A DNA stretch of 64,000 bases, taken from contig NC_015663.1 of assembly GCF_000215745.1 (NCBI RefSeq), forward strand, positions 1,922,001-1,986,000, given 5' to 3'. The notes under the pieces are model-generated. The model did not search any database. It worked only from the letters and a program-made list of their open reading frames with translations, and had not been told where the DNA came from. The position numbers and the translations under genes were made by a program. Origin of the DNA: Klebsiella aerogenes KCTC 2190 (GTDB taxonomy: Bacteria > Pseudomonadota > Gammaproteobacteria > Enterobacterales > Enterobacteriaceae). Shown here one piece after another: positions 1 through 64,000 of the stretch (the first letter of the stretch is position 1; every line of letters begins with the position of its first letter).

Positions 1-458
1 GAAGCAAGTGCGACTACGCCCCCTTCGCTGTGTCCTAAAACCCAAATACAGGGAGTGTGCATGTGACGTCTAAGCACGTCTACCCAGGATCGAACGTCGT
101 CAACATAATCAGCAATCGTCACCGCATTGGCATCCTCTACGGCCATTGCGCTAGCGAACATTCCACGTTTGTCGATACGAAGCGTCGCAAAGCCTTTGGC
201 AGCCAGTCCTTCAGCAAGAAGTCGGTAAGGCGAAGCATTCACACCAAGCGGGTTGTTTCCATCCTGATCGGTCGGCCCGGAGCCAGGAATGATAAGAACA
301 ACAGCGGTTGGTTTTGAATTCGGGGTGAGTAACGTACCTTTCAAAGGGCCTTTTGGCCCTGCGGCATCCAGGACAGTTTCGGAAAAGGTCACCGGTACTG
401 CCGCCAGACTCACAAATGGGCAAGCGTTCAAAAGGGTAATGGAGGCGGCAATTTTCAT
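1..458 (-). CDS. Alpha/beta hydrolase, partial (C-terminus beyond the window)
   Basis: The first 152 codons of a hydrolase that runs off the left edge. The N-terminus (MKIAASITLL and on to about residue 20) looks like a signal peptide, so the enzyme is probably exported. Residues 57-68 (IPGSGPTDQDGN) form the oxyanion-loop region of the serine-hydrolase fold. G142-H-S-E-G-G147 is the nucleophile elbow, with Ser144 as the likely nucleophile. The Asp and His of the triad would lie outside the window. AGGAAC upstream supports this ATG. It is cargo on the island bounded by the integrase and tRNA-Phe at 832-2359. The substrate cannot be inferred; family members include esterases and S33-type peptidases. 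Confidence 0.75.
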   Translation of the reverse strand, partial: MKIAASITLLNACPFVSLAAVPVTFSETVLDAAGPKGPLKGTLLTPNSKPTAVVLIIPGSGPTDQDGNNPLGVNASPYRLLAEGLAAKGFATLRIDKRGMFASAMAVEDANAVTIADYVDDVRSWVDVLRRHMHTPCIWVLGHSEGGVVALA

Positions 459-635
459 CGGCGATGTTCCTGTAAAATTAAGCGTACCCGGCAATTTATA
501 TTATAAGTATGGCTTGCTCTCCATTGATTAATACATCAGCGGCGTTAGAAAAGTACGCTCCTGGCACAGAACTGCTGTCAGATTAGGTTTAGATCTGTGC
601 CATAGCTGTGTCAGGTAAAATCTGAGCTAATTCAA

Positions 636-782
636 TTATGCTATTTTTTCAATGCTATTTGTCAATCCATCAAGATAGTCCGCATACCACCGCATCATTT
701 CCCGCCGTCTGTCCAGATATTGTGCTTGGTTACTGGTTCCGAGAATGCTTTTTTTATCCATGTGAGCGAGTTGCATCTCGAT
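636..782 (-). pseudogene. C-terminal remnant of a second tyrosine integrase
   Basis: A 48-codon open stretch after a TGA (783-785) reads as the end of a P4-type integrase: QLAHMDKKSILGTSNQAQYL followed by DRRREMMRWYADYLD. Family members carry LAH..K..GTYNQAQY, where the Tyr is the catalytic nucleophile. Here it is Ser (GTSNQAQY). With no upstream catalytic domain, the missing Tyr and the stop, this is a dead fragment. It lies directly downstream of the intact integrase and differs from it in sequence, so it is a leftover of another element and not a duplication of its neighbour. Confidence 0.72.
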
Positions 783-831
783 TCACGTGTTTTGAATTCC
801 GCATTTTCCTGATTGGTTTTGATGCGGGCTG

Positions 832-2088
832 CTATCGAGAATGGAGTTTTGCGAAGTCAAACGGGCTCACTGTTTTTTCCTCATTTGCATCCAGAAAATC
901 AGCCCACCACTGCAGCATCAGTCTGCGTTCATCCAGAAACTCCGCTTTATGGATATAAGCCGCACGTACGCCATTTCGTTCCTGATGGCTCATCTGGCGC
1001 TCCACTGCATCTCTCGACCATAATCCTGACTCAATCAACGAACTACAGGCCATTGCCCGGAAGCCGTGACCACAGACATCGATCTTTGTATCGTAGCCCA
1101 TCAGGCGTAATGCGTTATTCACCGTATTTTCACTCATGGGTTTCCAGGGATTATGGTCGCCAGTGAAAATCAACTCATATTCACCGCTGATGGTGTGGAT
1201 CTGCTGCAGAATATCCAGTGCCTGAGTTGAGAGTGGTACCAGATGCTCTGTACGCATTTTTGAGCCACGATGGGAATACTTTACCCCCTCAATAGGTTTC
1301 CGCTCAGGAGGAATGGTCCACATGGCTTTCTTGAAGTCGATCTCAGACCACCTGGCAAAGCGTAGTTCACTGGAACGGATGAAGATGAGTAGGGTAAGTT
1401 TAGTTGCCAGTCGGGTGAGAGGTTGCCCTCTGTATGCATCCAGTCGTTCAAGTAGCTCTGAAATGCGATTTAAGGCGAGGGCAGGGCGGTGCTGGCGTTT
1501 CACCGTCGTTAAAGCGCCAGCCATATCAACGGCAGGGTTATAGGTGATAATGCCTGACTGGGCAGCATAGCGCATGATTGCAGTGATACGCTGCTGAAGG
1601 CGCGCTGCAATCTCATAGATCTCTTTGGCTTCGGCTGCCTTTACTGGAACAAGTAAATCGGGAGTTCTGAGGGTGGTAATGTCACGTGAGCCAATAAAGG
1701 GAAACACATGAGTTTCGAGGCTTTTCAGTATTTTCTCACTGTGTGAATCTGACCATTTTTTGTTGCTCTTATGCCACTGCCTTGCGATGCCTTCGAATGT
1801 CTGAGCTGTTTCAGGCACAGACTTTTTGATCCGTTTATGTTCGCACGGGTCAGTTCCCTCAGCTATCAGCTTCCTCGCCGTATCGCGTTTTTCCCTTGCT
1901 TCTGATAACGAGACTTCTGGGTAGACGCCCAGAGCGAGCGTTTTTTCTTTGCCCAGAAACCGGTAACGCAGTCGCCAGTAGCGCGAGCCGTTAGGGTGAA
2001 CGAGCAAAAACATGTTGCCGCTGTCGGCAAGTTTATAAGGTTTTTCATCCGGTTTAGCTGCACGGATTTTAGCGTCAGTGAGCGCCAT
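832..2088 (-). CDS. P4-type tyrosine integrase of a tRNA-Phe island
   Basis: A site-specific recombinase of 418 residues, the usual size for prophage P4-type island integrases. The N-terminal DUF4102 arm-binding domain covers about residues 1-85 (LTDAKIRAAKP, then a YWRLRYRF strand), followed by a core-binding SAM-like domain and the catalytic domain from about 205. The catalytic residues are visible: Arg238 (IRSSELR), His341 and Arg344 (HGFR), His368 (SHQERNGVRAAY) and Tyr378. The typical QWWADFLD tail follows. AGGAG precedes the ATG. The gene lies 195 bp from the 3' end of tRNA-Phe and points away from it, the standard arrangement for an element integrated at a tRNA 3' end. It looks intact, so the island may still be excisable. 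Confidence 0.93.
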   Translation of the reverse strand: MALTDAKIRAAKPDEKPYKLADSGNMFLLVHPNGSRYWRLRYRFLGKEKTLALGVYPEVSLSEAREKRDTARKLIAEGTDPCEHKRIKKSVPETAQTFEGIARQWHKSNKKWSDSHSEKILKSLETHVFPFIGSRDITTLRTPDLLVPVKAAEAKEIYEIAARLQQRITAIMRYAAQSGIITYNPAVDMAGALTTVKRQHRPALALNRISELLERLDAYRGQPLTRLATKLTLLIFIRSSELRFARWSEIDFKKAMWTIPPERKPIEGVKYSHRGSKMRTEHLVPLSTQALDILQQIHTISGEYELIFTGDHNPWKPMSENTVNNALRLMGYDTKIDVCGHGFRAMACSSLIESGLWSRDAVERQMSHQERNGVRAAYIHKAEFLDERRLMLQWWADFLDANEEKTVSPFDFAKLHSR

Positions 2089-2249
2089 TGTCGGGGTCTC
2101 CTGATAGTAAATGGGGTATAAATTTTATCGAATCAGACTATACCCTCAGTTGTACCCTCGCAAGGGACTTGATGCGGGTTGAAGTTGATTGAGTTGGGTG
2201 GAGTTAAGGGATTGTAGAAGTGTTGATTTGTGCGGGCTTAGAATGCAAA

Positions 2250-2273
2250 AACGGACCTCCGTGGAGGTCCGTT
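2250..2273 (-). terminator. Intrinsic terminator downstream of tRNA-Phe
   Basis: A perfect 11-bp stem (AACGGACCTCC pairing with GGAGGTCCGTT) with a 2-nt loop. On the minus strand a run of Ts follows, 10 bp past the tRNA 3' end. It lies on the island side of the presumed crossover. Confidence 0.8.
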
Positions 2274-2283
2274 GATATGAATT

Positions 2284-2359
2284 TGGTGCCCGGACTCGGA
2301 ATCGAACCAAGGACACGGGGATTTTCAATCCCCTGCTCTACCGACTGAGCTATCCGGGC
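2284..2359 (-). tRNA. pheU: tRNA-Phe (anticodon GAA), CCA encoded
   Basis: A 76-nt cloverleaf on the minus strand: acceptor GCCCGGA pairs with TCCGGGC, then ACCA. The D-arm contains GCTCAGTCGGTAGAGC, the anticodon loop TTGAAAA gives GAA, and the T-arm has GGTTCGATTCC. It sits in the pheU position next to yjdC-dsbD. Its 3' end is the likely attachment site for the adjacent integrase. No second copy of the 3' end occurs in bases 1-831, so the other attachment site lies outside the window. Confidence 0.97.
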
Positions 2360-2369
2360 AACGGGGCGC

Positions 2370-2398
2370 ATTAAACCGTAATCCGCCCACTGCGTCAA
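2370..2398 (-). promoter_or_regulatory. sigma-70 promoter of tRNA-Phe
   Basis: On the minus strand: TTGACG at 2398-2393, a 17-bp spacer, and TTTAAT at 2375-2370. A GC-rich discriminator (GCGCCCC) follows, as in stable-RNA promoters under stringent control. Confidence 0.75.
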
Positions 2399-2473
2399 TG
2401 AAATTTCTCTATTTATTGTTTGATTGCTTATCTTTGCGGCAATTCTGCGTCAAAAGGCGCGTTTTGCTTAAAA

Positions 2474-4561
2474 TCACATCACTCCGTTATCGCCTTCGCG
2501 AACTTTCCAGCCGCTGGTGATGGCGATGGCATGGCGTTTTCCGGAGATGTCGTAATCGCCAACGAGCTCTTCGTCATCCCGTGGCGAACTGATGGTTAAG
2601 ATCGCATCCACTCCATGGCGGTAAGCGCCATGATGGCTGAAAATCGTGCCGATAAAGCATTTATCGTTGAGCCATACCGGGATCCACGCCACCGTTTCGA
2701 CAGTATAGTGTCCTGCAGCGCCGCCATAGTAGCTGTCCGCATCGTCTTTCGCAGTGCCAGGCGGGATCGGGCAAATCGGCTCATCGTTATCGTCAGCAGA
2801 TTTATCCTTTAGCAGGCTACCTTGCATGACGCCCAATGACTTCAATAAGCCAGCTCTATCTTTATCGTTTAAGGCGGGGGTGGGGGCCTGCTCGTTTTCC
2901 GCAGCGCTAATGATATTGAGGTTATAACGGTAGCGGATGGTGATGGCCGGCGTCAGGTCGCTCTGGTTGAACGGACGCAGCAGATAGAGATTATCTTCCC
3001 CAAACACGCCGTTAAACCACAGGGCGTAAACCTGGCCGTTGATTCTGATCCAGCGGCCCCACTGGTTCGCTCCGCGATCGTTAATAGAGTAAAGGGCGCC
3101 GGGCACGCCGGCATCGAAGTTATCGTCGTCATTGCTGTCGGCATTGTTCACCGACTCAAAGGCGCTATCACCGCGTTTCAGCACACCGGTATAGCTGAAC
3201 AGGCCGGTGCCGCCAACATAGCTATCGATGATGAGATCGCGTTTGCCGTCGCCGTCGAGGTCGATAAGCGTGAAGCTGACTTTGCCGTTTTCCGAATCGG
3301 CGCTGATATCGGAATGCAAAAACGCTTGCCATTCATCGTCGCTGATATCCGCCGCTGGCTTGGTCGTCGAGACCGGCGCGTCGTCGGCATAGGTGAGGGT
3401 AAAGTGAGTGACGTGGCCTGTGAGCGGGAACTGTTCCGCAATGTTCTCTAGCGCGAGTTCCGGGTTGCGTTTTTGCTCTTTTAGTACCGCATCGTGCAAC
3501 GTCTTCAGCGCGAGTATGTCGGCCTCTCGTTGCTGACGGGGGATAACTTTGCTAACAAAGGTGGGAAGCTGCCAGGTTCCGCCTGGGGTGATTTCCCGGC
3601 ACATGCCGGTACTGTACTTGAGGCTTTGCACAAAGGTTTTGCCATCCCACACACGTTCTTCCCCGTTAACGCAGTCGGCGACGCCGCGTCCCTTGTTGAA
3701 GAAGGTAATTACGCCATCGTTATAGCTGGAGGCATCAGTGGTTATCAGCTGTGGCCTGGCGGCCTGTGTGTTATCGACAACCCACATCGCGTAGCCGTCG
3801 TTATAGGCGGCGCGCCAGCATAGAGTCTGCAGCAGCGAGTGATTTTTATCCAGCGGGGCGACGGTGATCTGCCGTTCGTTGGCCGGAATTTCGGCGTTTT
3901 GCCAGTCATCACACTGGCGGTTGAGCGTGCTTTCCAATTGCGGCAGCCATTTCTGCTGTTGTTTCGCATTGAGCGCAACGGGCTGGGCGTTGTGAATAAA
4001 CGACGCGCTCAGGATCTCCGGTGCGGGAATGGCGCGCAGGACGGTGCTGCCGTCACCGCCACCTTTACGTAACAGCGCATCGGCGGTACCGATCCGCTGC
4101 TGGAATTCATCGATCTTGAGGAACACCGCGCTGCTGCCCGCGTTAGACAGCCGTTTGCGCTGGCCATTGAGCGCCAGCTCGATTTTAGCGTTTTGCTCCA
4201 GGGCGGTAATAAGCGCGCTGGTTTGCGTACTGTCAAAATGAAAATGGCTGTCGTCGATAGCCTCAAGCGCTCCGCGATCGTTATCGTTGATAAACAGATT
4301 TACGCTGGCATCTGGCGGAATATCGTGCTCGGTCTGCGCAAACGTGACCTGCGCGGTTGCCTGCCGCCCGGGGCCGGCGCTACGGGTCAGCAGAACGCTG
4401 ACTTCGCCCATTGTCGCGCCATAGCCCGCCGCCCGGCAGGTGCCGGTATTATCGCAGGCGACTTCCCAGTCTTTGTAGGCGAAAGAGAAACCGCGAGGAG
4501 GGGCGGCCATCAGCGAGGTCGAACAGAGCCCCAGTACGGCGGCCCAGAGAAGTGGACGCAT
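2474..4561 (-). CDS. DUF1176 domain-containing exported protein
   Basis: A secreted protein of 695 residues. A signal peptide (RPLLWAAVLGLC, cleaved near SLMA-APP) precedes the DUF1176 region (FAYKDWEVACDNTGTCRAAGY). That motif is typical of the family, whose function is unknown. Further on, IDLDGDGKRDLIID resembles an EF-hand-like or FG-GAP Ca-binding loop, in a part rich in Asp and Asn. I chose the ATG at 4561 because AGGGA sits just upstream; an in-frame ATG at 4576 lacks a ribosome site. In E. coli K-12, yjdC lies directly beside pheU, so this gene is an extra here. It appears monocistronic. Confidence 0.8.
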   Translation of the reverse strand: MRPLLWAAVLGLCSTSLMAAPPRGFSFAYKDWEVACDNTGTCRAAGYGATMGEVSVLLTRSAGPGRQATAQVTFAQTEHDIPPDASVNLFINDNDRGALEAIDDSHFHFDSTQTSALITALEQNAKIELALNGQRKRLSNAGSSAVFLKIDEFQQRIGTADALLRKGGGDGSTVLRAIPAPEILSASFIHNAQPVALNAKQQQKWLPQLESTLNRQCDDWQNAEIPANERQITVAPLDKNHSLLQTLCWRAAYNDGYAMWVVDNTQAARPQLITTDASSYNDGVITFFNKGRGVADCVNGEERVWDGKTFVQSLKYSTGMCREITPGGTWQLPTFVSKVIPRQQREADILALKTLHDAVLKEQKRNPELALENIAEQFPLTGHVTHFTLTYADDAPVSTTKPAADISDDEWQAFLHSDISADSENGKVSFTLIDLDGDGKRDLIIDSYVGGTGLFSYTGVLKRGDSAFESVNNADSNDDDNFDAGVPGALYSINDRGANQWGRWIRINGQVYALWFNGVFGEDNLYLLRPFNQSDLTPAITIRYRYNLNIISAAENEQAPTPALNDKDRAGLLKSLGVMQGSLLKDKSADDNDEPICPIPPGTAKDDADSYYGGAAGHYTVETVAWIPVWLNDKCFIGTIFSHHGAYRHGVDAILTISSPRDDEELVGDYDISGKRHAIAITSGWKVREGDNGVM

Positions 4562-4626
4562 AGAAATCCCTGCCACAGAAAGTGTCAGGGAATTATATGC
4601 GCCTTGCAGGGCTTGGGAAATCCGAA

Positions 4627-5202
4627 TTACGTGAGCGCGCCGCCCATCCGGCAGCGGGCAAAGCGCAGGATATCTTCCGCCAGACGATGGGCGGTATCGA
4701 CGTCGGCCTGGCTACGTTTGATCAGCATGCGGCTCAGGCAGCCTTCGACGATTAATTCCATCTGCTTGGCGACCATTTCCGGATCATCCACCTCAAGCTG
4801 AGTGAGCAGCTCGTGCGTGTAGGCCAGCGAAGCCTGCTTCTGCTGTTCCGCTAACTGGTGAATTGGGTGCTGGGCATCCGGGTAAAAGGTACAGGCGGCG
4901 ATAAACAGGCAGCCGGGATAACGGTGGTTGCTGACGCATTTGGTCAGTGCGCTATAGCGCGCCAGCAGCTTTTGTTCTGCGCTCAGCGTCTCATCCAGCA
5001 ATAGCTGGCGACGCCAGGCGTCTACCTGCTGGCTTAAATAACGCAGGGCGTCATAGAGCAACGCTTCGCGGTCAGGCCAAAAACGCTTGAGGTCATCAAG
5101 CGGATATGCGACGCGGTCGGCGACCATTTCCAGCGTGGTGTTGGCGATACCCTCGATTTCGAGAATTTGTATGGCTTCACCCAGGACATCTTCACGTTGC
5201 AC
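4627..5202 (-). CDS. yjdC: TetR-family transcriptional regulator YjdC
   Basis: A TetR-type regulator of 191 residues matching E. coli YjdC in length and position. The N-terminal helix-turn-helix lies around residues 15-50 ([20 protein letters not shown]). The C-terminal domain contains [16 protein letters not shown]. The start is a GTG at 5202: GGAGGAG lies 7 nt upstream, and the E. coli protein begins MQREDVLG, as here. The longer ATG frame at 5217 would place the ribosome site inside the coding region. It follows dsbD by 35 bp on the same strand, as in E. coli. Its targets cannot be read from the sequence. Confidence 0.92.
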
Positions 5203-5237
5203 GGTAGTCTCCTCCATTTATCCTCCTCAAGTGTCGT

Positions 5238-6962
5238 TCACGGTTGCCAATCGCGCAAATGGGCGCTGAATGCCGCGGCATCCATAAACCCGGTGACGCG
5301 CTGCGCGGGCTGTTCTTCTCCCTGCGCGTTGAAGAACAGAATCGTCGGCAAGCCGAGCACCTGTAAATGTTTCAGCAGGGCCGCGTCTTGCGCGCTGTTC
5401 TTGGTGACATCCACTTGTAGCAGAACGGTCTCTTTTAGGGCCTGTCGCACTTCAGGAGCGCTAAAGGTATATTTTTCGAACTCTTTACAGGCCACGCACC
5501 AGTCGGCATACAGATCGAGCATGACCGGTTTCCCTTTGGCCTGCGCCAGCGCCTGGTTGAGTTCATCAACGGTGCTGACGCGGGTAAATTCCAGATGCGC
5601 CTGCTGCTGGACAGCCGGCGCGCCAAAGGCCCAATCCTGCAGCGGACGCGCGCTAACCAGCGCAGCGCCCAGCATGACGATTTGCACCAGCCGTAGCCAC
5701 GGTTTGCTCGCGCCAAGCGAGGTAATAAACGCCCAGCTAAAGAAGGCGACGCCAAGCAGCGACCACAGGCGTAAACCCCAGGCTTCGCCAATAACGCGCT
5801 CCAGTAAAAAAACCGGCAGCGCGAGGATCACGAAGCCAAACGCGGTCTTGACATGAGCCATCCACGGCCCGCTCTTTGGTAGCAGACGGTTACCGAACAC
5901 GGTCACCAGGATCAGCGGCAGCCCCATTCCCAGCGCGTACAGATACAGCGTGCCGCCGCCGAGCCACAGGTTACCGCTTTGGGCGATATACAACAGAATG
6001 GCGCTAAGCGGGGCCGTAGTGCAAGGGGAACAGATAAGCCCGGCGATAGCGCCCATTGCAAACACGCCGCCCGGCGAGCCCCCCTGGCGCTTGTTGCTCA
6101 TTAGCGTCAGTCGGGTTTGCAGTGATGAAGGCAACTGCAGCGTAAACAGGCCGAACATCGACAGCGCCAGCGCGATAAATACCACTGACAGCCCAATTAA
6201 TACGTAAGGGTGCTGCAGCGCGGCCTGGAATTGCAGACCGGCGGCGGCCACGACCAGACCCAGCGCGGTATAGGTTACCGCCATCCCCTGGACATAAATA
6301 AATGCCAGCAGCAGGGCGCGCGCCGTCGATAAGCGCTGTTTACCGCCGAGGACAATCCCGGAAATCAGCGGATACATCGGTAAAACACAAGGCGTAAAGG
6401 CGATGCCGATACCAATCAGCAGCGCCCATAGCGCCGAAAATGGCAGCGACGCGGGTTCCGCGCCGGTCTGGCTGCCGCTGGCCGGGAGCGTGGCGGACGC
6501 TGAAGGTTTGGCCGCTTGCGCCTTGTCGGAATCGGCGAGCACCGGGCTGAGCGGCACGACTTTGGTCTCCGGCGGATAGCAGAACCCGGCGTCGGCACAG
6601 CCCTGATAGGTGACGGTCAGCGTGGCTGCTTTGCTGGCTTGCGTGAGAGTAATCGGCAACGTCAGGCGCTGACGATAAATTTCGCTTTTGCCATAAAACT
6701 CGTCTTCATGCCATTCGCCAGGCGGTAGAGAAGGTTCGACGATCGCCGCGTCCTTTGTCGTCAGCGTAACCTGCTTACGGTAGAGGTAGTAGCCATCCTT
6801 GATGCGCCAGCTCAGGTTGAGGTCGTGTTGATTCTGCTGAAAGTCAAAGGCGAAAGCCCGATCGGCGGGCACGAAGTTTGAGCGCCCGGGGGCGTCAAAC
6901 AACCCGGCGCTGGCGGATGCGCTGCACAGTAGCAGGATCAGCGTAATGATGCGTTGAGCCAT
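5238..6962 (-). CDS. dsbD: Thiol:disulfide interchange protein DsbD
   Basis: An inner-membrane reductase that carries electrons from cytoplasmic thioredoxin to periplasmic DsbC, DsbG and CcmG. A signal peptide (1-19) precedes the periplasmic alpha domain, whose Cys122 and Cys128 (GCADAGFC) equal mature residues 103 and 109. The eight-helix beta domain carries FTPCVLPM and ICSPCTTAP. The C-terminal thioredoxin-like gamma domain has [11 protein letters not shown]. All six redox cysteines are present. Length 574, close to the 565 of E. coli. The start codon lies inside the end of cutA (25-bp overlap), so the two are probably translationally coupled. Confidence 0.97.
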
Positions 6963-7261
6963 GAGAGGTAATCGTTGTCTCCGTGAGTAACCGGCAGGAC
7001 CAGTAGTTCGGGGGTTTGATACGGGTGATGGGACTTCAGGCAGTCCAGTAACGCCTGCTGATGGGCCTGATTGGTTTTGAGCAGCATCTGGACTTCATAC
7101 TCCTGCTCAAGCTTTCCTTCCCAGTAGTAGAGCGACGTCGCTCCCGGCAGGATGGTGGCGCAGGCGGCGAGTTTTTCCCCGAGCGCTTTGGCCGCCAGAT
7201 CCTGGGCGGTCGCTTCATCCGGCGCGGTACAGAGTACAACAACAGCATCAGGCGTAGTCAT
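6938..7261 (-). CDS. cutA: Divalent cation tolerance protein CutA
   Basis: A small trimeric cytoplasmic protein of 107 residues. Signature stretches are [39 protein letters not shown] and [21 protein letters not shown]. The start at 7261 (MTTPDAVVV) follows GAGG with good spacing; a longer frame to 7303 has no ribosome site and exceeds the family length. The gene was named for copper tolerance in E. coli, a phenotype later attributed largely to the overlapping dsbD, so the molecular role is uncertain. First gene of the cutA-dsbD-yjdC unit. Confidence 0.95.
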
Positions 7262-7321
7262 CGTGAACCTCGTATCAGCGAAAAGAGGCACTATAGCATG
7301 CATGATGCGGGGAGATTAACC

Positions 7322-7353
7322 AAAGGGGCCAGTTACTTTACTGGCCCCTTTTT
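7322..7353 (-). terminator. Terminator after dcuA
   Basis: Stem GGGGCCAGT (7325-7333) pairs with ACTGGCCCC (7340-7348), flanked by A/T runs on both sides. It can end dcuA transcription on the minus strand. Confidence 0.75.
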
Positions 7354-7360
7354 AACGATC

Positions 7361-8662
7361 TTACAGCATGAGGCCGCCGAAGATGAATCCAAGGATCACG
7401 CAAAGCGTAATGGCGATGACGCCCGGGATCAGGAAGGCGTGGTTAAAGACATATTTGCCGATACGCGTGGAGCCAGTGTCGTCCATTTCGACCGCGGCCA
7501 GCAGGGTCGGATAGGTTGGCAGCACGAACAGCGCTGAGACCGCGGCGAATGAGGCAATTGCCGTCAGCGGGGTGACACCGAGCAGCAGCGCGGCTGGCAT
7601 CAACGCCTTGGTAGTGGCGGCCTGTGAATAGAGCAGCGTAGCGGCGAAGAACAGCACTACCGCCAGCAGCCACGGATAGTTGTGCAGCAGATCGCCCGCT
7701 ACCGTCTGGATATCGGCAATGTGCGCTTTGACGAAGGTATCTCCAAGCCAGGCGACGCCGAGCACGCAGACGCAGGCGCTCATCCCGGACTTAAAGGTGC
7801 TGGCGTTCAGCACTTCGCCAGTGTCGATCTTACAGGTGATGCTAATCAGCGTGGCGATGGTCAGCATGAAGACTACGATCGCTTCGTTACGCGGCAGTAC
7901 CGGGTTCTGGATCAGGCCGACGGTGTCGCTGATGGCAGTAGCGTAGAACATGACCGCGACGATGCCGACGAGGAACAGCAGGACGGAGCGTTTAGCGTGC
8001 GGCTTCAGTTCGAAGACCTGACTGCCGCGCAGGCTCACTTCCCCTTTTGCCAGCCGTTCCTGGTAGACCGGGTCGTCTTTCAGCTCGCAGCCGAGGAAGT
8101 TACAGACCACGGCGGTCAGCATGACGGCAATCAGGGTAACCGGCAGGCAGATCGCCAGCAGCGTCAGGTAGCTGACGCCAAGCGGTTCGAGAATACCGGC
8201 AAAGAAGACCACTGCCGCGGAGATCGGCGAGGCGGTAATCGCAATCTGCGAAGCGACAACGGCGATGGAGAGTGGGCGGGAAGGGCGAATACCCTGCTCT
8301 TTCGCCACTTCGGTAATCACTGGCAGGGTAGAGAACGCGGTATGACCGGTGCCTGCCAGCACGGTCATAAACCAGGTGACCAGCGGCGCCAGGAAGGTAA
8401 TGTACTTGGGATGGCGGCGTAGCATACGTTCGGCGAGGCTGACCAGATAATCCATCCCTCCGGCGACCTGCATCGCGGCGATTGCGGCGATAACCGCCAT
8501 GATGATTTCAATGACGTCAAAGGGGATTGCGCCGGGTGGAATTTGAAAAATTAAGGTTAAGACGAGGACGCCGAGGCCACCGGCAAAGCCGATACCAATG
8601 CCCCCGAGTCGGGCCCCCAAATAGATTGCCAGCAGGACAACCACGAGCTCTGCACCAAACAT
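7361..8662 (-). CDS. dcuA: Anaerobic C4-dicarboxylate transporter DcuA
   Basis: An inner-membrane antiporter of 433 residues exchanging fumarate, aspartate or malate for succinate. The family's N-terminus is present (MFGAELVVVLLAIYLGARLGGIGIGF), then about ten or more hydrophobic segments and the conserved GTGHTAFSTLPVI loop. AAGGAAGG lies 6 nt before the ATG. It follows aspA with a terminator between them (8721-8758), so it gets read-through plus possibly its own promoter. Functionally it supplies aspartate for AspA to make fumarate, the acceptor used by FrdABCD encoded about 20 kb away. Confidence 0.97.
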   Translation of the reverse strand: MFGAELVVVLLAIYLGARLGGIGIGFAGGLGVLVLTLIFQIPPGAIPFDVIEIIMAVIAAIAAMQVAGGMDYLVSLAERMLRRHPKYITFLAPLVTWFMTVLAGTGHTAFSTLPVITEVAKEQGIRPSRPLSIAVVASQIAITASPISAAVVFFAGILEPLGVSYLTLLAICLPVTLIAVMLTAVVCNFLGCELKDDPVYQERLAKGEVSLRGSQVFELKPHAKRSVLLFLVGIVAVMFYATAISDTVGLIQNPVLPRNEAIVVFMLTIATLISITCKIDTGEVLNASTFKSGMSACVCVLGVAWLGDTFVKAHIADIQTVAGDLLHNYPWLLAVVLFFAATLLYSQAATTKALMPAALLLGVTPLTAIASFAAVSALFVLPTYPTLLAAVEMDDTGSTRIGKYVFNHAFLIPGVIAITLCVILGFIFGGLML

Positions 8663-8720
8663 ATATGCCTTCCTTGTTTTTTAACAAGTTGATATTGAAT
8701 TGTTGTCGTTTCGTAAACCC

Positions 8721-8758
8721 AAAAAAGCAAAAAGGCATGTCATCACTGACATGCCTTT
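8721..8758 (-). terminator. Intrinsic terminator between aspA and dcuA
   Basis: A 12-bp perfect stem (AAAGGCATGTCA, 8731-8742, with 8747-8758) and a 4-nt loop. On the minus strand it is followed by TTTTTGCTTTTTT. Placed after aspA and before dcuA, it should lower dcuA expression relative to aspA. Confidence 0.85.
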
Positions 8759-8778
8759 GGTTAGTTTACCCTGAAAGC

Positions 8779-10215
8779 TTACTGTTCGCTTTCATCGGTA
8801 TACCGTTTTGCTTTATAAGCCGGATGCATCAGGTTTTGCGGGGAGAAAATGTCATCCAGTTCGGCTTCGGTCAGCAGCCCGCGTTCCAGTACCACTTCAC
8901 GTACGCTCTTACCGGTTTCGGCGCAAATCTTGCCGACGATATCGCCATTGTGGTGGCCGATGAACGGGTTGAGGTAGGTCACGATACCGATGGAGTTGTA
9001 GACGTAGCTTTCGCATACCGCTTTGTTGGCGGTAATGCCGTTCACGCATTTTTCCAGCAGGTTGTAGCAGGCGTTAGTCAGGATATGGATAGATTCAAAC
9101 ATCGCCTGGCCAATCACCGGCTCCATAACGTTCAACTGCAGCTGACCGGCTTCAGAGGCCATGGTTACGGTAGTATCGTTGCCGATAACTTTGAAGCACA
9201 CCTGGTTAACCACTTCCGGCACCACCGGGTTAACTTTTGCCGGCATGATAGAGGAACCGGCCTGCAGCTCTGGCAGGTTGATTTCGTTGAGGCCTGCGCG
9301 CGGCCCGGAAGAGAGCAGGCGCAGGTCGTTACAAATCTTGGACAGTTTGACCGCCAGGCGTTTCAGCGAACTGTGAACCATCACATATGCGCCGCAGTCA
9401 GAAGTCGCTTCAATCAGGTCTTCCGCCGGAACGACCGGCAGGTTGCTGACTTCCGCCAGTTTCTGTACCGCCAGCTGCTGGTAGCCGTCAGGGGTGTTCA
9501 GGCGAGTCCCGATAGCGGTCGCGCCGAGGTTCACTTCCAGCAGCAGTTCTGCGGTACGCAGAATGCTTTTGGTTTCTTCGTTCAGCAGAACGTTAAAAGC
9601 GTGGAATTCCTGGCCGAGGGTCATCGGCACCGCATCCTGTAACTGCGTGCGGCCCATTTTCAGGATGTCCTGGAACTCGACGGCTTTCGCCTGGAAGCCT
9701 TCGCCCAACTGTTTGATGGCATCGATTAATTTGAGAATCGAAGCATAGACCGCGATGCGGAAACCGGTTGGGTAGGCGTCGTTGGTGGACTGGCATTTGT
9801 TGACGTGGTCATTAGGGTTGAGGAACTGGTATTCACCTTTCTGGTGGCCCATCAGTTCCAGACCGATATTCGCCAGCACTTCGTTGGTGTTCATGTTGAC
9901 GGAAGTGCCCGCGCCGCCCTGGAACACATCAACCGGGAACTGGTCCATGCATTTACCGTTGTTCAGCACCTCATCGCATGCGGCGACAATGGTGTTCGCT
10001 ACGCTTTTAGGAATGGTTTGCAGTTCCTTGTTAGCCAGCGCGGCGGCCTTCTTCACCATCACCATGCCCCGAACAAACTCAGGGATGTCGCTAATCTTGT
10101 TGTTGCTGATGTAGAAGTTTTCAATCGCTCTCAGAGTATGAACGCCATAGTATGCGTCAGCTGGAACTTCCCTGGTGCCCAACAGATCTTCTTCGATACG
10201 AATGTTGTTTAACAT
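8779..10215 (-). CDS. aspA: Aspartate ammonia-lyase AspA
   Basis: A cytoplasmic homotetramer converting aspartate to fumarate plus ammonia. The 478 residues match E. coli AspA almost throughout. The fumarase/aspartase signature [11 protein letters not shown] carries the catalytic Ser loop. Other conserved blocks are [17 protein letters not shown] and [10 protein letters not shown] placed the start at 10215 ([13 protein letters not shown]) because GAAGG precedes it and E. coli begins [13 protein letters not shown]; the frame can be extended six codons to 10233. It forms an aspA-dcuA pair for anaerobic fumarate supply, with a CRP box upstream. Confidence 0.97.
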
Positions 10216-10361
10216 GTGAACCTTCTTTTTCAAGCTGCCAATGAATTCACCAAATACACAGAATTTATAGGATTTAGCGTATTTTCAGACCGAAGATTAT
10301 TTCCTTAACCGGCCCGGTGCCCACGATCATATGCTGATGATAGCGAAGTTCAGTAACCTTG

Positions 10362-10417
10362 ATCACTTATTATATAGCGCGGCGGATAAGAATTATTAAT
10401 CTGTGAAATGAGTCACC
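10362..10417 (-). promoter_or_regulatory. aspA promoter with CRP box
   Basis: On the minus strand TATAAT lies at 10374-10369 with a poor -35 region. A near-consensus CRP box, TGTGA-N6-TCACC, lies at 10402-10417, centred about 47 bp upstream of the inferred start. A weak -35 plus a close CRP site fits activation of aspA by cAMP-CRP, known in E. coli. The exact start is inferred. I see nothing else assignable in the 335-bp aspA-fxsA gap apart from the fxsA ribosome site. Confidence 0.6.
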
Positions 10418-10550
10418 GCTTTACTATTTTTGAAAAAAATGCCGTTACCGTTGATTGAAAAATGGCGCGCCAACCCCACATTCCTATGACGCGAATAGCA
10501 AATTTATCACTACGGGCGTCTGCGACGACGGCCGAATGAAGGAGACGCCG

Positions 10551-11021
10551 GTGCGTTGGATCCCATTTATTGCCTTTTTCTTATACGTTTACGTCGAGAT
10601 CTCGATCTTTATTCAGGTCGCGCACGTGCTTGGCGTGCTGCTGACGCTGATTCTGGTTATCTTTAGCTCGGTGGTGGGGATGTCGCTGGTGCGCAACCAG
10701 GGCTTCAAAAACCTGATGCTGATGCAGCAGAAAATGGCGGCTGGCGAAAGCCCTGCCGCAGAAATGATCAAAAGCGTGTCGCTGATTATCGCCGGGCTGC
10801 TGCTGTTGATCCCGGGCTTCTTTACCGACTTCCTCGGCCTGCTGCTGCTGTTGCCGCCGGTGCAAAAGCTGATGACTTTAAAACTGATGCCGTATCTGCG
10901 CTTTAGCCGGATGCCGGGCGGCGGTTTTAGCGCTGGCGCCGGCAACGGAGACACCTTCGAAGGGGAGTTCCAGCGCAAAGACGACGAACGCGACCGTCTG
11001 GATCACAAAGACGACCGCTAA
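10551..11021 (+). CDS. fxsA: FxsA, suppressor of F exclusion of phage T7
   Basis: A cytoplasmic-membrane protein of 156 residues. Hydrophobic segments lie at the N-terminus (WIPFIAFFLYVYVEISIFI), followed by a second (LGVLLTLILVIFSSVVGMSL) and a third (LIIAGLLLLIPGFFTDFLGL). A charged cytoplasmic tail (RKDDERDRLDHKDDR) ends the protein. The GTG start with AAGGAG 6 nt upstream gives MRWIPFIAFF, as in E. coli; upstream in-frame codons lack a ribosome site. Overexpression of FxsA relieves F-plasmid exclusion of T7 in E. coli. Its normal role is unknown. It ends in a clear terminator. Confidence 0.93.
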   Translation: MRWIPFIAFFLYVYVEISIFIQVAHVLGVLLTLILVIFSSVVGMSLVRNQGFKNLMLMQQKMAAGESPAAEMIKSVSLIIAGLLLLIPGFFTDFLGLLLLLPPVQKLMTLKLMPYLRFSRMPGGGFSAGAGNGDTFEGEFQRKDDERDRLDHKDDR

Positions 11022-11027
11022 AACGAC

Positions 11028-11052
11028 AAAACCGGCCTGCGCCGGTTTTTTG
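11028..11052 (+). terminator. Terminator after fxsA
   Basis: Stem AAAACCGGC (11028-11036) pairs with GCCGGTTTT (11041-11049), loop CTGC, followed by Ts. It abuts the 3' end of the convergent yjeH and may serve both genes. Confidence 0.85.
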
Positions 11053-12300
11053 TTATCGGCTTGCTGAGGATGACCGTGCAGGTAAGGCGAACCACAGCAC
11101 CGCCAGCATAATAATGGCGTACAAGCTCTTCCAGCCGACCATTGCCAATAGCAAAACGCAGAGCACGCTGCCCACAATGGCCAGCACGCGGTATTTACCG
11201 TGCAGGAGTCGGCATCCCGCCAGCATGCACAGCAGATAAATCATGATGAAAATGCCGTTGGCATAGACGATCAGCGCATCGAGATTAATGTTCAGCCAGT
11301 AAATGCACAGCGTACTGAGTACGCAGCAGCCTAAGACCGCATTCAGCGCATTGCGCGGTACCTGACGCGGCGACAGGCGGGCCAGATAACCTTCCGGCTT
11401 GAACTGCGCCTGCGACCAGACCAGGCGGGCAAAACTTTGGATATAGATATTGAGGCTGGCGAAGCAGGCGAGATAGCCGATCACGCAGGCGACCCACAGC
11501 GCCTGCACGCCGAACAGCCGTACCACGATGTTTGGCAGCGAGGCCGCCGCCGCCATTTCCGCACCGAAGGCGCGAAAATGCAGTACCACCACGGTACAGC
11601 CCCAATAAACGGTTCCTGCCAGCAATAAGCCAATCATCAGCGCTCGGGGGAAGTCGCGCTCCGGACGTTTAAACTCTGATGCCAGATGAGCAAAGGCTTC
11701 AAGGCCGACGAAGCACCAGAACATTACCGATAGGGCAGCAAACAGCTGCGACGTGTCGACATCTTTAGGTTCCGGGAAAGGGATCTGCGCCGGGTTTATG
11801 CCGCCGCGCCACCAGATAGCGACGATCAGCGCGACAATCATTACCGCGACCAGCGTCTGTAGATTGGCGCTGGAACTGGCGCCGCGCGAGCCCACCCACC
11901 AGACGATCGCCAGCGTGCCGAGCTCGGCAAGCAGCAGTTGAGTATCGTGCCAGCCAAACAACGCCTGGCCAAACCCGGTAGCAATATGGAGGGCGGCGGG
12001 TAAACCCACCGGGATGACTGATAAAAACAGCCAACCGGTTACCCGCGCCAGACGCGGGCCAAACGCCATATCCACAAAATGAGCCACGCCGCCAGCGCTG
12101 GGAAAGTGGCGCCCAAGCACGGCAAACACGATAGCGATGGGAAAGACCAGGAGAATCAGCGCTGGCCACGCCCACAGGCTGTTATCGCCAGCGACCAGCG
12201 CCGCCAGCGCCGGTACGGCGAACACGCCGGTTCCCAGTAGTGATGTTGAAAGTAACCCGACTCCCTGACCTAACCCCAGCTCCTGTTTTAAACCACTCAT
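11053..12300 (-). CDS. yjeH: L-methionine/branched-chain amino acid exporter YjeH
   Basis: An APC-superfamily inner-membrane transporter of 415 residues with about 12 hydrophobic segments. The N-terminal motif GLLSTSLLGTGVFAVPALAALV is the unwound TM1 substrate-site region of the family. In E. coli YjeH exports methionine and branched-chain amino acids. It lies between fxsA (convergent) and groS (divergent), as in E. coli. The start ATG at 12300 begins MSGLKQELGLGQGVGL, matching the family N-terminus. Confidence 0.94.
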   Translation of the reverse strand: MSGLKQELGLGQGVGLLSTSLLGTGVFAVPALAALVAGDNSLWAWPALILLVFPIAIVFAVLGRHFPSAGGVAHFVDMAFGPRLARVTGWLFLSVIPVGLPAALHIATGFGQALFGWHDTQLLLAELGTLAIVWWVGSRGASSSANLQTLVAVMIVALIVAIWWRGGINPAQIPFPEPKDVDTSQLFAALSVMFWCFVGLEAFAHLASEFKRPERDFPRALMIGLLLAGTVYWGCTVVVLHFRAFGAEMAAAASLPNIVVRLFGVQALWVACVIGYLACFASLNIYIQSFARLVWSQAQFKPEGYLARLSPRQVPRNALNAVLGCCVLSTLCIYWLNINLDALIVYANGIFIMIYLLCMLAGCRLLHGKYRVLAIVGSVLCVLLLAMVGWKSLYAIIMLAVLWFALPARSSSASR

Positions 12301-12421
12301 GACTCAATCCTGCGCGCGGCAAAAAAACGATGTTATCACAACCCTTTGCGCCAGATAGCGCAGCCGCCGCGGGAATATTTTTGCGCGTCAGCGCACAGGC
12401 GGAAATTTTTTTTTAATTTTC

Positions 12422-12450
12422 CCCTTGAAGCCGTAAATGGCCATCCCCAT
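12422..12450 (+). promoter_or_regulatory. Heat-shock (sigma-32) promoter of groSL
   Basis: CCCTTGAA at 12422-12429 and CCCCAT at 12445-12450, 15 bp apart, fit the sigma-32 consensus CTTGAA / CCCCAT-T. It lies about 80 bp before groS. No CIRCE repeat is present, as expected in gammaproteobacteria. Confidence 0.88.
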
Positions 12451-12465
12451 CTCTCTCTGCACTAG

Positions 12466-12825
<360 letters not shown>

Positions 12826-12850
12826 TTCGCACGACCCTGAACGAATTTGA

Positions 12851-14509
<1,659 letters not shown>

Positions 14510-14537
14510 TCGTGCGCTATACGGCATAAAAATGCAG

Positions 14538-14575
14538 AAACCCCCGGTCAGAAATGGCTGGGGGTTTTTCTTTTT
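14538..14575 (+). terminator. Terminator of the groSL operon
   Basis: Stem AAACCCCC (14538-14545) pairs with GGGGGTTT (14560-14567), followed by TTCTTTTT. Confidence 0.88.
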
Positions 14576-14636
14576 GCTGGCTTTTTAGTATAAGGTTTAC
14601 ATCCGGGCCAGTGCGTCCAGCTCATTGGGGAATAAC

Positions 14637-14990
14637 ATGCAGGTAAAATATTTAGCAGGGATTGTCGGCGCAGCATTATTGTTAGCGGGTTGCAGTTCCA
14701 GCAACGAATTAACCGCAGGCGGCCAGAGCGTGCGTTTTGTTGAAGATAAACCGGGAACGGAATGCCAGCTGTTAGGGACGGCTACCGGTACGCAAAGCAA
14801 CTGGCTGTCCGGGCAGAATGGCGATGAAGGCGGCTCGATGCGCGGCGCGGCGAATGCGCTGCGTAACCAGGCGGCGGCCATGGGCGGTAACGTCATTTAT
14901 GGCGTGAGCAGCCCGACGCAAAATCTGCTGTCGAGCTTTGTCCCGACCGATAGCCAGATGAACGGCCAGGTTTATAAGTGCCCGAACTGA
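14637..14990 (+). CDS. yjeI: DUF4156 lipoprotein YjeI
   Basis: A predicted lipoprotein of 117 residues. A signal peptide ends in the lipobox LLAGC, so the mature N-terminus is a lipidated Cys followed by SSSNE. The start at 14637 gives MQVKYLAGIVGAALL, matching E. coli YjeI (MHVKYLAG...); a TTG four codons upstream is less likely. GGGGA precedes it. DUF4156 has no known function. It lies between groL and the accessory block and ends in a large shared hairpin. Confidence 0.93.
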   Translation: MQVKYLAGIVGAALLLAGCSSSNELTAGGQSVRFVEDKPGTECQLLGTATGTQSNWLSGQNGDEGGSMRGAANALRNQAAAMGGNVIYGVSSPTQNLLSSFVPTDSQMNGQVYKCPN

Positions 14991-14993
14991 TGC

Positions 14994-15029
14994 GTTAAGC
15001 ACTCTCTGCCTGCGCAGAGAGTGCTTAAC
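14994..15029. terminator. Bidirectional terminator between yjeI and yjeJ
   Basis: A perfect 16-bp stem (14994-15009 with 15014-15029) with loop CTGC, ending 3 bp before the yjeJ stop codon. It separates convergent units and marks the left boundary of the accessory block. Confidence 0.85.
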
Positions 15030-15032
15030 AAT

Positions 15033-15896
15033 TTATGCCTCAAGCGCTGCTTTGGTAGCCACGTAGAATTCACGCAGCGACAGCATACATTCATCTCTGG
15101 TTAGCATTTGTCCCGGGGCGGATGGAATTACCTTACTGAAGATTTGATACGGCGTATGCTGGCTGTGGACCTGTTTTAGCTTCTGGCTCTTTTCAAGCAG
15201 ACGCAGCACGATACTCTTTTCAAAATCTGACTGATGCGCGGCGCTGGTTTTAATCACCGCACCGGAGAGTACTTTTTTACCCTCCTCCTGCTCGTAGCTG
15301 TATAACACGGCCAGATGGTGGCTAAACAAATTCAGCTTCCACTCTTCCTGAGGATATTGCTGGTACTCGATATTGGGTTGGCTGGTTAAATCGACGGTAT
15401 ACAACAGCACGAAATCCAACGCTAGCGCCAGATACTCGTTTAATTTCGTATCCGCAACCATTTTGAGCGATTGATTGATGCCCATAATCAGCGCTTCCAC
15501 CTGGCGGTCATCAATTCGTAACGTTGTGATTTGCTCGTTTTGCAGCATCAGGATCAGCGTTGACTCATTTACCCCCGGTTTCAACGTGATCGACATGATC
15601 CGCAGCTCCGGATTCGGGTTTTGTACCTCTGCCATATCGACTGCTGGGGTATTGGCGATGAGCTCATTATTGTAGGCAATAAGTTCCTCTTTCAGCGTAT
15701 CGTCGCTTTGCTGCAAGCGCTGTAAGAAAACAGACATTCGAGTTGTCAGGACCATGAGCAAGTCAGCCAGCGCCGGCGCCTGTAAATAGAATGTCCGACA
15801 CAGGCCATTCTGGTTTTGTACTTTCAGCAGCAGTGCCATGAAATGGTCTTCATAGGTAATTCCGGCGGTGTTAAAACCAATAAACGTTCCTTGCAT
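15033..15896 (-). CDS. yjeJ: YjeJ-family protein, last gene of the microcin-export operon
   Basis: A soluble-looking protein of 287 residues with no signal peptide or membrane span. I call it YjeJ because it lies beside yjeI, as yjeJ does in K-12, and has nearly the same length (289 in K-12). This rests on position and size, as I recall the E. coli sequence only in part. The start at 15896 (MQGTFIGFNTAGITYEDHF) is set by AAGGAG, which overlaps the stop codon of the exporter gene (15907-15909). The two genes are therefore translationally coupled. A longer frame to 16040 would run inside the exporter gene. Function unknown; the coupling points to a role in peptide export, processing or self-protection. 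Confidence 0.75.
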   Translation of the reverse strand: MQGTFIGFNTAGITYEDHFMALLLKVQNQNGLCRTFYLQAPALADLLMVLTTRMSVFLQRLQQSDDTLKEELIAYNNELIANTPAVDMAEVQNPNPELRIMSITLKPGVNESTLILMLQNEQITTLRIDDRQVEALIMGINQSLKMVADTKLNEYLALALDFVLLYTVDLTSQPNIEYQQYPQEEWKLNLFSHHLAVLYSYEQEEGKKVLSGAVIKTSAAHQSDFEKSIVLRLLEKSQKLKQVHSQHTPYQIFSKVIPSAPGQMLTRDECMLSLREFYVATKAALEA

Positions 15897-15906
15897 GTTC
15901 TTCTCC

Positions 15907-18030
15907 TTACGCTGGCATTGGTATTTTTGATTGCGACAAATCAATAACCCGATCGGCAGAGGCGATGGTTGACGGGCGGTGGGCAACGATGACGCGGGTA
16001 ATACTGAGCCCTGAAATCGATTGGTTGATAACAGACTCATTTCTTAAATCAAGATGGCTGGTGGCCTCATCCATAAACAGAATGCTCGGTTTACGGTAAA
16101 GCGCTCGGGCAATCAAAATACGTTGCTTTTGGCCCCCGGAAATCCCCAGGCCCAACTCACCAACGATGGTTTCATAGCCCATCGGCATTTTCATAATTTC
16201 GTCGTGAATGTTGCAGCGTTTGGCGCATTCGACGACAAAATCCAGATCGGCGTTGTCTTCAAAGCCGCTGATATTATCAATAAGCGAACCGGAAAAGAGC
16301 CTGTCCTCCTGCAATACGCAGGCGGTTCCCTGGCGATAGTTATTTAAACCTATTTTCTGGATATCGAGATTATCGGCAAACACATCGCCGCTGGTGGGGG
16401 AGAGCAGCCCGCACATCACTTTCAATAGCGTGGTCTTACCGACGCCGGACGGGCCGACCAGCGCGACGGATTCGCCGGGCTCAACGGTGATGTTCAGGTT
16501 TGAGAAAATCGGCTGCGAAAAGGGATCGTATTGATAGCTGAGGTTTCTGACTTCAAGCCTGGCGCCGGCATCTTTCGAAAAGACGTCCCGTGATGGCAAC
16601 TCTTGCTCGGGTTCGCTGAAGACGATTTCAGAAAGACGTTCGTTATGCAGCGAGAGCATGCGCAGCTGCATGGTAAGATCAACCAGGCTGGATGCGCGCT
16701 GGGAGAACTGGCCCCGGTAGGCGTTAAAAGCCATAAACATACCGAGGGTCATTTCATTATCAATAACCATAATGGCGCCCAGCCACAGTACCGCAACCTG
16801 ATCGATGGCGGTAATAAAGGTATTGATACCGCTAAACATCATGTCGAAACGGGTCTGTTTGATCCCCGCATTACAGGCGTCGATGTTAATATTCAGCCAG
16901 TGCTGAGAGCGGCGTTCTTTCAGGTTCAGCGCTTTGATGGTCGAAATACCGTATAGCGACTCCATAAAGTGTGAACTGGAGCGCGCGCCTTTGATTACCT
17001 GTTCTTCAGCAACGCGGCGATAGAAGCGATAAGTTCCCAGACGCATAAGGGCGTAACATAAGGTAAAGCCAACGACGACCCATGTTAGCCAACCGCCGTA
17101 CAGGGTGAGCATAATCAGCAGGCCGATCGTCATGATCGAGTCGATAATGCCGCTGACGATGCTATTAGTGAACGTGGAGCGAATGGTATCCAGCGAAGAG
17201 AAACGGGACTGAATATCCCCCAGATGACGTTTTTCGAAAAATGCCAGCGGCAGGCTGGCCAAATGATCGAATAGAGTGGTTTTCCACTGAATATTGGTTA
17301 GCGTGTTGAGCGTCAGTGAAGTCCATGCGCGCAGCATACTGATAAAGGTGCGGAAGAGGGTAAAGAAGACCAGACCAATACAGATAACCGAGAGCAGGCT
17401 TTGATCGTGGGCCATGATCACGTGGTCAGTGACCAACTGCGTGCCTATTGGCAACAGTAGTCCAATCGCTTCAACGACGACGGAAAAGGCGAAAATTTTC
17501 AGCAGCGCTGATTTTAAGCCAACAATATTACGCATCAGATCTAACAAACGTAGGCGAGATTTGGCTTTTTCCTGCTGGAAGTTCTGATCGGGCCATAACT
17601 CTAACGCGATGCCGGTAAAGTTGTTCGACATTTCCTGAATGCCGATAATGCGTTTACCCAGCGCCGGGTCGTGAACCATAAAGCTAGATTTGCGTACTTT
17701 GGTGAGCACGACGTAGTGGTTCATTCCCCAGTGGATAACGCAGGGCAGCTTTAATTGTCTGATTTCATCAAGATCGAGCGACAGCGCGCGGCTTTTTAAG
17801 CCAGCATGTTCTGCCGTTTTGCTCAATGACATCAACGTTACCCCCTGGGAGGGGCTGCCAAAGCGTTGACGGAAATTGAACAGATCAATATCGAGACCAT
17901 AATGGCCGCAAACCATTGCCAGACAGGCAATGCCACACTCGGCGGCTTCCGATTGCAGTATTACCGGCGTCTTTCTCAATATCGAAAAATTAACTTTCGC
18001 CGTAATTTTTTCAAACAGTTCATTAGTCAT
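15907..18030 (-). CDS. C39-peptidase ABC exporter (CvaB type) for a double-glycine peptide
   Basis: A 707-residue bifunctional protease/transporter. The N-terminal C39 domain has the oxyanion Gln26, Cys32 (LQSEAAECGIACLAM), His105 (HWGMNHYVVL) and Asp121 (VHDPA), so it should cut leaders after Gly-Gly. A six-helix membrane domain covers about 170-450. The nucleotide-binding domain has Walker A G526-PSGVGKT, signature 628-LGISGGQ, Walker B 651-LFMDEA and His684. It matches CvaB of the colicin V system. The ATG overlaps the 3' end of the adaptor gene by 8 bp. It should work with the HlyD-type adaptor and a TolC encoded elsewhere. The likely substrate is the peptide at 19413-19778. Confidence 0.93.
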   Translation of the reverse strand: MTNELFEKITAKVNFSILRKTPVILQSEAAECGIACLAMVCGHYGLDIDLFNFRQRFGSPSQGVTLMSLSKTAEHAGLKSRALSLDLDEIRQLKLPCVIHWGMNHYVVLTKVRKSSFMVHDPALGKRIIGIQEMSNNFTGIALELWPDQNFQQEKAKSRLRLLDLMRNIVGLKSALLKIFAFSVVVEAIGLLLPIGTQLVTDHVIMAHDQSLLSVICIGLVFFTLFRTFISMLRAWTSLTLNTLTNIQWKTTLFDHLASLPLAFFEKRHLGDIQSRFSSLDTIRSTFTNSIVSGIIDSIMTIGLLIMLTLYGGWLTWVVVGFTLCYALMRLGTYRFYRRVAEEQVIKGARSSSHFMESLYGISTIKALNLKERRSQHWLNINIDACNAGIKQTRFDMMFSGINTFITAIDQVAVLWLGAIMVIDNEMTLGMFMAFNAYRGQFSQRASSLVDLTMQLRMLSLHNERLSEIVFSEPEQELPSRDVFSKDAGARLEVRNLSYQYDPFSQPIFSNLNITVEPGESVALVGPSGVGKTTLLKVMCGLLSPTSGDVFADNLDIQKIGLNNYRQGTACVLQEDRLFSGSLIDNISGFEDNADLDFVVECAKRCNIHDEIMKMPMGYETIVGELGLGISGGQKQRILIARALYRKPSILFMDEATSHLDLRNESVINQSISGLSITRVIVAHRPSTIASADRVIDLSQSKIPMPA

Positions 18031-19311
18031 GAATCGGGCCGCTCACGCTTTGAGTAATCTTATAAACTGGAGTAAACATCCACATGTAGAGAGGGCGTTC
18101 TTCAAGGAAGACAACAGCCTGTGCTTTAAGCCCATTGGAAAGGCTTAGCTTTTTCCCGTCATATTCGAACTGTTTATCTTTAATTTTGACAATCGCTTTA
18201 TACAGCGCCAGTTCTTGTTGCTGATTGGTACCGTTACTGACGTTGGTGTATTCAGACATTTCTTGCCGTGACGCCGGCATTGATGATATGGATATAATTT
18301 TTCCTGGGAATTGACCAAATTTATCCGATGGGAAGGCATCATAGCGAATATTGATGGTATCTCCCGTTTTTAAATACGGAATGGTATTGTTGGGTAGCCA
18401 CAGAATGAGATAATACTCAACGTTTCCGGTCGGTTTTATCTGGGCCAGGCTACTTCCATTATCAACGGTTTGCCCTTGGGTAGCCGACAGTGACTCAATC
18501 CTGCCATCGCTGGTCGATTTGATAATAATATTACCGTTAGCATTAGATTCCACTAACTGATTTTTATAATCATTGGCCTGGTTGTATTGACTGGAAATTT
18601 GGTTGTCAAAATCAGCAGCTTTAGTGATTATATCGCTATTAAGTTGTGTAATTTGCGATTCGAGTTGCATTTTTTGGCTAACTAAAGACTGGTAGGCACT
18701 CTGCTGCTGAAAGTATAAAGAGTGCTGATAGTTATACTGATCTTTTGTTATCAGGCCGTTGCTAAGGTATTTATCGTAGCTGGAAAGGTTATCATGCATT
18801 TTCTTCAGGCCTACCTGGGTGTTGACCAGCATACGGTTGGTCTCCTTCAGGGAGGCAGTGGTAGTTTTTAACTGCGCATTCAGCGCATTTAACGTCTGGT
18901 TTTTATTATCTTCCAGTTTTTTAATAATATCTTCAGAGTTGGCGATTTTTTCATTGATAACTTCTATCTGTGCCGCGCTAACATTGCCACTGGTGGTGCT
19001 GCGGGAAACATCAATCTCGTATAGCGGTTGGTTTTTTTTACGACGTCACCAATTTTTACGAATTGCTTGACGATAAACCCCTGCTGTGGCGCAAAGACGT
19101 TAATTGAGTGAGGCAGGGTAATGACTTCGCCTTTAACATCGACACGCTGGGTAAACTTGCAAAATATCAATGCGCAGATAAGCGCAATGAGAAATAATGC
19201 CGACAATAAGGCGATTAACCAGGCGGGTAAGCCAGCGAGCAACAAGGCTTTCCCTTTCCAGTGATGCCTTTTGTATTCGATCGCTTCCTTGCGATAGAGA
19301 TTTTTATTCAT
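18023..19311 (-). CDS. HlyD/CvaA-type membrane-fusion protein, split by a -1 frameshift
   Basis: The periplasmic adaptor of a type I exporter. The first reading frame (19311 down) gives an N-terminal anchor (WLIALLSALFLIALICALIF) and the first barrel-sandwich half, then goes out of frame at an A8 run (19039-19032, minus strand) and stops at 18964. The -1 frame continues as NQPLYEIDVSRS and runs to 18023 through a long coiled coil, the second half-barrel (IIIKSTSDGRIESLSATQGQ) and the C-terminus. The joined protein would have about 429 residues, near CvaA's 413. The run reads GT-A-AAA-AAA-ACC, a zero-frame slippery heptamer, so a slip restores the protein exactly. Alternatives are an indel in a long homopolymer, a sequencing error, or a phase-variable off state. 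Confidence 0.82.
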
Positions 19312-19350
19312 ATTGATAAGTTATATTTACTTTGGCTTGGATTGGATATA

Positions 19351-19376
19351 AAACAAAGGCCTAAAGGCCTTTGTTT
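19351..19376 (-). terminator. Attenuating hairpin between the peptide gene and the export genes
   Basis: An 11-bp perfect stem (AAACAAAGGCC with GGCCTTTGTTT) and loop TAAA, followed on the minus strand by TATATCC. It would let the short peptide mRNA outnumber the export mRNA. Confidence 0.65.
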
Positions 19377-19412
19377 ATTGTATGGAACTTTTTCCAACGC
19401 GCGAAATTATTA

Positions 19413-19778
19413 TCAAGATCCCGGTGCAAAGGTACCATCAAGGGCACTATCTATAAATTCCTGGAAAATAGCCATTGACTTGTCCCAACCGAATGCGACG
19501 GCTCCAGCAGCTCCGGTAATAGCACCAAGAACAAAGCCAACAACAGCCCCTACAGCATTACCAAGTAGGCCAAGTCCCAAAATACCACCATTATGACCGC
19601 CTTGAACACCACCAATCCACGTGCCGACGGCTGACACAATAATGGCACCTAATGTTCCAATAGCAAGAGCCTCTACCGCATTGCTAGCTAGTGAAGTGAT
19701 AGTGGAGGTAACTGATGAGAAATCCCAAGTGTAACCACCGGAGATCTCTTCCATTTCAAATACAGTTAATTCCTTCAT
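19413..19778 (-). CDS. Double-glycine-leader peptide, class II microcin-like
   Basis: A 121-residue precursor. The leader MKELTVFEMEEISGG (15 residues) fits the M-(R/K)-E-L-T-x-x-E-x-x-x-(I/V)-S-G-G pattern cut by C39 peptidases, close to the colicin V leader MRTLTLNELDSVSGG. The predicted mature part has 106 residues. It is Gly/Ala rich and strongly hydrophobic, with two membrane-like stretches (ALAIGTLGAIIVSAVGTWIG; ILGLGLLGNAVGAVVGFVLG). It has no Cys, hence no disulfide, and no Ser-rich tail of the kind that carries siderophore in microcins E492 or H47. AAGGA precedes the ATG, and a TATAAT lies about 40 bp upstream. Heads the operon with adaptor, exporter and YjeJ. No adjacent immunity gene is seen. 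A bacteriocin is the most likely role; a signalling or surface peptide is possible. Confidence 0.8.
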   Translation of the reverse strand: MKELTVFEMEEISGGYTWDFSSVTSTITSLASNAVEALAIGTLGAIIVSAVGTWIGGVQGGHNGGILGLGLLGNAVGAVVGFVLGAITGAAGAVAFGWDKSMAIFQEFIDSALDGTFAPGS

Positions 19779-19817
19779 ATTTATTCCTTTAAATTAATAT
19801 TATTACTAGTTGGCCTA

Positions 19818-19823
19818 ATTATA
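19818..19823 (-). promoter_or_regulatory. -10 element of the microcin-like operon
   Basis: A consensus TATAAT on the minus strand, about 40 bp before the peptide start, in an AT-rich 88-bp gap bounded upstream by the fimbrial-operon hairpin. The matching -35 (CTCATT at 17 bp) is poor, which suggests an activator is needed. Confidence 0.5.
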
Positions 19824-19866
19824 GGACGGAAGAAAATGTAAATGAGGTTTGTAGTTTTAACAACTC

Positions 19867-19901
19867 AACAGACATGAATTCATGTAGAATTCATGTCTGT
19901 T
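19867..19901 (-). terminator. Hairpin ending the fimbrial operon
   Basis: A 13-bp perfect stem (AACAGACATGAAT, 19867-19879, with 19889-19901) just after the adhesin stop. The T tract is weak. It separates the fimbrial unit from the peptide-export unit. Confidence 0.6.
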
Positions 19902-19909
19902 TGAGGATT

Positions 19910-20926
19910 TTATTGTTCCTGAATAACTACTTCTAACATTGCTTTAACTCTACCATTTGTAATGTCGTCAACACTATTGCTTTTGCGATAGTAATCAGCG
20001 GTGAGATTGATCACCTGCGATGTTGCGGCACTATTAAAACTGTAGCTATCCATATCATAAAAGACTAACGGGGTGCCAGTTTGTTTGAAAATGATACCAA
20101 CATTTTTGGCGCCAGAATCGTCGGTTATCATATTATCAATGATACCATCGCCAGATGTGCTCGCGGTGCCTATCGGATTAAACCAGTACATTAAAGTATT
20201 CCCGATGGAACCTGCAGGGCAGGTAATGGTTAATAAGAAATTCTTTTGCTCTGGCGTGACGCCGCCGCGGGAGACCGACATTAGCGTGCTTTTTTTAATC
20301 CGGCCGAGCGTTATTTGTGAACTGGATGGTGATATGTCACATGAGGTTGCCTGATATTTGGTGTTTTTTAGCTTGATATTGGTTGTATATAATAGTTTGT
20401 CATTACTTCCAGGGTTGGTGGTAGGATTGCCGACAGAGAAACTTATTGATGGGTTTGAGTCCGAACCTGAAGTATCAATGACCTGCTTGGTTTTGATAAA
20501 CCACACGGTAATGAATTTATAGTAATTATCTGACGTATTTTCAAATGGTACTAGTACTGAGCCCGCGACAGCAGGCACTAATGCGCCATTTTTGCTTTCC
20601 AGAAGATCGGATATCTGGAATCCAATACCGTCAATTCCGGTTTCATATACTGGCTTTCCCTGTATTCCTGTAACGCCAGCTACTTCTGGTGTACTGATGG
20701 TAGTTATATACTGATCGTTAGTTTTTTGGCTACATGAGAAGTTTTTATAGTTACCAGTGCCGTATTTAGCCGAATATAATATGCTTCCCACTGGAATTGA
20801 GTCGTCTGTCGGTATTTTTGCTCTAATAGTAAATGCTTGCCGCTGGATGCTGCCTGAGTAACTACATTTTGCAGTCGCCTCACCGCAGATAACTAAAAGC
20901 ATTAATAGAATAAACATTCTCTTCAT
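19910..20926 (-). CDS. Fimbrial tip adhesin (FimH-like two-domain)
   Basis: An exported protein of 338 residues, last in a chaperone-usher operon. The signal peptide is MKRMFILLMLLVICGEATA. The mature N-terminal half (about 20-190) should be the receptor-binding lectin domain. The C-terminal half is a pilin domain with the Cys pair (SCDISPSS...LTITCPAG) and a closing beta strand (GRVKAMLEVVIQ) for donor-strand exchange. Size and last-gene position match FimH-type adhesins. The ATG at 20926 is preferred to the TTG at 20929; AGGA lies upstream. The lectin half shows no motif that predicts its receptor. Confidence 0.82.
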   Translation of the reverse strand: MKRMFILLMLLVICGEATAKCSYSGSIQRQAFTIRAKIPTDDSIPVGSILYSAKYGTGNYKNFSCSQKTNDQYITTISTPEVAGVTGIQGKPVYETGIDGIGFQISDLLESKNGALVPAVAGSVLVPFENTSDNYYKFITVWFIKTKQVIDTSGSDSNPSISFSVGNPTTNPGSNDKLLYTTNIKLKNTKYQATSCDISPSSSQITLGRIKKSTLMSVSRGGVTPEQKNFLLTITCPAGSIGNTLMYWFNPIGTASTSGDGIIDNMITDDSGAKNVGIIFKQTGTPLVFYDMDSYSFNSAATSQVINLTADYYRKSNSVDDITNGRVKAMLEVVIQEQ

Positions 20927-20949
20927 CAATATTCGTCCTTAAATAATGG

Positions 20950-23496
20950 CTAGCGACACACCGCTTCGATCTGGTTTAAGCCAGCGGTTTTGCCTTCCCG
21001 CGGAGGTAATGTGAAGGGGGCTTTACATTGCTGGGAACTACTTTTTCCCCACTGTACGTTGAGCGTCCCGGTTTGCTGCAGACCGGACATATAGACCATC
21101 CCGGCGTCGCTGACGATACTCGCCTGGCTTTTCGCATCGTCGGCCAGTAAGACCATAGCGCCGTAAGGAACGTCTTGACCGCTAGCCGTTTTCAGGTGAA
21201 TAAAGGCGCGTTGTCCGATCTTGCCGTCGTAGTTGGCCCGTACAATGGCGCCGCGGGTTGGCACCACGGTTTGCGTCGTTTCCGGCAGTTCCATATCATC
21301 ACCAAGCGTGGTGCTATCAAGGGTAATATCAGTGCGGCGATAAGGGGTGACGTAAGGCACGATGGCATAGCCGCGGTAGTCGGTTGAGATAGTGCTATCG
21401 GTAGTCAGCTTGACGTTATCTAAGCCTGGAGCCTTAACCAGCACGGCGGCATCGGTGATGTCCTGTCCTAACGTAATACCGTCGGCGTGGGCGATAATGC
21501 TACCGCTGGCGCCATAATCCACGCGCTGACTGTCACGATCGTAGCTATAACCGGCATTGATGCTGCCCTGGGAACCGTTATAGGTAGCGCGCATGTCGCC
21601 GCTGTAATACTCACGGTTGCTATATCCCTGCTGGATACTCCAGTCCAGGCTATCGTTTTCCAGCCCCACGCCGCCGATAGCGACGGATTGATCCGTCGAG
21701 CCGGGGTTACTATTGGTGAGCTGATAGCTGGTGTAGGTGCCAGGGAGCCAGTTGCTGATTGGCAGCGTGACGGTCAACGTAATGCGCTGATCGTCCTGCG
21801 CGTCGCTGTCGGAGCTATTGTTGCTCCAGGTATAGCGGCTATAGCTATAGCCCAGATAGAAGTTCACATTTCTAAAGCCGCCGTTATAGCCAACGCTGAT
21901 AGATTTGTTGGTGCGTTTATCATCCCAATAATCTTCAACCAGCCCGCTAATAGATACGCTGCCCAGGCCTTTACCCAGACTTTGGTTGAGGGTCAGGTTG
22001 GTGCGATTGCGTAATGAACGGGTGGTATAGCGACCGTCATTAGCATAACTATCCAGCACCTCGGATAAGGTGTTAAATCCCTTAGTAGAGTATCGATAGC
22101 CAGCGATGGTGATGTTGGTGCCGGTATCAAGGATATTTTTACCATAACGGATTCGCCAGGACTGTCCTGAAGTCTTTTCCCGATCCTGCATTTTTGACCA
22201 GGCTTGGGTGACGTCAGCTGACGCGGCTCCGAAATCGCCGAGGTTATAGCCGAGACCGGATGACAACGCCTGATAATGCGAGGCCATCTGCATCCCGCCG
22301 TAGGCGGTCAGGCTACTGGACACCCCGTAGCTGGCCGTTGCCTGGGTAAATGGCGTTTCATGTACGCCGTCATCATATGGGCGATATTTACCTGAAGTGA
22401 TTTCATACTGCAGCTGGCCTTCACGCACCATGACCGGTAGCGTGGCGAACGGTACGATGAATTCTTGCTTTGAGCCATCTGATTCTTCTACGGTTACATA
22501 CAGGTCGCCGCTACCGCCGCTGGGATACATATCGGTGATTTCAAAGGCGCCGGGGGCAACGTAGGTCTGATAGACCTGATAGCCGTTTTGCTTAACGATC
22601 ACCCTGGCGTTGGTTTTTGCAATCCCTCGGATAATTGGCGCATAGCCGCGCAGGCTCTCTGGCAGCATGGAGGTATCCGTCGCGAGTTGGACCCCAGTAA
22701 ACGGAACGCTGTCAAAGATCCCGGAAAGCGAGGAGCTTTCGCCCATCACCAAATTACTGTTAATGGGGCGTATACTACGCTGCATGTACAGGTACGCCGA
22801 CTCCCAGTCGCCTGCGTCGCCTTTTGTTTTATTCCAGGTGCTCAGATTCCTGATGCGCCAGGGGCCGAGGTTTAAGCCGGACTGGAGGTTAAGACTATAG
22901 TATTCGTCTTCGGATTCGAAATCATCCGAGCCGCTGAACTGGTAATTCACCAGTAGCGCGTTAATTCCGTCGTCAAATTGATCCTCAGGGATAAATCCTT
23001 GCACGACGGTGGATAATGCCGCCTGAGGGATGGAGATATTTAAACGCTGCGCGTTAAAATCAAAATCCGCTTTGGTATCTGGAATAACCGTCAGGTTAGT
23101 ACAACCATTAGCATCTTCTTGCAATTTAGTGAATGCTTTAACTCTAACGCCATATTGCGATAAGTCCTTGAGACTGAAGCAGGGCGCCAGTTTGATCTCA
23201 TCGCTAGCGGTGCTGGCCCGGCTATTATCAATCACAAATTTTATAGTTTTGGTATCCAGGTATTGGCCATTAAAGACGATGTCCACCCGGTAGTTACCGG
23301 GAGCCTGCGCGTTCCTGGCTTCAAACACAGATAAGTCTGGGGCGTTTGAAGGATCGCTACCATTCAATGAGTTTATGAATGAGGGATCGAAAAAATCACG
23401 TGCTTGCGCTTTGTTATCCAAACCAGAAAAAAATGCGGCCAGTAATGCAATTCCTGGCGCTGATAGTTTGAATAGGTCTTTATTTTTATTTTGCAT
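20950..23496 (-). CDS. Fimbrial outer-membrane usher
   Basis: A FimD/PapC-type usher of 848 residues that accepts chaperone-subunit complexes and threads the growing pilus through the outer membrane. After the signal peptide, the N-terminal domain begins RDFFDPSFINSL. The usher signature region includes GESSSLSGIFDSVPFTGVQL with SMLPESLRGYAPIIRGIA, before the plug. A long 24-strand barrel region and C-terminal domains follow (VVPTRGAIVRANYDGKIGQRAF). The start at 23496 has AGGGA upstream; a GTG two codons earlier overlaps that site. It lies between the chaperone and adhesin genes with short gaps. Confidence 0.95.
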   Translation of the reverse strand: MQNKNKDLFKLSAPGIALLAAFFSGLDNKAQARDFFDPSFINSLNGSDPSNAPDLSVFEARNAQAPGNYRVDIVFNGQYLDTKTIKFVIDNSRASTASDEIKLAPCFSLKDLSQYGVRVKAFTKLQEDANGCTNLTVIPDTKADFDFNAQRLNISIPQAALSTVVQGFIPEDQFDDGINALLVNYQFSGSDDFESEDEYYSLNLQSGLNLGPWRIRNLSTWNKTKGDAGDWESAYLYMQRSIRPINSNLVMGESSSLSGIFDSVPFTGVQLATDTSMLPESLRGYAPIIRGIAKTNARVIVKQNGYQVYQTYVAPGAFEITDMYPSGGSGDLYVTVEESDGSKQEFIVPFATLPVMVREGQLQYEITSGKYRPYDDGVHETPFTQATASYGVSSSLTAYGGMQMASHYQALSSGLGYNLGDFGAASADVTQAWSKMQDREKTSGQSWRIRYGKNILDTGTNITIAGYRYSTKGFNTLSEVLDSYANDGRYTTRSLRNRTNLTLNQSLGKGLGSVSISGLVEDYWDDKRTNKSISVGYNGGFRNVNFYLGYSYSRYTWSNNSSDSDAQDDQRITLTVTLPISNWLPGTYTSYQLTNSNPGSTDQSVAIGGVGLENDSLDWSIQQGYSNREYYSGDMRATYNGSQGSINAGYSYDRDSQRVDYGASGSIIAHADGITLGQDITDAAVLVKAPGLDNVKLTTDSTISTDYRGYAIVPYVTPYRRTDITLDSTTLGDDMELPETTQTVVPTRGAIVRANYDGKIGQRAFIHLKTASGQDVPYGAMVLLADDAKSQASIVSDAGMVYMSGLQQTGTLNVQWGKSSSQQCKAPFTLPPREGKTAGLNQIEAVCR

Positions 23497-23529
23497 AGAC
23501 ACATCCCTATAAGGTTAAACAACTTCCAA

Positions 23530-24216
23530 TTACAACGATGATGAATAGAGCGTTCCGGCTCCGCCATAATCGTTGACTATTTTCCATGTAATACCTGATG
23601 CGGTTACATTTTGTTTTAAAGTGACTTCCTTGGTCTCCATCGGCGGGACAGAACTCACTTCATTTTTAATTTCGGTATTACCGATTTTTATTGTATTGAA
23701 GTAATAGAAAAATGGCGTAGGGTTCTTAATTGATAATTTATTGCCTGATTTTCGCCATTCAAGTTTTGCCGCTTCGGTATTCGGGGTCATATCAAACAGC
23801 GATTTTGGCCGAAATACCAGACGCATACGATGGCGAACCGCCAGCTGGATGGTATTATTTTTAGCATTCGTATCATCCGCGGGGGGAATAGCCATAACGT
23901 TGAAATAAAATATCGATTCGCGATCGGTTGGCGCCGCGACATTACCTGTAGAAAACAGGCGAACGGTATTTTGTTGTTTTGCTTCGAGACGAAACAGTGG
24001 CGGCGTGGCCATGAATGACGGCGTTTGTCCTTTTGGGGTCTCAATCCAGGACTTGATTAAATAGGGGATACCGTCTTTGTTCTCTATTTGTGCCGTTACT
24101 TCACGGGAGCCTTCTTTGTAAAGATAGCGGGTAGACTCAATGACGATACCGGCATGCGCAATGCCGCTTATCAGTAAAAAACAGGGAAAGACAAGTTTAA
24201 ATAAGGTCCTGAACAT
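23530..24216 (-). CDS. Periplasmic fimbrial chaperone
   Basis: A PapD/FimC-like chaperone of 228 residues. The signal peptide ends near GIAHA. The first Ig domain carries the subunit-anchoring Arg (ESTRYLY) and the G1-strand region with a basic residue pair (AVRHRMRLVFRP). The conserved FYFNVMAIPP block is present. The second Ig domain ends GITWKIVNDYGGAGTLYSSSL. It caps pilus subunits by donor-strand complementation and delivers them to the usher encoded next. It follows the pilin gene after a strong hairpin. Confidence 0.94.
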   Translation of the reverse strand: MFRTLFKLVFPCFLLISGIAHAGIVIESTRYLYKEGSREVTAQIENKDGIPYLIKSWIETPKGQTPSFMATPPLFRLEAKQQNTVRLFSTGNVAAPTDRESIFYFNVMAIPPADDTNAKNNTIQLAVRHRMRLVFRPKSLFDMTPNTEAAKLEWRKSGNKLSIKNPTPFFYYFNTIKIGNTEIKNEVSSVPPMETKEVTLKQNVTASGITWKIVNDYGGAGTLYSSSL

Positions 24217-24232
24217 AGCATTTCTCTAAACG

Positions 24233-24262
24233 AAAAAAGGGCTCGCCAGACAGCGAGCCCTT
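24233..24262 (-). terminator. Attenuator after the major pilin gene
   Basis: A 10-bp stem (AAGGGCTCGC with GCGAGCCCTT, 24237-24246 and 24253-24262) followed on the minus strand by TTTTTTCG. It sits between pilin and chaperone, and should keep the pilin mRNA in excess over assembly and tip genes. Confidence 0.8.
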
Positions 24263-24272
24263 CGGGGTAAAA

Positions 24273-24842
24273 TTAAGCGCCAGTGGTATAGTCGATAGTA
24301 AAGGTTGCTACGCCTTTAACCGGACCTTCGGTTACGGTGGTAGCTTCGTTTACTTTCACATAACCCGCGTAGTAGTTCAGAGAAGTGACGGAACCGTCAG
24401 TGTAGGTTTCAGCCATGGTTTGGGAACCATCGAAGGCTACACGAGAACCATCGCTGGCTTTCGCGATGCCGATACCGATGCCGGCAGCGCCGTCGTCAGC
24501 GGTGTTGTCCAGAATTGTTGCGTTGGCGCTGGTGGTACCAGTAACTGCAACAGTCAGGCCGGTTGCTGGTTTTTCGCTGCCTTTGGCGCAATCAGAAACG
24601 TCAAAACCAAACTTCTGGCTTTTGAACAGGACGTTAGCAGTCTGTGCATTCGCTTCGCTGGTGGTAACAGAAGTCAGACGAACGATGCCGTTGTTCAGAG
24701 TACCAGTCGGGGTGACTACGCAAGAAGAAGAGGAGTCGTTGACTTCGCCAAGAACGGTCACTTCAGCAGTGTTAGCGGCCATTGCCTGTGCGCTCAGAAC
24801 TGCAGATGCAGCAACCATTACAGCTACGATTGTTTTTTTCAT
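24273..24842 (-). CDS. Major fimbrial subunit (FimA-type pilin)
   Basis: A 189-residue pilin. The signal peptide MKKTIVAVMVAASAVLSAQA is cut near AMA-ANTAEV. The mature part has the N-terminal donor strand (EVTVLGEV), the disulfide Cys pair (SSCVVTP and VSDCAKGS) and a C-terminal beta-zipper strand (GVATFTIDYTTGA) with the penultimate aromatic pattern of pilins. First gene of the operon, followed by an attenuator. The codon bias is that of an abundant protein. Which named Klebsiella fimbria this is cannot be settled by eye. Confidence 0.93.
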   Translation of the reverse strand: MKKTIVAVMVAASAVLSAQAMAANTAEVTVLGEVNDSSSSCVVTPTGTLNNGIVRLTSVTTSEANAQTANVLFKSQKFGFDVSDCAKGSEKPATGLTVAVTGTTSANATILDNTADDGAAGIGIGIAKASDGSRVAFDGSQTMAETYTDGSVTSLNYYAGYVKVNEATTVTEGPVKGVATFTIDYTTGA

Positions 24843-25343
24843 TTATTTGTCCATGTATAAATACGTAATCCCTGAAATAGATGTTGCCTCAGTTTTAATT
24901 AACGGATCACTGAATAACCGTTAATTGACGCTGAGTCTTAACACTATCCCGTTCTTTACTCCTTTGGTGTCCTTTGTAATATGCAGGTACTTGCCCGCAA
25001 TTAGCGTAAGACGGGAGCAGTGAGGAATTTAATTGGCAAGCAGGTAAAATGCATGTGAATTTTAATTGAATAACCTATTTTAATGATGGGAGGAACGTTT
25101 CACATTTTAATCTCCTTGAATAGTAGTTGCGTTAACGTGATGAATGTTCGACAATATACTTGGCTTCCTTTTCGTTAAAAGGTCACGTTGGCCTTGGCGC
25201 CGTTCGAAAATGGAGAGCCAATGATTGAGATGTGAAACTATCTAACGGCAGGGCTGTTTAGGGCTATTTGCTCAAGTTCAAAAATGGAATCTCATTAACT
25301 TCATGTTTAATTCACGTGACTAATGAATAAAAGGAAAAGCATT
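24843..25343. promoter_or_regulatory. Divergent 500-bp control region between pilin and regulator genes
   Basis: AT-rich, with no ORF I would support. It contains an 11-bp near-perfect inverted repeat (TTAATTAACGG at 24895-24905 and CCGTTAATTGA at 24918-24928), about 55-85 bp upstream of the pilin start, in operator position. A TATAC-rich stretch before the pilin gene could be its -10. No pair of longer inverted repeats suggesting a fimS-type invertible switch was found. Confidence 0.45.
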
Positions 25344-25895
25344 ATGGCATTTAGCGAGTTCATTATTAATAATGAAGTCATATTCGATGTGAATATGAGT
25401 GAGTTACGACCTGTTAATGGAAATGGTGAAAGCATTAACTTGAATGGTCCAACTGCACGTTGTCTACAATTGTTAATTGAAAGTAATGGACGAATCATTT
25501 CTCGAGAAGAATTTCTGGAATCTGTCTGGAAAACAAGGGGGGTTGTCGTCGCGCAAAATACTTTTTATCAAAACATATCATTGCTCAGAAAATCACTGCT
25601 GAAGGCTGGATTATCACAGGATATCATTGTTACTGTCAGGCAGCGTGGGTTTATTCTTGCAACTGGTTCCTTGATCGTACCGGTTGTCAAAGCTGAGGAA
25701 GAAGTGTCTACCTGCCAGATAACCCCCTTAATAAAAAAAGTTGTAACAATAGAAGATAGTGTGCCAGAGATAAATAACAATGAGCGCCAAAATTATATTG
25801 AAAACAAAAGAGATAGAGCATTTAAATTACCCATGTGGTTTATTCTTATGTTCGTAATTATGGCTGTAACTAATATCCTTTCGTTATTTTATTAG
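25344..25895 (+). CDS. Membrane-anchored winged-helix regulator (ToxR/CadC-like)
   Basis: A 183-residue protein. Residues 1 to about 105 form an OmpR/ToxR-type winged helix: LNGPTARCLQLLIESNGRII, then REEFLESVWKTRG, then NTFYQNISLLRKSLLKAG and a final RQRGFILATG hairpin. A polar linker leads to one C-terminal membrane segment (MWFILMFVIMAVTNILSLFY) with almost nothing beyond it. It is therefore a DNA-binding protein tethered to the inner membrane without a periplasmic sensor domain. AGGA at 25332-25335 favours the ATG at 25344; an in-frame ATG at 25323 lacks a site. Divergent from the fimbrial operon, so it probably controls it; control of the microcin-like operon is only a guess. Confidence 0.82.
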   Translation: MAFSEFIINNEVIFDVNMSELRPVNGNGESINLNGPTARCLQLLIESNGRIISREEFLESVWKTRGVVVAQNTFYQNISLLRKSLLKAGLSQDIIVTVRQRGFILATGSLIVPVVKAEEEVSTCQITPLIKKVVTIEDSVPEINNNERQNYIENKRDRAFKLPMWFILMFVIMAVTNILSLFY

Positions 25896-26050
25896 AAGCA
25901 TTATTACTACATCGTTTAAATTGTACTTAATATATAATTATAAAGCTCAAGAAAGCACTGTATTCAGGCGAAGGCTGAAAAACTAGTGGTATATTTAACT
26001 GGAAAATATGCTTTTCAAGTATCTGCCGGACAGGGCCGGCAGAGAGGGGC

Positions 26051-27082
26051 CTAGGGCTGTTGTTTCAAACCTAAATCCAGCGGCGTTTTACTCGGTTCGC
26101 CGCCGATTTCACGTGCCAGTCTTGGCACCATATAACCAGATACCAGCGTTAATAGCTCACGCATGATCGCCCGTGCTTCCTCATCTTCTACCATGAAGTG
26201 GGCTGCGCCCTGGACTTTATCGAGCACGTGCAGGTAGTAGGGCATTACCCCGGCGTCGAACAATGCATTGCTGAGGTCCGCCAGGGTTTGCGCATTGTCG
26301 TTAACTCCGCGTAACAGAACACTTTGGTTGAGTAGTGTTACGCGCGCTTGCCGCAGCCGCGCCATCGCTGCCCGGAACTCCGGGCCGATCTCGTTGGCAT
26401 GATTAATATGGTTGACCAACAGTATCTGCAGCGATGAGGTGTTAAAGCGAGCCGTCAGCCCTTCGGTGATCCGCGCCGGTATGACAATCGGCAAGCGGCT
26501 ATGGATGCGTAACCGTTTAATATGCGGGATCGCTTCCAGTTCCGTCAGCAACCAGTCAAGCTCATGGTCTTTGGCCATGAGCGGATCGCCGCCGGAAAAA
26601 ATAATTTCATCAAGCTGCGGATTGGCGGCTATGTACTCGAGCGCCGCCTGCCAGTTGCGTTTATTGCCCTGGTTCTCGGCATAAGGGAAGTGGCGGCGGA
26701 AGCAGTAGCGGCAGTTGACCGCACAGCCGCCTTTCACCAGCAATAGCGCCCGGTTGCTATATTTATGCAACAGGCCAGGTACAACGCTGTGTTGTTCTTC
26801 CAGCGGATCGGTGGAGAAACCTGGGGCGGCAACAAACTCTTCTTGTGCGGTAAGTACCTGACGAAGAAGAGGATCGTTTGGATTACCTTTTTCCATACGC
26901 GCGATAAACGCGCGCGGTACGCGCAGCGCGAAGAGACGCTTCGCATCGCGTCCCGCCAATAGGTTTGCATCTGTTTCCAGATCTAAAAGATGCAATAGTT
27001 CATCGGGACTGGTCACAACATCGGCAAGTTGCGTGATCCAATCTTCTCTGGATGGGGTATTTAGGGTTACAATATGCGCCAT
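26051..27082 (-). CDS. epmB: EF-P beta-lysylation protein EpmB (lysine 2,3-aminomutase)
   Basis: A radical-SAM enzyme of 343 residues that isomerises (S)-alpha-lysine to (R)-beta-lysine for attachment to elongation factor P by EpmA. The iron-sulfur motif is Cys120-AVN-Cys124-RY-Cys127 (CxxxCxxC). The PLP/SAM region includes EIIFSGGDPL. It is divergent from its target gene efp, 42 bp away, as in E. coli. The accessory block ends about 150 bp downstream of it. A hairpin at 26022-26043 (TCTGCCGG with CCGGCAGA) may end transcription but lacks a T tract. Confidence 0.96.
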   Translation of the reverse strand: MAHIVTLNTPSREDWITQLADVVTSPDELLHLLDLETDANLLAGRDAKRLFALRVPRAFIARMEKGNPNDPLLRQVLTAQEEFVAAPGFSTDPLEEQHSVVPGLLHKYSNRALLLVKGGCAVNCRYCFRRHFPYAENQGNKRNWQAALEYIAANPQLDEIIFSGGDPLMAKDHELDWLLTELEAIPHIKRLRIHSRLPIVIPARITEGLTARFNTSSLQILLVNHINHANEIGPEFRAAMARLRQARVTLLNQSVLLRGVNDNAQTLADLSNALFDAGVMPYYLHVLDKVQGAAHFMVEDEEARAIMRELLTLVSGYMVPRLAREIGGEPSKTPLDLGLKQQP

Positions 27083-27124
27083 TTTGTGGCTTAGCTACCA
27101 AGTTAAACAATTTCAGAGGGCCTT

Positions 27125-27691
27125 ATGGCGACTTACTATAGCAACGATTTTCGTGCTGGTCTTAAAATCATGATGGATGGCGAACCGTATGCGGTTGAAG
27201 CCAGCGAATTCGTTAAACCAGGTAAAGGCCAGGCATTCGCACGCGTTAAGCTGCGCCGCCTGCTGACCGGCACCCGTGTAGAAAAAACCTTCAAGTCCAC
27301 CGACTCTGCAGAAGGCGCGGACGTTGTCGATATGAACCTGACTTACCTGTACAACGACGGTGAGTTCTGGCACTTCATGAACAACGAAACCTTCGAACAG
27401 CTGTCTGCTGATGCTAAAGCTATCGGCGACAACGCGAAATGGCTGCTGGATCAGGCTGAGTGCATCGTTACCCTGTGGAACGGTCAGCCTATCGCTGTCA
27501 CGCCGCCGAACTTCGTTGAACTGGAAATCGTTGAAACCGATCCAGGTCTGAAAGGCGATACCGCAGGTACTGGCGGCAAGCCGGCGACTCTGTCCACTGG
27601 CGCAGTGGTTAAAGTTCCGCTGTTCGTTCAGATCGGCGAAGTCATCAAAGTAGATACCCGCTCCGGCGAATATGTATCTCGCGTGAAGTAA
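27125..27691 (+). CDS. efp: Elongation factor P
   Basis: A tRNA-shaped factor of 188 residues that rescues ribosomes stalled at polyproline. Domain I contains the loop [14 protein letters not shown] with Lys34, the residue beta-lysylated by EpmA (32860-33837) and EpmB (26051-27082). The C-terminal OB domain ends [21 protein letters not shown] lies before the ATG. The whole modification pathway except the hydroxylase EpmC lies in this window. Confidence 0.98.
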
Positions 27692-27710
27692 TTCATGCTT
27701 TGAGACGGTG

Positions 27711-27732
27711 GGCGCAGCCTGGTTGCTGCGCC
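27711..27732 (+). terminator. Terminator after efp
   Basis: Stem GGCGCAGC (27711-27718) pairs with GCTGCGCC (27725-27732), followed by TTCAGTTT. Confidence 0.75.
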
Positions 27733-27755
27733 TTCAGTTTCACGCCGGGACTAAC

Positions 27756-27887
27756 ATGAACCAGACGCTCAAACTTCTTGCCTTGCTGCTGCTCAGCGGC
27801 GCGTTGCTTACTGGATGCAATACCGCTCGCGGTTTTGGCGAAGATATCCAGGGGTTGGGGCATGCCATTTCTCACGCCGTTAGCTAA
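27756..27887 (+). CDS. ecnA: Entericidin A (antidote lipoprotein)
   Basis: A 43-residue lipoprotein: MNQTLKLLALLLLSG, lipobox LLTGC, mature C-N-T-A-R-G-F-G-E-D-I-Q and a short tail. In E. coli EcnA counteracts the bacteriolytic EcnB in stationary phase. It lies between efp and ecnB in the same order as E. coli. The shared NT-(A/T)-RG-x-GEDI core with EcnB is visible. Confidence 0.92.
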   Translation: MNQTLKLLALLLLSGALLTGCNTARGFGEDIQGLGHAISHAVS

Positions 27888-28045
27888 TCTCATTTCATTA
27901 GATCATTCTCATTCTCTGAATTCATCTTGCTAAGTTCCGCCTGAACCTCTTTTTCTCTTAAAAAACGCGACTATCCCTTCATTCTGAATCAGTTTGGCTA
28001 TGCTTATAGGGCAAGAAAACAAAAACTGTTTATAAGGATGATATT

Positions 28046-28192
28046 ATGGTGAAAAAAACGATTGCGGCGTTCTTTACTGTTTTGGTCCTTTCTTCTGTGC
28101 TCACCGCATGTAACACCACGCGTGGTATCGGTGAAGACATTTCTGACGGCGGCAGCGCTATCTCTGGTGCGGCGACCAAAGCTCAGAATTAA
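28046..28192 (+). CDS. ecnB: Entericidin B (bacteriolytic lipoprotein)
   Basis: A 48-residue lipoprotein with a signal peptide ending VLTAC, then [20 protein letters not shown]. EcnB is the toxin of the entericidin pair and is sigma-S dependent in E. coli. Upstream, CTATGCTTA at 27998-28006 resembles a sigma-S extended -10. AAGGA precedes the ATG. Ends in the hairpin at 28198-28224. Confidence 0.92.
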
Positions 28193-28197
28193 ACATT

Positions 28198-28224
28198 ACC
28201 GGTACGGCCTCGCGCCGTACCGGT
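28198..28224 (+). terminator. Hairpin after ecnB
   Basis: An 11-bp perfect stem (ACCGGTACGGC with GCCGTACCGGT) with loop CTCGC, 5 bp after the ecnB stop. The T tract is weak. Confidence 0.65.
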
Positions 28225-28270
28225 CTTCACATTGCCGGCGCCGTTGTTTATAATCCCGACGTTTTCAACC

Positions 28271-28326
28271 ACCTTGCGGGACGACCCGTGAGCGTATCTC
28301 ATCCGGGGACGGCCCCATTACTGGAG
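28271..28326 (+). promoter_or_regulatory. Guanidine-II (mini-ykkC) riboswitch before gdx
   Basis: Two small hairpins, each capped by the ACGR tetraloop of this class: GCGGG-ACGA-CCCGT at 28276-28289 and GGGG-ACGG-CCCC at 28305-28316. GGAG (28323-28326) and the gdx ATG follow at once. Known guanidine-II riboswitches dock the two loops around guanidinium and expose the ribosome site, switching on guanidinium exporters. Confidence 0.88.
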
Positions 28327-28330
28327 CCTT

Positions 28331-28648
28331 ATGTCCTGGATCATTCTCTTTATCGCCGGTTTGCTGGAAGTCGTGTGGGCCGTCGGCCTCAAATATACCC
28401 ATGGATTTAGCCGCCTGTTGCCAAGTGTGATTACCATAGCCGCTATGGTCGTCAGTATGGCGCTGTTATCGTGGGCGATGAAATCACTGCCGGTGGGTAC
28501 CGCCTATGCGGTGTGGACCGGGATCGGCGCCGTTGGCGCAGCGATAACCGGCATCGTGCTGCTGGGCGAATCCGCAAGCCCGATGCGTATCGCGAGCCTC
28601 GCCTGTATTGTGATCGGCATTATCGGGCTGAAACTCAGCGCGCATTAA
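28331..28648 (+). CDS. gdx: Guanidinium exporter Gdx (SugE)
   Basis: A small multidrug-resistance family protein of 105 residues with four helices. It assembles as a dual-topology dimer and exchanges guanidinium for protons. The essential Glu lies in TM1 ([20 protein letters not shown], Glu13). The Gdx-type stretch [20 protein letters not shown] is present. Regulation by the guanidine-II riboswitch directly upstream supports the Gdx assignment over the older groE-suppressor idea. It overlaps the 3' end of the convergent blc by 4 bp. Confidence 0.96.
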
Positions 28649-29175
28649 TAGCGCTGGTTAACCCAAATCAGTTTGCTTACGTCGAAGCCCTGCCGGGTGG
28701 CGATATCCAGCATCTGCTGTTTCACCTGCGGCGAAATCTTCGGCGTGCGCGCCAGTAGCCACAGGTAATCGCGATCCGGGCCGCAAACCAGCGCATGGCG
28801 GTACTCTTTATCCAGCGCAATCACGTTGTAGCCGCCATAGAAGGGGCCGAAGAAAGAGATCTTCAGCGCCGCGCGGTTGGGATCGCCGGTGAACCAGGCA
28901 ACGCCGTCTGTTTTCTGCCAGATCCCACGCTCGGGGTTATAACCTTTATTAACCACATCTATGCCGCCATCGCCGCGCAGACTGTAAGTCGCGGTGACCT
29001 TTTCCAGCCCGCTTTCGAAATGATGATCGAAGCGGGCGATTTCATACCAGGTGCCGAGGAAGCGTTGGCTTTCAAATGGGCTGACGACGGTCACGCCAGC
29101 GGGAGGAACGGGATTGCTGCACGCAACGCTCAGCAATGACGCGATAACCACGGTGAGAACTGGCAGCAGACGCAT
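28645..29175 (-). CDS. blc: Outer-membrane lipocalin Blc
   Basis: A 176-residue lipoprotein. The lipobox is LSVAC, with Ser-Asn after the Cys, which favours outer-membrane sorting. The lipocalin motif 1 [14 protein letters not shown] follows, and then the eight-strand barrel with [11 protein letters not shown]. Blc binds lysophospholipids and is stress- and stationary-phase-induced in E. coli. In E. coli ampC follows next, whereas here the frd operon begins. Confidence 0.95.
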
Positions 29176-29252
29176 AGGTATCTTCCTTACCGCTTTTTCT
29201 CTAAGTGTAGATAGCGGCAGGAAAAAAGTAGGGCGATTTTGTCGATAAGCGA

Positions 29253-29277
29253 GCCCGGTAACAGATTGCTACCGGGC
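29253..29277 (-). terminator. Terminator of the frd operon
   Basis: Stem GCCCGGTA (29253-29260) pairs with TACCGGGC (29270-29277) just after the frdD stop. In E. coli the frd terminator doubles as the ampC attenuator. No ampC follows here. Confidence 0.7.
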
Positions 29278-29288
29278 GAGATGTTGCA

Positions 29289-29648
29289 TCAGATAAATAA
29301 CACGCCGACCAGGGTGACGACGGTTAAAATCGCCGCCAGGCCATAGAAGACCCATTTGCCGTTCGGCACGTGGATTTTCAGGTCGTGCATCGCATGGTGG
29401 ATACGGTGCAAGCCGCACCACAGCGGCAAAACAATCATCAGAAAGATAAAGAGGCGACCGATGAAGCTATGGGCGAAGGCGTAAACGCGTTCGTAGCTGA
29501 AAGCATCGCCAGGCGCGAGCCCCAGCGGCAGCAGTATGCCGACCAGCAGCACCATCACCGGCGCGATAATCGCCCCCCACATACCGCCTGCGCCAAACAG
29601 CCCCCAGAACACCGGTTCATCGGAACGTTTTGGATTGGGATTAATCAT
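29289..29648 (-). CDS. frdD: Fumarate reductase membrane subunit FrdD
   Basis: A 119-residue anchor with three membrane helices, holding FrdAB on the inner membrane and helping form the menaquinol site. It matches E. coli from [19 protein letters not shown] through [26 protein letters not shown] before the ATG at 29648 decides the start; the frame extends ten codons further without a site. Last gene of frdABCD, 10 bp after frdC. Confidence 0.96.
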
Positions 29649-29658
29649 ATCAGCCTCC

Positions 29659-30054
29659 TTACCAGAACAGCGCGACAAACAGGATGACGATGCTAACCAG
29701 CGCCGTTACCGCCCACAGCCCTTTAATCAGCGGCTCAGGCCCCATTTTCTCGCCTTTAACAATGATGTTGGCGGCTTTCGGCGCCAGCTCAAACCAGGTT
29801 TTGGTGTGCAGCAGCGCCGCTGCAAGAGTGATCAGGTTGAGGATCACCACAATCGGGTTTTGCAGGAATGCCACATAGCCCTCCCAACTTTCGGCGCCGT
29901 GCTTGAGGGCGAACAAGCCGTAAATCAGCACGATGCTGAACCAGACCGTTGGCACCGCTGTCCCTTCACGCAGCATATAGAAGCGATAAAACGGCAGCTT
30001 CTTCCACCAGGTGGAGGTCATGGGCCGCACGTAGGGTTTGCGTTTAGTTGTCAT
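29659..30054 (-). CDS. frdC: Fumarate reductase membrane subunit FrdC
   Basis: A 131-residue anchor with three membrane helices. The conserved N-terminus is [20 protein letters not shown], with [19 protein letters not shown] after it, including the Glu of the menaquinol-binding area. It holds the complex in the inner membrane together with FrdD. It follows frdB by 10 bp. Confidence 0.97.
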
Positions 30055-30064
30055 AGTGCACTCC

Positions 30065-30799
30065 TTAGCGTGGTTTCAGGGTGGCGATCAGGAAGTCTTT
30101 CGAACTTTCTACCTTGCCCTGCTGAATGGCGGCCGCCGGATCGACATGCTTCGGACAAACTTCGGAGCAGAAGCCGACGAAAGTACAGCTCCACACGCCG
30201 TTCTGGCCATTGAGCTGCGCCATACGTTCCTTTTTGCCGTGGTCGCGGCTGTCTTCGTTGTAGCGATGGGCGAGGGTGATCGCCGCCGGGCCAATGAACT
30301 CCGGGTTCAGACCAAACTGCGGACAGGCGGCATAGCACAGACCGCAGTTGATGCAGCCGGAGAACTGATGGTATTTCGCCATCTGCGCCGGGGTCTGTTT
30401 ATTCGGCCCCTGATCCGGCGTGCGGTTATTTCCGATGATATACGGCTTAATCGCTTCCAGACTTTCGATAAAGTGTGTCATATCGACCACCAGATCGCGC
30501 TCAATCGGGAAATTAGCCAGCGCTTCAACCTTCAGACCCTTGCTGTAATCGCGCAGGAAGGTTTTACAGGCCAGTTTTGGCACCTTGTTGACCATCATGC
30601 CGCAGGAGCCGCAGATCGCCATGCGGCACGACCAGCGGTAGCTTAAGTCCGGCGCGAGGTTATCTTTGATATAGCCCAGCGCGTCGAGCAGCGAGGTTTG
30701 TTCGTCGTAAGGGACCTCATAGAAAGCGCTGTGCGGCGCGGTGTCGACTTCCGGGTTGTAGCGCACCACTTCAATTTTCAGTTTTTTCATCTCAGCCAT
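30065..30799 (-). CDS. frdB: Fumarate reductase iron-sulfur subunit FrdB
   Basis: A 244-residue electron-transfer subunit, the same length as E. coli. The [2Fe-2S] cluster motif is [10 protein letters not shown] with a later C in KLACKTF. The [4Fe-4S] and [3Fe-4S] motifs are [12 protein letters not shown] and [11 protein letters not shown]. Start [17 protein letters not shown] at 30799, with the first codons overlapping the end of frdA by 8 bp, indicating translational coupling. It passes electrons from menaquinol to the flavin of FrdA. Confidence 0.98.
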
Positions 30800-32582
30800 G
30801 GGTCGTCTCCTTCTTCTCAGCGGCTTCCGCTTCGGCGCCATACACGCGTTTAGCCGGCGGCAGAGTGGTGATCTTCACATCGCCATACTCCAGGCGCGTG
30901 CTGCCGTCAGCCTCACGGAAGGCGAGCGTATGCTTGAGGAAATTGACGTCGTCGCGTTCAGTGCAGCCTTCATCGAGACGCTGATGGGCGCCGCGAGACT
31001 CTTTACGCGCGATAGCGGAGTGCGCCATGCATTCGGCGACGTTGAGACCATGGCCCAGCTCAATGGTGTAGAGCAGGTCGGTATTGAACACGCTGGAGGT
31101 GTCGGTGATACGCACGCGCTTAAAGCGCTCCTGCAGCTCGGCCAGCTTATCGATGGTTTTTTGCATCAGCTCCGGCGTGCGATAAATACCGCAGCCTTCT
31201 TCCATCGACATACCCATTTCGTCGCGGATTTTGGCCCAGTTTTCATTGCCCTGCTGGTTGACGAGGTATTTCAGACGGTTTTCAACGTCGTTGACCTGCG
31301 CATCCAGCGCCGCGTTGTTGGCTTCGCCCGCGGCCATTGCGCGCTGCATAGCTTGCTCACCGGCAAGGCGGCCAAAGACCACCAGCTCGGCGAGCGAGTT
31401 GGATCCCAGACGGTTGGCGCCGTGCAGGCCGACGGAGGAACATTCGCCCACGGCGAACAGGCCCTTGATGCGGGTTTCGCACTGCTGGTCGGTCTCGATA
31501 CCCCCCATGGTGTAGTGGGCGGTCGGGCGCACCGGAATGGGCTCCTTCACCGGATCGACGCCGACATAGGCTTTCGCCAGTTCGCAGATGAACGGTAGGC
31601 GTTCAAGCAGTTTCTTCTCGCCAAGATGGCGCAGGTCCAGATAAACCACATCGCCGCGCGGCGTCGGAATGGTGTTGCCTTTGCGCCACTCGTGCCAGAA
31701 GGCCTGAGAGACTTTATCGCGCGGGCCGAGTTCCATGTATTTATTTTTCGGCTCGCCGAGCGGTGTTTCCGGCCCCATACCGTAATCCTGCAGGTAGCGA
31801 TAGCCGTTTTTATTCACCAGAATACCGCCTTCGCCGCGGCAGCCTTCGGTCATCAGGATCCCCGATCCCGGCAGGCCGGTTGGGTGATACTGGACAAACT
31901 CCATGTCGCGCAGCGGGACGCCGTGGCCCAGCGCCATGCCCATGCCATCGCCGGTGACGATGCCGCCGTTGGTGTTATAGCGATAGACGCGGCCAGCGCC
32001 GCCGGTAGCCATGACGACCGCATTGGCGCGAATTTGCACCAGCGTGCCTTCCATCATATTCATTGCCACCAGGCCGCGGGCCTGGCCGTCATCGACGAGA
32101 ATATCCAGCACGAAGTGCTCGTCGAAACGTTGAATTTGCGGGAACTGGAGGGAGGACTGGAAGAGGGTATGCAGCATATGGAAGCCGGTTTTATCGGCGG
32201 CGAACCAAGTACGTTCGATTTTCATCCCGCCGAAGCGGCGAACGTTGACGCTGCCATCCGGGCGGCGGCTCCACGGGCAACCCCACAGCTCAAGCTGGGT
32301 CATTTCCGTGGGGCAGTGATGTACGAAATAGTCTACAACATCCTGTTCACAGAGCCAGTCGCCGCCGGCGACGGTGTCGTGAAAATGGTATTCAAAGCTA
32401 TCGTGATCCTGCGCGACCGCCGCAGAACCGCCTTCGGCGGCGACGGTATGGCTACGCATTGGATAGACTTTTGAAATCAGTGCGATTTTGGCTTTTGGAT
32501 TAGCTTGCGCAGCGGCGATGGCTGCGCGAAGACCTGCTCCGCCTGCGCCAATGACGACAAGATCGGCTTGAAAAGTTTGCAC
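30792..32582 (-). CDS. frdA: Fumarate reductase flavoprotein FrdA
   Basis: The catalytic subunit reducing fumarate to succinate in anaerobic respiration, 596 residues. Landmarks: the dinucleotide-binding [18 protein letters not shown], the flavin-linking His in [13 protein letters not shown], and the active-site blocks [26 protein letters not shown] and [11 protein letters not shown]. The start is a GTG at 32582 ([10 protein letters not shown]), with GGAGGA 6 nt upstream as in E. coli; the ORF can be lengthened 18 codons without support. Slightly shorter than E. coli (602) at the tail. Confidence 0.98.
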
Positions 32583-32656
32583 GACATTCCTCCAGTTTTT
32601 GTGTATTTCGCCGCCGGGCTGGCGAAAAAGTATCACTGCTCCTTTATAGGTAAATG

Positions 32657-32698
32657 AGTATAGCCATAGGGATGGTGGGGAAAATTGACGCGTTCGAT
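32657..32698 (-). promoter_or_regulatory. frdA promoter with FNR site
   Basis: On the minus strand an FNR-like palindrome ATCGAACGCGTCAA (32698-32685) lies upstream of TATACT (32662-32657). The site centre falls about 41.5 bp before the inferred start, the position of a class II FNR-activated promoter. The same layout is known for E. coli frdA. Confidence 0.75.
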
Positions 32699-32859
32699 TT
32701 TTTTATCAATCCGTGCGCTAATTTATCAATTTTATTTATGCAATTAAGTTAGCAATAAATTATCAGGATGTAATATCGCCGCCGGATTGCACAAAATTTG
32801 TTTCACTCGACGGTTGCGAGTAGACTTCGTGCCCTTGTATGAAATCGGAGAAAAGTACC

Positions 32860-33837
32860 ATGAGCGAGACGGCAACCTGGCAGCCGAGCGCATCCATTCC
32901 AAATCTGTTAAAACGTGCGGCTGTAATGGCGGAAATTCGCCGTTTCTTTACCGACCGCGGCGTGCTGGAGGTGGAAACGCCTTGTATGAGTCAGGCAACG
33001 GTGACCGATATCCACATGTTCCCGTTTGAAACCCGTTTCGTCGGCCCCGGCCACTCTCAGGGTCTGAATCTGTATCTGATGACCAGCCCGGAATACCACA
33101 TGAAGCGGCTGCTGGCCGCCGGGTGCGGGCCGGTATTTCAGCTGTGCCGAAGCTTCCGTAATGAAGAGATGGGTCGTCACCACAATCCAGAGTTCACCAT
33201 GCTGGAGTGGTACCGTCCGTGCTACGACATGTATCGTCTGATTAACGAAGTTGACGATTTACTGCAGCAGGTGCTCGAGTGCCAACCCGCGGAAAGCCTC
33301 TCTTATCAACAGGCCTTCCAGCGCTATCTGGAGATCGATCCGCTCTCGGCAGATAAAACCCAGCTGCGCGAAGTGGCGGCAAAGCTCGATCTCAGTAATA
33401 TCGCTGATACGGAAGAAGATCGCGATACTCTGCTGCAGTTGTTGTTCGCCATGGGCGTAGAGCCGCACATCGGTAAAGAACGTCCGACGTTCGTCTATCA
33501 CTTCCCGGCAAGCCAGGCTTCGCTGGCGCAGATCAGCACCGAAGATCACCGCGTCGCCGAGCGCTTCGAGGTCTACTACAAGGGGATGGAACTGGCGAAC
33601 GGTTTCCATGAATTGACCGACGCGCGCGAACAGCAGCAGCGTTTTGAGCAGGACAACCGCAAACGTGCGGCCCGTGGCCTGCCGGAGCAGCCCATCGACT
33701 ATAATCTGCTGGCTGCGCTGGAAGCCGGCCTGCCGGATTGTTCCGGCGTCGCGCTGGGCGTCGATCGCCTGGTGATGCTGGCGTTAGGTGTAGAGACCAT
33801 CGGCGAAGTGATCTCATTCACCGTCGATCGCGCCTGA
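32860..33837 (+). CDS. epmA: EF-P--(R)-beta-lysine ligase EpmA
   Basis: A 325-residue paralogue of the class II lysyl-tRNA synthetase catalytic domain, lacking the anticodon-binding domain. It activates (R)-beta-lysine and attaches it to Lys34 of EF-P. Class II motif 2 is seen in [13 protein letters not shown], with [11 protein letters not shown] after it, and motif 3 in [15 protein letters not shown]. The start at 32860 ([19 protein letters not shown]) matches E. coli and has GGAG upstream. Divergent from frdA, with 277 bp between. Confidence 0.97.
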
Positions 33838-33844
33838 TTAACTG

Positions 33845-33873
33845 CGCTTCCCTTTCATGAGGAGAGGGAAGCG
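33845..33873 (+). terminator. Hairpin after epmA
   Basis: Stem CGCTTCCCT (33845-33853) pairs with AGGGAAGCG (33865-33873), followed by GTTTCCC. A weak intrinsic terminator. Confidence 0.5.
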
Positions 33874-34039
33874 GTTTCCCGCCGTTAGCGTTTTCCCCTT
33901 CATTCAAAGATTTTTACAGTTCTCCCCGCTGCATTAGCCCTAATAACCACAATTTCAAACTGGATTATTGCTAGGATCCGCGTTCAATTTCTGCTTACCT
34001 GGCGACGCCGTTCGGCGACGCTCACGTTTGGATCGATTT

Positions 34040-35542
34040 ATGCCTCAACAAATCAAGAAGATGAGCCTGATTGGGCTGATATTAATGATCTTTACTTCGG
34101 TGTTTGGCTTTGCCAACAGCCCTTCGGCGTTTTATCTGATGGGTTATAGCGCGATGCCGTTTTATCTTTTCTCGGCGCTGTTTTTCTTTATTCCTTTCGC
34201 CTTAATGATGGCGGAGATGGGCTCGGCATATCGTAAGGAAGAGGGCGGGATCTATTCGTGGATGAACCGCAGCGTCGGGCCGCGCTTTGCATTTATCGGC
34301 ACCTTTATGTGGTTTTCCTCTTATGTGGTGTGGATGGTCAGCACCGCGGCGAAAATTTGGGTCCCTTTTTCGACCTTTCTCTTCGGCGCGGATAAAACCC
34401 AGAGCTGGGCTTTTGCCGGCTTAACCTCGACGCAAACCGTCGGCGTGTTGGCCGCCTGCTGGATGGTGCTGGTGACGCTGGTAGCGGCGAAAGGAATAAA
34501 TAAGATTGCCAAAATTACCGCCGTCGGCGGTATCGCGGTGATGTGCCTGAATCTGGTACTGCTGCTGGTGAGCGGGGCGATTCTGTTGCTGAACGGCGGC
34601 CATTTCGCACAACCGCTGGATTTCACGGCGTCGCCGAACCCAGGATATCAATCCGGGCTGGCGATGCTCTCTTTCGTGGTGTTCGCCATTTTCGCCTACG
34701 GCGGAATTGAAGCGGTCGGCGGGCTGGTGGATAAAACCGAGAAGCCGGAAAAGAACTTTGCCAAAGGTATTATTATCGCCGCGCTGGTGATTTCGATCGG
34801 CTACTCGCTGGCCATCGTGCTGTGGGGCGTCAGCGCCAACTGGCAGCAGGTATTGAGCAACCACAGTACCAACCTCGGCAATATCACCTATGTGTTGATG
34901 ACCAGCCTTGGCGCAACGCTTGGGCAAGCGCTTCATCTGTCGCCGCAGGCGGCGGCGCTGACCGGCGTATGGTTTGCACGCATTACCGGGCTGTCGATGT
35001 TCCTGGCCTATACCGGCGCATTCTTCACCCTGAGCTATTCGCCGCTGAAGGCGATTATTCAGGGGACGCCGAAAGCGCTGTGGCCGACGATGATGACCAA
35101 AGTCAACGCCAACGGTATGCCGGCTAACGCCATGTGGCTGCAGTGTCTGCTGGTGAGTCTGTTTATTCTGCTGGTCTCCTTCGGCGGCGATACCGCCTCG
35201 GCGTTTTATAACAAGCTGACGCTGATGGCTAACGTCTCGATGACCTTGCCGTATCTGTTCCTGGCGATCGCGTTCCCGTTCTTTAAGGCCAAAGCCAATC
35301 TCGATCGTCCATTTGTGATGTTCAAAAGCCGCATAAGTACGCTGCTGGCGACGACGATAGTGGTACTGGTGGTAGCGTTCGCCAATATCTTCACCGTTAT
35401 TCAGCCGGTGATGGATTCCGGCGACTGGAACAGTACGCTGTGGATGGTCGGCGGGCCGATTTTCTTCTCGCTACTGGCGCTAGGGATCTACGAGAACTAT
35501 CGTCAGAGAACGGCGGTACAGGTAGCGCTGGCGGAGGGTTAA
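34040..35542 (+). CDS. yjeM: APC-family amino-acid transporter YjeM
   Basis: An inner-membrane permease of 500 residues with about 12 to 13 helices, the same length as E. coli YjeM. Start MPQQIKKMSLIGLILMIFTS at 34040; codons upstream to 33968 have no homology to the family. TM1 reads TSVFGFANSPSAFYLMGY. The conserved cytoplasmic loop FAYGGIEAVGGLVDKTEKPEKNF is typical of the GABA/glutamate-antiporter-like branch. The substrate is not established. The ribosome site is weak (GGAT). Convergent with mscM. Confidence 0.92.
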   Translation: MPQQIKKMSLIGLILMIFTSVFGFANSPSAFYLMGYSAMPFYLFSALFFFIPFALMMAEMGSAYRKEEGGIYSWMNRSVGPRFAFIGTFMWFSSYVVWMVSTAAKIWVPFSTFLFGADKTQSWAFAGLTSTQTVGVLAACWMVLVTLVAAKGINKIAKITAVGGIAVMCLNLVLLLVSGAILLLNGGHFAQPLDFTASPNPGYQSGLAMLSFVVFAIFAYGGIEAVGGLVDKTEKPEKNFAKGIIIAALVISIGYSLAIVLWGVSANWQQVLSNHSTNLGNITYVLMTSLGATLGQALHLSPQAAALTGVWFARITGLSMFLAYTGAFFTLSYSPLKAIIQGTPKALWPTMMTKVNANGMPANAMWLQCLLVSLFILLVSFGGDTASAFYNKLTLMANVSMTLPYLFLAIAFPFFKAKANLDRPFVMFKSRISTLLATTIVVLVVAFANIFTVIQPVMDSGDWNSTLWMVGGPIFFSLLALGIYENYRQRTAVQVALAEG

Positions 35543-35552
35543 GAAAGAGAAT

Positions 35553-35575
35553 GCCCGGTGAAGCGCTCACCGGGC
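35553..35575. terminator. Hairpin between yjeM and mscM
   Basis: Stem GCCCGGTGA (35553-35561) pairs with TCACCGGGC (35567-35575) in the 43-bp gap between convergent genes. On the minus strand ATTCTCTTTCTT follows. Confidence 0.7.
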
Positions 35576-35585
35576 TAGTTAGTGC

Positions 35586-38500
35586 TTACAAACTTCCTGG
35601 CGTACGGCTGCTTTTACCCGCTGAGTTCAGCGGCTGGCTGCTGCGCAGGCCATCCAGGCTTTCCAGACGCATCTGGAACGGCGGGAACGGCATGTCGATG
35701 CCATGCGCGCGGTAACCCGCCAGAATCAGCTGATGTAGCTCATGACGCAGCGGCATACGGTGTCCCATCTCGGCGGCGTAAATACGCAGCTCGAAAATCT
35801 GAATCCCCTGCTGCAGGTCAACGAGAAACGCTTCCGGCGCCGGGGTATCAATCACCAGCGAGCAGCGATGAGCGGCGGTCAACAGAATCTGCGTGACCTC
35901 TTCCGTATTGGCCTCCGCGGGCGCCGGGATAGTCAACACCACACGAGTGACCGAATCCGACAGCGACCAGTTGATGAACTGTTCGGTGATGAACGCTTTG
36001 TTCGGCACAATGATCTCTTTGCGGTCCCAGTCGCTGATGGTGGTGGCGCGGGTATTTATTTTCGTCACGCTACCGGTCAGGCTGCGGATAGTGACCGTAT
36101 CGCCGATACGGATCGGTTTCTCAAACAGGATGATCAGGCCGGAGATAAAGTTGGCGAAAATTTCCTGTAGACCAAAACCAAGACCGACGCTGAGCGCCGC
36201 CACCAGCCACTGCAGTTTCGACCACTCAATACCAATCATCGAGAAGCCGACCAGCCCGCCAATTAGCATCAACAGATATTTGGTGATGGTGGTGATGGCG
36301 TAGCCGGTACCCGGCGTCAAATCCAGATGTTGCAGAATCGCCAGCTCCAGCAGCGCCGGGAGATTGCGCACCAGCTGGGTGGTGATAATCAGCACCAGAA
36401 TGGCAATCAGTACGGCCCCGAGGGTAATAGGCTCAAGACTTTCGACGCCCTGTACCGTGGAGGTCACATCCCATAGCGAGATATTTTCGAGGAAGCCGAA
36501 TGCCGAGTGAATTTCCGACCACAGAATAATCACCGACAGCAGGGCTATCAGCATCAGCAGCGAGCGGACCAGGCGCAGGGACTGGGTACTGATGGCGTCG
36601 AGGTCGACTTCGCTGACTTCCGCTTCGACCGAGCCTTCGGTGCTGGTGGAGTGGGCGGTATCTTCTTCGCCGCGGGCGCGCTGGGCGAGGATTTCCGCAC
36701 GGCGGTGTTTGGCGCGATCGAAGGCCAGACGCCGACGCTGAATCAACATCCAACGGCGAATAATATGGTAAACCACCAACAGCAGGAACCAGATGGCGAC
36801 CGAGGTTTCCAGTCGCGCCAGTAGCGCCTGCGAGGTGGCAAGATAGCCCACCGCCGCCGCCAGCATCGCGATTAGCGGCGCGCCGAGCAGCAGGTTCCAC
36901 AGCAGGCGGTTCACCATGTTCTCGCCGTCGCCCGCTTTATCAAGATACAGCGGGATCCCGGCGTGTTTCAGGCTCAGCGTAACCAGCGCCAGCGCGCCGC
37001 ATATCAGCATGAAGCACAAGCGGCCCAGCGAGGCGGAGAATTCGCGGTCGTTGAGGTTATCAAACATGATCAGCGCCATTATCAGCGGCACAATCAGGCC
37101 AATGCTCATCAGGTAGTAGCGCATGGCTTTGGCGACGCGGTTACGCGGCCAACCGAAGTGGGCGATGAACAATCCATTCGGCCGGGCGAAGGTAGCGCAA
37201 ATCATCACTACCCACAGCAGCGGCACGGTGGCGGTCACGCCGTCGCCAATGGCGACCGCTAGCGGGAAGGGCCAGGCCGCCTGCAATCCGTAGCCGAGCG
37301 TCATCCACAATACCGGCAGCGGCGAAGCCACCAGAATTGACCAGAACACGGTACGCAGCGTCAGCCAGAAATGATCCTGAGTCACCTTGCCAATCCGCGC
37401 GCTGGAGCGCTCAAGGAAGCGGGTAAAGTGGCGGCGCGAATAGATACTGAAGCCCACCAGCACCAGCGCGCCAAACAGCGGGAACAGCGTCTCTTTGCTG
37501 GTCAGCATCATGACGCTGGCCTTGCCGAGCTGGTTGATGGTATCAAGCGAGATCAGACGACGCAGATCCTGCACCACTTCCAGCGGCCAGGAGAAGCCAA
37601 TTGGGCTGACGTCCGAGGTCCAGAACAGATAGCGGTGGGTTGCTTCGTTAATTTCTTTCAGCGCGTCTTCTAACTGGCCGTTGGCGACTTTCAGTTTCGT
37701 CAGTTCGAGCAGCAAGGTATCGCCGCCGCGCAGCAGCGAGTTAAGCAGCTCGCTCTGGGTGCGCAGTTGCGCCTGCAGGATGCGGTTTTGGTCCGCGGTG
37801 AGCGGTTCGCCGTCGGCCTGGCGAATCAGCCGTAGCTGCGCCTGCTTGCTGAGCAGGTCTTCGTAATGCAAGCGCTGCACGCGCAACTGGGCCGTTTCAG
37901 TATCTAACTGCTGTGGGCGCGGGCGCTCCGGCAGACGGGCGACCTGGGCGCGAAGCGCTTCGCCCAGTAGATTCGATGATCCCAGCCACTGCGACTGTTC
38001 GCGTAGGGTGTTCAGCGCCTGGCGCACCTGGAGCGTTTGATTGGTTGCCTGCCGCTGCTGCGAGGCCACCAGATCAAGGCGCTGGACCTGCTGGTTGAGC
38101 GCCTGCGATAGCTCGCGGTTAATTTTGAACTGGTCGATGATCCCCGGCGGCAGGTTTTCACTGTTTTCCGCCAACAGCTCGGTACTCTCCAGCGCCTTTT
38201 CCGCTTCGCGTTGGCGCTGGCTGTTCTGCTGATTGCGCAGCGCCTGCAGGTAGGCATCGAGTTGTTCGCTCTGTTTCTGCGCCAGCTCAGAGCGGATGCG
38301 CGACAGCTCCTGGCGGTTGTTAGCGGAGAGTTGGGCCAGATCCAGCTCGTCGACCAGCGCTTTCAGACGCGCGGATTCCGCCTGCAGACCGAGATTTTGC
38401 GCCTGCGCCAGCGGCGTATTGCCGGGCTGCGCGCCGACGCGACGTTCAATCTCATTAAGCTTGCGGCGGGCGTCGGTTTGCTGTTGAGGCAATTGGTTGA

Positions 38501-38912
38501 GAGAGTCGGCAATTTCCCGCGCCCGATCCTGCTCCTGCTGCGCCTGGCGGCTGGCTTCCAGAAGCTGGCTGCTGACCTGCAGGATCTCCTGATTCAGCGC
38601 GTCGGCGGTGAGGGCGGTAGGTACCTGGTGCGGCGTTTCGCTGACATTCGCTAACTGGGCGCGGAGAGTTTGAAACAGTTTGGGAAAATTATCGATGACA
38701 TCCTGGTACTGGCGAGCGCGCTCAACGGAGGCATTGCGTTCCTCCAGCGCATTCAACGCGGCTTGCAGGACCTCTACGGTTTCAGGCTGGGCGGGTTTCG
38801 CCGCCTTCGCCTGTTCCAGTTCCTGGGTAATTTGCTTGACGTCCGGGGCCGTCGCTGCGTACGCCCCGAAGCTGAGGCTCAAGGCCAACAGAAAAGTGTA
38901 TATCAGGCGCAC
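35586..38912 (-). CDS. mscM: Miniconductance mechanosensitive channel MscM (YjeP)
   Basis: A large MscS-family channel of 1108 residues (1107 in E. coli), which opens under membrane tension in hypo-osmotic shock. A signal peptide (RLIYTFLLALSLSFGAYA) leads to a 450-residue periplasmic coiled-coil domain very rich in Gln, Leu and Glu. About ten membrane helices follow, then the MscS pore and beta domain: LQEIFANFISGLIILFEKPI, RIGDTVTIRSLTGSVTKINT and the C-terminal alpha/beta region. It starts 24 bp after psd, with which it forms an operon, as in E. coli. Confidence 0.96.
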   Translation of the reverse strand: MRLIYTFLLALSLSFGAYAATAPDVKQITQELEQAKAAKPAQPETVEVLQAALNALEERNASVERARQYQDVIDNFPKLFQTLRAQLANVSETPHQVPTALTADALNQEILQVSSQLLEASRQAQQEQDRAREIADSLNQLPQQQTDARRKLNEIERRVGAQPGNTPLAQAQNLGLQAESARLKALVDELDLAQLSANNRQELSRIRSELAQKQSEQLDAYLQALRNQQNSQRQREAEKALESTELLAENSENLPPGIIDQFKINRELSQALNQQVQRLDLVASQQRQATNQTLQVRQALNTLREQSQWLGSSNLLGEALRAQVARLPERPRPQQLDTETAQLRVQRLHYEDLLSKQAQLRLIRQADGEPLTADQNRILQAQLRTQSELLNSLLRGGDTLLLELTKLKVANGQLEDALKEINEATHRYLFWTSDVSPIGFSWPLEVVQDLRRLISLDTINQLGKASVMMLTSKETLFPLFGALVLVGFSIYSRRHFTRFLERSSARIGKVTQDHFWLTLRTVFWSILVASPLPVLWMTLGYGLQAAWPFPLAVAIGDGVTATVPLLWVVMICATFARPNGLFIAHFGWPRNRVAKAMRYYLMSIGLIVPLIMALIMFDNLNDREFSASLGRLCFMLICGALALVTLSLKHAGIPLYLDKAGDGENMVNRLLWNLLLGAPLIAMLAAAVGYLATSQALLARLETSVAIWFLLLVVYHIIRRWMLIQRRRLAFDRAKHRRAEILAQRARGEEDTAHSTSTEGSVEAEVSEVDLDAISTQSLRLVRSLLMLIALLSVIILWSEIHSAFGFLENISLWDVTSTVQGVESLEPITLGAVLIAILVLIITTQLVRNLPALLELAILQHLDLTPGTGYAITTITKYLLMLIGGLVGFSMIGIEWSKLQWLVAALSVGLGFGLQEIFANFISGLIILFEKPIRIGDTVTIRSLTGSVTKINTRATTISDWDRKEIIVPNKAFITEQFINWSLSDSVTRVVLTIPAPAEANTEEVTQILLTAAHRCSLVIDTPAPEAFLVDLQQGIQIFELRIYAAEMGHRMPLRHELHQLILAGYRAHGIDMPFPPFQMRLESLDGLRSSQPLNSAGKSSRTPGSL

Positions 38913-38936
38913 GGCGTAACCCTTTGTCGTCAGGAA

Positions 38937-39899
38937 TTAACCTTCGTCTTGTTTATCGTCAACCAGCGGGCTGGCGCGGTGTTCGGCGCGGATCTCTTCT
39001 TCCGGCAACGGCGCAGGTTCCACGGAGATATCAGTTTCTACGGCCGTGGCCAGCGGTTCGCCGATTTTGGTGACTGACAGGCTTTGCAGTTGTTCAACCA
39101 GCTTCACCTGGCCCGGCGCAAACAGGTTAATCACCGTTGAGCCCAGTTTAAAGCGACCCATCTCCTGGCCCTTCAGCAGCGCAACGGAGCCTTCGCTTTC
39201 GCCTGCAGGCCAGGTCCAGCGCTTGATAATGCCTTCGCGCGGCGGCGTCACGGTGCCGGACCAGACGGTCTCGATGCTGCCAACAATCGTTGCGCCGACC
39301 AGAATCTGCGCCATCGGGCCAAATTCAGTATCGAACAGGCAGATGACGCGCTCGTTGCGAGCAAACAGGTTCGGTACGTTTTGCGCGGTCAGGTGGTTTA
39401 CCGAGAACAGATCGCCCGGGACATAGATCATCTCACGCAGGATACCGTTGCACGGCATATGCACGCGGTGATAGTCGCGCGGCGACAGGTAAGTGGTGGC
39501 GAAACTACCGTTACGGAACAGGTCAGCCATCTGGTAGTTACCCGCCAGCAGGGCTTCCAGGGTGTAATTGTGGCCTTTGGCCTGCAGAATTTTGTCATCT
39601 TCGATAGCGCCAAGCTGGCTGATAACGCCGTCAGCCGGCATCACCAGCACGTTGGGATCGGTGTTGAGCGGGCGAACATCGTCACGCAGCGGGCGAACGA
39701 AGAAGTCGTTAAAGGTGCGGTAAGCGGCGGTATCTGGCTTCTGCGCCTCTTTCATATCGACCTTGTAGTATTTGACGAACAGATCGATAACCAGTTTAGT
39801 CAGCCAGCCTGCTCGTTTACTTGCCCCCCAGCCTGCGAGGCGGGTGAGCCACAGTTTAGGCAGAATGTATTGTAGTGAGAGTTTAAACGAGTTTAACAA
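38937..39899 (-). CDS. psd: Phosphatidylserine decarboxylase proenzyme
   Basis: An inner-membrane enzyme of 320 residues making phosphatidylethanolamine. Self-cleavage occurs in the L252-G-S-T motif between Gly253 and Ser254, giving a beta chain and an alpha chain with a pyruvoyl group, at the same positions as in E. coli. The processing triad residues Asp90 (PADG) and His147 (RVHMPCNG) are present. The C-terminal tail after the catalytic part is acidic and variable. In E. coli the psd-mscM operon is under sigma-E and CpxR; I did not identify those sites here. Confidence 0.98.
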
Positions 39900-40049
39900 G
39901 GTAGCCTCCAGGCCGTTAATTGTCGTTCCTGACCCCGCTTTGGTGCGGGGTACTGAAAAGGGGGACGATTCTATACGTAAACTTCAGCGAATTGTATCCG
40001 CGCCGTTGTGCTGGCAAAGCGAGTACGTATAGCGACGACAGCTTAAATG

Positions 40050-41111
40050 TCAGTCGTCGGTTGATGAAAAGCTTTTACGCGTTTTTACCTGCACCTGTTC
40101 CATACTTTCCAGGATGCGGTGATAGTTGGCGAAACGGCTTTCGGCGATGGCGCCTTTTTCTACCGCTTCGCGAATGGCGCAGCCCGGATCGGTGTCGTGC
40201 TTGCAGTCGCGATACTTGCAATGGCCTAAATAATCATGAAATTCGACAAAGCCGTTGGTGATTTGTTCCGCATCAAGATGCCACAGGCCAAACTCGCGCA
40301 CGCCCGGGGAGTCGATCACATCGCCGCCGTGCGGGAAGTGATAAAGACGCGCGGCGGTGGTGGTGTGCTGGCCGAGCCCTGACACATCGGAGACGTCGTT
40401 CGTCAGGATTTGCTCCTCCCGCAGTCCCAGCAGCGTGTTCAGCAGGCTGGATTTACCCACCCCGGACTGGCCGGCAAAAATACTGATGCGCCCGGTCAGC
40501 GCCTCTTCAAGCGGCTTCAGGCCGTCCTGAGTATGGCTGGACACCATCAATACCGGATAACCGATTTGGCGATAGATATCCATCTGCTCGTTGACGAAGG
40601 CCATGCCGTCATCGTCCAGCAGGTCTATCTTATTCAGTACCAGCAGCGGTTCGATATTCTGCGCTTCGCAGGCCACCAGATAGCGGTCGATAATATTGAG
40701 CGACAGTTCGGGTAAAATGGCCGAAACCACCACGATTTGGTCGATATTTGCCGCGATAGGCTTCACGCCGTCGTAAAAGTCCGGGCGCGTCAGCACCGAG
40801 GCGCGTTCATGTACCGCTTCGACGATACCTTTGACGTTGACCCCGTCGGCTGCGTCTTTACCTGGCCGCCAGACCACGCGGTCGCCGGTCACCAGGGAAC
40901 GAATGGTCCGGCGAATGTTGCAGCGGTGGGTCGTGCCATCCGCGGATTCGACATCGGCATGCATACCAAAACGGCTGATGACGATGCCTTCTGAAGGCTC
41001 GCCAAACAGGTTGTCATCGTAGTCGGCCTTCTCCGAAGTCGTTTTCAGGCGGCGCTGGTGGTTGGCCTTGACGCGGCGCTGCTGGCCTTTGGAGAGCTTA
41101 TTTTTACTCAA
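40050..41111 (-). CDS. rsgA: Ribosome small-subunit GTPase RsgA
   Basis: A circularly permuted GTPase of 353 residues that acts late in 30S maturation. An N-terminal basic tail ([21 protein letters not shown]) and OB fold are followed by motifs in the permuted order: NKIDLL (G4), [12 protein letters not shown] (G1), TTTAA (G2) and DSPGVREF (G3). The zinc finger is [15 protein letters not shown] chose the TTG at 41111, with AGGAG upstream, which gives the E. coli N-terminus; another TTG at 41144 would add 11 unrelated residues. Divergent from orn. Confidence 0.96.
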
Positions 41112-41205
41112 TCGAACTGGCTCCTGGTCGCCCTGATGGGGCAAAACCTCTATGATACACGCTATTTTAGATGAATATAGTCACGCAAGAAGGGTGGAAA
41201 ATAGC

Positions 41206-41751
41206 ATGAGTGCAGATGAAAACAACCTGATTTGGATCGATCTTGAGATGACGGGGCTGGATCCCGAGCGCGATCGCATTATCGAAATTGCCACCCTGGT
41301 CACCGACGCGAATCTGAATATTCTGGCAGAAGGCCCGACCATTGCCGTGCACCAGTCTGATGCTCAGCTGGCGCTAATGGACGAATGGAACGTGCGTACT
41401 CATACCGGCAGCGGGCTGGTCGATCGCGTGAAGGCCAGTACGGTGGGCGACCGCGAAGCGGAACTGGCCACTATTGAGTTTCTCAAGCAGTGGGTGCCGG
41501 CAGGGAAATCGCCAATTTGTGGCAACAGCATCGGTCAGGACCGCCGCTTCCTGTTCAAATATATGCCGGAACTGGAAGCTTACTTCCATTATCGCTATCT
41601 CGACGTCAGCACCCTAAAAGAGCTGGCGCGCCGCTGGAAGCCGGAAATCCTTGATGGGTTTAAAAAGCAGGGCACTCACCAGGCTATGGACGATATCCGC
41701 GAATCCGTCGCCGAGTTAGCCTATTATCGCGAGCATTTTATTAAGCTCTGA
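41206..41751 (+). CDS. orn: Oligoribonuclease
   Basis: An essential 3'-5' exonuclease of 181 residues that degrades 2- to 5-mer RNAs, including pGpG. DEDDh family: Asp and Glu in [10 protein letters not shown], Asp in [10 protein letters not shown], and the [10 protein letters not shown] motif with catalytic His and Asp. The start at 41206 ([17 protein letters not shown]) follows GGTGG; the frame extends upstream to 41152 without support. Divergent from rsgA and followed by a strong terminator. Confidence 0.97.
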
Positions 41752-41756
41752 AGCGT

Positions 41757-41786
41757 AAACGGGGCCTTCATGGCCCCGTTCTTTTT
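41757..41786 (+). terminator. Terminator after orn
   Basis: Stem ACGGGGCC (41759-41766) pairs with GGCCCCGT (41772-41779), then TCTTTTT. It also borders the 3' end of the convergent binding-protein gene. Confidence 0.88.
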
Positions 41787-41792
41787 GCTGCC

Positions 41793-42524
41793 TTACTTAA
41801 ACCATTTCTGTTCCATCTGCTGGAACTCCGGCGACGCCTTCACGACCTCCAGCGCGTCATTTATCTGCTTAAGCAACTCCGGGTCGTCTTTGCGTACCGC
41901 GATGGCATATTGTTTGCCGTAGTAGGCCGGGTCGGTGGCGCGCTCTTTCATCTCGGCGTAATCAGGATTCTCCGCCAGCCACTGGTCCATCGTCGCTAAA
42001 TCGCCGATCGCGCCGTCGACTTCGCCGCTTTTCAACGCCGCCAGCGCGTCGCTATCGCTGCCAAAGGCGACGGTTTGAATGCCTTTTTGTTTATCGCGTA
42101 GATAACGCTGGTGGACGCTACCTTTGACGACGGCGAGCTTTTTACCCTGCAGGTCGGCAAACCCGTGGGCGGCGTCTTTTGCCGTGACTACCACGCCGGA
42201 GAGCTCCTGGCGATAAGGTTGGCTGAAGGCGACCTGCTTTTCACGCATCGGCAACACTTCAATGCCGGCGATAATGGCGTCGAACTTTTTAAAGCGCAGC
42301 GCCGGAATGAGGGTATCAAAGCGCTGCGGCGTGAATTTGCATTCCGCTTGCATCTGCTTACACAGCGCATTGGCCAAATCAATGTCGAAACCCGTTGCCT
42401 GGCCTTTGCCTTTGACGGTCTCAAACGGCGGATTGGCGGTTGTGGTGCCAAAATGGAGCGTCTCGGCAGAAGCCGTTCCGATGAAGGATGTGGTCAGCAG
42501 CAGGACGGAAAGCGCTTTTTTCAT
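41793..42524 (-). CDS. Periplasmic amino-acid-binding protein (ArtI/HisJ-like), orphan
   Basis: An exported solute-binding protein of 243 residues, the length of ArtI. The signal peptide MKKALSVLLLTTSFIGTASA is followed by ETLHFGTTTANPPFETVKGKG and GFDIDLANALCKQM, the polar amino acid binding motifs (SBP family 3). A Cys pair (LCKQMQAEC) matches the disulfide of ArtI and HisJ. AGGGA fixes the start at 42524. No permease or ATPase gene is adjacent, so it must share another transporter (perhaps Art or His) or act alone. K-12 has no gene between orn and glyV as I recall it. Ligand not determined. Confidence 0.85.
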   Translation of the reverse strand: MKKALSVLLLTTSFIGTASAETLHFGTTTANPPFETVKGKGQATGFDIDLANALCKQMQAECKFTPQRFDTLIPALRFKKFDAIIAGIEVLPMREKQVAFSQPYRQELSGVVVTAKDAAHGFADLQGKKLAVVKGSVHQRYLRDKQKGIQTVAFGSDSDALAALKSGEVDGAIGDLATMDQWLAENPDYAEMKERATDPAYYGKQYAIAVRKDDPELLKQINDALEVVKASPEFQQMEQKWFK

Positions 42525-42720
42525 TCTGAATCCCTGATTGTCGTCATGGTGGACCTTTTCGCGGATAACCTCCGCGGTGTCATGCGGGCGATTTTGCGCC
42601 ATTCGCGCGGGGGTAAAAAGATATTTTGCTAATTATGGCGGTTATTTATACAATTCAGTGGACTGTGTGGCGAGAAAGTGTCCATTCAAACAAAAACGAA
42701 AAAAAGTGCTCGCCAGGGGG

Positions 42721-42748
42721 TTGCAGGTGAATCGAATTCTCGTATAAT
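42721..42748 (+). promoter_or_regulatory. Promoter of the tRNA-Gly operon
   Basis: TTGCAG (42721-42726), a 16-bp spacer and TATAAT (42743-42748), followed by a GC-rich discriminator GCGCCTCCCG typical of stringently controlled stable-RNA promoters. The first tRNA begins 68 bp downstream of the -10. Confidence 0.82.
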
Positions 42749-42815
42749 GCGCCTCCCGTAACGACGCAGAAATGCAAATTACGACGCCATCGAAATATGG
42801 CAAAAAAGCAGTAAC

Positions 42816-42891
<76 letters not shown>

Positions 42892-42962
42892 AAATTTGAA
42901 AGCAGCACCATACCAAAACATAGTTTTCAGGTTACCGACAGGTAGATTGAAAACCAATGTAA

Positions 42963-43038
<76 letters not shown>

Positions 43039-43109
43039 AAATTTGAAAGACACACCATACCAAAGCATAGTTTTCAGGTTACCAGCAGGTAGATTGAAAA
43101 CCGATGTAA

Positions 43110-43185
<76 letters not shown>

Positions 43186-43455
43186 AATTTCTTCCTTTAT
43201 CCAGTTTATCCACAGTGCGAAATCGCGCCGGGGATGATTTTCATTGCCTATCCAAAAATACTGTAAACAGAGTTATCCACAGGCTATCGTTTGGCTGACG
43301 GCGCGATAAATGCTTCACTTTGTAAATAGTATTGTCGTATCTGATTGAAATTTAACATTTAAATTTCATTTCAAACTGTTAATTCGATCACTTGACGTAC
43401 GTCTGCCCGTTGAAACGCAATGTGTTTTTGTTTTTATTCACAGCCTGTGAATGAA
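43186..43455. other. datA-like DnaA-titration locus
   Basis: The gene-free gap between glyY and queG holds two perfect DnaA boxes TTATCCACA (43206-43214 and 43273-43281) and a third, TTATTCACA (43434-43442), that fits TTWTNCACA. Weaker matches lie nearby (TTTATCCAG at about 43196; TGTGAATGA at about 43446). A one-mismatch IHF site (CAAACTGTTAATT) lies at about 43373-43385. E. coli datA, which promotes DnaA-ATP hydrolysis with IHF, occupies this same position beside glyVXY. Confidence 0.72.
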
Positions 43456-44593
43456 TCAGGCGTCGCGCGGTAATCCTTTCTCGACCACCCTGACCAGGCG
43501 TAATTTCTGCGGCAACTGCACTTCGACAACGTTGGCGTTTCGCTTTTCGATCTGCTGCGCAACCGCCCATTCAATGTGTTCATCGAGAAGTGGGTGCTCA
43601 CCTCGGCGACTTTCCAGCGCGACCAGATTGGCTTCATTCCAGGGAGCATTACCGAGCGCGACGGCGATATTGCGTAGCCAGCGTAAGTGACCGATACGGC
43701 GTATCGCCGATCCCTCAGTGACTTTCAGGAACCAGGCTTCGCTCCAGGCGAACAGCTCAATCAGCTGCGGCGCATGTAGCGCTTTACGCGGGCTGAAGTC
43801 CTCTTCATCGGTGAGCTGCGAAAAACGGTTCCACGGACATATCAACTGGCAATCATCGCAGCCGTAAATACGGTTGCCGATAAGCGGACGAAATTCTTCC
43901 GGGATGGCGCCTTCCAGCTCGATGGTCAGATAGGAGATGCAGCGCCGCGCGTCGACGGTATAGGGCTCGACGATGGCGCCGGTGGGGCAGATAGTCATAC
44001 AGGCGACACAACGCCCGCACTCTTCGGCAACCGGCTGGTCTATCGGCAGTGGCAGATCGATAAGCAACTCGCCCAGGAAGAAAAACGATCCGGCGTCGCG
44101 GCTTAAGATAAGTGAGTGCTTACCTGTCCAGCCAAGCCCCGCTTTTTCAGCGATGGGCCGCTCCAGGATAGGCGCGGAATCGACAAACGGTCTAAAATTG
44201 AGCGAAGCACACTGTTCCTGAATCATCTCGCCGAGTTTTTTCAGGCGGTTACGTAGCAGCTTATGATAATCACGCCCCAGGGCATAACGGCTGACGTAAC
44301 CCAGCGTGGGATCTTTCAGAGTGCTGGCGAAAGCAGCATTGGCGGGCAGGTAGTTCATGCGCACGCTAATCACGCGTAGCGTACCGGGCAGCAGTTCATG
44401 CGGCCGGGCGCGCATCATGCCGTGGCGAGCCATCCATTCCATTTCGCCATGGTATTGTTTATCCAGCCATGCCTGTAGTTTAGGTTCGCTGGCGCTGAGA
44501 TCGGTATCGGTAATGCCGACCTGCTGGAAGCCAAGCTCGGTGCCCCATTGTTTGATTTGCTGCGCTAACTGATTGAGATCGAGGGGCTGTGAC

Positions 44594-44595
<2 letters not shown>
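43456..44595 (-). CDS. queG: Epoxyqueuosine reductase QueG
   Basis: A cobalamin- and iron-sulfur-dependent enzyme performing the last step of queuosine synthesis in tRNA. The 379 residues match the E. coli length. Two ferredoxin-like [4Fe-4S] motifs are seen: CGRCVACMTICP, and CDDCQLICPWN with an earlier C in RRCISY. The start at 44595 (MSQPLDLNQLAQQIKQWG) overlaps the nnr start codon on the other strand (shared CATG); upstream extension to 44640 lies inside nnr. C-terminal HEAT-like repeats (RRIGHLRWLRNIAVALGN) help bind tRNA. Confidence 0.96.
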
Positions 44596-46574
<1,979 letters not shown>

Positions 46575-46590
46575 CCTAAAGGATGACGGG

Positions 46591-47943
46591 ATGAAGTATC
46601 GTATAACCAGTTGGCTGGCCGCCGCTCTGATGCTGCTCGGCACTCAGGCATCCGCGGCAAGTTTATCCGATATCCAGGTCTCAAACGGCGATCGGCAGGC
46701 CCGCATCACGCTAAGTTTTGTCGGCGATCCTGAATATTCTTTCACCCCGCAAGGTAAGCGGGCGGTGGCGTTGGATATCAAACAAACCGGCGTACTTCAG
46801 GGGCTGCCGCTGCAGTTTAGCGGTAATAATCTGGTCAAGAGCATTCGTTCCGGCTCGCCTCAGGATACGCAATCGCTGCGTCTGTTGGTCGATCTGACGG
46901 AAGATGGTAAAACGCGGGCGGTGAAGCAGCAAAATGGCGCCAACTATACCGTCGTCTTTACCATTAACGCCGATGTGCCGCCGCCACCTCCGCCGCCGCC
47001 AGTGATAGCGAAACGGGTCGAAGCGCCGGTAGTGGCGTCGCGTCCGAGCACGCCGCCGCGCAATCCGTTTAAAAACTCTGGCAGCGACAGAACCACGGTG
47101 GTGACCAGCAGTCAGCCGGCGATGACCAACAACCAGACCATCAGCCGTCCGGCGGCGCGTACCGTCTCTTCTGACGATAAAATTATTATCGCCATTGACG
47201 CCGGTCACGGCGGCCAGGATCCTGGCGCCATCGGACCGGGCGGCACCAAAGAGAAAAACGTCACGATTGCTATCGCCCATAAACTACGGGCGTTGCTCAA
47301 CGACGATCCGCAGTTTAAACCGGTGCTTACCCGCAACGGCGACTACTTCATCTCGGTTATGGGGCGTTCGGACGTGGCGCGCAAACAAAACGCCAATTTC
47401 CTTGTCTCTATCCATGCCGATGCGGCCCCGAACCGCGACGCGACCGGCGCATCGGTGTGGGTGCTCTCTAACCGCCGCGCGAATAGCGAAATGGCCGGCT
47501 GGCTAGAACAGCATGAGAAACAATCCGAACTTTTGGGCGGTGCGGGCGATGTGCTGGCGAATAGCCAGTCGGATCCTTATCTGAGCCAGGCGGTGCTGGA
47601 TTTACAGTTCGGCCATTCCCAGCGCGTCGGTTATGATGTGGCGACGGATGTACTAAGCCAGCTGCAGCGGGTCGGTAATCTCCATAAACGCCGCCCGGAG
47701 CATGCCAGCCTTGGCGTTCTGCGCTCGCCGGATATTCCGTCGATCCTCGTCGAAACCGGCTTTATCAGTAATAACGGCGAAGAGCGCCTGCTGGGTAGCG
47801 ATGATTACCAACAGCAGATTGCAGAGGCGATTTATAAAGGGCTGCGTAACTATTATATGCAGCACCCGCTGCAATCAGCGCCGCGCGGCACGGCTGCGCA
47901 AACCGCCAGCGCCAGTTCGCCTGGCGGGACGTTGATTAACTAA
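46591..47943 (+). CDS. amiB: N-acetylmuramoyl-L-alanine amidase AmiB
   Basis: A periplasmic zinc amidase of 450 residues that splits septal peptidoglycan during cell separation. The signal peptide is followed by an AMIN domain (about 25-130) that targets the septum. A Pro-rich linker ([17 protein letters not shown]) precedes the Amidase_3 domain with [14 protein letters not shown], the zinc Glu in GTKEKNV and His in [10 protein letters not shown], and the catalytic Glu in LVETGFISN. Its activity depends on EnvC (with NlpD for AmiC). The C-terminus lacks the LysM repeats found in some relatives. Confidence 0.96.
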
Positions 47944-47953
47944 GGAGAAGGTC

Positions 47954-49816
47954 ATGCCGATTCAGGTTCTACCGCCGCAGCTCGCCAACCAGATTGCCGC
48001 TGGCGAGGTGGTGGAACGTCCGGCGTCGGTAGTGAAGGAGCTGGTTGAGAACAGCCTTGATGCCGGCGCAACCCGTATCGACATTGATATCGAACGCGGG
48101 GGCGCGAAGCTTATCCGTATTCGCGATAATGGCTGTGGGATCAAAAAAGATGAGCTGGCGCTGGCGCTGGCTCGTCACGCCACCAGTAAAATCGCCTCGC
48201 TGGATGACCTTGAGGCGATCATCAGCCTTGGCTTTCGCGGCGAAGCGTTGGCCAGTATCAGTTCCGTCGCCCGCCTGACGCTGACTTCGCGTACCGCGGA
48301 GCAGCACGAGGCATGGCAGGCTTATGCTGAAGGGCGCGACCAGGCAGTGACGGTGAAACCGGCGGCGCATCCGATAGGCACGACGCTGGAAGTCCTGGAT
48401 CTGTTTTACAACACCCCCGCGCGGCGCAAGTTCATGCGTACCGAAAAAACCGAGTTTAATCATATTGATGAAATCGTCCGCCGCATCGCGCTGGCGCGTT
48501 TCGATGTAACGATTAATCTCAGCCATAACGGCAAAATGATGCGCCAGTATCGCGCAGTGGCGGAAGGCGGCCCGCGTGAACGCCGCCTCGGCTCGATTTG
48601 CGGCGCGGCGTTTCTGGAACACGCGTTGGCCATTGAGTGGCAGCATGGCGATCTGACGCTGCGCGGCTGGGTTGCCGATCCGTTGCATACCAATCCGGCA
48701 TTAGCGGAAATCCAGTACTGCTACGTCAACGGGCGTATGATGCGCGACCGGCTGATCAACCATGCCATTCGCCAGGCCTGTGAAGACAAGCTGGGCGCTG
48801 ACCAGCAGCCGGCGTTTGTGCTGTATCTGGAGATTGACCCGCATCAGGTTGATGTCAACGTGCATCCGGCGAAGCACGAAGTACGTTTCCATCAATCGCG
48901 GCTGGTGCATGATTTTATCTATCAAGGCGTACTGAGCGTGCTGCAGCAGCAACTGGATGCGCCGTTGGCGGAAGAAGACGAAGCGCCCGCGTCGCGGCCG
49001 GTGCCGGAAAATCGCGTAGCGGCGGGCGCTAACCATTTCGCTCGCCCATCGCCTGCCCGGGAACCGGCGGCGGGTTATGATACCCGCGCGCCGCGGGAAC
49101 CTGCCGCCGGCGGCGGCTATAGCGCAGGCGGCGCCAACTGGCCCCACGCGCAGCCGGGCTATCAAAAACAGCAGGGGGCGCTTTACCGTCAACTGCTGCA
49201 AACCCCGGCGGCGGAAAAGCCACCCGTTGCGCCGGCGCCTGCTGAAAGCCTGGCAGCCCATAGCCAAAGCTTTGGCCGGGTGCTGACTATTATCGGCAGC
49301 GATTGCGCGCTGCTCGAGCGCGGCGGCACATTGGCGTTGCTGGCGCTGCCGGTGGCGGAGCGCTGGCTGCGTCAGGCGCAGCTAACGCCGGGCGCGGAAG
49401 CGGTTTGCGCGCAGCCGCTGCTGATCCCGCTGCGTCTTAAAGTGAGTGAAGCAGAACGTAAGGCGCTGGAAAAGGCGCAGCCGGCGCTGGCGCAATTGGG
49501 TATCGATTTACAAGCAGATGCTCAGCACGTGACGGTTCGCGCGGTGCCTTTACCCTTAAGACAACAAAATTTACAAATCTTGATTCCTGAACTGATAGGC
49601 TACCTGGCGCAGCTAACGGCATTCGACGTCGGCGACATTGCCCAGTGGACGGCGCGTAATCTGACGAGCGAGCACGCGCAGTGGAGTATGGCGCAGGCGA
49701 TTTCCGTGCTGGCGGACGTTGAGCGTTTATGTCCGCAGCTGATTAAAGCGCCGCCGGGTGGTCTGTTACAACCTGTTGATTTACATTCGGCGATGACAGC
49801 CCTGAAAGATGAGTGA
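47954..49816 (+). CDS. mutL: DNA mismatch repair protein MutL
   Basis: A GHKL ATPase of 620 residues (615 in E. coli) that links MutS mismatch recognition to MutH nicking and UvrD. N-terminal ATPase motifs: [31 protein letters not shown] and [11 protein letters not shown]. The linker (about 335-430) is rich in Pro, Ala and Gly. The C-terminal dimerisation domain lacks the DQHAxxERI endonuclease motif, as expected in a MutH-dependent species. Its end overlaps miaA by 8 bp. Confidence 0.97.
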
Positions 49817-50759
49817 TGTAACTGAGGCGAGCCTGCCTAAGGCAATTTTTTTAATGGGGCCGACGGCCTCCGGTAAAACCGCATTAGCTATCGCCTTGCG
49901 TAAAGTTTTGCCCGTAGAGTTGATTAGCGTCGATTCCGCCCTCATCTATCGAGGAATGGATATCGGCACGGCCAAACCCGATGCCGCGGAGCTTAGCGCT
50001 GCGCCGCATCGGTTGCTGGATATCCTTGATCCGGCAGAGTCGTACTCGGCGGCGGATTTTCGCCGCGATGCGTTGGCGGAAATGGCGGATATCGTCGCCG
50101 CCGGGCGCATCCCGCTGCTGGTCGGCGGAACAATGTTGTACTTCAAAGCGTTGTTGGAAGGGTTATCGCCGCTGCCTTCGGCGGATCCCGCAGTCAGGGC
50201 CAGAATTGAGCAACAAGCAGCAGAGCAGGGGTGGCACGCATTGCACCGGCAGTTACAGGACATCGATCCCGTGGCCGCCGCGCGTATTCATCCAAATGAT
50301 CCGCAAAGACTTTCCCGAGCACTGGAAGTTTTTTTCATTTCGGGTAAAACTTTAACGGAACTGACGCAAACGTCAGGAGAGGCTCTGCCGTATCAGGTGC
50401 ATCAGTTCGCCATCGCCCCGGCGAGCCGTGAACTGCTACATCAACGCATTGAGCAGCGTTTTCATCAGATGTTGGCTTCAGGTTTTGAAGCAGAAGTGCG
50501 GGCGCTATTTGCCCGTGGAGATTTGCATACGGATATGCCTTCCATTCGTTGTGTCGGATACCGCCAGATGTGGTCATACCTTGAAGGCGAGGTCCCGTAT
50601 GATGAAATGGTTTATCGAGGTGTTTGCGCGACGAGACAGTTAGCTAAACGTCAGGTCACTTGGCTGCGTGGTTGGGAAGATGTTCACTGGTTAGACAGTG
50701 AGCAACCTGAACAAGCGCTCAACAAAGTATTACAGGTTGTTGGTGCTAGCCAGAACTGA
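49809..50759 (+). CDS. miaA: tRNA dimethylallyltransferase MiaA
   Basis: A 316-residue prenyltransferase that adds the isopentenyl group to A37 of UNN-decoding tRNAs. The P-loop [14 protein letters not shown] (about residues 17-30) binds the pyrophosphate donor. Other blocks are [34 protein letters not shown] and [14 protein letters not shown]. The start overlaps mutL. In E. coli hfq promoters, including a heat-shock one, lie within miaA; I did not try to place them here. Confidence 0.97.
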
Positions 50760-50839
50760 ACGTGTACAATTGAATGGTATCGTGCGTAATTTTTTTTAAG
50801 AATCGTAAGGTTCTGAGTACAAAACAAGCATACATATAA

Positions 50840-51160
<321 letters not shown>

Positions 51161-51235
51161 GGCTAATGCTGTTTTTCCACGTCGGGGAGCCAGGTTTTCT
51201 GCGTTCCCCGCTGGTATTTTATAAGGGGTTTACGC

Positions 51236-52516
51236 TTGTTTGACCGTTATGATGCCGGTGAGCAGGCGGTACTGGTACACATCTATTTTTCGCAAGACAA
51301 AGATATGGAGGATCTCCAGGAGTTTGAATCCCTGGTCTCTTCCGCCGGTGTCGAAGCAATGCAGGTGATTACCGGTAGCCGTAAAGCACCGCACCCGAAG
51401 TATTTTGTTGGTGAAGGTAAGGCTGTTGAAATTGCGGAAGCCGTAAAAGCGACCGGCGCCTCGGTCGTGCTGTTCGATCATGCCTTGAGTCCGGCCCAGG
51501 AACGTAACCTGGAGCAGCTTTGCGAATGCCGGGTTATCGATCGCACCGGTCTGATTTTAGATATCTTTGCCCAGCGAGCGCGTACCCACGAAGGGAAACT
51601 GCAGGTTGAGCTGGCGCAGCTGCGCCATCTGGCCACCCGTCTGGTACGCGGCTGGACCCACCTTGAAAGGCAGAAGGGCGGGATTGGTTTGCGCGGACCG
51701 GGTGAAACCCAGCTCGAAACCGACCGTCGATTGTTGCGTAACCGTATTATGCAGATCCTGTCGCGACTGGAAAAAGTAGAAAAGCAGCGCGAGCAAGGTC
51801 GGCGGTCACGCGCTAAGGCCGATATCCCTACCGTCTCGCTGGTGGGATATACCAACGCCGGAAAATCAACGCTGTTCAACCAGATGACCGAAGCGGAAGT
51901 CTATGCCGCGGACCAACTGTTCGCCACCCTGGACCCAACGCTGCGCCGTATTAACGTCACCGACGTCGGCGAAACGGTACTGGCTGACACCGTAGGCTTT
52001 ATTCGTCATCTGCCGCACGATTTGGTGGCGGCGTTTAAAGCGACGCTGCAGGAGACGCGTCAGGCGACGCTGCTGCTGCACGTTATCGACGCGGCGGATG
52101 TCCGCGTGCAGGAAAATATTGATGCAGTAAATACGGTCCTTGCTGAAATCGAGGCCGATGAAATCCCGTCATTGCTGGTGATGAACAAAATCGATGTGCT
52201 TGACGATTTTGAACCGCGCATCGATCGGGATGAAGAGAATAAACCGATTCGGGTCTGGCTCTCCGCCCAGACCGGAGTTGGCGTACCACTGCTTTTTCAG
52301 GCGTTAACAGAACGTCTTTCCGGCGAAGTGGCTCAGCATACGCTGCGTTTACCGCCGCAGGAAGGTCGTCTGAGAAGCCGGTTCTATCAGCTTCAGGCGA
52401 TAGAAAAAGAGTGGATGGAGGATGACGGCAGCGTAAGCCTGCAAGTGCGCATGCCCATCGTGGACTGGCGTCGCCTCTGCAAACAAGAGCCTGCGTTGGT
52501 CGACTACGTGGTTTGA
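51236..52516 (+). CDS. hflX: Ribosome-splitting GTPase HflX
   Basis: A 426-residue GTPase (same as E. coli) that splits stalled 70S ribosomes in heat stress. The N-terminal HflX domain includes [15 protein letters not shown] and the glycine-rich [18 protein letters not shown]. The GTPase motifs are [12 protein letters not shown] (G1), DTVGFI (G3) and NKID (G4). A TTG start at 51236 with AAGGGG upstream gives [18 protein letters not shown], identical in E. coli. Confidence 0.97.
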
Positions 52517-52574
52517 CCTGGCCTGAAGATATTAACCCCTGTGGGGATATCAAAAACAAATATGGAGCATATAC

Positions 52575-53837
52575 ATGGCGTGGAATCAGCCCGGTAATAA
52601 CGGACAGGACCGCGACCCGTGGGGAAGCAGCAAGAATGGCGGCAACTCTGAGGGAAATGGCAACAAAGGCGGTCGCGATCAGGGGCCGCCCGATCTGGAT
52701 GATATCTTCCGCAAGTTAAGCAAAAAACTTGGCGGTCTCGGCGGCGGTAAAGGCGGCCAGGGTGGCGGTAATGTGACGCAGGGGCCGCGCGGCCCGATGG
52801 GCGGGCGCATTGTCGGCATCGTTGCTGCAGCGGCGGTGATTATCTGGGCAGCCAGCGGTTTCTATACCATCAAGGAAGCGGAACGTGGTGTGGTGACACG
52901 CTTTGGCAAGTTCAGCCATCTGGTTGAGCCAGGTCTGAACTGGAAGCCAACCTTTGTCGATAATGTGCAAGCGGTGAACGTCGAGTCGGTTCGTGAGCTG
53001 GCCGCATCTGGTGTGATGCTGACTTCCGATGAGAACGTCGTGCGCGTTGAGATGAACGTACAGTACCGGGTTACCGATCCGGAGCGCTACCTGTTTAGCG
53101 TGACCAGCGCCGACGATAGTCTGCGTCAGGCCACCGACAGCGCCCTGCGCGGCGTCATCGGTAAGTACACCATGGACCGTATCCTGACCGAAGGTCGTAC
53201 CGTTATCCGTAGCGATACCCAGCGCGAGCTGGAAGAGACCATTCGTCCGTACAACATGGGGATTACCCTGCTGGACGTCAACTTCCAGACGGCGCGTCCG
53301 CCGGAAGAGGTGAAGGCCGCGTTTGATGATGCCATTGCCGCGCGTGAGAACGAGCAGCAGTACATCCGCGAAGCGGAAGCTTATACCAACGAAGTTCAGC
53401 CGCGTGCGAACGGTCAGGCGCAGCGTATCCTCGAAGAGGCGCGTGCGTATAAAACCCAGACCGTACTGGAAGCACAGGGTGAAGTCGCTCGCTTTGCGAA
53501 GATCCTGCCGGAATATAAAGCCGCGCCGGAAATTACCCGCGAGCGTCTGTATATCGAAACCATGGAAAAAGTGCTGAGCCATACCCGCAAAGTGCTGGTT
53601 AATGACAGCAAGGGCGGCAACCTGATGGTTCTGCCGTTGGATCAGATGCTGAAAGGCGCCACTGGTGCGCCGGCAAAGAGCGATAGCAGTGGCGCAAGCG
53701 ATCTGCTGCGCCTGCCGCCTGCGTCCAACTCAAGCAGCGCCAGCACCTCATCAACCTCGAGTTCAACCGGGGGTACCATTATGGACCAACGCCGCGCCAA
53801 CGCGCAGCGTAACGACTACCAGCGTCAGGGGGAATAA
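52575..53837 (+). CDS. hflK: FtsH protease regulator HflK
   Basis: An inner-membrane SPFH protein of 420 residues. A Gly/Asn-rich N-terminus (WNQPGNNGQDRDPWGSS) precedes one membrane helix (IVGIVAAAAVIIWAASGFY, about 80-98). The SPFH/Band 7 domain begins AERGVVTRFGKF. A coiled-coil region rich in Glu, Ala and Arg and a Ser-rich tail follow. With HflC it forms large cages around FtsH in the membrane and limits its access to substrates. Operon with hflC, 2 bp apart. Confidence 0.97.
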   Translation: MAWNQPGNNGQDRDPWGSSKNGGNSEGNGNKGGRDQGPPDLDDIFRKLSKKLGGLGGGKGGQGGGNVTQGPRGPMGGRIVGIVAAAAVIIWAASGFYTIKEAERGVVTRFGKFSHLVEPGLNWKPTFVDNVQAVNVESVRELAASGVMLTSDENVVRVEMNVQYRVTDPERYLFSVTSADDSLRQATDSALRGVIGKYTMDRILTEGRTVIRSDTQRELEETIRPYNMGITLLDVNFQTARPPEEVKAAFDDAIAARENEQQYIREAEAYTNEVQPRANGQAQRILEEARAYKTQTVLEAQGEVARFAKILPEYKAAPEITRERLYIETMEKVLSHTRKVLVNDSKGGNLMVLPLDQMLKGATGAPAKSDSSGASDLLRLPPASNSSSASTSSTSSSTGGTIMDQRRANAQRNDYQRQGE

Positions 53838-53839
53838 CG

Positions 53840-54844
53840 ATGCGTAAATCTGTTATCGCGATCATTGTCGTCGTGCTGGTAGTGCTCTACATGTCTGTCT
53901 TCGTGGTGAAAGAAGGCGAGCGTGGCATTACGCTGCGCTTTGGCAAAGTTCTGCGCGACGATGAGAACAAGCCGCTGGTGTATGCGCCGGGTCTGCACTT
54001 CAAGATCCCGTTTATTGAATCCGTGAAAATGCTGGATGCGCGTATCCAGACCATGGACAACCAGGCTGACCGCTTTGTTACTAAAGAGAAGAAAGACCTG
54101 ATCGTCGACTCCTATATCAAGTGGCGCATCAGTGACTTCAGTCGTTACTATCTGGCGACCGGCGGCGGCGACGTCTCCCAGGCCGAAGTTCTGCTGAAGC
54201 GTAAGTTCTCTGACCGTCTGCGCTCTGAGATTGGTCGTCTGGACGTGAAAGACATCGTGACTGATTCCCGCGGTCGTTTGACCCTGGAAGTGCGTGATGC
54301 GCTGAACTCCGGTTCTGCAGGTACAGAAGATGAAGTCTCGACGCCGGCAGCCGATGACGCTATCGCTAAAGCGGCAGAGCGTGTAGAAGCTGAAACTAAC
54401 GGTAAGGTTCAGGTAATCAACCCGAACAGTATGGCGGCGCTGGGTATTGAAGTCGTTGACGTACGTATCAAGCAGATCAACCTGCCGGCTGAAGTGTCTG
54501 AAGCGATCTACAACCGTATGCGCGCCGAGCGTGAAGCGGTTGCTCGTCGTCATCGTTCACAAGGTCAGGAAGAAGCGGAAAAACTGCGCGCGACCGCGGA
54601 CTATGAAGTGACCAAGACCCTGGCGGAAGCCGAGCGTCAAGGGCGTATTCTGCGCGGTGAAGGCGATGCCGAGTCGGCAAAACTGTTTGCCGATGCATTC
54701 AGTCAGGATCCGGGCTTCTATGCCTTTATCCGTAGCCTGCGCGCCTATGAGAAGAGCTTCCAGAGCAACCAGGACGTGATGGTCCTCAGCCCGGATAGCG
54801 ATTTCTTCCGTTACATGAAGTCACCGGATTCTGTGCGTAAATAA
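53840..54844 (+). CDS. hflC: FtsH protease regulator HflC
   Basis: A 334-residue partner of HflK. An N-terminal membrane helix (SVIAIIVVVLVVLYMSVFVV) is followed by the SPFH domain (KEGERGITLRFGKVLRDDEN) and a helical region (RAEREAVARRHRSQGQEEAE). The C-terminal domain ends RYMKSPDSVRK. The strong terminator after it ends the long operon that begins at nnr. Confidence 0.97.
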   Translation: MRKSVIAIIVVVLVVLYMSVFVVKEGERGITLRFGKVLRDDENKPLVYAPGLHFKIPFIESVKMLDARIQTMDNQADRFVTKEKKDLIVDSYIKWRISDFSRYYLATGGGDVSQAEVLLKRKFSDRLRSEIGRLDVKDIVTDSRGRLTLEVRDALNSGSAGTEDEVSTPAADDAIAKAAERVEAETNGKVQVINPNSMAALGIEVVDVRIKQINLPAEVSEAIYNRMRAEREAVARRHRSQGQEEAEKLRATADYEVTKTLAEAERQGRILRGEGDAESAKLFADAFSQDPGFYAFIRSLRAYEKSFQSNQDVMVLSPDSDFFRYMKSPDSVRK

Positions 54845-54864
54845 GCCGGGTCAGTGTGAAATCA

Positions 54865-54893
54865 GAAGGCGCCTTGCAAGAGGCGCCTTTTTT
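54865..54893 (+). terminator. Terminator after hflC
   Basis: Stem AAGGCGCCT (54866-54874) pairs with AGGCGCCTT (54881-54889), followed by TTTT. Confidence 0.9.
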
Positions 54894-55042
54894 CATGCCA
54901 TAGATTGTGATTTTTCTCTCAGCTAGTGGTTTCATATTGCCTGTGAAATGCCGGAGAATGTGAAGAAAGAAAAGGGTTTTGCGGTAATACTCACCGGCGC
55001 CAAACTGGCGGCGGTTTTGTTTTTCTATAAGGGTCATCAATA

Positions 55043-55240
55043 ATGAATGCAACAATTTGGCTGGCACTGGCGCTGGTTTTAGTTCTCGAAGGTCTTGGCC
55101 CACTGCTTTATCCCCGCGCCTGGCGCAAGATGGTAGCGACCATGAGCCAACTGCCGGATAATTTATTGCGTCGCTTTGGCGGCGGTCTTGTGGTAGCTGG
55201 TATCGTCATCTACTACATGTTGAGGAAATCGATTGGCTGA
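55043..55240 (+). CDS. yjeT: DUF2065 small membrane protein YjeT
   Basis: A 65-residue protein with two predicted membrane helices: residues 3-20 (ATIWLALALVLVLEGLGP) and 45-61 (GGGLVVAGIVIYYMLRK), with a polar loop between (PRAWRKMVATMSQLPDNLLRR). It matches E. coli YjeT in length and position. Function unknown. Located between hflC and purA, with purA starting about 100 bp downstream. Confidence 0.9.
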   Translation: MNATIWLALALVLVLEGLGPLLYPRAWRKMVATMSQLPDNLLRRFGGGLVVAGIVIYYMLRKSIG

Positions 55241-55306
55241 TCAAAAAACAATCGTATTACCCTCATTTTGAGTGCAAAAAGTGCTGTAACTCTGAAAAAG
55301 CGATGG

Positions 55307-56642
<1,336 letters not shown>

Positions 56643-56651
56643 TCATCATCC

Positions 56652-56680
56652 AGGGGCGCCGTTCGGGCGCCCTTGTTTTT
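56652..56680 (+). terminator. Terminator after purA
   Basis: A 9-bp stem (AGGGGCGCC, 56652-56660, with 56666-56674, one G-T pair) and loop GTTCG, followed by GTTTTT. Confidence 0.88.
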
Positions 56681-56792
56681 GCAGTTCGCCCGCCCCATTT
56701 CAAATAAATTAGCGGCCTGAGCGCTGGCTGGTTTATCATCAATAGAGTTAATACCCGCGGATTCACCGCTTTCCCCTTACCCTGAGGTTGAT

Positions 56793-57227
56793 GTGCAGTT
56801 AACGAGTTTCACCGATTATGGATTACGTGCGCTGATTTATATGGCGTCGTTGCCGGATGACCGAATGACCAGTATTTCCGAGGTGACGGATGTCTATGGC
56901 GTTTCCCGTAATCATATGGTCAAAATAATCAATCAGTTAAGCCGTGCTGGCTACGTGACGGCCGTGCGGGGAAAGAATGGGGGGATTCGCCTTGGCAAGC
57001 CAGCTAAAATGATTCGCGTGGGTGATGTTGTGCGCGATCTTGAGCCGCTATCGCTGGTGAATTGCAGCAGCGAATTTTGCCACATTACTCCCGCTTGCCG
57101 CCTGAAACAGGCACTTGCCGAAGCCGCGCAAAGTTTCCTGAAGGAACTGGATAACTACACGCTGGCCGATTTGGTTGAAAAGAATCAACCGCTATATAAA
57201 TTATTACTGGTGGAAGAAAAGCGCTGA
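56793..57227 (+). CDS. nsrR: Nitric-oxide-sensing repressor NsrR
   Basis: An Rrf2-family regulator of 144 residues. A winged helix ([20 protein letters not shown], then [10 protein letters not shown]) precedes the iron-sulfur cysteines Cys91, Cys96 and Cys102 in [14 protein letters not shown]. Nitric oxide destroys the cluster and relieves repression of genes such as hmp. The GTG start with GAGG upstream gives [19 protein letters not shown], as in E. coli. It is upstream of rnr and rlmB, likely in the same operon. Confidence 0.96.
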
Positions 57228-57318
57228 GTGATTCGCGCCGCAGCGTAAAGAGAACTCACAAAGCGGCGGCGTGCGCCACCCAGAGACTTTCATCGGAGAT
57301 GACAACGGAGGAACCGAT

Positions 57319-59760
57319 ATGTCACAAGATCCATTCCAGGAGCGCGAAGCTGAGAAGTACGCGAATCCAATCCCGAGCCGGGAATTTATCCTCGAACATT
57401 TAACCAAACGCGAAAAACCGGCCAGCCGTGATGAGCTGGCGATTGAGTTAAATATCGAGGGCGAAGAACAAACCGAAGCGCTACGTCGTCGCCTGCGTGC
57501 AATGGAACGCGATGGCCAGTTGGTGTTTACTCGCCGTCAGTGCTATGCGCTGCCGGAACGTCTCGATTTAGTCAAAGGTGTCGTTATTGGCCACCGCGAC
57601 GGCTACGGCTTTTTACGCGTCGAAGGGCGTAAAGACGACCTGTATCTTTCATCTGAGCAGATGAAAATGTGTATCCATGGCGATCAGGTGCTGGCCCAGC
57701 CGTTGGGCGCCGATCGTAAGGGGCGTCGCGAAGCGCGCATCGTTCGCGTGCTGGTGCCGAAAACCAGCCAGATCGTCGGCCGTTATTTCACCGATGCCGG
57801 TGTAGGCTTCGTGGTGCCGGATGACAGCCGTCTTAGCTTCGATATCCTGATCCCGCCTGAAGAGATCATGGGCGCGCGTATGGGCTACGTGGTGGTGGTC
57901 GAGCTGACCCAGCGTCCAACCCGCCGTACCAAAGCGGTCGGCAAAATAGTTGAAGTGCTGGGCGACAACATGGGCACCGGCATGGCCGTTGATATGGCGC
58001 TGCGTACCCATGAGATCCCTTACGTCTGGCCGCCGGCGGTGGAAAAACAGGTCTCCGGCCTCAAAGAGCAAGTGCCAGAAGAGGCGAAAGCCGGGCGCGT
58101 CGATTTGCGCTCTCTGCCGCTGGTCACTATTGACGGCGAAGATGCCCGCGACTTCGATGACGCGGTGTATTGCGAGAAAAAACGCGGTGGCGGCTGGCGA
58201 CTGTGGGTGGCTATCGCCGACGTGAGCTACTACGTGCGCCCCGGTACGCCGCTGGACGGCGAAGCGCGCAGCCGCGGGACGTCAGTCTACTTCCCTTCGC
58301 AGGTCGTACCGATGCTGCCAGAGGTGCTGTCCAACGGCCTGTGTTCGCTGAACCCACAGGTCGATCGCCTGTGTATGGTCTGCGAAATGACGATCTCGTC
58401 AAAAGGCCGCCTGACCGGCTTTAAATTCTATGAAGCGGTGATGAGCTCTCACGCCCGCCTGACCTATACCAAGGTGTGGCATATGCTGCAGGGCGATCAG
58501 GAGCTACGCGAGCACTATGCGCCGCTGGTGAAGCATATTGAAGAGCTGCATAACCTCTATAAGGTGCTGGATGGCGCCCGTGAAGAGCGCGGCGGTATCT
58601 CATTTGAAAGTGAAGAAGCTAAATTCATCTTCAACGCCGAGCGTCGTATCGAGCGTATTGAACAGACTCAGCGTAACGATGCGCACAAGCTGATTGAAGA
58701 GTGCATGATCCTGGCGAACATCTCCGCGGCGCGTTTCGTTGAGAAAGCGCAGGAGCCGGCGCTGTTCCGTATTCACGATAAGCCAAGCACCGAAGCGATT
58801 ACCGCCTTCCGTACCGTGCTGGCGGAACTGGGGCTGGAACTACCGGGCGGCAACAAGCCGGAGCCGCGCGATTACGCCGAGCTGTTGACTTCCATCGCCG
58901 ATCGCCCGGATGCGGAAATGCTGCAGACGATGCTGCTGCGTTCTATGAAGCAGGCGGTCTACGATCCGGAAAACCGCGGCCACTTCGGCCTGGCGCTGCA
59001 GTCATACGCCCACTTCACCTCGCCGATCCGTCGTTATCCTGACCTGTCGCTGCATCGCGCTATTAAGTATTTACTGGCGAAAGAGCAGGGACATAAAGGC
59101 AATAGCACCGAGACCGGCGGCTGGCACTACAGCATGGAAGAGATGCTGCAGCTGGGCGAGCACTGCTCGATGACCGAGCGCCGCGCCGATGAAGCAACGC
59201 GTGAAGTGTCAGACTGGCTGAAGTGCGACTTCATGCAGGATCAGGTGGGCAACACCTTCTCCGGCGTGATCGCCAGCGTCACCGGCTTTGGCTTCTTCGT
59301 CCGCCTGAACGATCTGTTTATCGATGGTCTGGTACATGTCTCCTCGCTGGATAATGACTACTATCGCTTCGACCAGGTCGGGCAGCGCCTGATCGGCGAG
59401 TCCGGCGGCCAGACTTACCGCCTGGGTGACCGCGTGGAAGTACGCGTCGAAGCGGTCAATATGGATGAGCGTAAGATTGATTTCAGCCTGATTTCCAGTG
59501 AACGCGGCCCGCGTAATGTCGGCAAAACCGTACGCGAAAAAGCGAAGAAGGGCGCGCCGGGTAAAAACGGCGGCGGCCGTCGTCGCCAGGTTGGCAAGCA
59601 GGTAAACTTCGAGCCGGATAGCGCCTTCCGTAAGGAAAAAGAGAAAGCTAAAGCCAAACCGAAAGGTGAAAAGAAAGCGAAAAAGCCGTCGGCGAAAACG
59701 CAGAAAATCGCCGCGGCAACCAAAGCCAAGCGCGCGGCAAAAAAGAAGAACGCCGAGTGA
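57319..59760 (+). CDS. rnr: Ribonuclease R
   Basis: A processive 3'-5' exoribonuclease of 813 residues (same as E. coli), able to degrade structured RNA. Domains in order: N-terminal helix-turn-helix ([20 protein letters not shown]), two cold-shock domains, and the RNB catalytic domain with the Mg-binding Asp cluster ([15 protein letters not shown]). The S1 domain ([20 protein letters not shown]) and a Lys-rich tail ([11 protein letters not shown]) follow. The start at 57319 is set by GGAGG; an in-frame ATG 48 bp upstream has no site. Confidence 0.97.
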
Positions 59761-59836
59761 TTGACGTCCCTTCACCCTGAAGCCTGCTGGGGTGGGGTGA
59801 AGGGGGCGGATAACAGAACCTAAAACGAGTACATCA

Positions 59837-60568
59837 ATGAGTGAAATGATTTACGGCATCCATGCGGTGCAGGCACTGCTGGAACGCGCACCTGAGCGTT
59901 TTCAGGAAGTTTTTATTCTGAAAGGCCGTGAGGATAAGCGTCTGCTGCCGCTGATTCATGCCCTTGAAGCGCAGGGCGTGGTGATTCAGGTTGCCAGCCG
60001 CCAGTTCCTCGATGAGAAAAGCGAAGGCGCGGTGCATCAGGGCATTATTGCTCGCGTGAAGCCGGGACGTCAGTATCAGGAAAACGATCTGCCGGATCTG
60101 CTGGCGCAGTTCGATCAACCGTTCCTGCTGATCCTCGACGGCGTCACCGATCCGCACAACCTCGGCGCCTGCCTGCGTAGCGCCGACGCCGCCGGCGTGC
60201 ATGCGGTGATCGTGCCGCGCGATCGTTCCGCTCAGCTCAACGCTACGGCGAAGAAAGTCGCCTGCGGCGCGGCGGAAAGCGTGCCGCTGATCCGCGTCAC
60301 TAACCTGGCGCGGACCATGCGTCTGCTGCAGGAAGAAAACGTGTGGATCGTTGGTACCGCCGGCGAAGCCGACCATACGCTGTTCCAGAGCAAAATGACC
60401 GGCCCGATGGCGCTGGTGATGGGCGCGGAAGGCGAAGGTATGCGTCGCCTGACCCGCGAACATTGTGATGAACTGATCAGTATCCCGATGGCGGGTAGCG
60501 TCTCTTCGCTGAACGTCTCCGTCGCCACCGGTATTTGCCTGTTTGAAGCGGTGCGCCAGCGCAGCTAA
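59837..60568 (+). CDS. rlmB: 23S rRNA (Gm2251) 2'-O-methyltransferase RlmB
   Basis: A SPOUT-class methyltransferase of 243 residues acting on G2251 in the P-loop of 23S rRNA. The N-terminal substrate-binding domain begins [20 protein letters not shown]. The trefoil-knot domain carries [19 protein letters not shown] (motif 1), MGAEGEGM (motif 2) and [20 protein letters not shown] (motif 3). It follows rnr by 76 bp, which include a long imperfect hairpin at 59768-59804 (CCCTTCACCC with GGGTGAAGGG). Confidence 0.97.
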
Positions 60569-60588
60569 GCCGGCACGGGCGCGGTAGG

Positions 60589-61884
60589 TTAGTCGTCCAG
60601 CGCCCGCAAATGATCGTTCTTATTGAGCGTCATCAGCGCGGCAATACTGACGACGGCCGTCGCCATCACGTAGTACGCCGGAATATCCAGATTACCGGTC
60701 TGTTTAATCAGGCCGGTAATAATCAACCCGGCACAGCCGGAGAAGACAGCATTCGAAAGCGAATAGGCTAACCCCAGCCCGGTATAACGCACTCTGGTTG
60801 GGAACATCTCCGCCAGCATCGCCGGCCCAGGCCCGGCCAGAATCCCCACCAGGCCACCCGCAATCAGCACCACGATACCTTTCACCAGCAGCGTACTGCT
60901 TTCCGCCTGCAATATTTTCAGCAGCGGTAGCGCCAGTACCAGCAGCAATACCGCAGCCGCGACCATCACCCGCCGACGCCCCCACTTATCGCTGAGCATC
61001 CCGGCAGGCAAAATGGTGATGGCGAAGCCAATGTTAGAGATCACCGCAATTAGCAGCGCCTGATTAAAACCGGTGTGCAGCGCGGACTGAAGGTATGAGG
61101 GCATGATCACCAGGTAGGTATAACCCGCCGCCGACCATACCATCAGCCGGCCAATGCCGGTGAGAATCGCTTTGAGCGTCTGGCGCAAACTGGCGCGGGT
61201 TTCCGCGGGCGGTGTAGCCTGCTGCTGACGTAAAAAGCCCGGCGTCTCTTCCATTTTAACGCGTAGCCACAGCGCGACGATGCCCATCGGTATGGCGAGA
61301 AAGAAGGGGATGCGCCAGCCCCAGTCATGCAGCGATTCGGGGCTAAGCGCGGCGGAAATCAGCGCGACCACGCCTGCGCCTGCCAGCAGCCCCAGCGCGA
61401 CGGTAAAAGATTGCCATGCGCCATACAGCCCACGCTTACCTTTAGGGGCGAACTCGGTCATCAGCGATACCGCACCTCCGTACTCGCCGCCGGCAAACAA
61501 TCCCTGAAGAATACGTAATCCGGTCAGAATGAGCGGTGCGGCAATACCGATGCTGGCGTAAACCGGTACCAGTCCGATAGCCGTGGTGGCGAGCGTCATC
61601 AGTACCAACACGATAATCAGCGTCGGCTTGCGGCCGATGCGGTCGCCGAGACGGCCAAAAACGATGGCGCCCAGCGGGCGAAAGAAGAACGCTATCGCGA
61701 AAGAGGCGTAAGTCAGAATCAGCCCGGTCAGCGGCGCTTCTCCAGTCATTTGGAAAAAATTTTTCGCAATTACGGTCGCCAGAAAGCCATAGACCGCGAA
61801 CTCGTACCATTCAATAAAGTTACCGATAGAACCGGCGATCAGCGCGCGTTTTTGCGCTGCCGATGTTGTGCTGGCGGTGTGCAT
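60589..61884 (-). CDS. MHS-family proton symporter (major facilitator)
   Basis: An inner-membrane carrier of 431 residues with 12 helices. The metabolite:H+ symporter features are SIGNFIEWYEFAVYGFLATV in TM1, the loop 2-3 motif GRLGDRIGRKPTLI, and GLRILQGLFAGGEYGGA in TM4, as in ProP, KgtP and ShiA. GGGG upstream supports the ATG at 61884; the frame extends 18 codons further. The closing NKNDHLRALDD lacks the coiled coil of ProP. Substrate unknown. It occupies the place of yjfI-yjfC in E. coli K-12, on the strand opposite to rlmB and aidB. Confidence 0.88.
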   Translation of the reverse strand: MHTASTTSAAQKRALIAGSIGNFIEWYEFAVYGFLATVIAKNFFQMTGEAPLTGLILTYASFAIAFFFRPLGAIVFGRLGDRIGRKPTLIIVLVLMTLATTAIGLVPVYASIGIAAPLILTGLRILQGLFAGGEYGGAVSLMTEFAPKGKRGLYGAWQSFTVALGLLAGAGVVALISAALSPESLHDWGWRIPFFLAIPMGIVALWLRVKMEETPGFLRQQQATPPAETRASLRQTLKAILTGIGRLMVWSAAGYTYLVIMPSYLQSALHTGFNQALLIAVISNIGFAITILPAGMLSDKWGRRRVMVAAAVLLLVLALPLLKILQAESSTLLVKGIVVLIAGGLVGILAGPGPAMLAEMFPTRVRYTGLGLAYSLSNAVFSGCAGLIITGLIKQTGNLDIPAYYVMATAVVSIAALMTLNKNDHLRALDD

Positions 61885-62063
61885 AGGAAGCCCCGACTGA
61901 TACAAAACAGTAACGAATGAATAAATTATTCCATACATTTTTAATGAGAAAATTTTAAATTCTTATGCCTGTGATGGGCTTCACGAAGGCGGAGCGGTTT
62001 TTTTGTGAGCGTCTATGCGGCCGACCATACTTACTGTCAGAGCCATTGACGGAGGGAGACATC

Positions 62064-63701
62064 ATGCACTGGCAAACGCATACCGTATTCAATCAACCGA
62101 CGCCGTTGTGTAACAGTAATCTGTTTTTGTCCGATACCGCGCTTTGTGAGGCAGTGACGCGTGAAGGCGCCGGCTGGGATAGCGATCTGCTCGCCAGCAT
62201 CGGCCAGCAGTTAGGCACGGCGGAATCGCTGGAGTTGGGGCGTCTGGCCAATAGTAATCCGCCGGAACTGCTACGCTACGACGCCACCGGCGCCCGATTG
62301 GATGACGTGCGGTTTCACCCCGCCTGGCATTTGCTAATGCAGGGACTGTGCGCCAACCGGGTGCATAATCTTGCCTGGCAGGAGGATGCCCGCGCGGGTT
62401 CGTTTGTTGCCCGTACTGCCCGCTTTATGCTGCATGCCCAGGTGGAGGCGGGAACGTTATGCCCGATAACCATGACCTTCGCCGCAACGCCGCTGCTACA
62501 GCGCGCGCTGCCCACCGTCTTTAGCGACTGGCTGCCGCCGTTGCTCAGCGACCGCTATGACCCGCATCTGGCGCCCGGCGATCAGAAGCGTGGGTTGCTG
62601 ATTGGTATGGGAATGACCGAAAAACAGGGCGGTTCCGATGTGCTCAGTAATACCACCCGGGCGGAAAAAACGGCGGAAGGATTCTATCGGCTGGTGGGGC
62701 ATAAATGGTTCTTCTCGGTGCCGCAGAGCGACGCGCATCTGGTGCTGGCTCAGGCGTCGGGTGGGCTCTCCTGCTTCTTTGTGCCGCGCTTTTTACCCGA
62801 TGGCCAACGCAATGGCGTGCGTCTTGAGAGGCTGAAAGATAAATTAGGCAACCGCTCTAACGCCAGTAGCGAAGCCGAATTCTTTGACGCCTGCGGGTGG
62901 CTGATAGGCGAAGAAGGCGACGGCGTGCGGCAAATTCTCAAGATGGGCGCGCTGACCCGCTTCGACTGCGCCGCCGGCAGCCATGCCCTGATGCGCCGCG
63001 CTTACTCGGTGTCGCTGTATCATGCGCTGCAGCGTCAGGCGTTCGGCAAGAATCTGGCCGATCAGCCGATGATGCGTCAGGTGCTGGGCCAGATGGCGCT
63101 GCGTCTTGAAGGACAAACCGCTTTTCTGTTCCGTTTGGCTCGCGCCTGGGATAGGCGCGACGATGCGCATGAAGTGCTATGGGCCCGGTTATTTACCCCG
63201 GTCGCCAAGTTTGCTATCTGTCGCGCCGGTATACCGTTTGTCGCTGAGGCGATGGAAGTGCTGGGCGGTATCGGTTATTGCGAAGAGAGCGAACTCCCGC
63301 GCTTATACCGTGAGATGCCGGTGAATAGTATCTGGGAAGGCTCCGGCAATATTATGTGTCTCGACGTGATGCGGGTGCTTGGCAAGCAGCCGGCGGCGCT
63401 AGAAATGCTGGCGGCGGAGTGTGCGGAAGTCAAAGGGCAAAATCGCCATTACGATCGCGCGTGGCGACAGCTTCAGCAACTTTTACGGCGGCCGGTTGAG
63501 GCGCAGGGACGAGAAATAGCGCGTCTGGTGTATTGCCTGGGGGCGGGTGCGCAGATGCTGCGCTTTGCGTCGCCGCCGCTGGCCCAGGCATGGTGCCGAA
63601 TGATGCTGGATACGCGAGGAAGTGTCCGCCTGGACGCTCAACTGCTTGACGATGCGCTGCTGCGAGCAATGGGGCGCGGACGACAGCCGTCTCAGGCGTA
63701 G
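62064..63701 (+). CDS. aidB: Acyl-CoA-dehydrogenase-like flavoprotein AidB
   Basis: A 545-residue FAD protein of the Ada adaptive response to alkylation, thought to protect DNA near AT-rich promoter elements. It begins MHWQTHTVFNQPTPLCNSNL. Acyl-CoA dehydrogenase blocks include MTEKQGGSDVLSNTT, GHKWFFSVPQSDAHLVLAQ, RQAFGKNLADQPMMRQ and EVLGGIGYCEESELPRLYRE. GGAGGGAG fixes the start at 62064. The C-terminal helical domain is basic, consistent with DNA binding. Its end overlaps the 3' end of yjfN by 10 bp. Confidence 0.95.
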   Translation: MHWQTHTVFNQPTPLCNSNLFLSDTALCEAVTREGAGWDSDLLASIGQQLGTAESLELGRLANSNPPELLRYDATGARLDDVRFHPAWHLLMQGLCANRVHNLAWQEDARAGSFVARTARFMLHAQVEAGTLCPITMTFAATPLLQRALPTVFSDWLPPLLSDRYDPHLAPGDQKRGLLIGMGMTEKQGGSDVLSNTTRAEKTAEGFYRLVGHKWFFSVPQSDAHLVLAQASGGLSCFFVPRFLPDGQRNGVRLERLKDKLGNRSNASSEAEFFDACGWLIGEEGDGVRQILKMGALTRFDCAAGSHALMRRAYSVSLYHALQRQAFGKNLADQPMMRQVLGQMALRLEGQTAFLFRLARAWDRRDDAHEVLWARLFTPVAKFAICRAGIPFVAEAMEVLGGIGYCEESELPRLYREMPVNSIWEGSGNIMCLDVMRVLGKQPAALEMLAAECAEVKGQNRHYDRAWRQLQQLLRRPVEAQGREIARLVYCLGAGAQMLRFASPPLAQAWCRMMLDTRGSVRLDAQLLDDALLRAMGRGRQPSQA

Positions 63702-63967
63702 AGAATGGCCTGCACCCGCCAGCTATCCGGCTGCGGCTCTTCATACATCTGAACGATACGATACCAGGAAGCGCCCTGCTCATCGGCTTTTACGGCAATG
63801 GCGTGCTCGACATCCTGCTGACTGCCGGAGATATTATTGACGGAAATCAGACCAATTTCGTTCAGGCCGGTGACGCAATCCGCACTGGCGAATTCGGCTG
63901 ACTGAGCGGAAGTATTGGCCGTCGCGGTGGTCAGCAACAGGCTGGGTAAGGTCAGTGATCGTTTCAT
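63692..63967 (-). CDS. yjfN: DUF1471 (YhcN/BhsA-family) periplasmic protein YjfN
   Basis: A small exported protein of 91 residues, the length of E. coli YjfN. A signal peptide (KRSLTLPSLLLTTATANTSA) precedes the DUF1471 domain, with EFASADCVTGLNEIGLISVNN, ADEQGASWYRIVQMYEEPQP and WRVQAILYA. GGAG upstream sets the start at 63967. Members of this family respond to envelope stress and affect surface properties. In E. coli YjfN has been linked to DegP protease activation; that role is transferred here by homology only. Convergent with aidB. Confidence 0.9.
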   Translation of the reverse strand: MKRSLTLPSLLLTTATANTSAQSAEFASADCVTGLNEIGLISVNNISGSQQDVEHAIAVKADEQGASWYRIVQMYEEPQPDSWRVQAILYA

Positions 63968-64000
63968 CGTCAGCTCCATTTCACGTAATCCCGAGGGCAG

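What the first reader, a model, noticed from the sequence alone, without database searches (positions are those of the whole stretch)
15033..19778. Four-gene microcin-like export operon that ends in a YjeJ-family protein
Seen: a 15-residue Gly-Gly leader peptide gene, an HlyD-type adaptor, a C39 ABC exporter with Cys32/His105/Asp121 intact, and yjeJ lie head to tail on one strand, with overlapping or coupled ends between the last three. Known: CvaA/CvaB/ColV form the equivalent export set. Inference: YjeJ is a working part of this system (substrate delivery, maturation or self-protection). As far as I know it has no assigned role. The peptide matches no microcin I can recall.
Basis: partly seen in the sequence, partly recalled or inferred. 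Interest (0 to 1): 0.78.

Follow-up and report, generated by a model that had tools for sequence, protein, structure and literature searches.

The report
Fimbria-linked peptide exporter with YjeJ
A Klebsiella-like chromosome carries a conserved gene block that joins adhesive fibres to a machine for secreting small glycine-rich peptides and ends in the uncharacterised protein YjeJ; this gives the lone yjeJ gene of E. coli a testable origin, although the copy seen here has a split adaptor gene.

Summary
The operon is real, with one flaw: its HlyD adaptor is split between two frames at an 8-base homopolymer, but open (427-430 aa) in 20 of 20 related cassettes checked. The YjeJ-exporter link is real but confined. 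With the C39 gene as bait, yjeJ lies directly behind it in 19 of 19 loci at >=68.6% C39 identity and 0 of 16 others; 40 further C39 loci have none. E. coli-type yjeJ stands alone between yjeI and epmB and matches 5375 of 5426 E. coli genomes. YjeJ diverges as fast as the peptide and tracks it beyond what exporter distance explains, though its raw distance follows C39 more closely. Best reading: a fimbria-linked, microcin-like cassette whose YjeJ is a peptide-matched partner, most likely for self-protection. Against: sister cassettes with similar peptides lack YjeJ. Export from this copy is probably off.

The parts
15033..15896 (-). yjeJ-like gene, 287 aa
   Evidence: PF15922 148 bits; directly 3' of C39 in 19 of 19 bait-found loci of this C39 clade
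15907..18030 (-). C39 peptidase-containing ABC exporter, 707 aa
   Evidence: PF03412/PF00664/PF00005; C32, H105, D121 present
18023..18832 (-). HlyD-type adaptor, C-terminal piece in its own frame
   Evidence: PF13437 39.9 bits; frame change against intact relatives
18964..19311 (-). HlyD-type adaptor, N-terminal piece in another frame
   Evidence: aligns to residues 1-93 of intact HlyD; frames change at a T8 run 19032-19039
19413..19778 (-). GG-leader glycine-rich peptide, 121 aa (106 after the leader)
   Evidence: homologues; AF2 model a helical hairpin, pLDDT 69.9
19910..20929 (-). fimbrial adhesin-like gene
   Evidence: weak MrkD-like receptor domain, 18.2 bits, under its cut-off; same place in relatives
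20950..23502 (-). outer-membrane usher
   Evidence: PF00577 608 bits
23530..24216 (-). periplasmic pilus chaperone
   Evidence: PF00345, PF02753
24273..24842 (-). fimbrial subunit
   Evidence: PF00419 46.6 bits
25323..25895 (+). winged-helix regulator, divergent
   Evidence: PF00486 52.6 bits; recurs in relatives
14625..14990 (+). yjeI (DUF4156), left flank of the block
   Evidence: PF13698
26051..27082 (-). epmB, right flank of the block
   Evidence: tblastn synteny; annotated in the same order in L164

Best explanation
The finding is the exporter half of a conserved block: regulator, fimbrial subunit, chaperone, usher, adhesin, one to three GG peptides, adaptor, C39 exporter, YjeJ. In an intact copy, fibres and peptides would be made together; the C39 domain would cut the leader, and exporter, adaptor and a TolC-type channel would release the glycine-rich hairpin peptide at the surface of an adhering cell, most likely as a microcin-like weapon. 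YjeJ is a cytosolic partner matched to the peptide and most likely protects the producer. The lone yjeJ of E. coli and of Serratia plasmids would be retained copies of such protection genes. Shown: gene order, recurrence, co-divergence, block exchange, split adaptor here. Inferred: co-expression, secretion, toxicity, protection.
For: YjeJ directly follows C39 in 19 of 19 bait-found loci of the clade. An usher lies within 5.3 kb of C39 in 21 of 27, against about 2.7% reckoned for a random place from 11 ushers in the own genome. The block occurs in the groEL-epmB interval and in stretches without it (L092, L094, L095, L096, L110). Mean pairwise distance: YjeJ 0.655, peptide core 0.585, usher 0.431, HlyD 0.285, C39 0.215 (17 loci). 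With cubic control for C39 and HlyD, YjeJ tracks the peptide (r 0.43-0.46, p 0.0017; 0.0007-0.0013 with usher added); HlyD-peptide, C39-peptide and usher-peptide do not (p 0.12-0.60). K. pneumoniae strain 176 has swapped the whole interval between near-identical flanks. No coding-strand ORF >=40 aa with a membrane segment between adhesin and adaptor in 17 cassettes, so YjeJ is the only unassigned gene. Orphan yjeJ in E. coli and on six Serratia plasmids.
Against: Cassettes with similar peptides and fimbriae but no YjeJ exist (L098, L099, L102, L106), and they have no small membrane immunity ORF either, so protection may not be needed. YjeJ's raw distance follows C39 (r 0.91) and HlyD (0.86) far more than the peptide (0.42), and stays tied to C39 when peptide and usher are controlled (r 0.92), which suits an exporter partner or plain block inheritance. 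The peptide signal fades to r 0.35, p 0.06 in 11 less redundant loci, and YjeJ also tracks the usher weakly. L087 keeps adaptor, C39 and YjeJ with no peptide or fimbriae found in the stretch. One YjeJ serves up to three peptides. It has no sign of a membrane segment (gravy near 0), unlike known microcin immunity proteins (PMC9746304 passages). Three of 13 E. coli-type places read have yjeJ in two pieces (L069, L070, L078). No activity is shown.
Confidence: 0.4

Rival explanations
1. YjeJ is an accessory of this exporter clade: a cytosolic chaperone or docking factor that presents the GG peptide to the C39 exporter.
For: Presence of YjeJ follows the C39 clade (19 of 19 against 0 of 16), not the peptide type (similar peptides in L098 and L099); raw distance follows C39, r 0.91; L087 keeps YjeJ with the exporter where no peptide was found nearby.
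Against: Solitary yjeJ with no exporter beside it: 13 places read, E. coli K-12, six Serratia plasmids. Closely related exporters work, if they work, without it.
Confidence: 0.28
2. The peptides are not bacteriocins but fibre-related or signalling peptides; fimbriae and exporter form one surface system, and YjeJ serves it in another way.
For: Fimbria link in the window's clade and in a distant C39 group where two GG peptides directly precede the pilin gene (L139, L152); no ordinary immunity ORF in 17 cassettes.
Against: L104 has GG peptides and exporter without fimbriae in the stretch; several near-copies of the peptide side by side and whole-block exchange look like competition loci; fimbria-exporter linkage may only reflect shared regulation.
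Confidence: 0.3
3. YjeJ is a nucleic-acid-binding regulator of the block.
Confidence: 0.1
4. YjeJ is a positional hitchhiker: it sits at the edge of an often exchanged interval and has no part in the system.
For: Lone and cassette yjeJ share the yjeI-epmB interval; Kluyvera L091 and L109 hold both; block exchange by flanks.
Against: The C39-YjeJ pair also lies in stretches without groEL, yjeI or epmB (L092, L094, L095, L096, L110).
Confidence: 0.13

Closest known systems
Colicin V / microcin V export set (CvaA, CvaB, CvaC, Cvi)
   Same: GG-leader precursor, HlyD-type adaptor, C39 exporter with the same three catalytic residues (residue numbers also in PMC9746304 passages)
   Different: Fimbrial operon upstream, no small membrane immunity ORF found, YjeJ at the end; window exporter only distantly related to CvaB at DNA level (blastn pieces about 70%, 15% of the query)
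Class II microcins of Serratia marcescens (PMC13101503; abstract and passages seen)
   Same: GG peptides exported by C39 exporters in Enterobacterales; cassette peptides also occur in S. marcescens and S. ureilytica (L099, L098)
   Different: Those are described with adjacent immunity proteins; the word fimbria does not occur in the main text; whether the cassette peptides are among the 93 listed could not be checked (supplements closed)
Chaperone-usher fimbriae of Klebsiella pneumoniae (PMC4353729; passages seen)
   Same: Subunit, chaperone, usher, adhesin order
   Different: The passages found mention no colicin, ABC transporter or HlyD neighbours
E. coli YjeJ (b4145)
   Same: Same Pfam family, same place between yjeI and epmB
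   Different: Solitary; separate clade (support 100 and 99); E. coli copies in the plasmid set are about 30-31% identical to the window's protein
PUR-alpha repeats I-II
   Different: 6-9% identity, no Foldseek hit at E <= 0.001; the rest of YjeJ is unmatched

Membership tests
Class II microcin system | GG/GA-leader precursor peptide | tested here: met
   window 19413-19778; 38-row alignment A2 with conserved leader
Class II microcin system | C39 exporter with Cys, His, Asp | tested here: met
   C32, H105, D121
Class II microcin system | intact membrane fusion (HlyD) protein | tested here: not met
   split in two frames in the window; open in 20 of 20 related cassettes checked
Class II microcin system | adjacent small membrane immunity protein | tested here: not met
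   no coding-strand ORF >=40 aa with a membrane segment between adhesin and adaptor in 17 cassettes; two opposite-strand ORFs with one segment (L093, L094); shorter, overlapping or distant genes not tested
Class II microcin system | TolC-type outer channel | not tested
   not sought in the own genome
Class II microcin system | antibacterial activity of the secreted peptide | not testable with these tools
   needs an experiment
YjeJ family PF15922 | match above the curated cut-off | tested here: met
   148 bits against 27
Chaperone-usher fimbrial operon | usher, chaperone and fimbrial subunit in one gene run | tested here: met
   PF00577, PF00345/PF02753, PF00419
PUR-fold nucleic-acid-binding protein | PUR repeat fold | tested here: inconclusive

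The most novel reading that the evidence does not exclude
Enterobacteria hold a class of fimbria-coupled secretion blocks in which adhesive fibres and C39-exported glycine-rich peptides form one unit, present in at least two distant C39 lineages, and YjeJ is the founding member of a new kind of soluble, peptide-matched protection factor that E. coli kept as a near-core orphan.
Probability: 0.2. Interest if true: 0.85.

Novelty: new variant of a known kind. Interest (0 to 1): 0.6.

Why it matters
It gives YjeJ, which matches 5375 of 5426 E. coli genomes and for which the listing I saw (20 of 30 papers) showed no assigned role, a concrete hypothesis that can be tested with laboratory strains. 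It points to a physical link between fimbriae and peptide secretion that would tie adhesion to competition at close range. And it warns that immunity searches limited to proteins of 30-250 aa (PMC9746304 passage) would pass over a 287-aa candidate.

Tried and rejected
Rejected: that YjeJ generally marks C39 exporters (see the counts). Limits: the C39 rows were cut off, and only 20 YjeJ places were read at about +-9 kb, so weak or distant neighbours of the other YjeJ places could be missed. Outside the family: 5 of 345 order genomes match, all of the same family and one of them the own genome. Rejected: that YjeJ stands in one-for-one for a small immunity gene; cassettes without YjeJ have none either. 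Rejected: a plasmid home for the two K. pneumoniae hits in the plasmid set; both stretches hold chromosomal neighbours such as groES and epmB. The better E. coli C39 hit (H1) has neither YjeJ nor fimbrial genes annotated in its stretch. No sequence relative of YjeJ among solved structures at E <= 1, no structural hit at E <= 0.001 in the PDB or viral libraries. Promoter- and terminator-like sites in 14900-25600 are no more frequent than in shuffles (15 against 18.2; 12 against 11.6), so a single transcript is not shown. ORFs of 80 aa between the L090 peptide copies start with TTG and look like duplicated non-coding DNA; not tested further.

Limits of the co-divergence test: 17 of 23 YjeJ-linked loci were used. 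Left out: L063 (near-copy of L096), L067 (exporter remnant), L083, L087, L088, L101 (a gene missing, cut or at a contig end). Loci share ancestry, so p values are indicative. Linear control gave r 0.59, p 0.0005 for YjeJ-peptide and r 0.43, p 0.0035 for YjeJ-usher.
Full report
What is there. The window lies in a 5.28 Mb single-contig enterobacterial genome. The nearest proteins to its YjeJ that bear a species name are from Klebsiella aerogenes (98% and 97%), so that species is likely. On the minus strand, between groEL-yjeI and epmB-efp, lie a fimbrial subunit, chaperone, usher and adhesin-like gene, a 121-aa GG-leader peptide, a HlyD-type adaptor in two frames, a C39 exporter and a yjeJ-like gene; a winged-helix regulator is divergent from the fimbrial operon. 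C32, H105 and D121 of the exporter are present. Gaps are 131 bases (adhesin-peptide), 101 (peptide-adaptor), an 8-base overlap (adaptor-C39) and 10 (C39-yjeJ).

The adaptor. Aligned to the intact 428-aa protein of K. pneumoniae ATCC 13883 (L082), the window's gene changes frame at residues 92/93, at a T8 run 19032-19039. It is open over 427-430 aa in 20 of 20 other cassettes checked; L083 was not among them, because its first part is missing and the DNA there looks like an insertion that I did not identify. In the protein search the four nearest hits are 412-429 aa and 99-100% identical over the query, one in a cluster of 268 members; a 269-aa form, 96% identical, has 39 members. Intact copies exist widely; whether the window's break is real or a sequencing error cannot be told here. 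Export from this copy is probably off.

Is YjeJ tied to C39 exporters? In 295 family genomes PF15922 matches 47 (45 over the cut-off) and PF03412 matches 132. Six genomes have a listed C39 hit within 2 kb of YjeJ; a seventh has an exporter remnant (L067). Thirteen E. coli-type places read at about +-9 kb show yjeI-yjeJ-epmB and no C39; in three of them (L069, L070, L078) yjeJ is in two pieces. With the window's C39 as bait in named species genomes, 35 loci came back. YjeJ follows C39 in 19 of 19 loci at >=68.6% identity (Klebsiella, Leclercia, Silvania, Enterobacter, Kluyvera, Entomohabitans, Budvicia, Kosakonia, Raoultella, Cedecea) and in 0 of 16 others, to which the next is 67.7%. In 40 further C39 places from near the top of the list, all under 60% identical, none has YjeJ. 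Adding the window and three loci found through YjeJ (L062, L063, L067) makes 23 of 23, but those four are not independent evidence.

Fimbriae. Among the bait-found loci an usher lies within 5.3 kb of C39 in 21 of 27 at >=63.9% identity (a cut placed afterwards, at the gap down to 58.5%). Of the six without, two sit at contig ends (L088, L101), L087 has no peptide or fimbriae in its stretch, and L100, L103 and L104 lack ushers; L104 still has GG peptides. Below 60% it is 0 of 8 in that scan and 4 of 40 in the second sample. The own genome has 11 usher matches in 5.28 Mb, from which I reckon about 2.7% for a random place; the loci share descent, so this is no test. The four exceptions belong to a distant C39 group (40-42%). 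L139 has LuxR-type regulator, TolC-type channel, adaptor, C39, two GG peptides and fimbrial operon in one run; L152 has the same parts with the peptides and fimbrial genes first. In both the two peptides directly precede the pilin gene. In L155 and L158 I saw exporter and fimbrial genes and did not establish peptides. So the link exists in two lineages; YjeJ belongs to part of one.

Unit of exchange. K. pneumoniae strain 176 (L166; labelled a plasmid, but a 5.37 Mb record with groES and epmB) is 98.9% (1424 bases) and 99.5% (4481 bases) identical to the type strain in the two flanks, while the interval of about 12.9 kb between them aligns only in pieces at 65-77%, and has the layout and a peptide ending (GSHGIY) like Leclercia L084. 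Another K. pneumoniae (L164) holds the usual block, annotated in full. Blocks in stretches without groEL, yjeI and epmB also exist (L092, L094, L095, L096, L110).

Co-divergence. In 17 loci the mean pairwise distance is 0.655 for YjeJ, 0.585 for the peptide core, 0.431 usher, 0.285 HlyD, 0.215 C39. Raw YjeJ distance follows C39 (r 0.91) and HlyD (0.86) more than the peptide (0.42) or usher (0.49), and remains tied to C39 with peptide and usher controlled (r 0.92). That suits block inheritance or an exporter partner. After cubic control for C39 and HlyD, YjeJ tracks the peptide (r 0.43-0.46, p 0.0017); HlyD-peptide (p 0.33-0.37), C39-peptide (p 0.12-0.16) and usher-peptide (p 0.46-0.60) do not. 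In 13 loci r is 0.40 (p 0.015), in 11 less redundant loci 0.35 (p 0.06). YjeJ-usher is weaker (r 0.18-0.34, p 0.03-0.10) but not nil. This is what a peptide-matched partner would show; shared ancestry limits the weight of the p values.

No ordinary immunity gene. In 17 cassettes, four of them without YjeJ, the space between adhesin and adaptor holds no coding-strand ORF of 40 aa or more with a membrane segment; L093 and L094 have one such ORF each on the other strand. Published class II microcins have adjacent, small, inner-membrane immunity proteins (PMC9746304 passages; PMC13101503 passages). Either YjeJ does that work where present, or these peptides need none. Cassettes without YjeJ but with similar peptides (L098, L099, L102, L106) speak for the second, or for an accessory role.

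The orphans. E. coli K-12 has yjeI-yjeJ-epmB; a match to that gene is in 5375 of 5426 E. coli genomes, 5346 with a place over at least 80% of its length. Kluyvera L091 and L109 have both the cassette YjeJ next to yjeI and an E. coli-type YjeJ next to epmB. In trees the E. coli-type clade is single (support 100 and 99); midpoint rooting puts it inside the cassette-linked sequences, which fits an escape from a cassette, but the root is not secure. Six Serratia plasmids carry a third clade (support 100; its place beside the E. coli type has only 56), with no exporter annotated in the stretches read.

Literature. Searches: yjeJ (30 papers, 20 listed); class II microcin + C39 + Enterobacteriaceae; Klebsiella + fimbrial + bacteriocin + C39 + chaperone-usher; Klebsiella fimbrial clusters (12 of 57 listed); fimbria + microcin + colicin V secretion + Klebsiella + usher (12 of 46 listed); double-glycine + fimbrial operon + ABC transporter + bacteriocin + Enterobacter (12 of 34 listed). 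In these listings I saw no paper describing a fimbria-C39-YjeJ block. Seen: PMC9746304 (abstract, sections 7 and 9, passages: microcin hits in nearly all K. pneumoniae, K. quasipneumoniae, K. variicola and K. aerogenes assemblies); PMC13101503 (abstract, passages); PMC11494933, PMC13174018, PMC4353729 and PMC10679819 (passages). In PMC10679819 yjeJ serves as a linkage marker. Supplements could not be read, so the peptides may already be listed in these surveys.

Verdict. The ordinary part is a microcin-like exporter, some of whose peptides NCBI records already call 'colicin V'. The new part is the fimbria-linked block with its own YjeJ lineage, and the origin that this suggests for the E. coli orphan.

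Noticed in passing
L139, L152 (also L155, L158): A distant C39 group (about 40% identical) sits with a fimbrial operon; in L139 and L152 two GG peptides directly precede the pilin gene and a TolC-type channel and LuxR-type regulator are included.
   Followed up: partly
L167-L172: YjeJ family genes on six Serratia plasmids (18-57 kb), mostly beside a recombinase or transposase gene, with no exporter annotated nearby; five have a conserved small upstream gene.
   Followed up: partly
L166 (CP125156.1): A 5.37 Mb K. pneumoniae record labelled a plasmid carries a swapped fimbria-peptide-YjeJ interval between near-identical flanks.
   Followed up: yes
window 19869-19899: A 13-base perfect inverted repeat with a 5-base loop lies between the adhesin and peptide genes; it is not in the terminator-like list.
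   Followed up: no
L141 (own genome C1:4347600-4367500): A second C39 exporter with an adaptor, 52% identical, no YjeJ or usher hit in the stretch.
   Followed up: no
L069, L070, L078: E. coli-type yjeJ in two pieces; in L070 groEL and yjeH are in pieces too, which may be poor sequence.
   Followed up: no
window 42816-43185: Three tRNA-Gly (gcc) genes in tandem, 147 bases apart.
   Followed up: no
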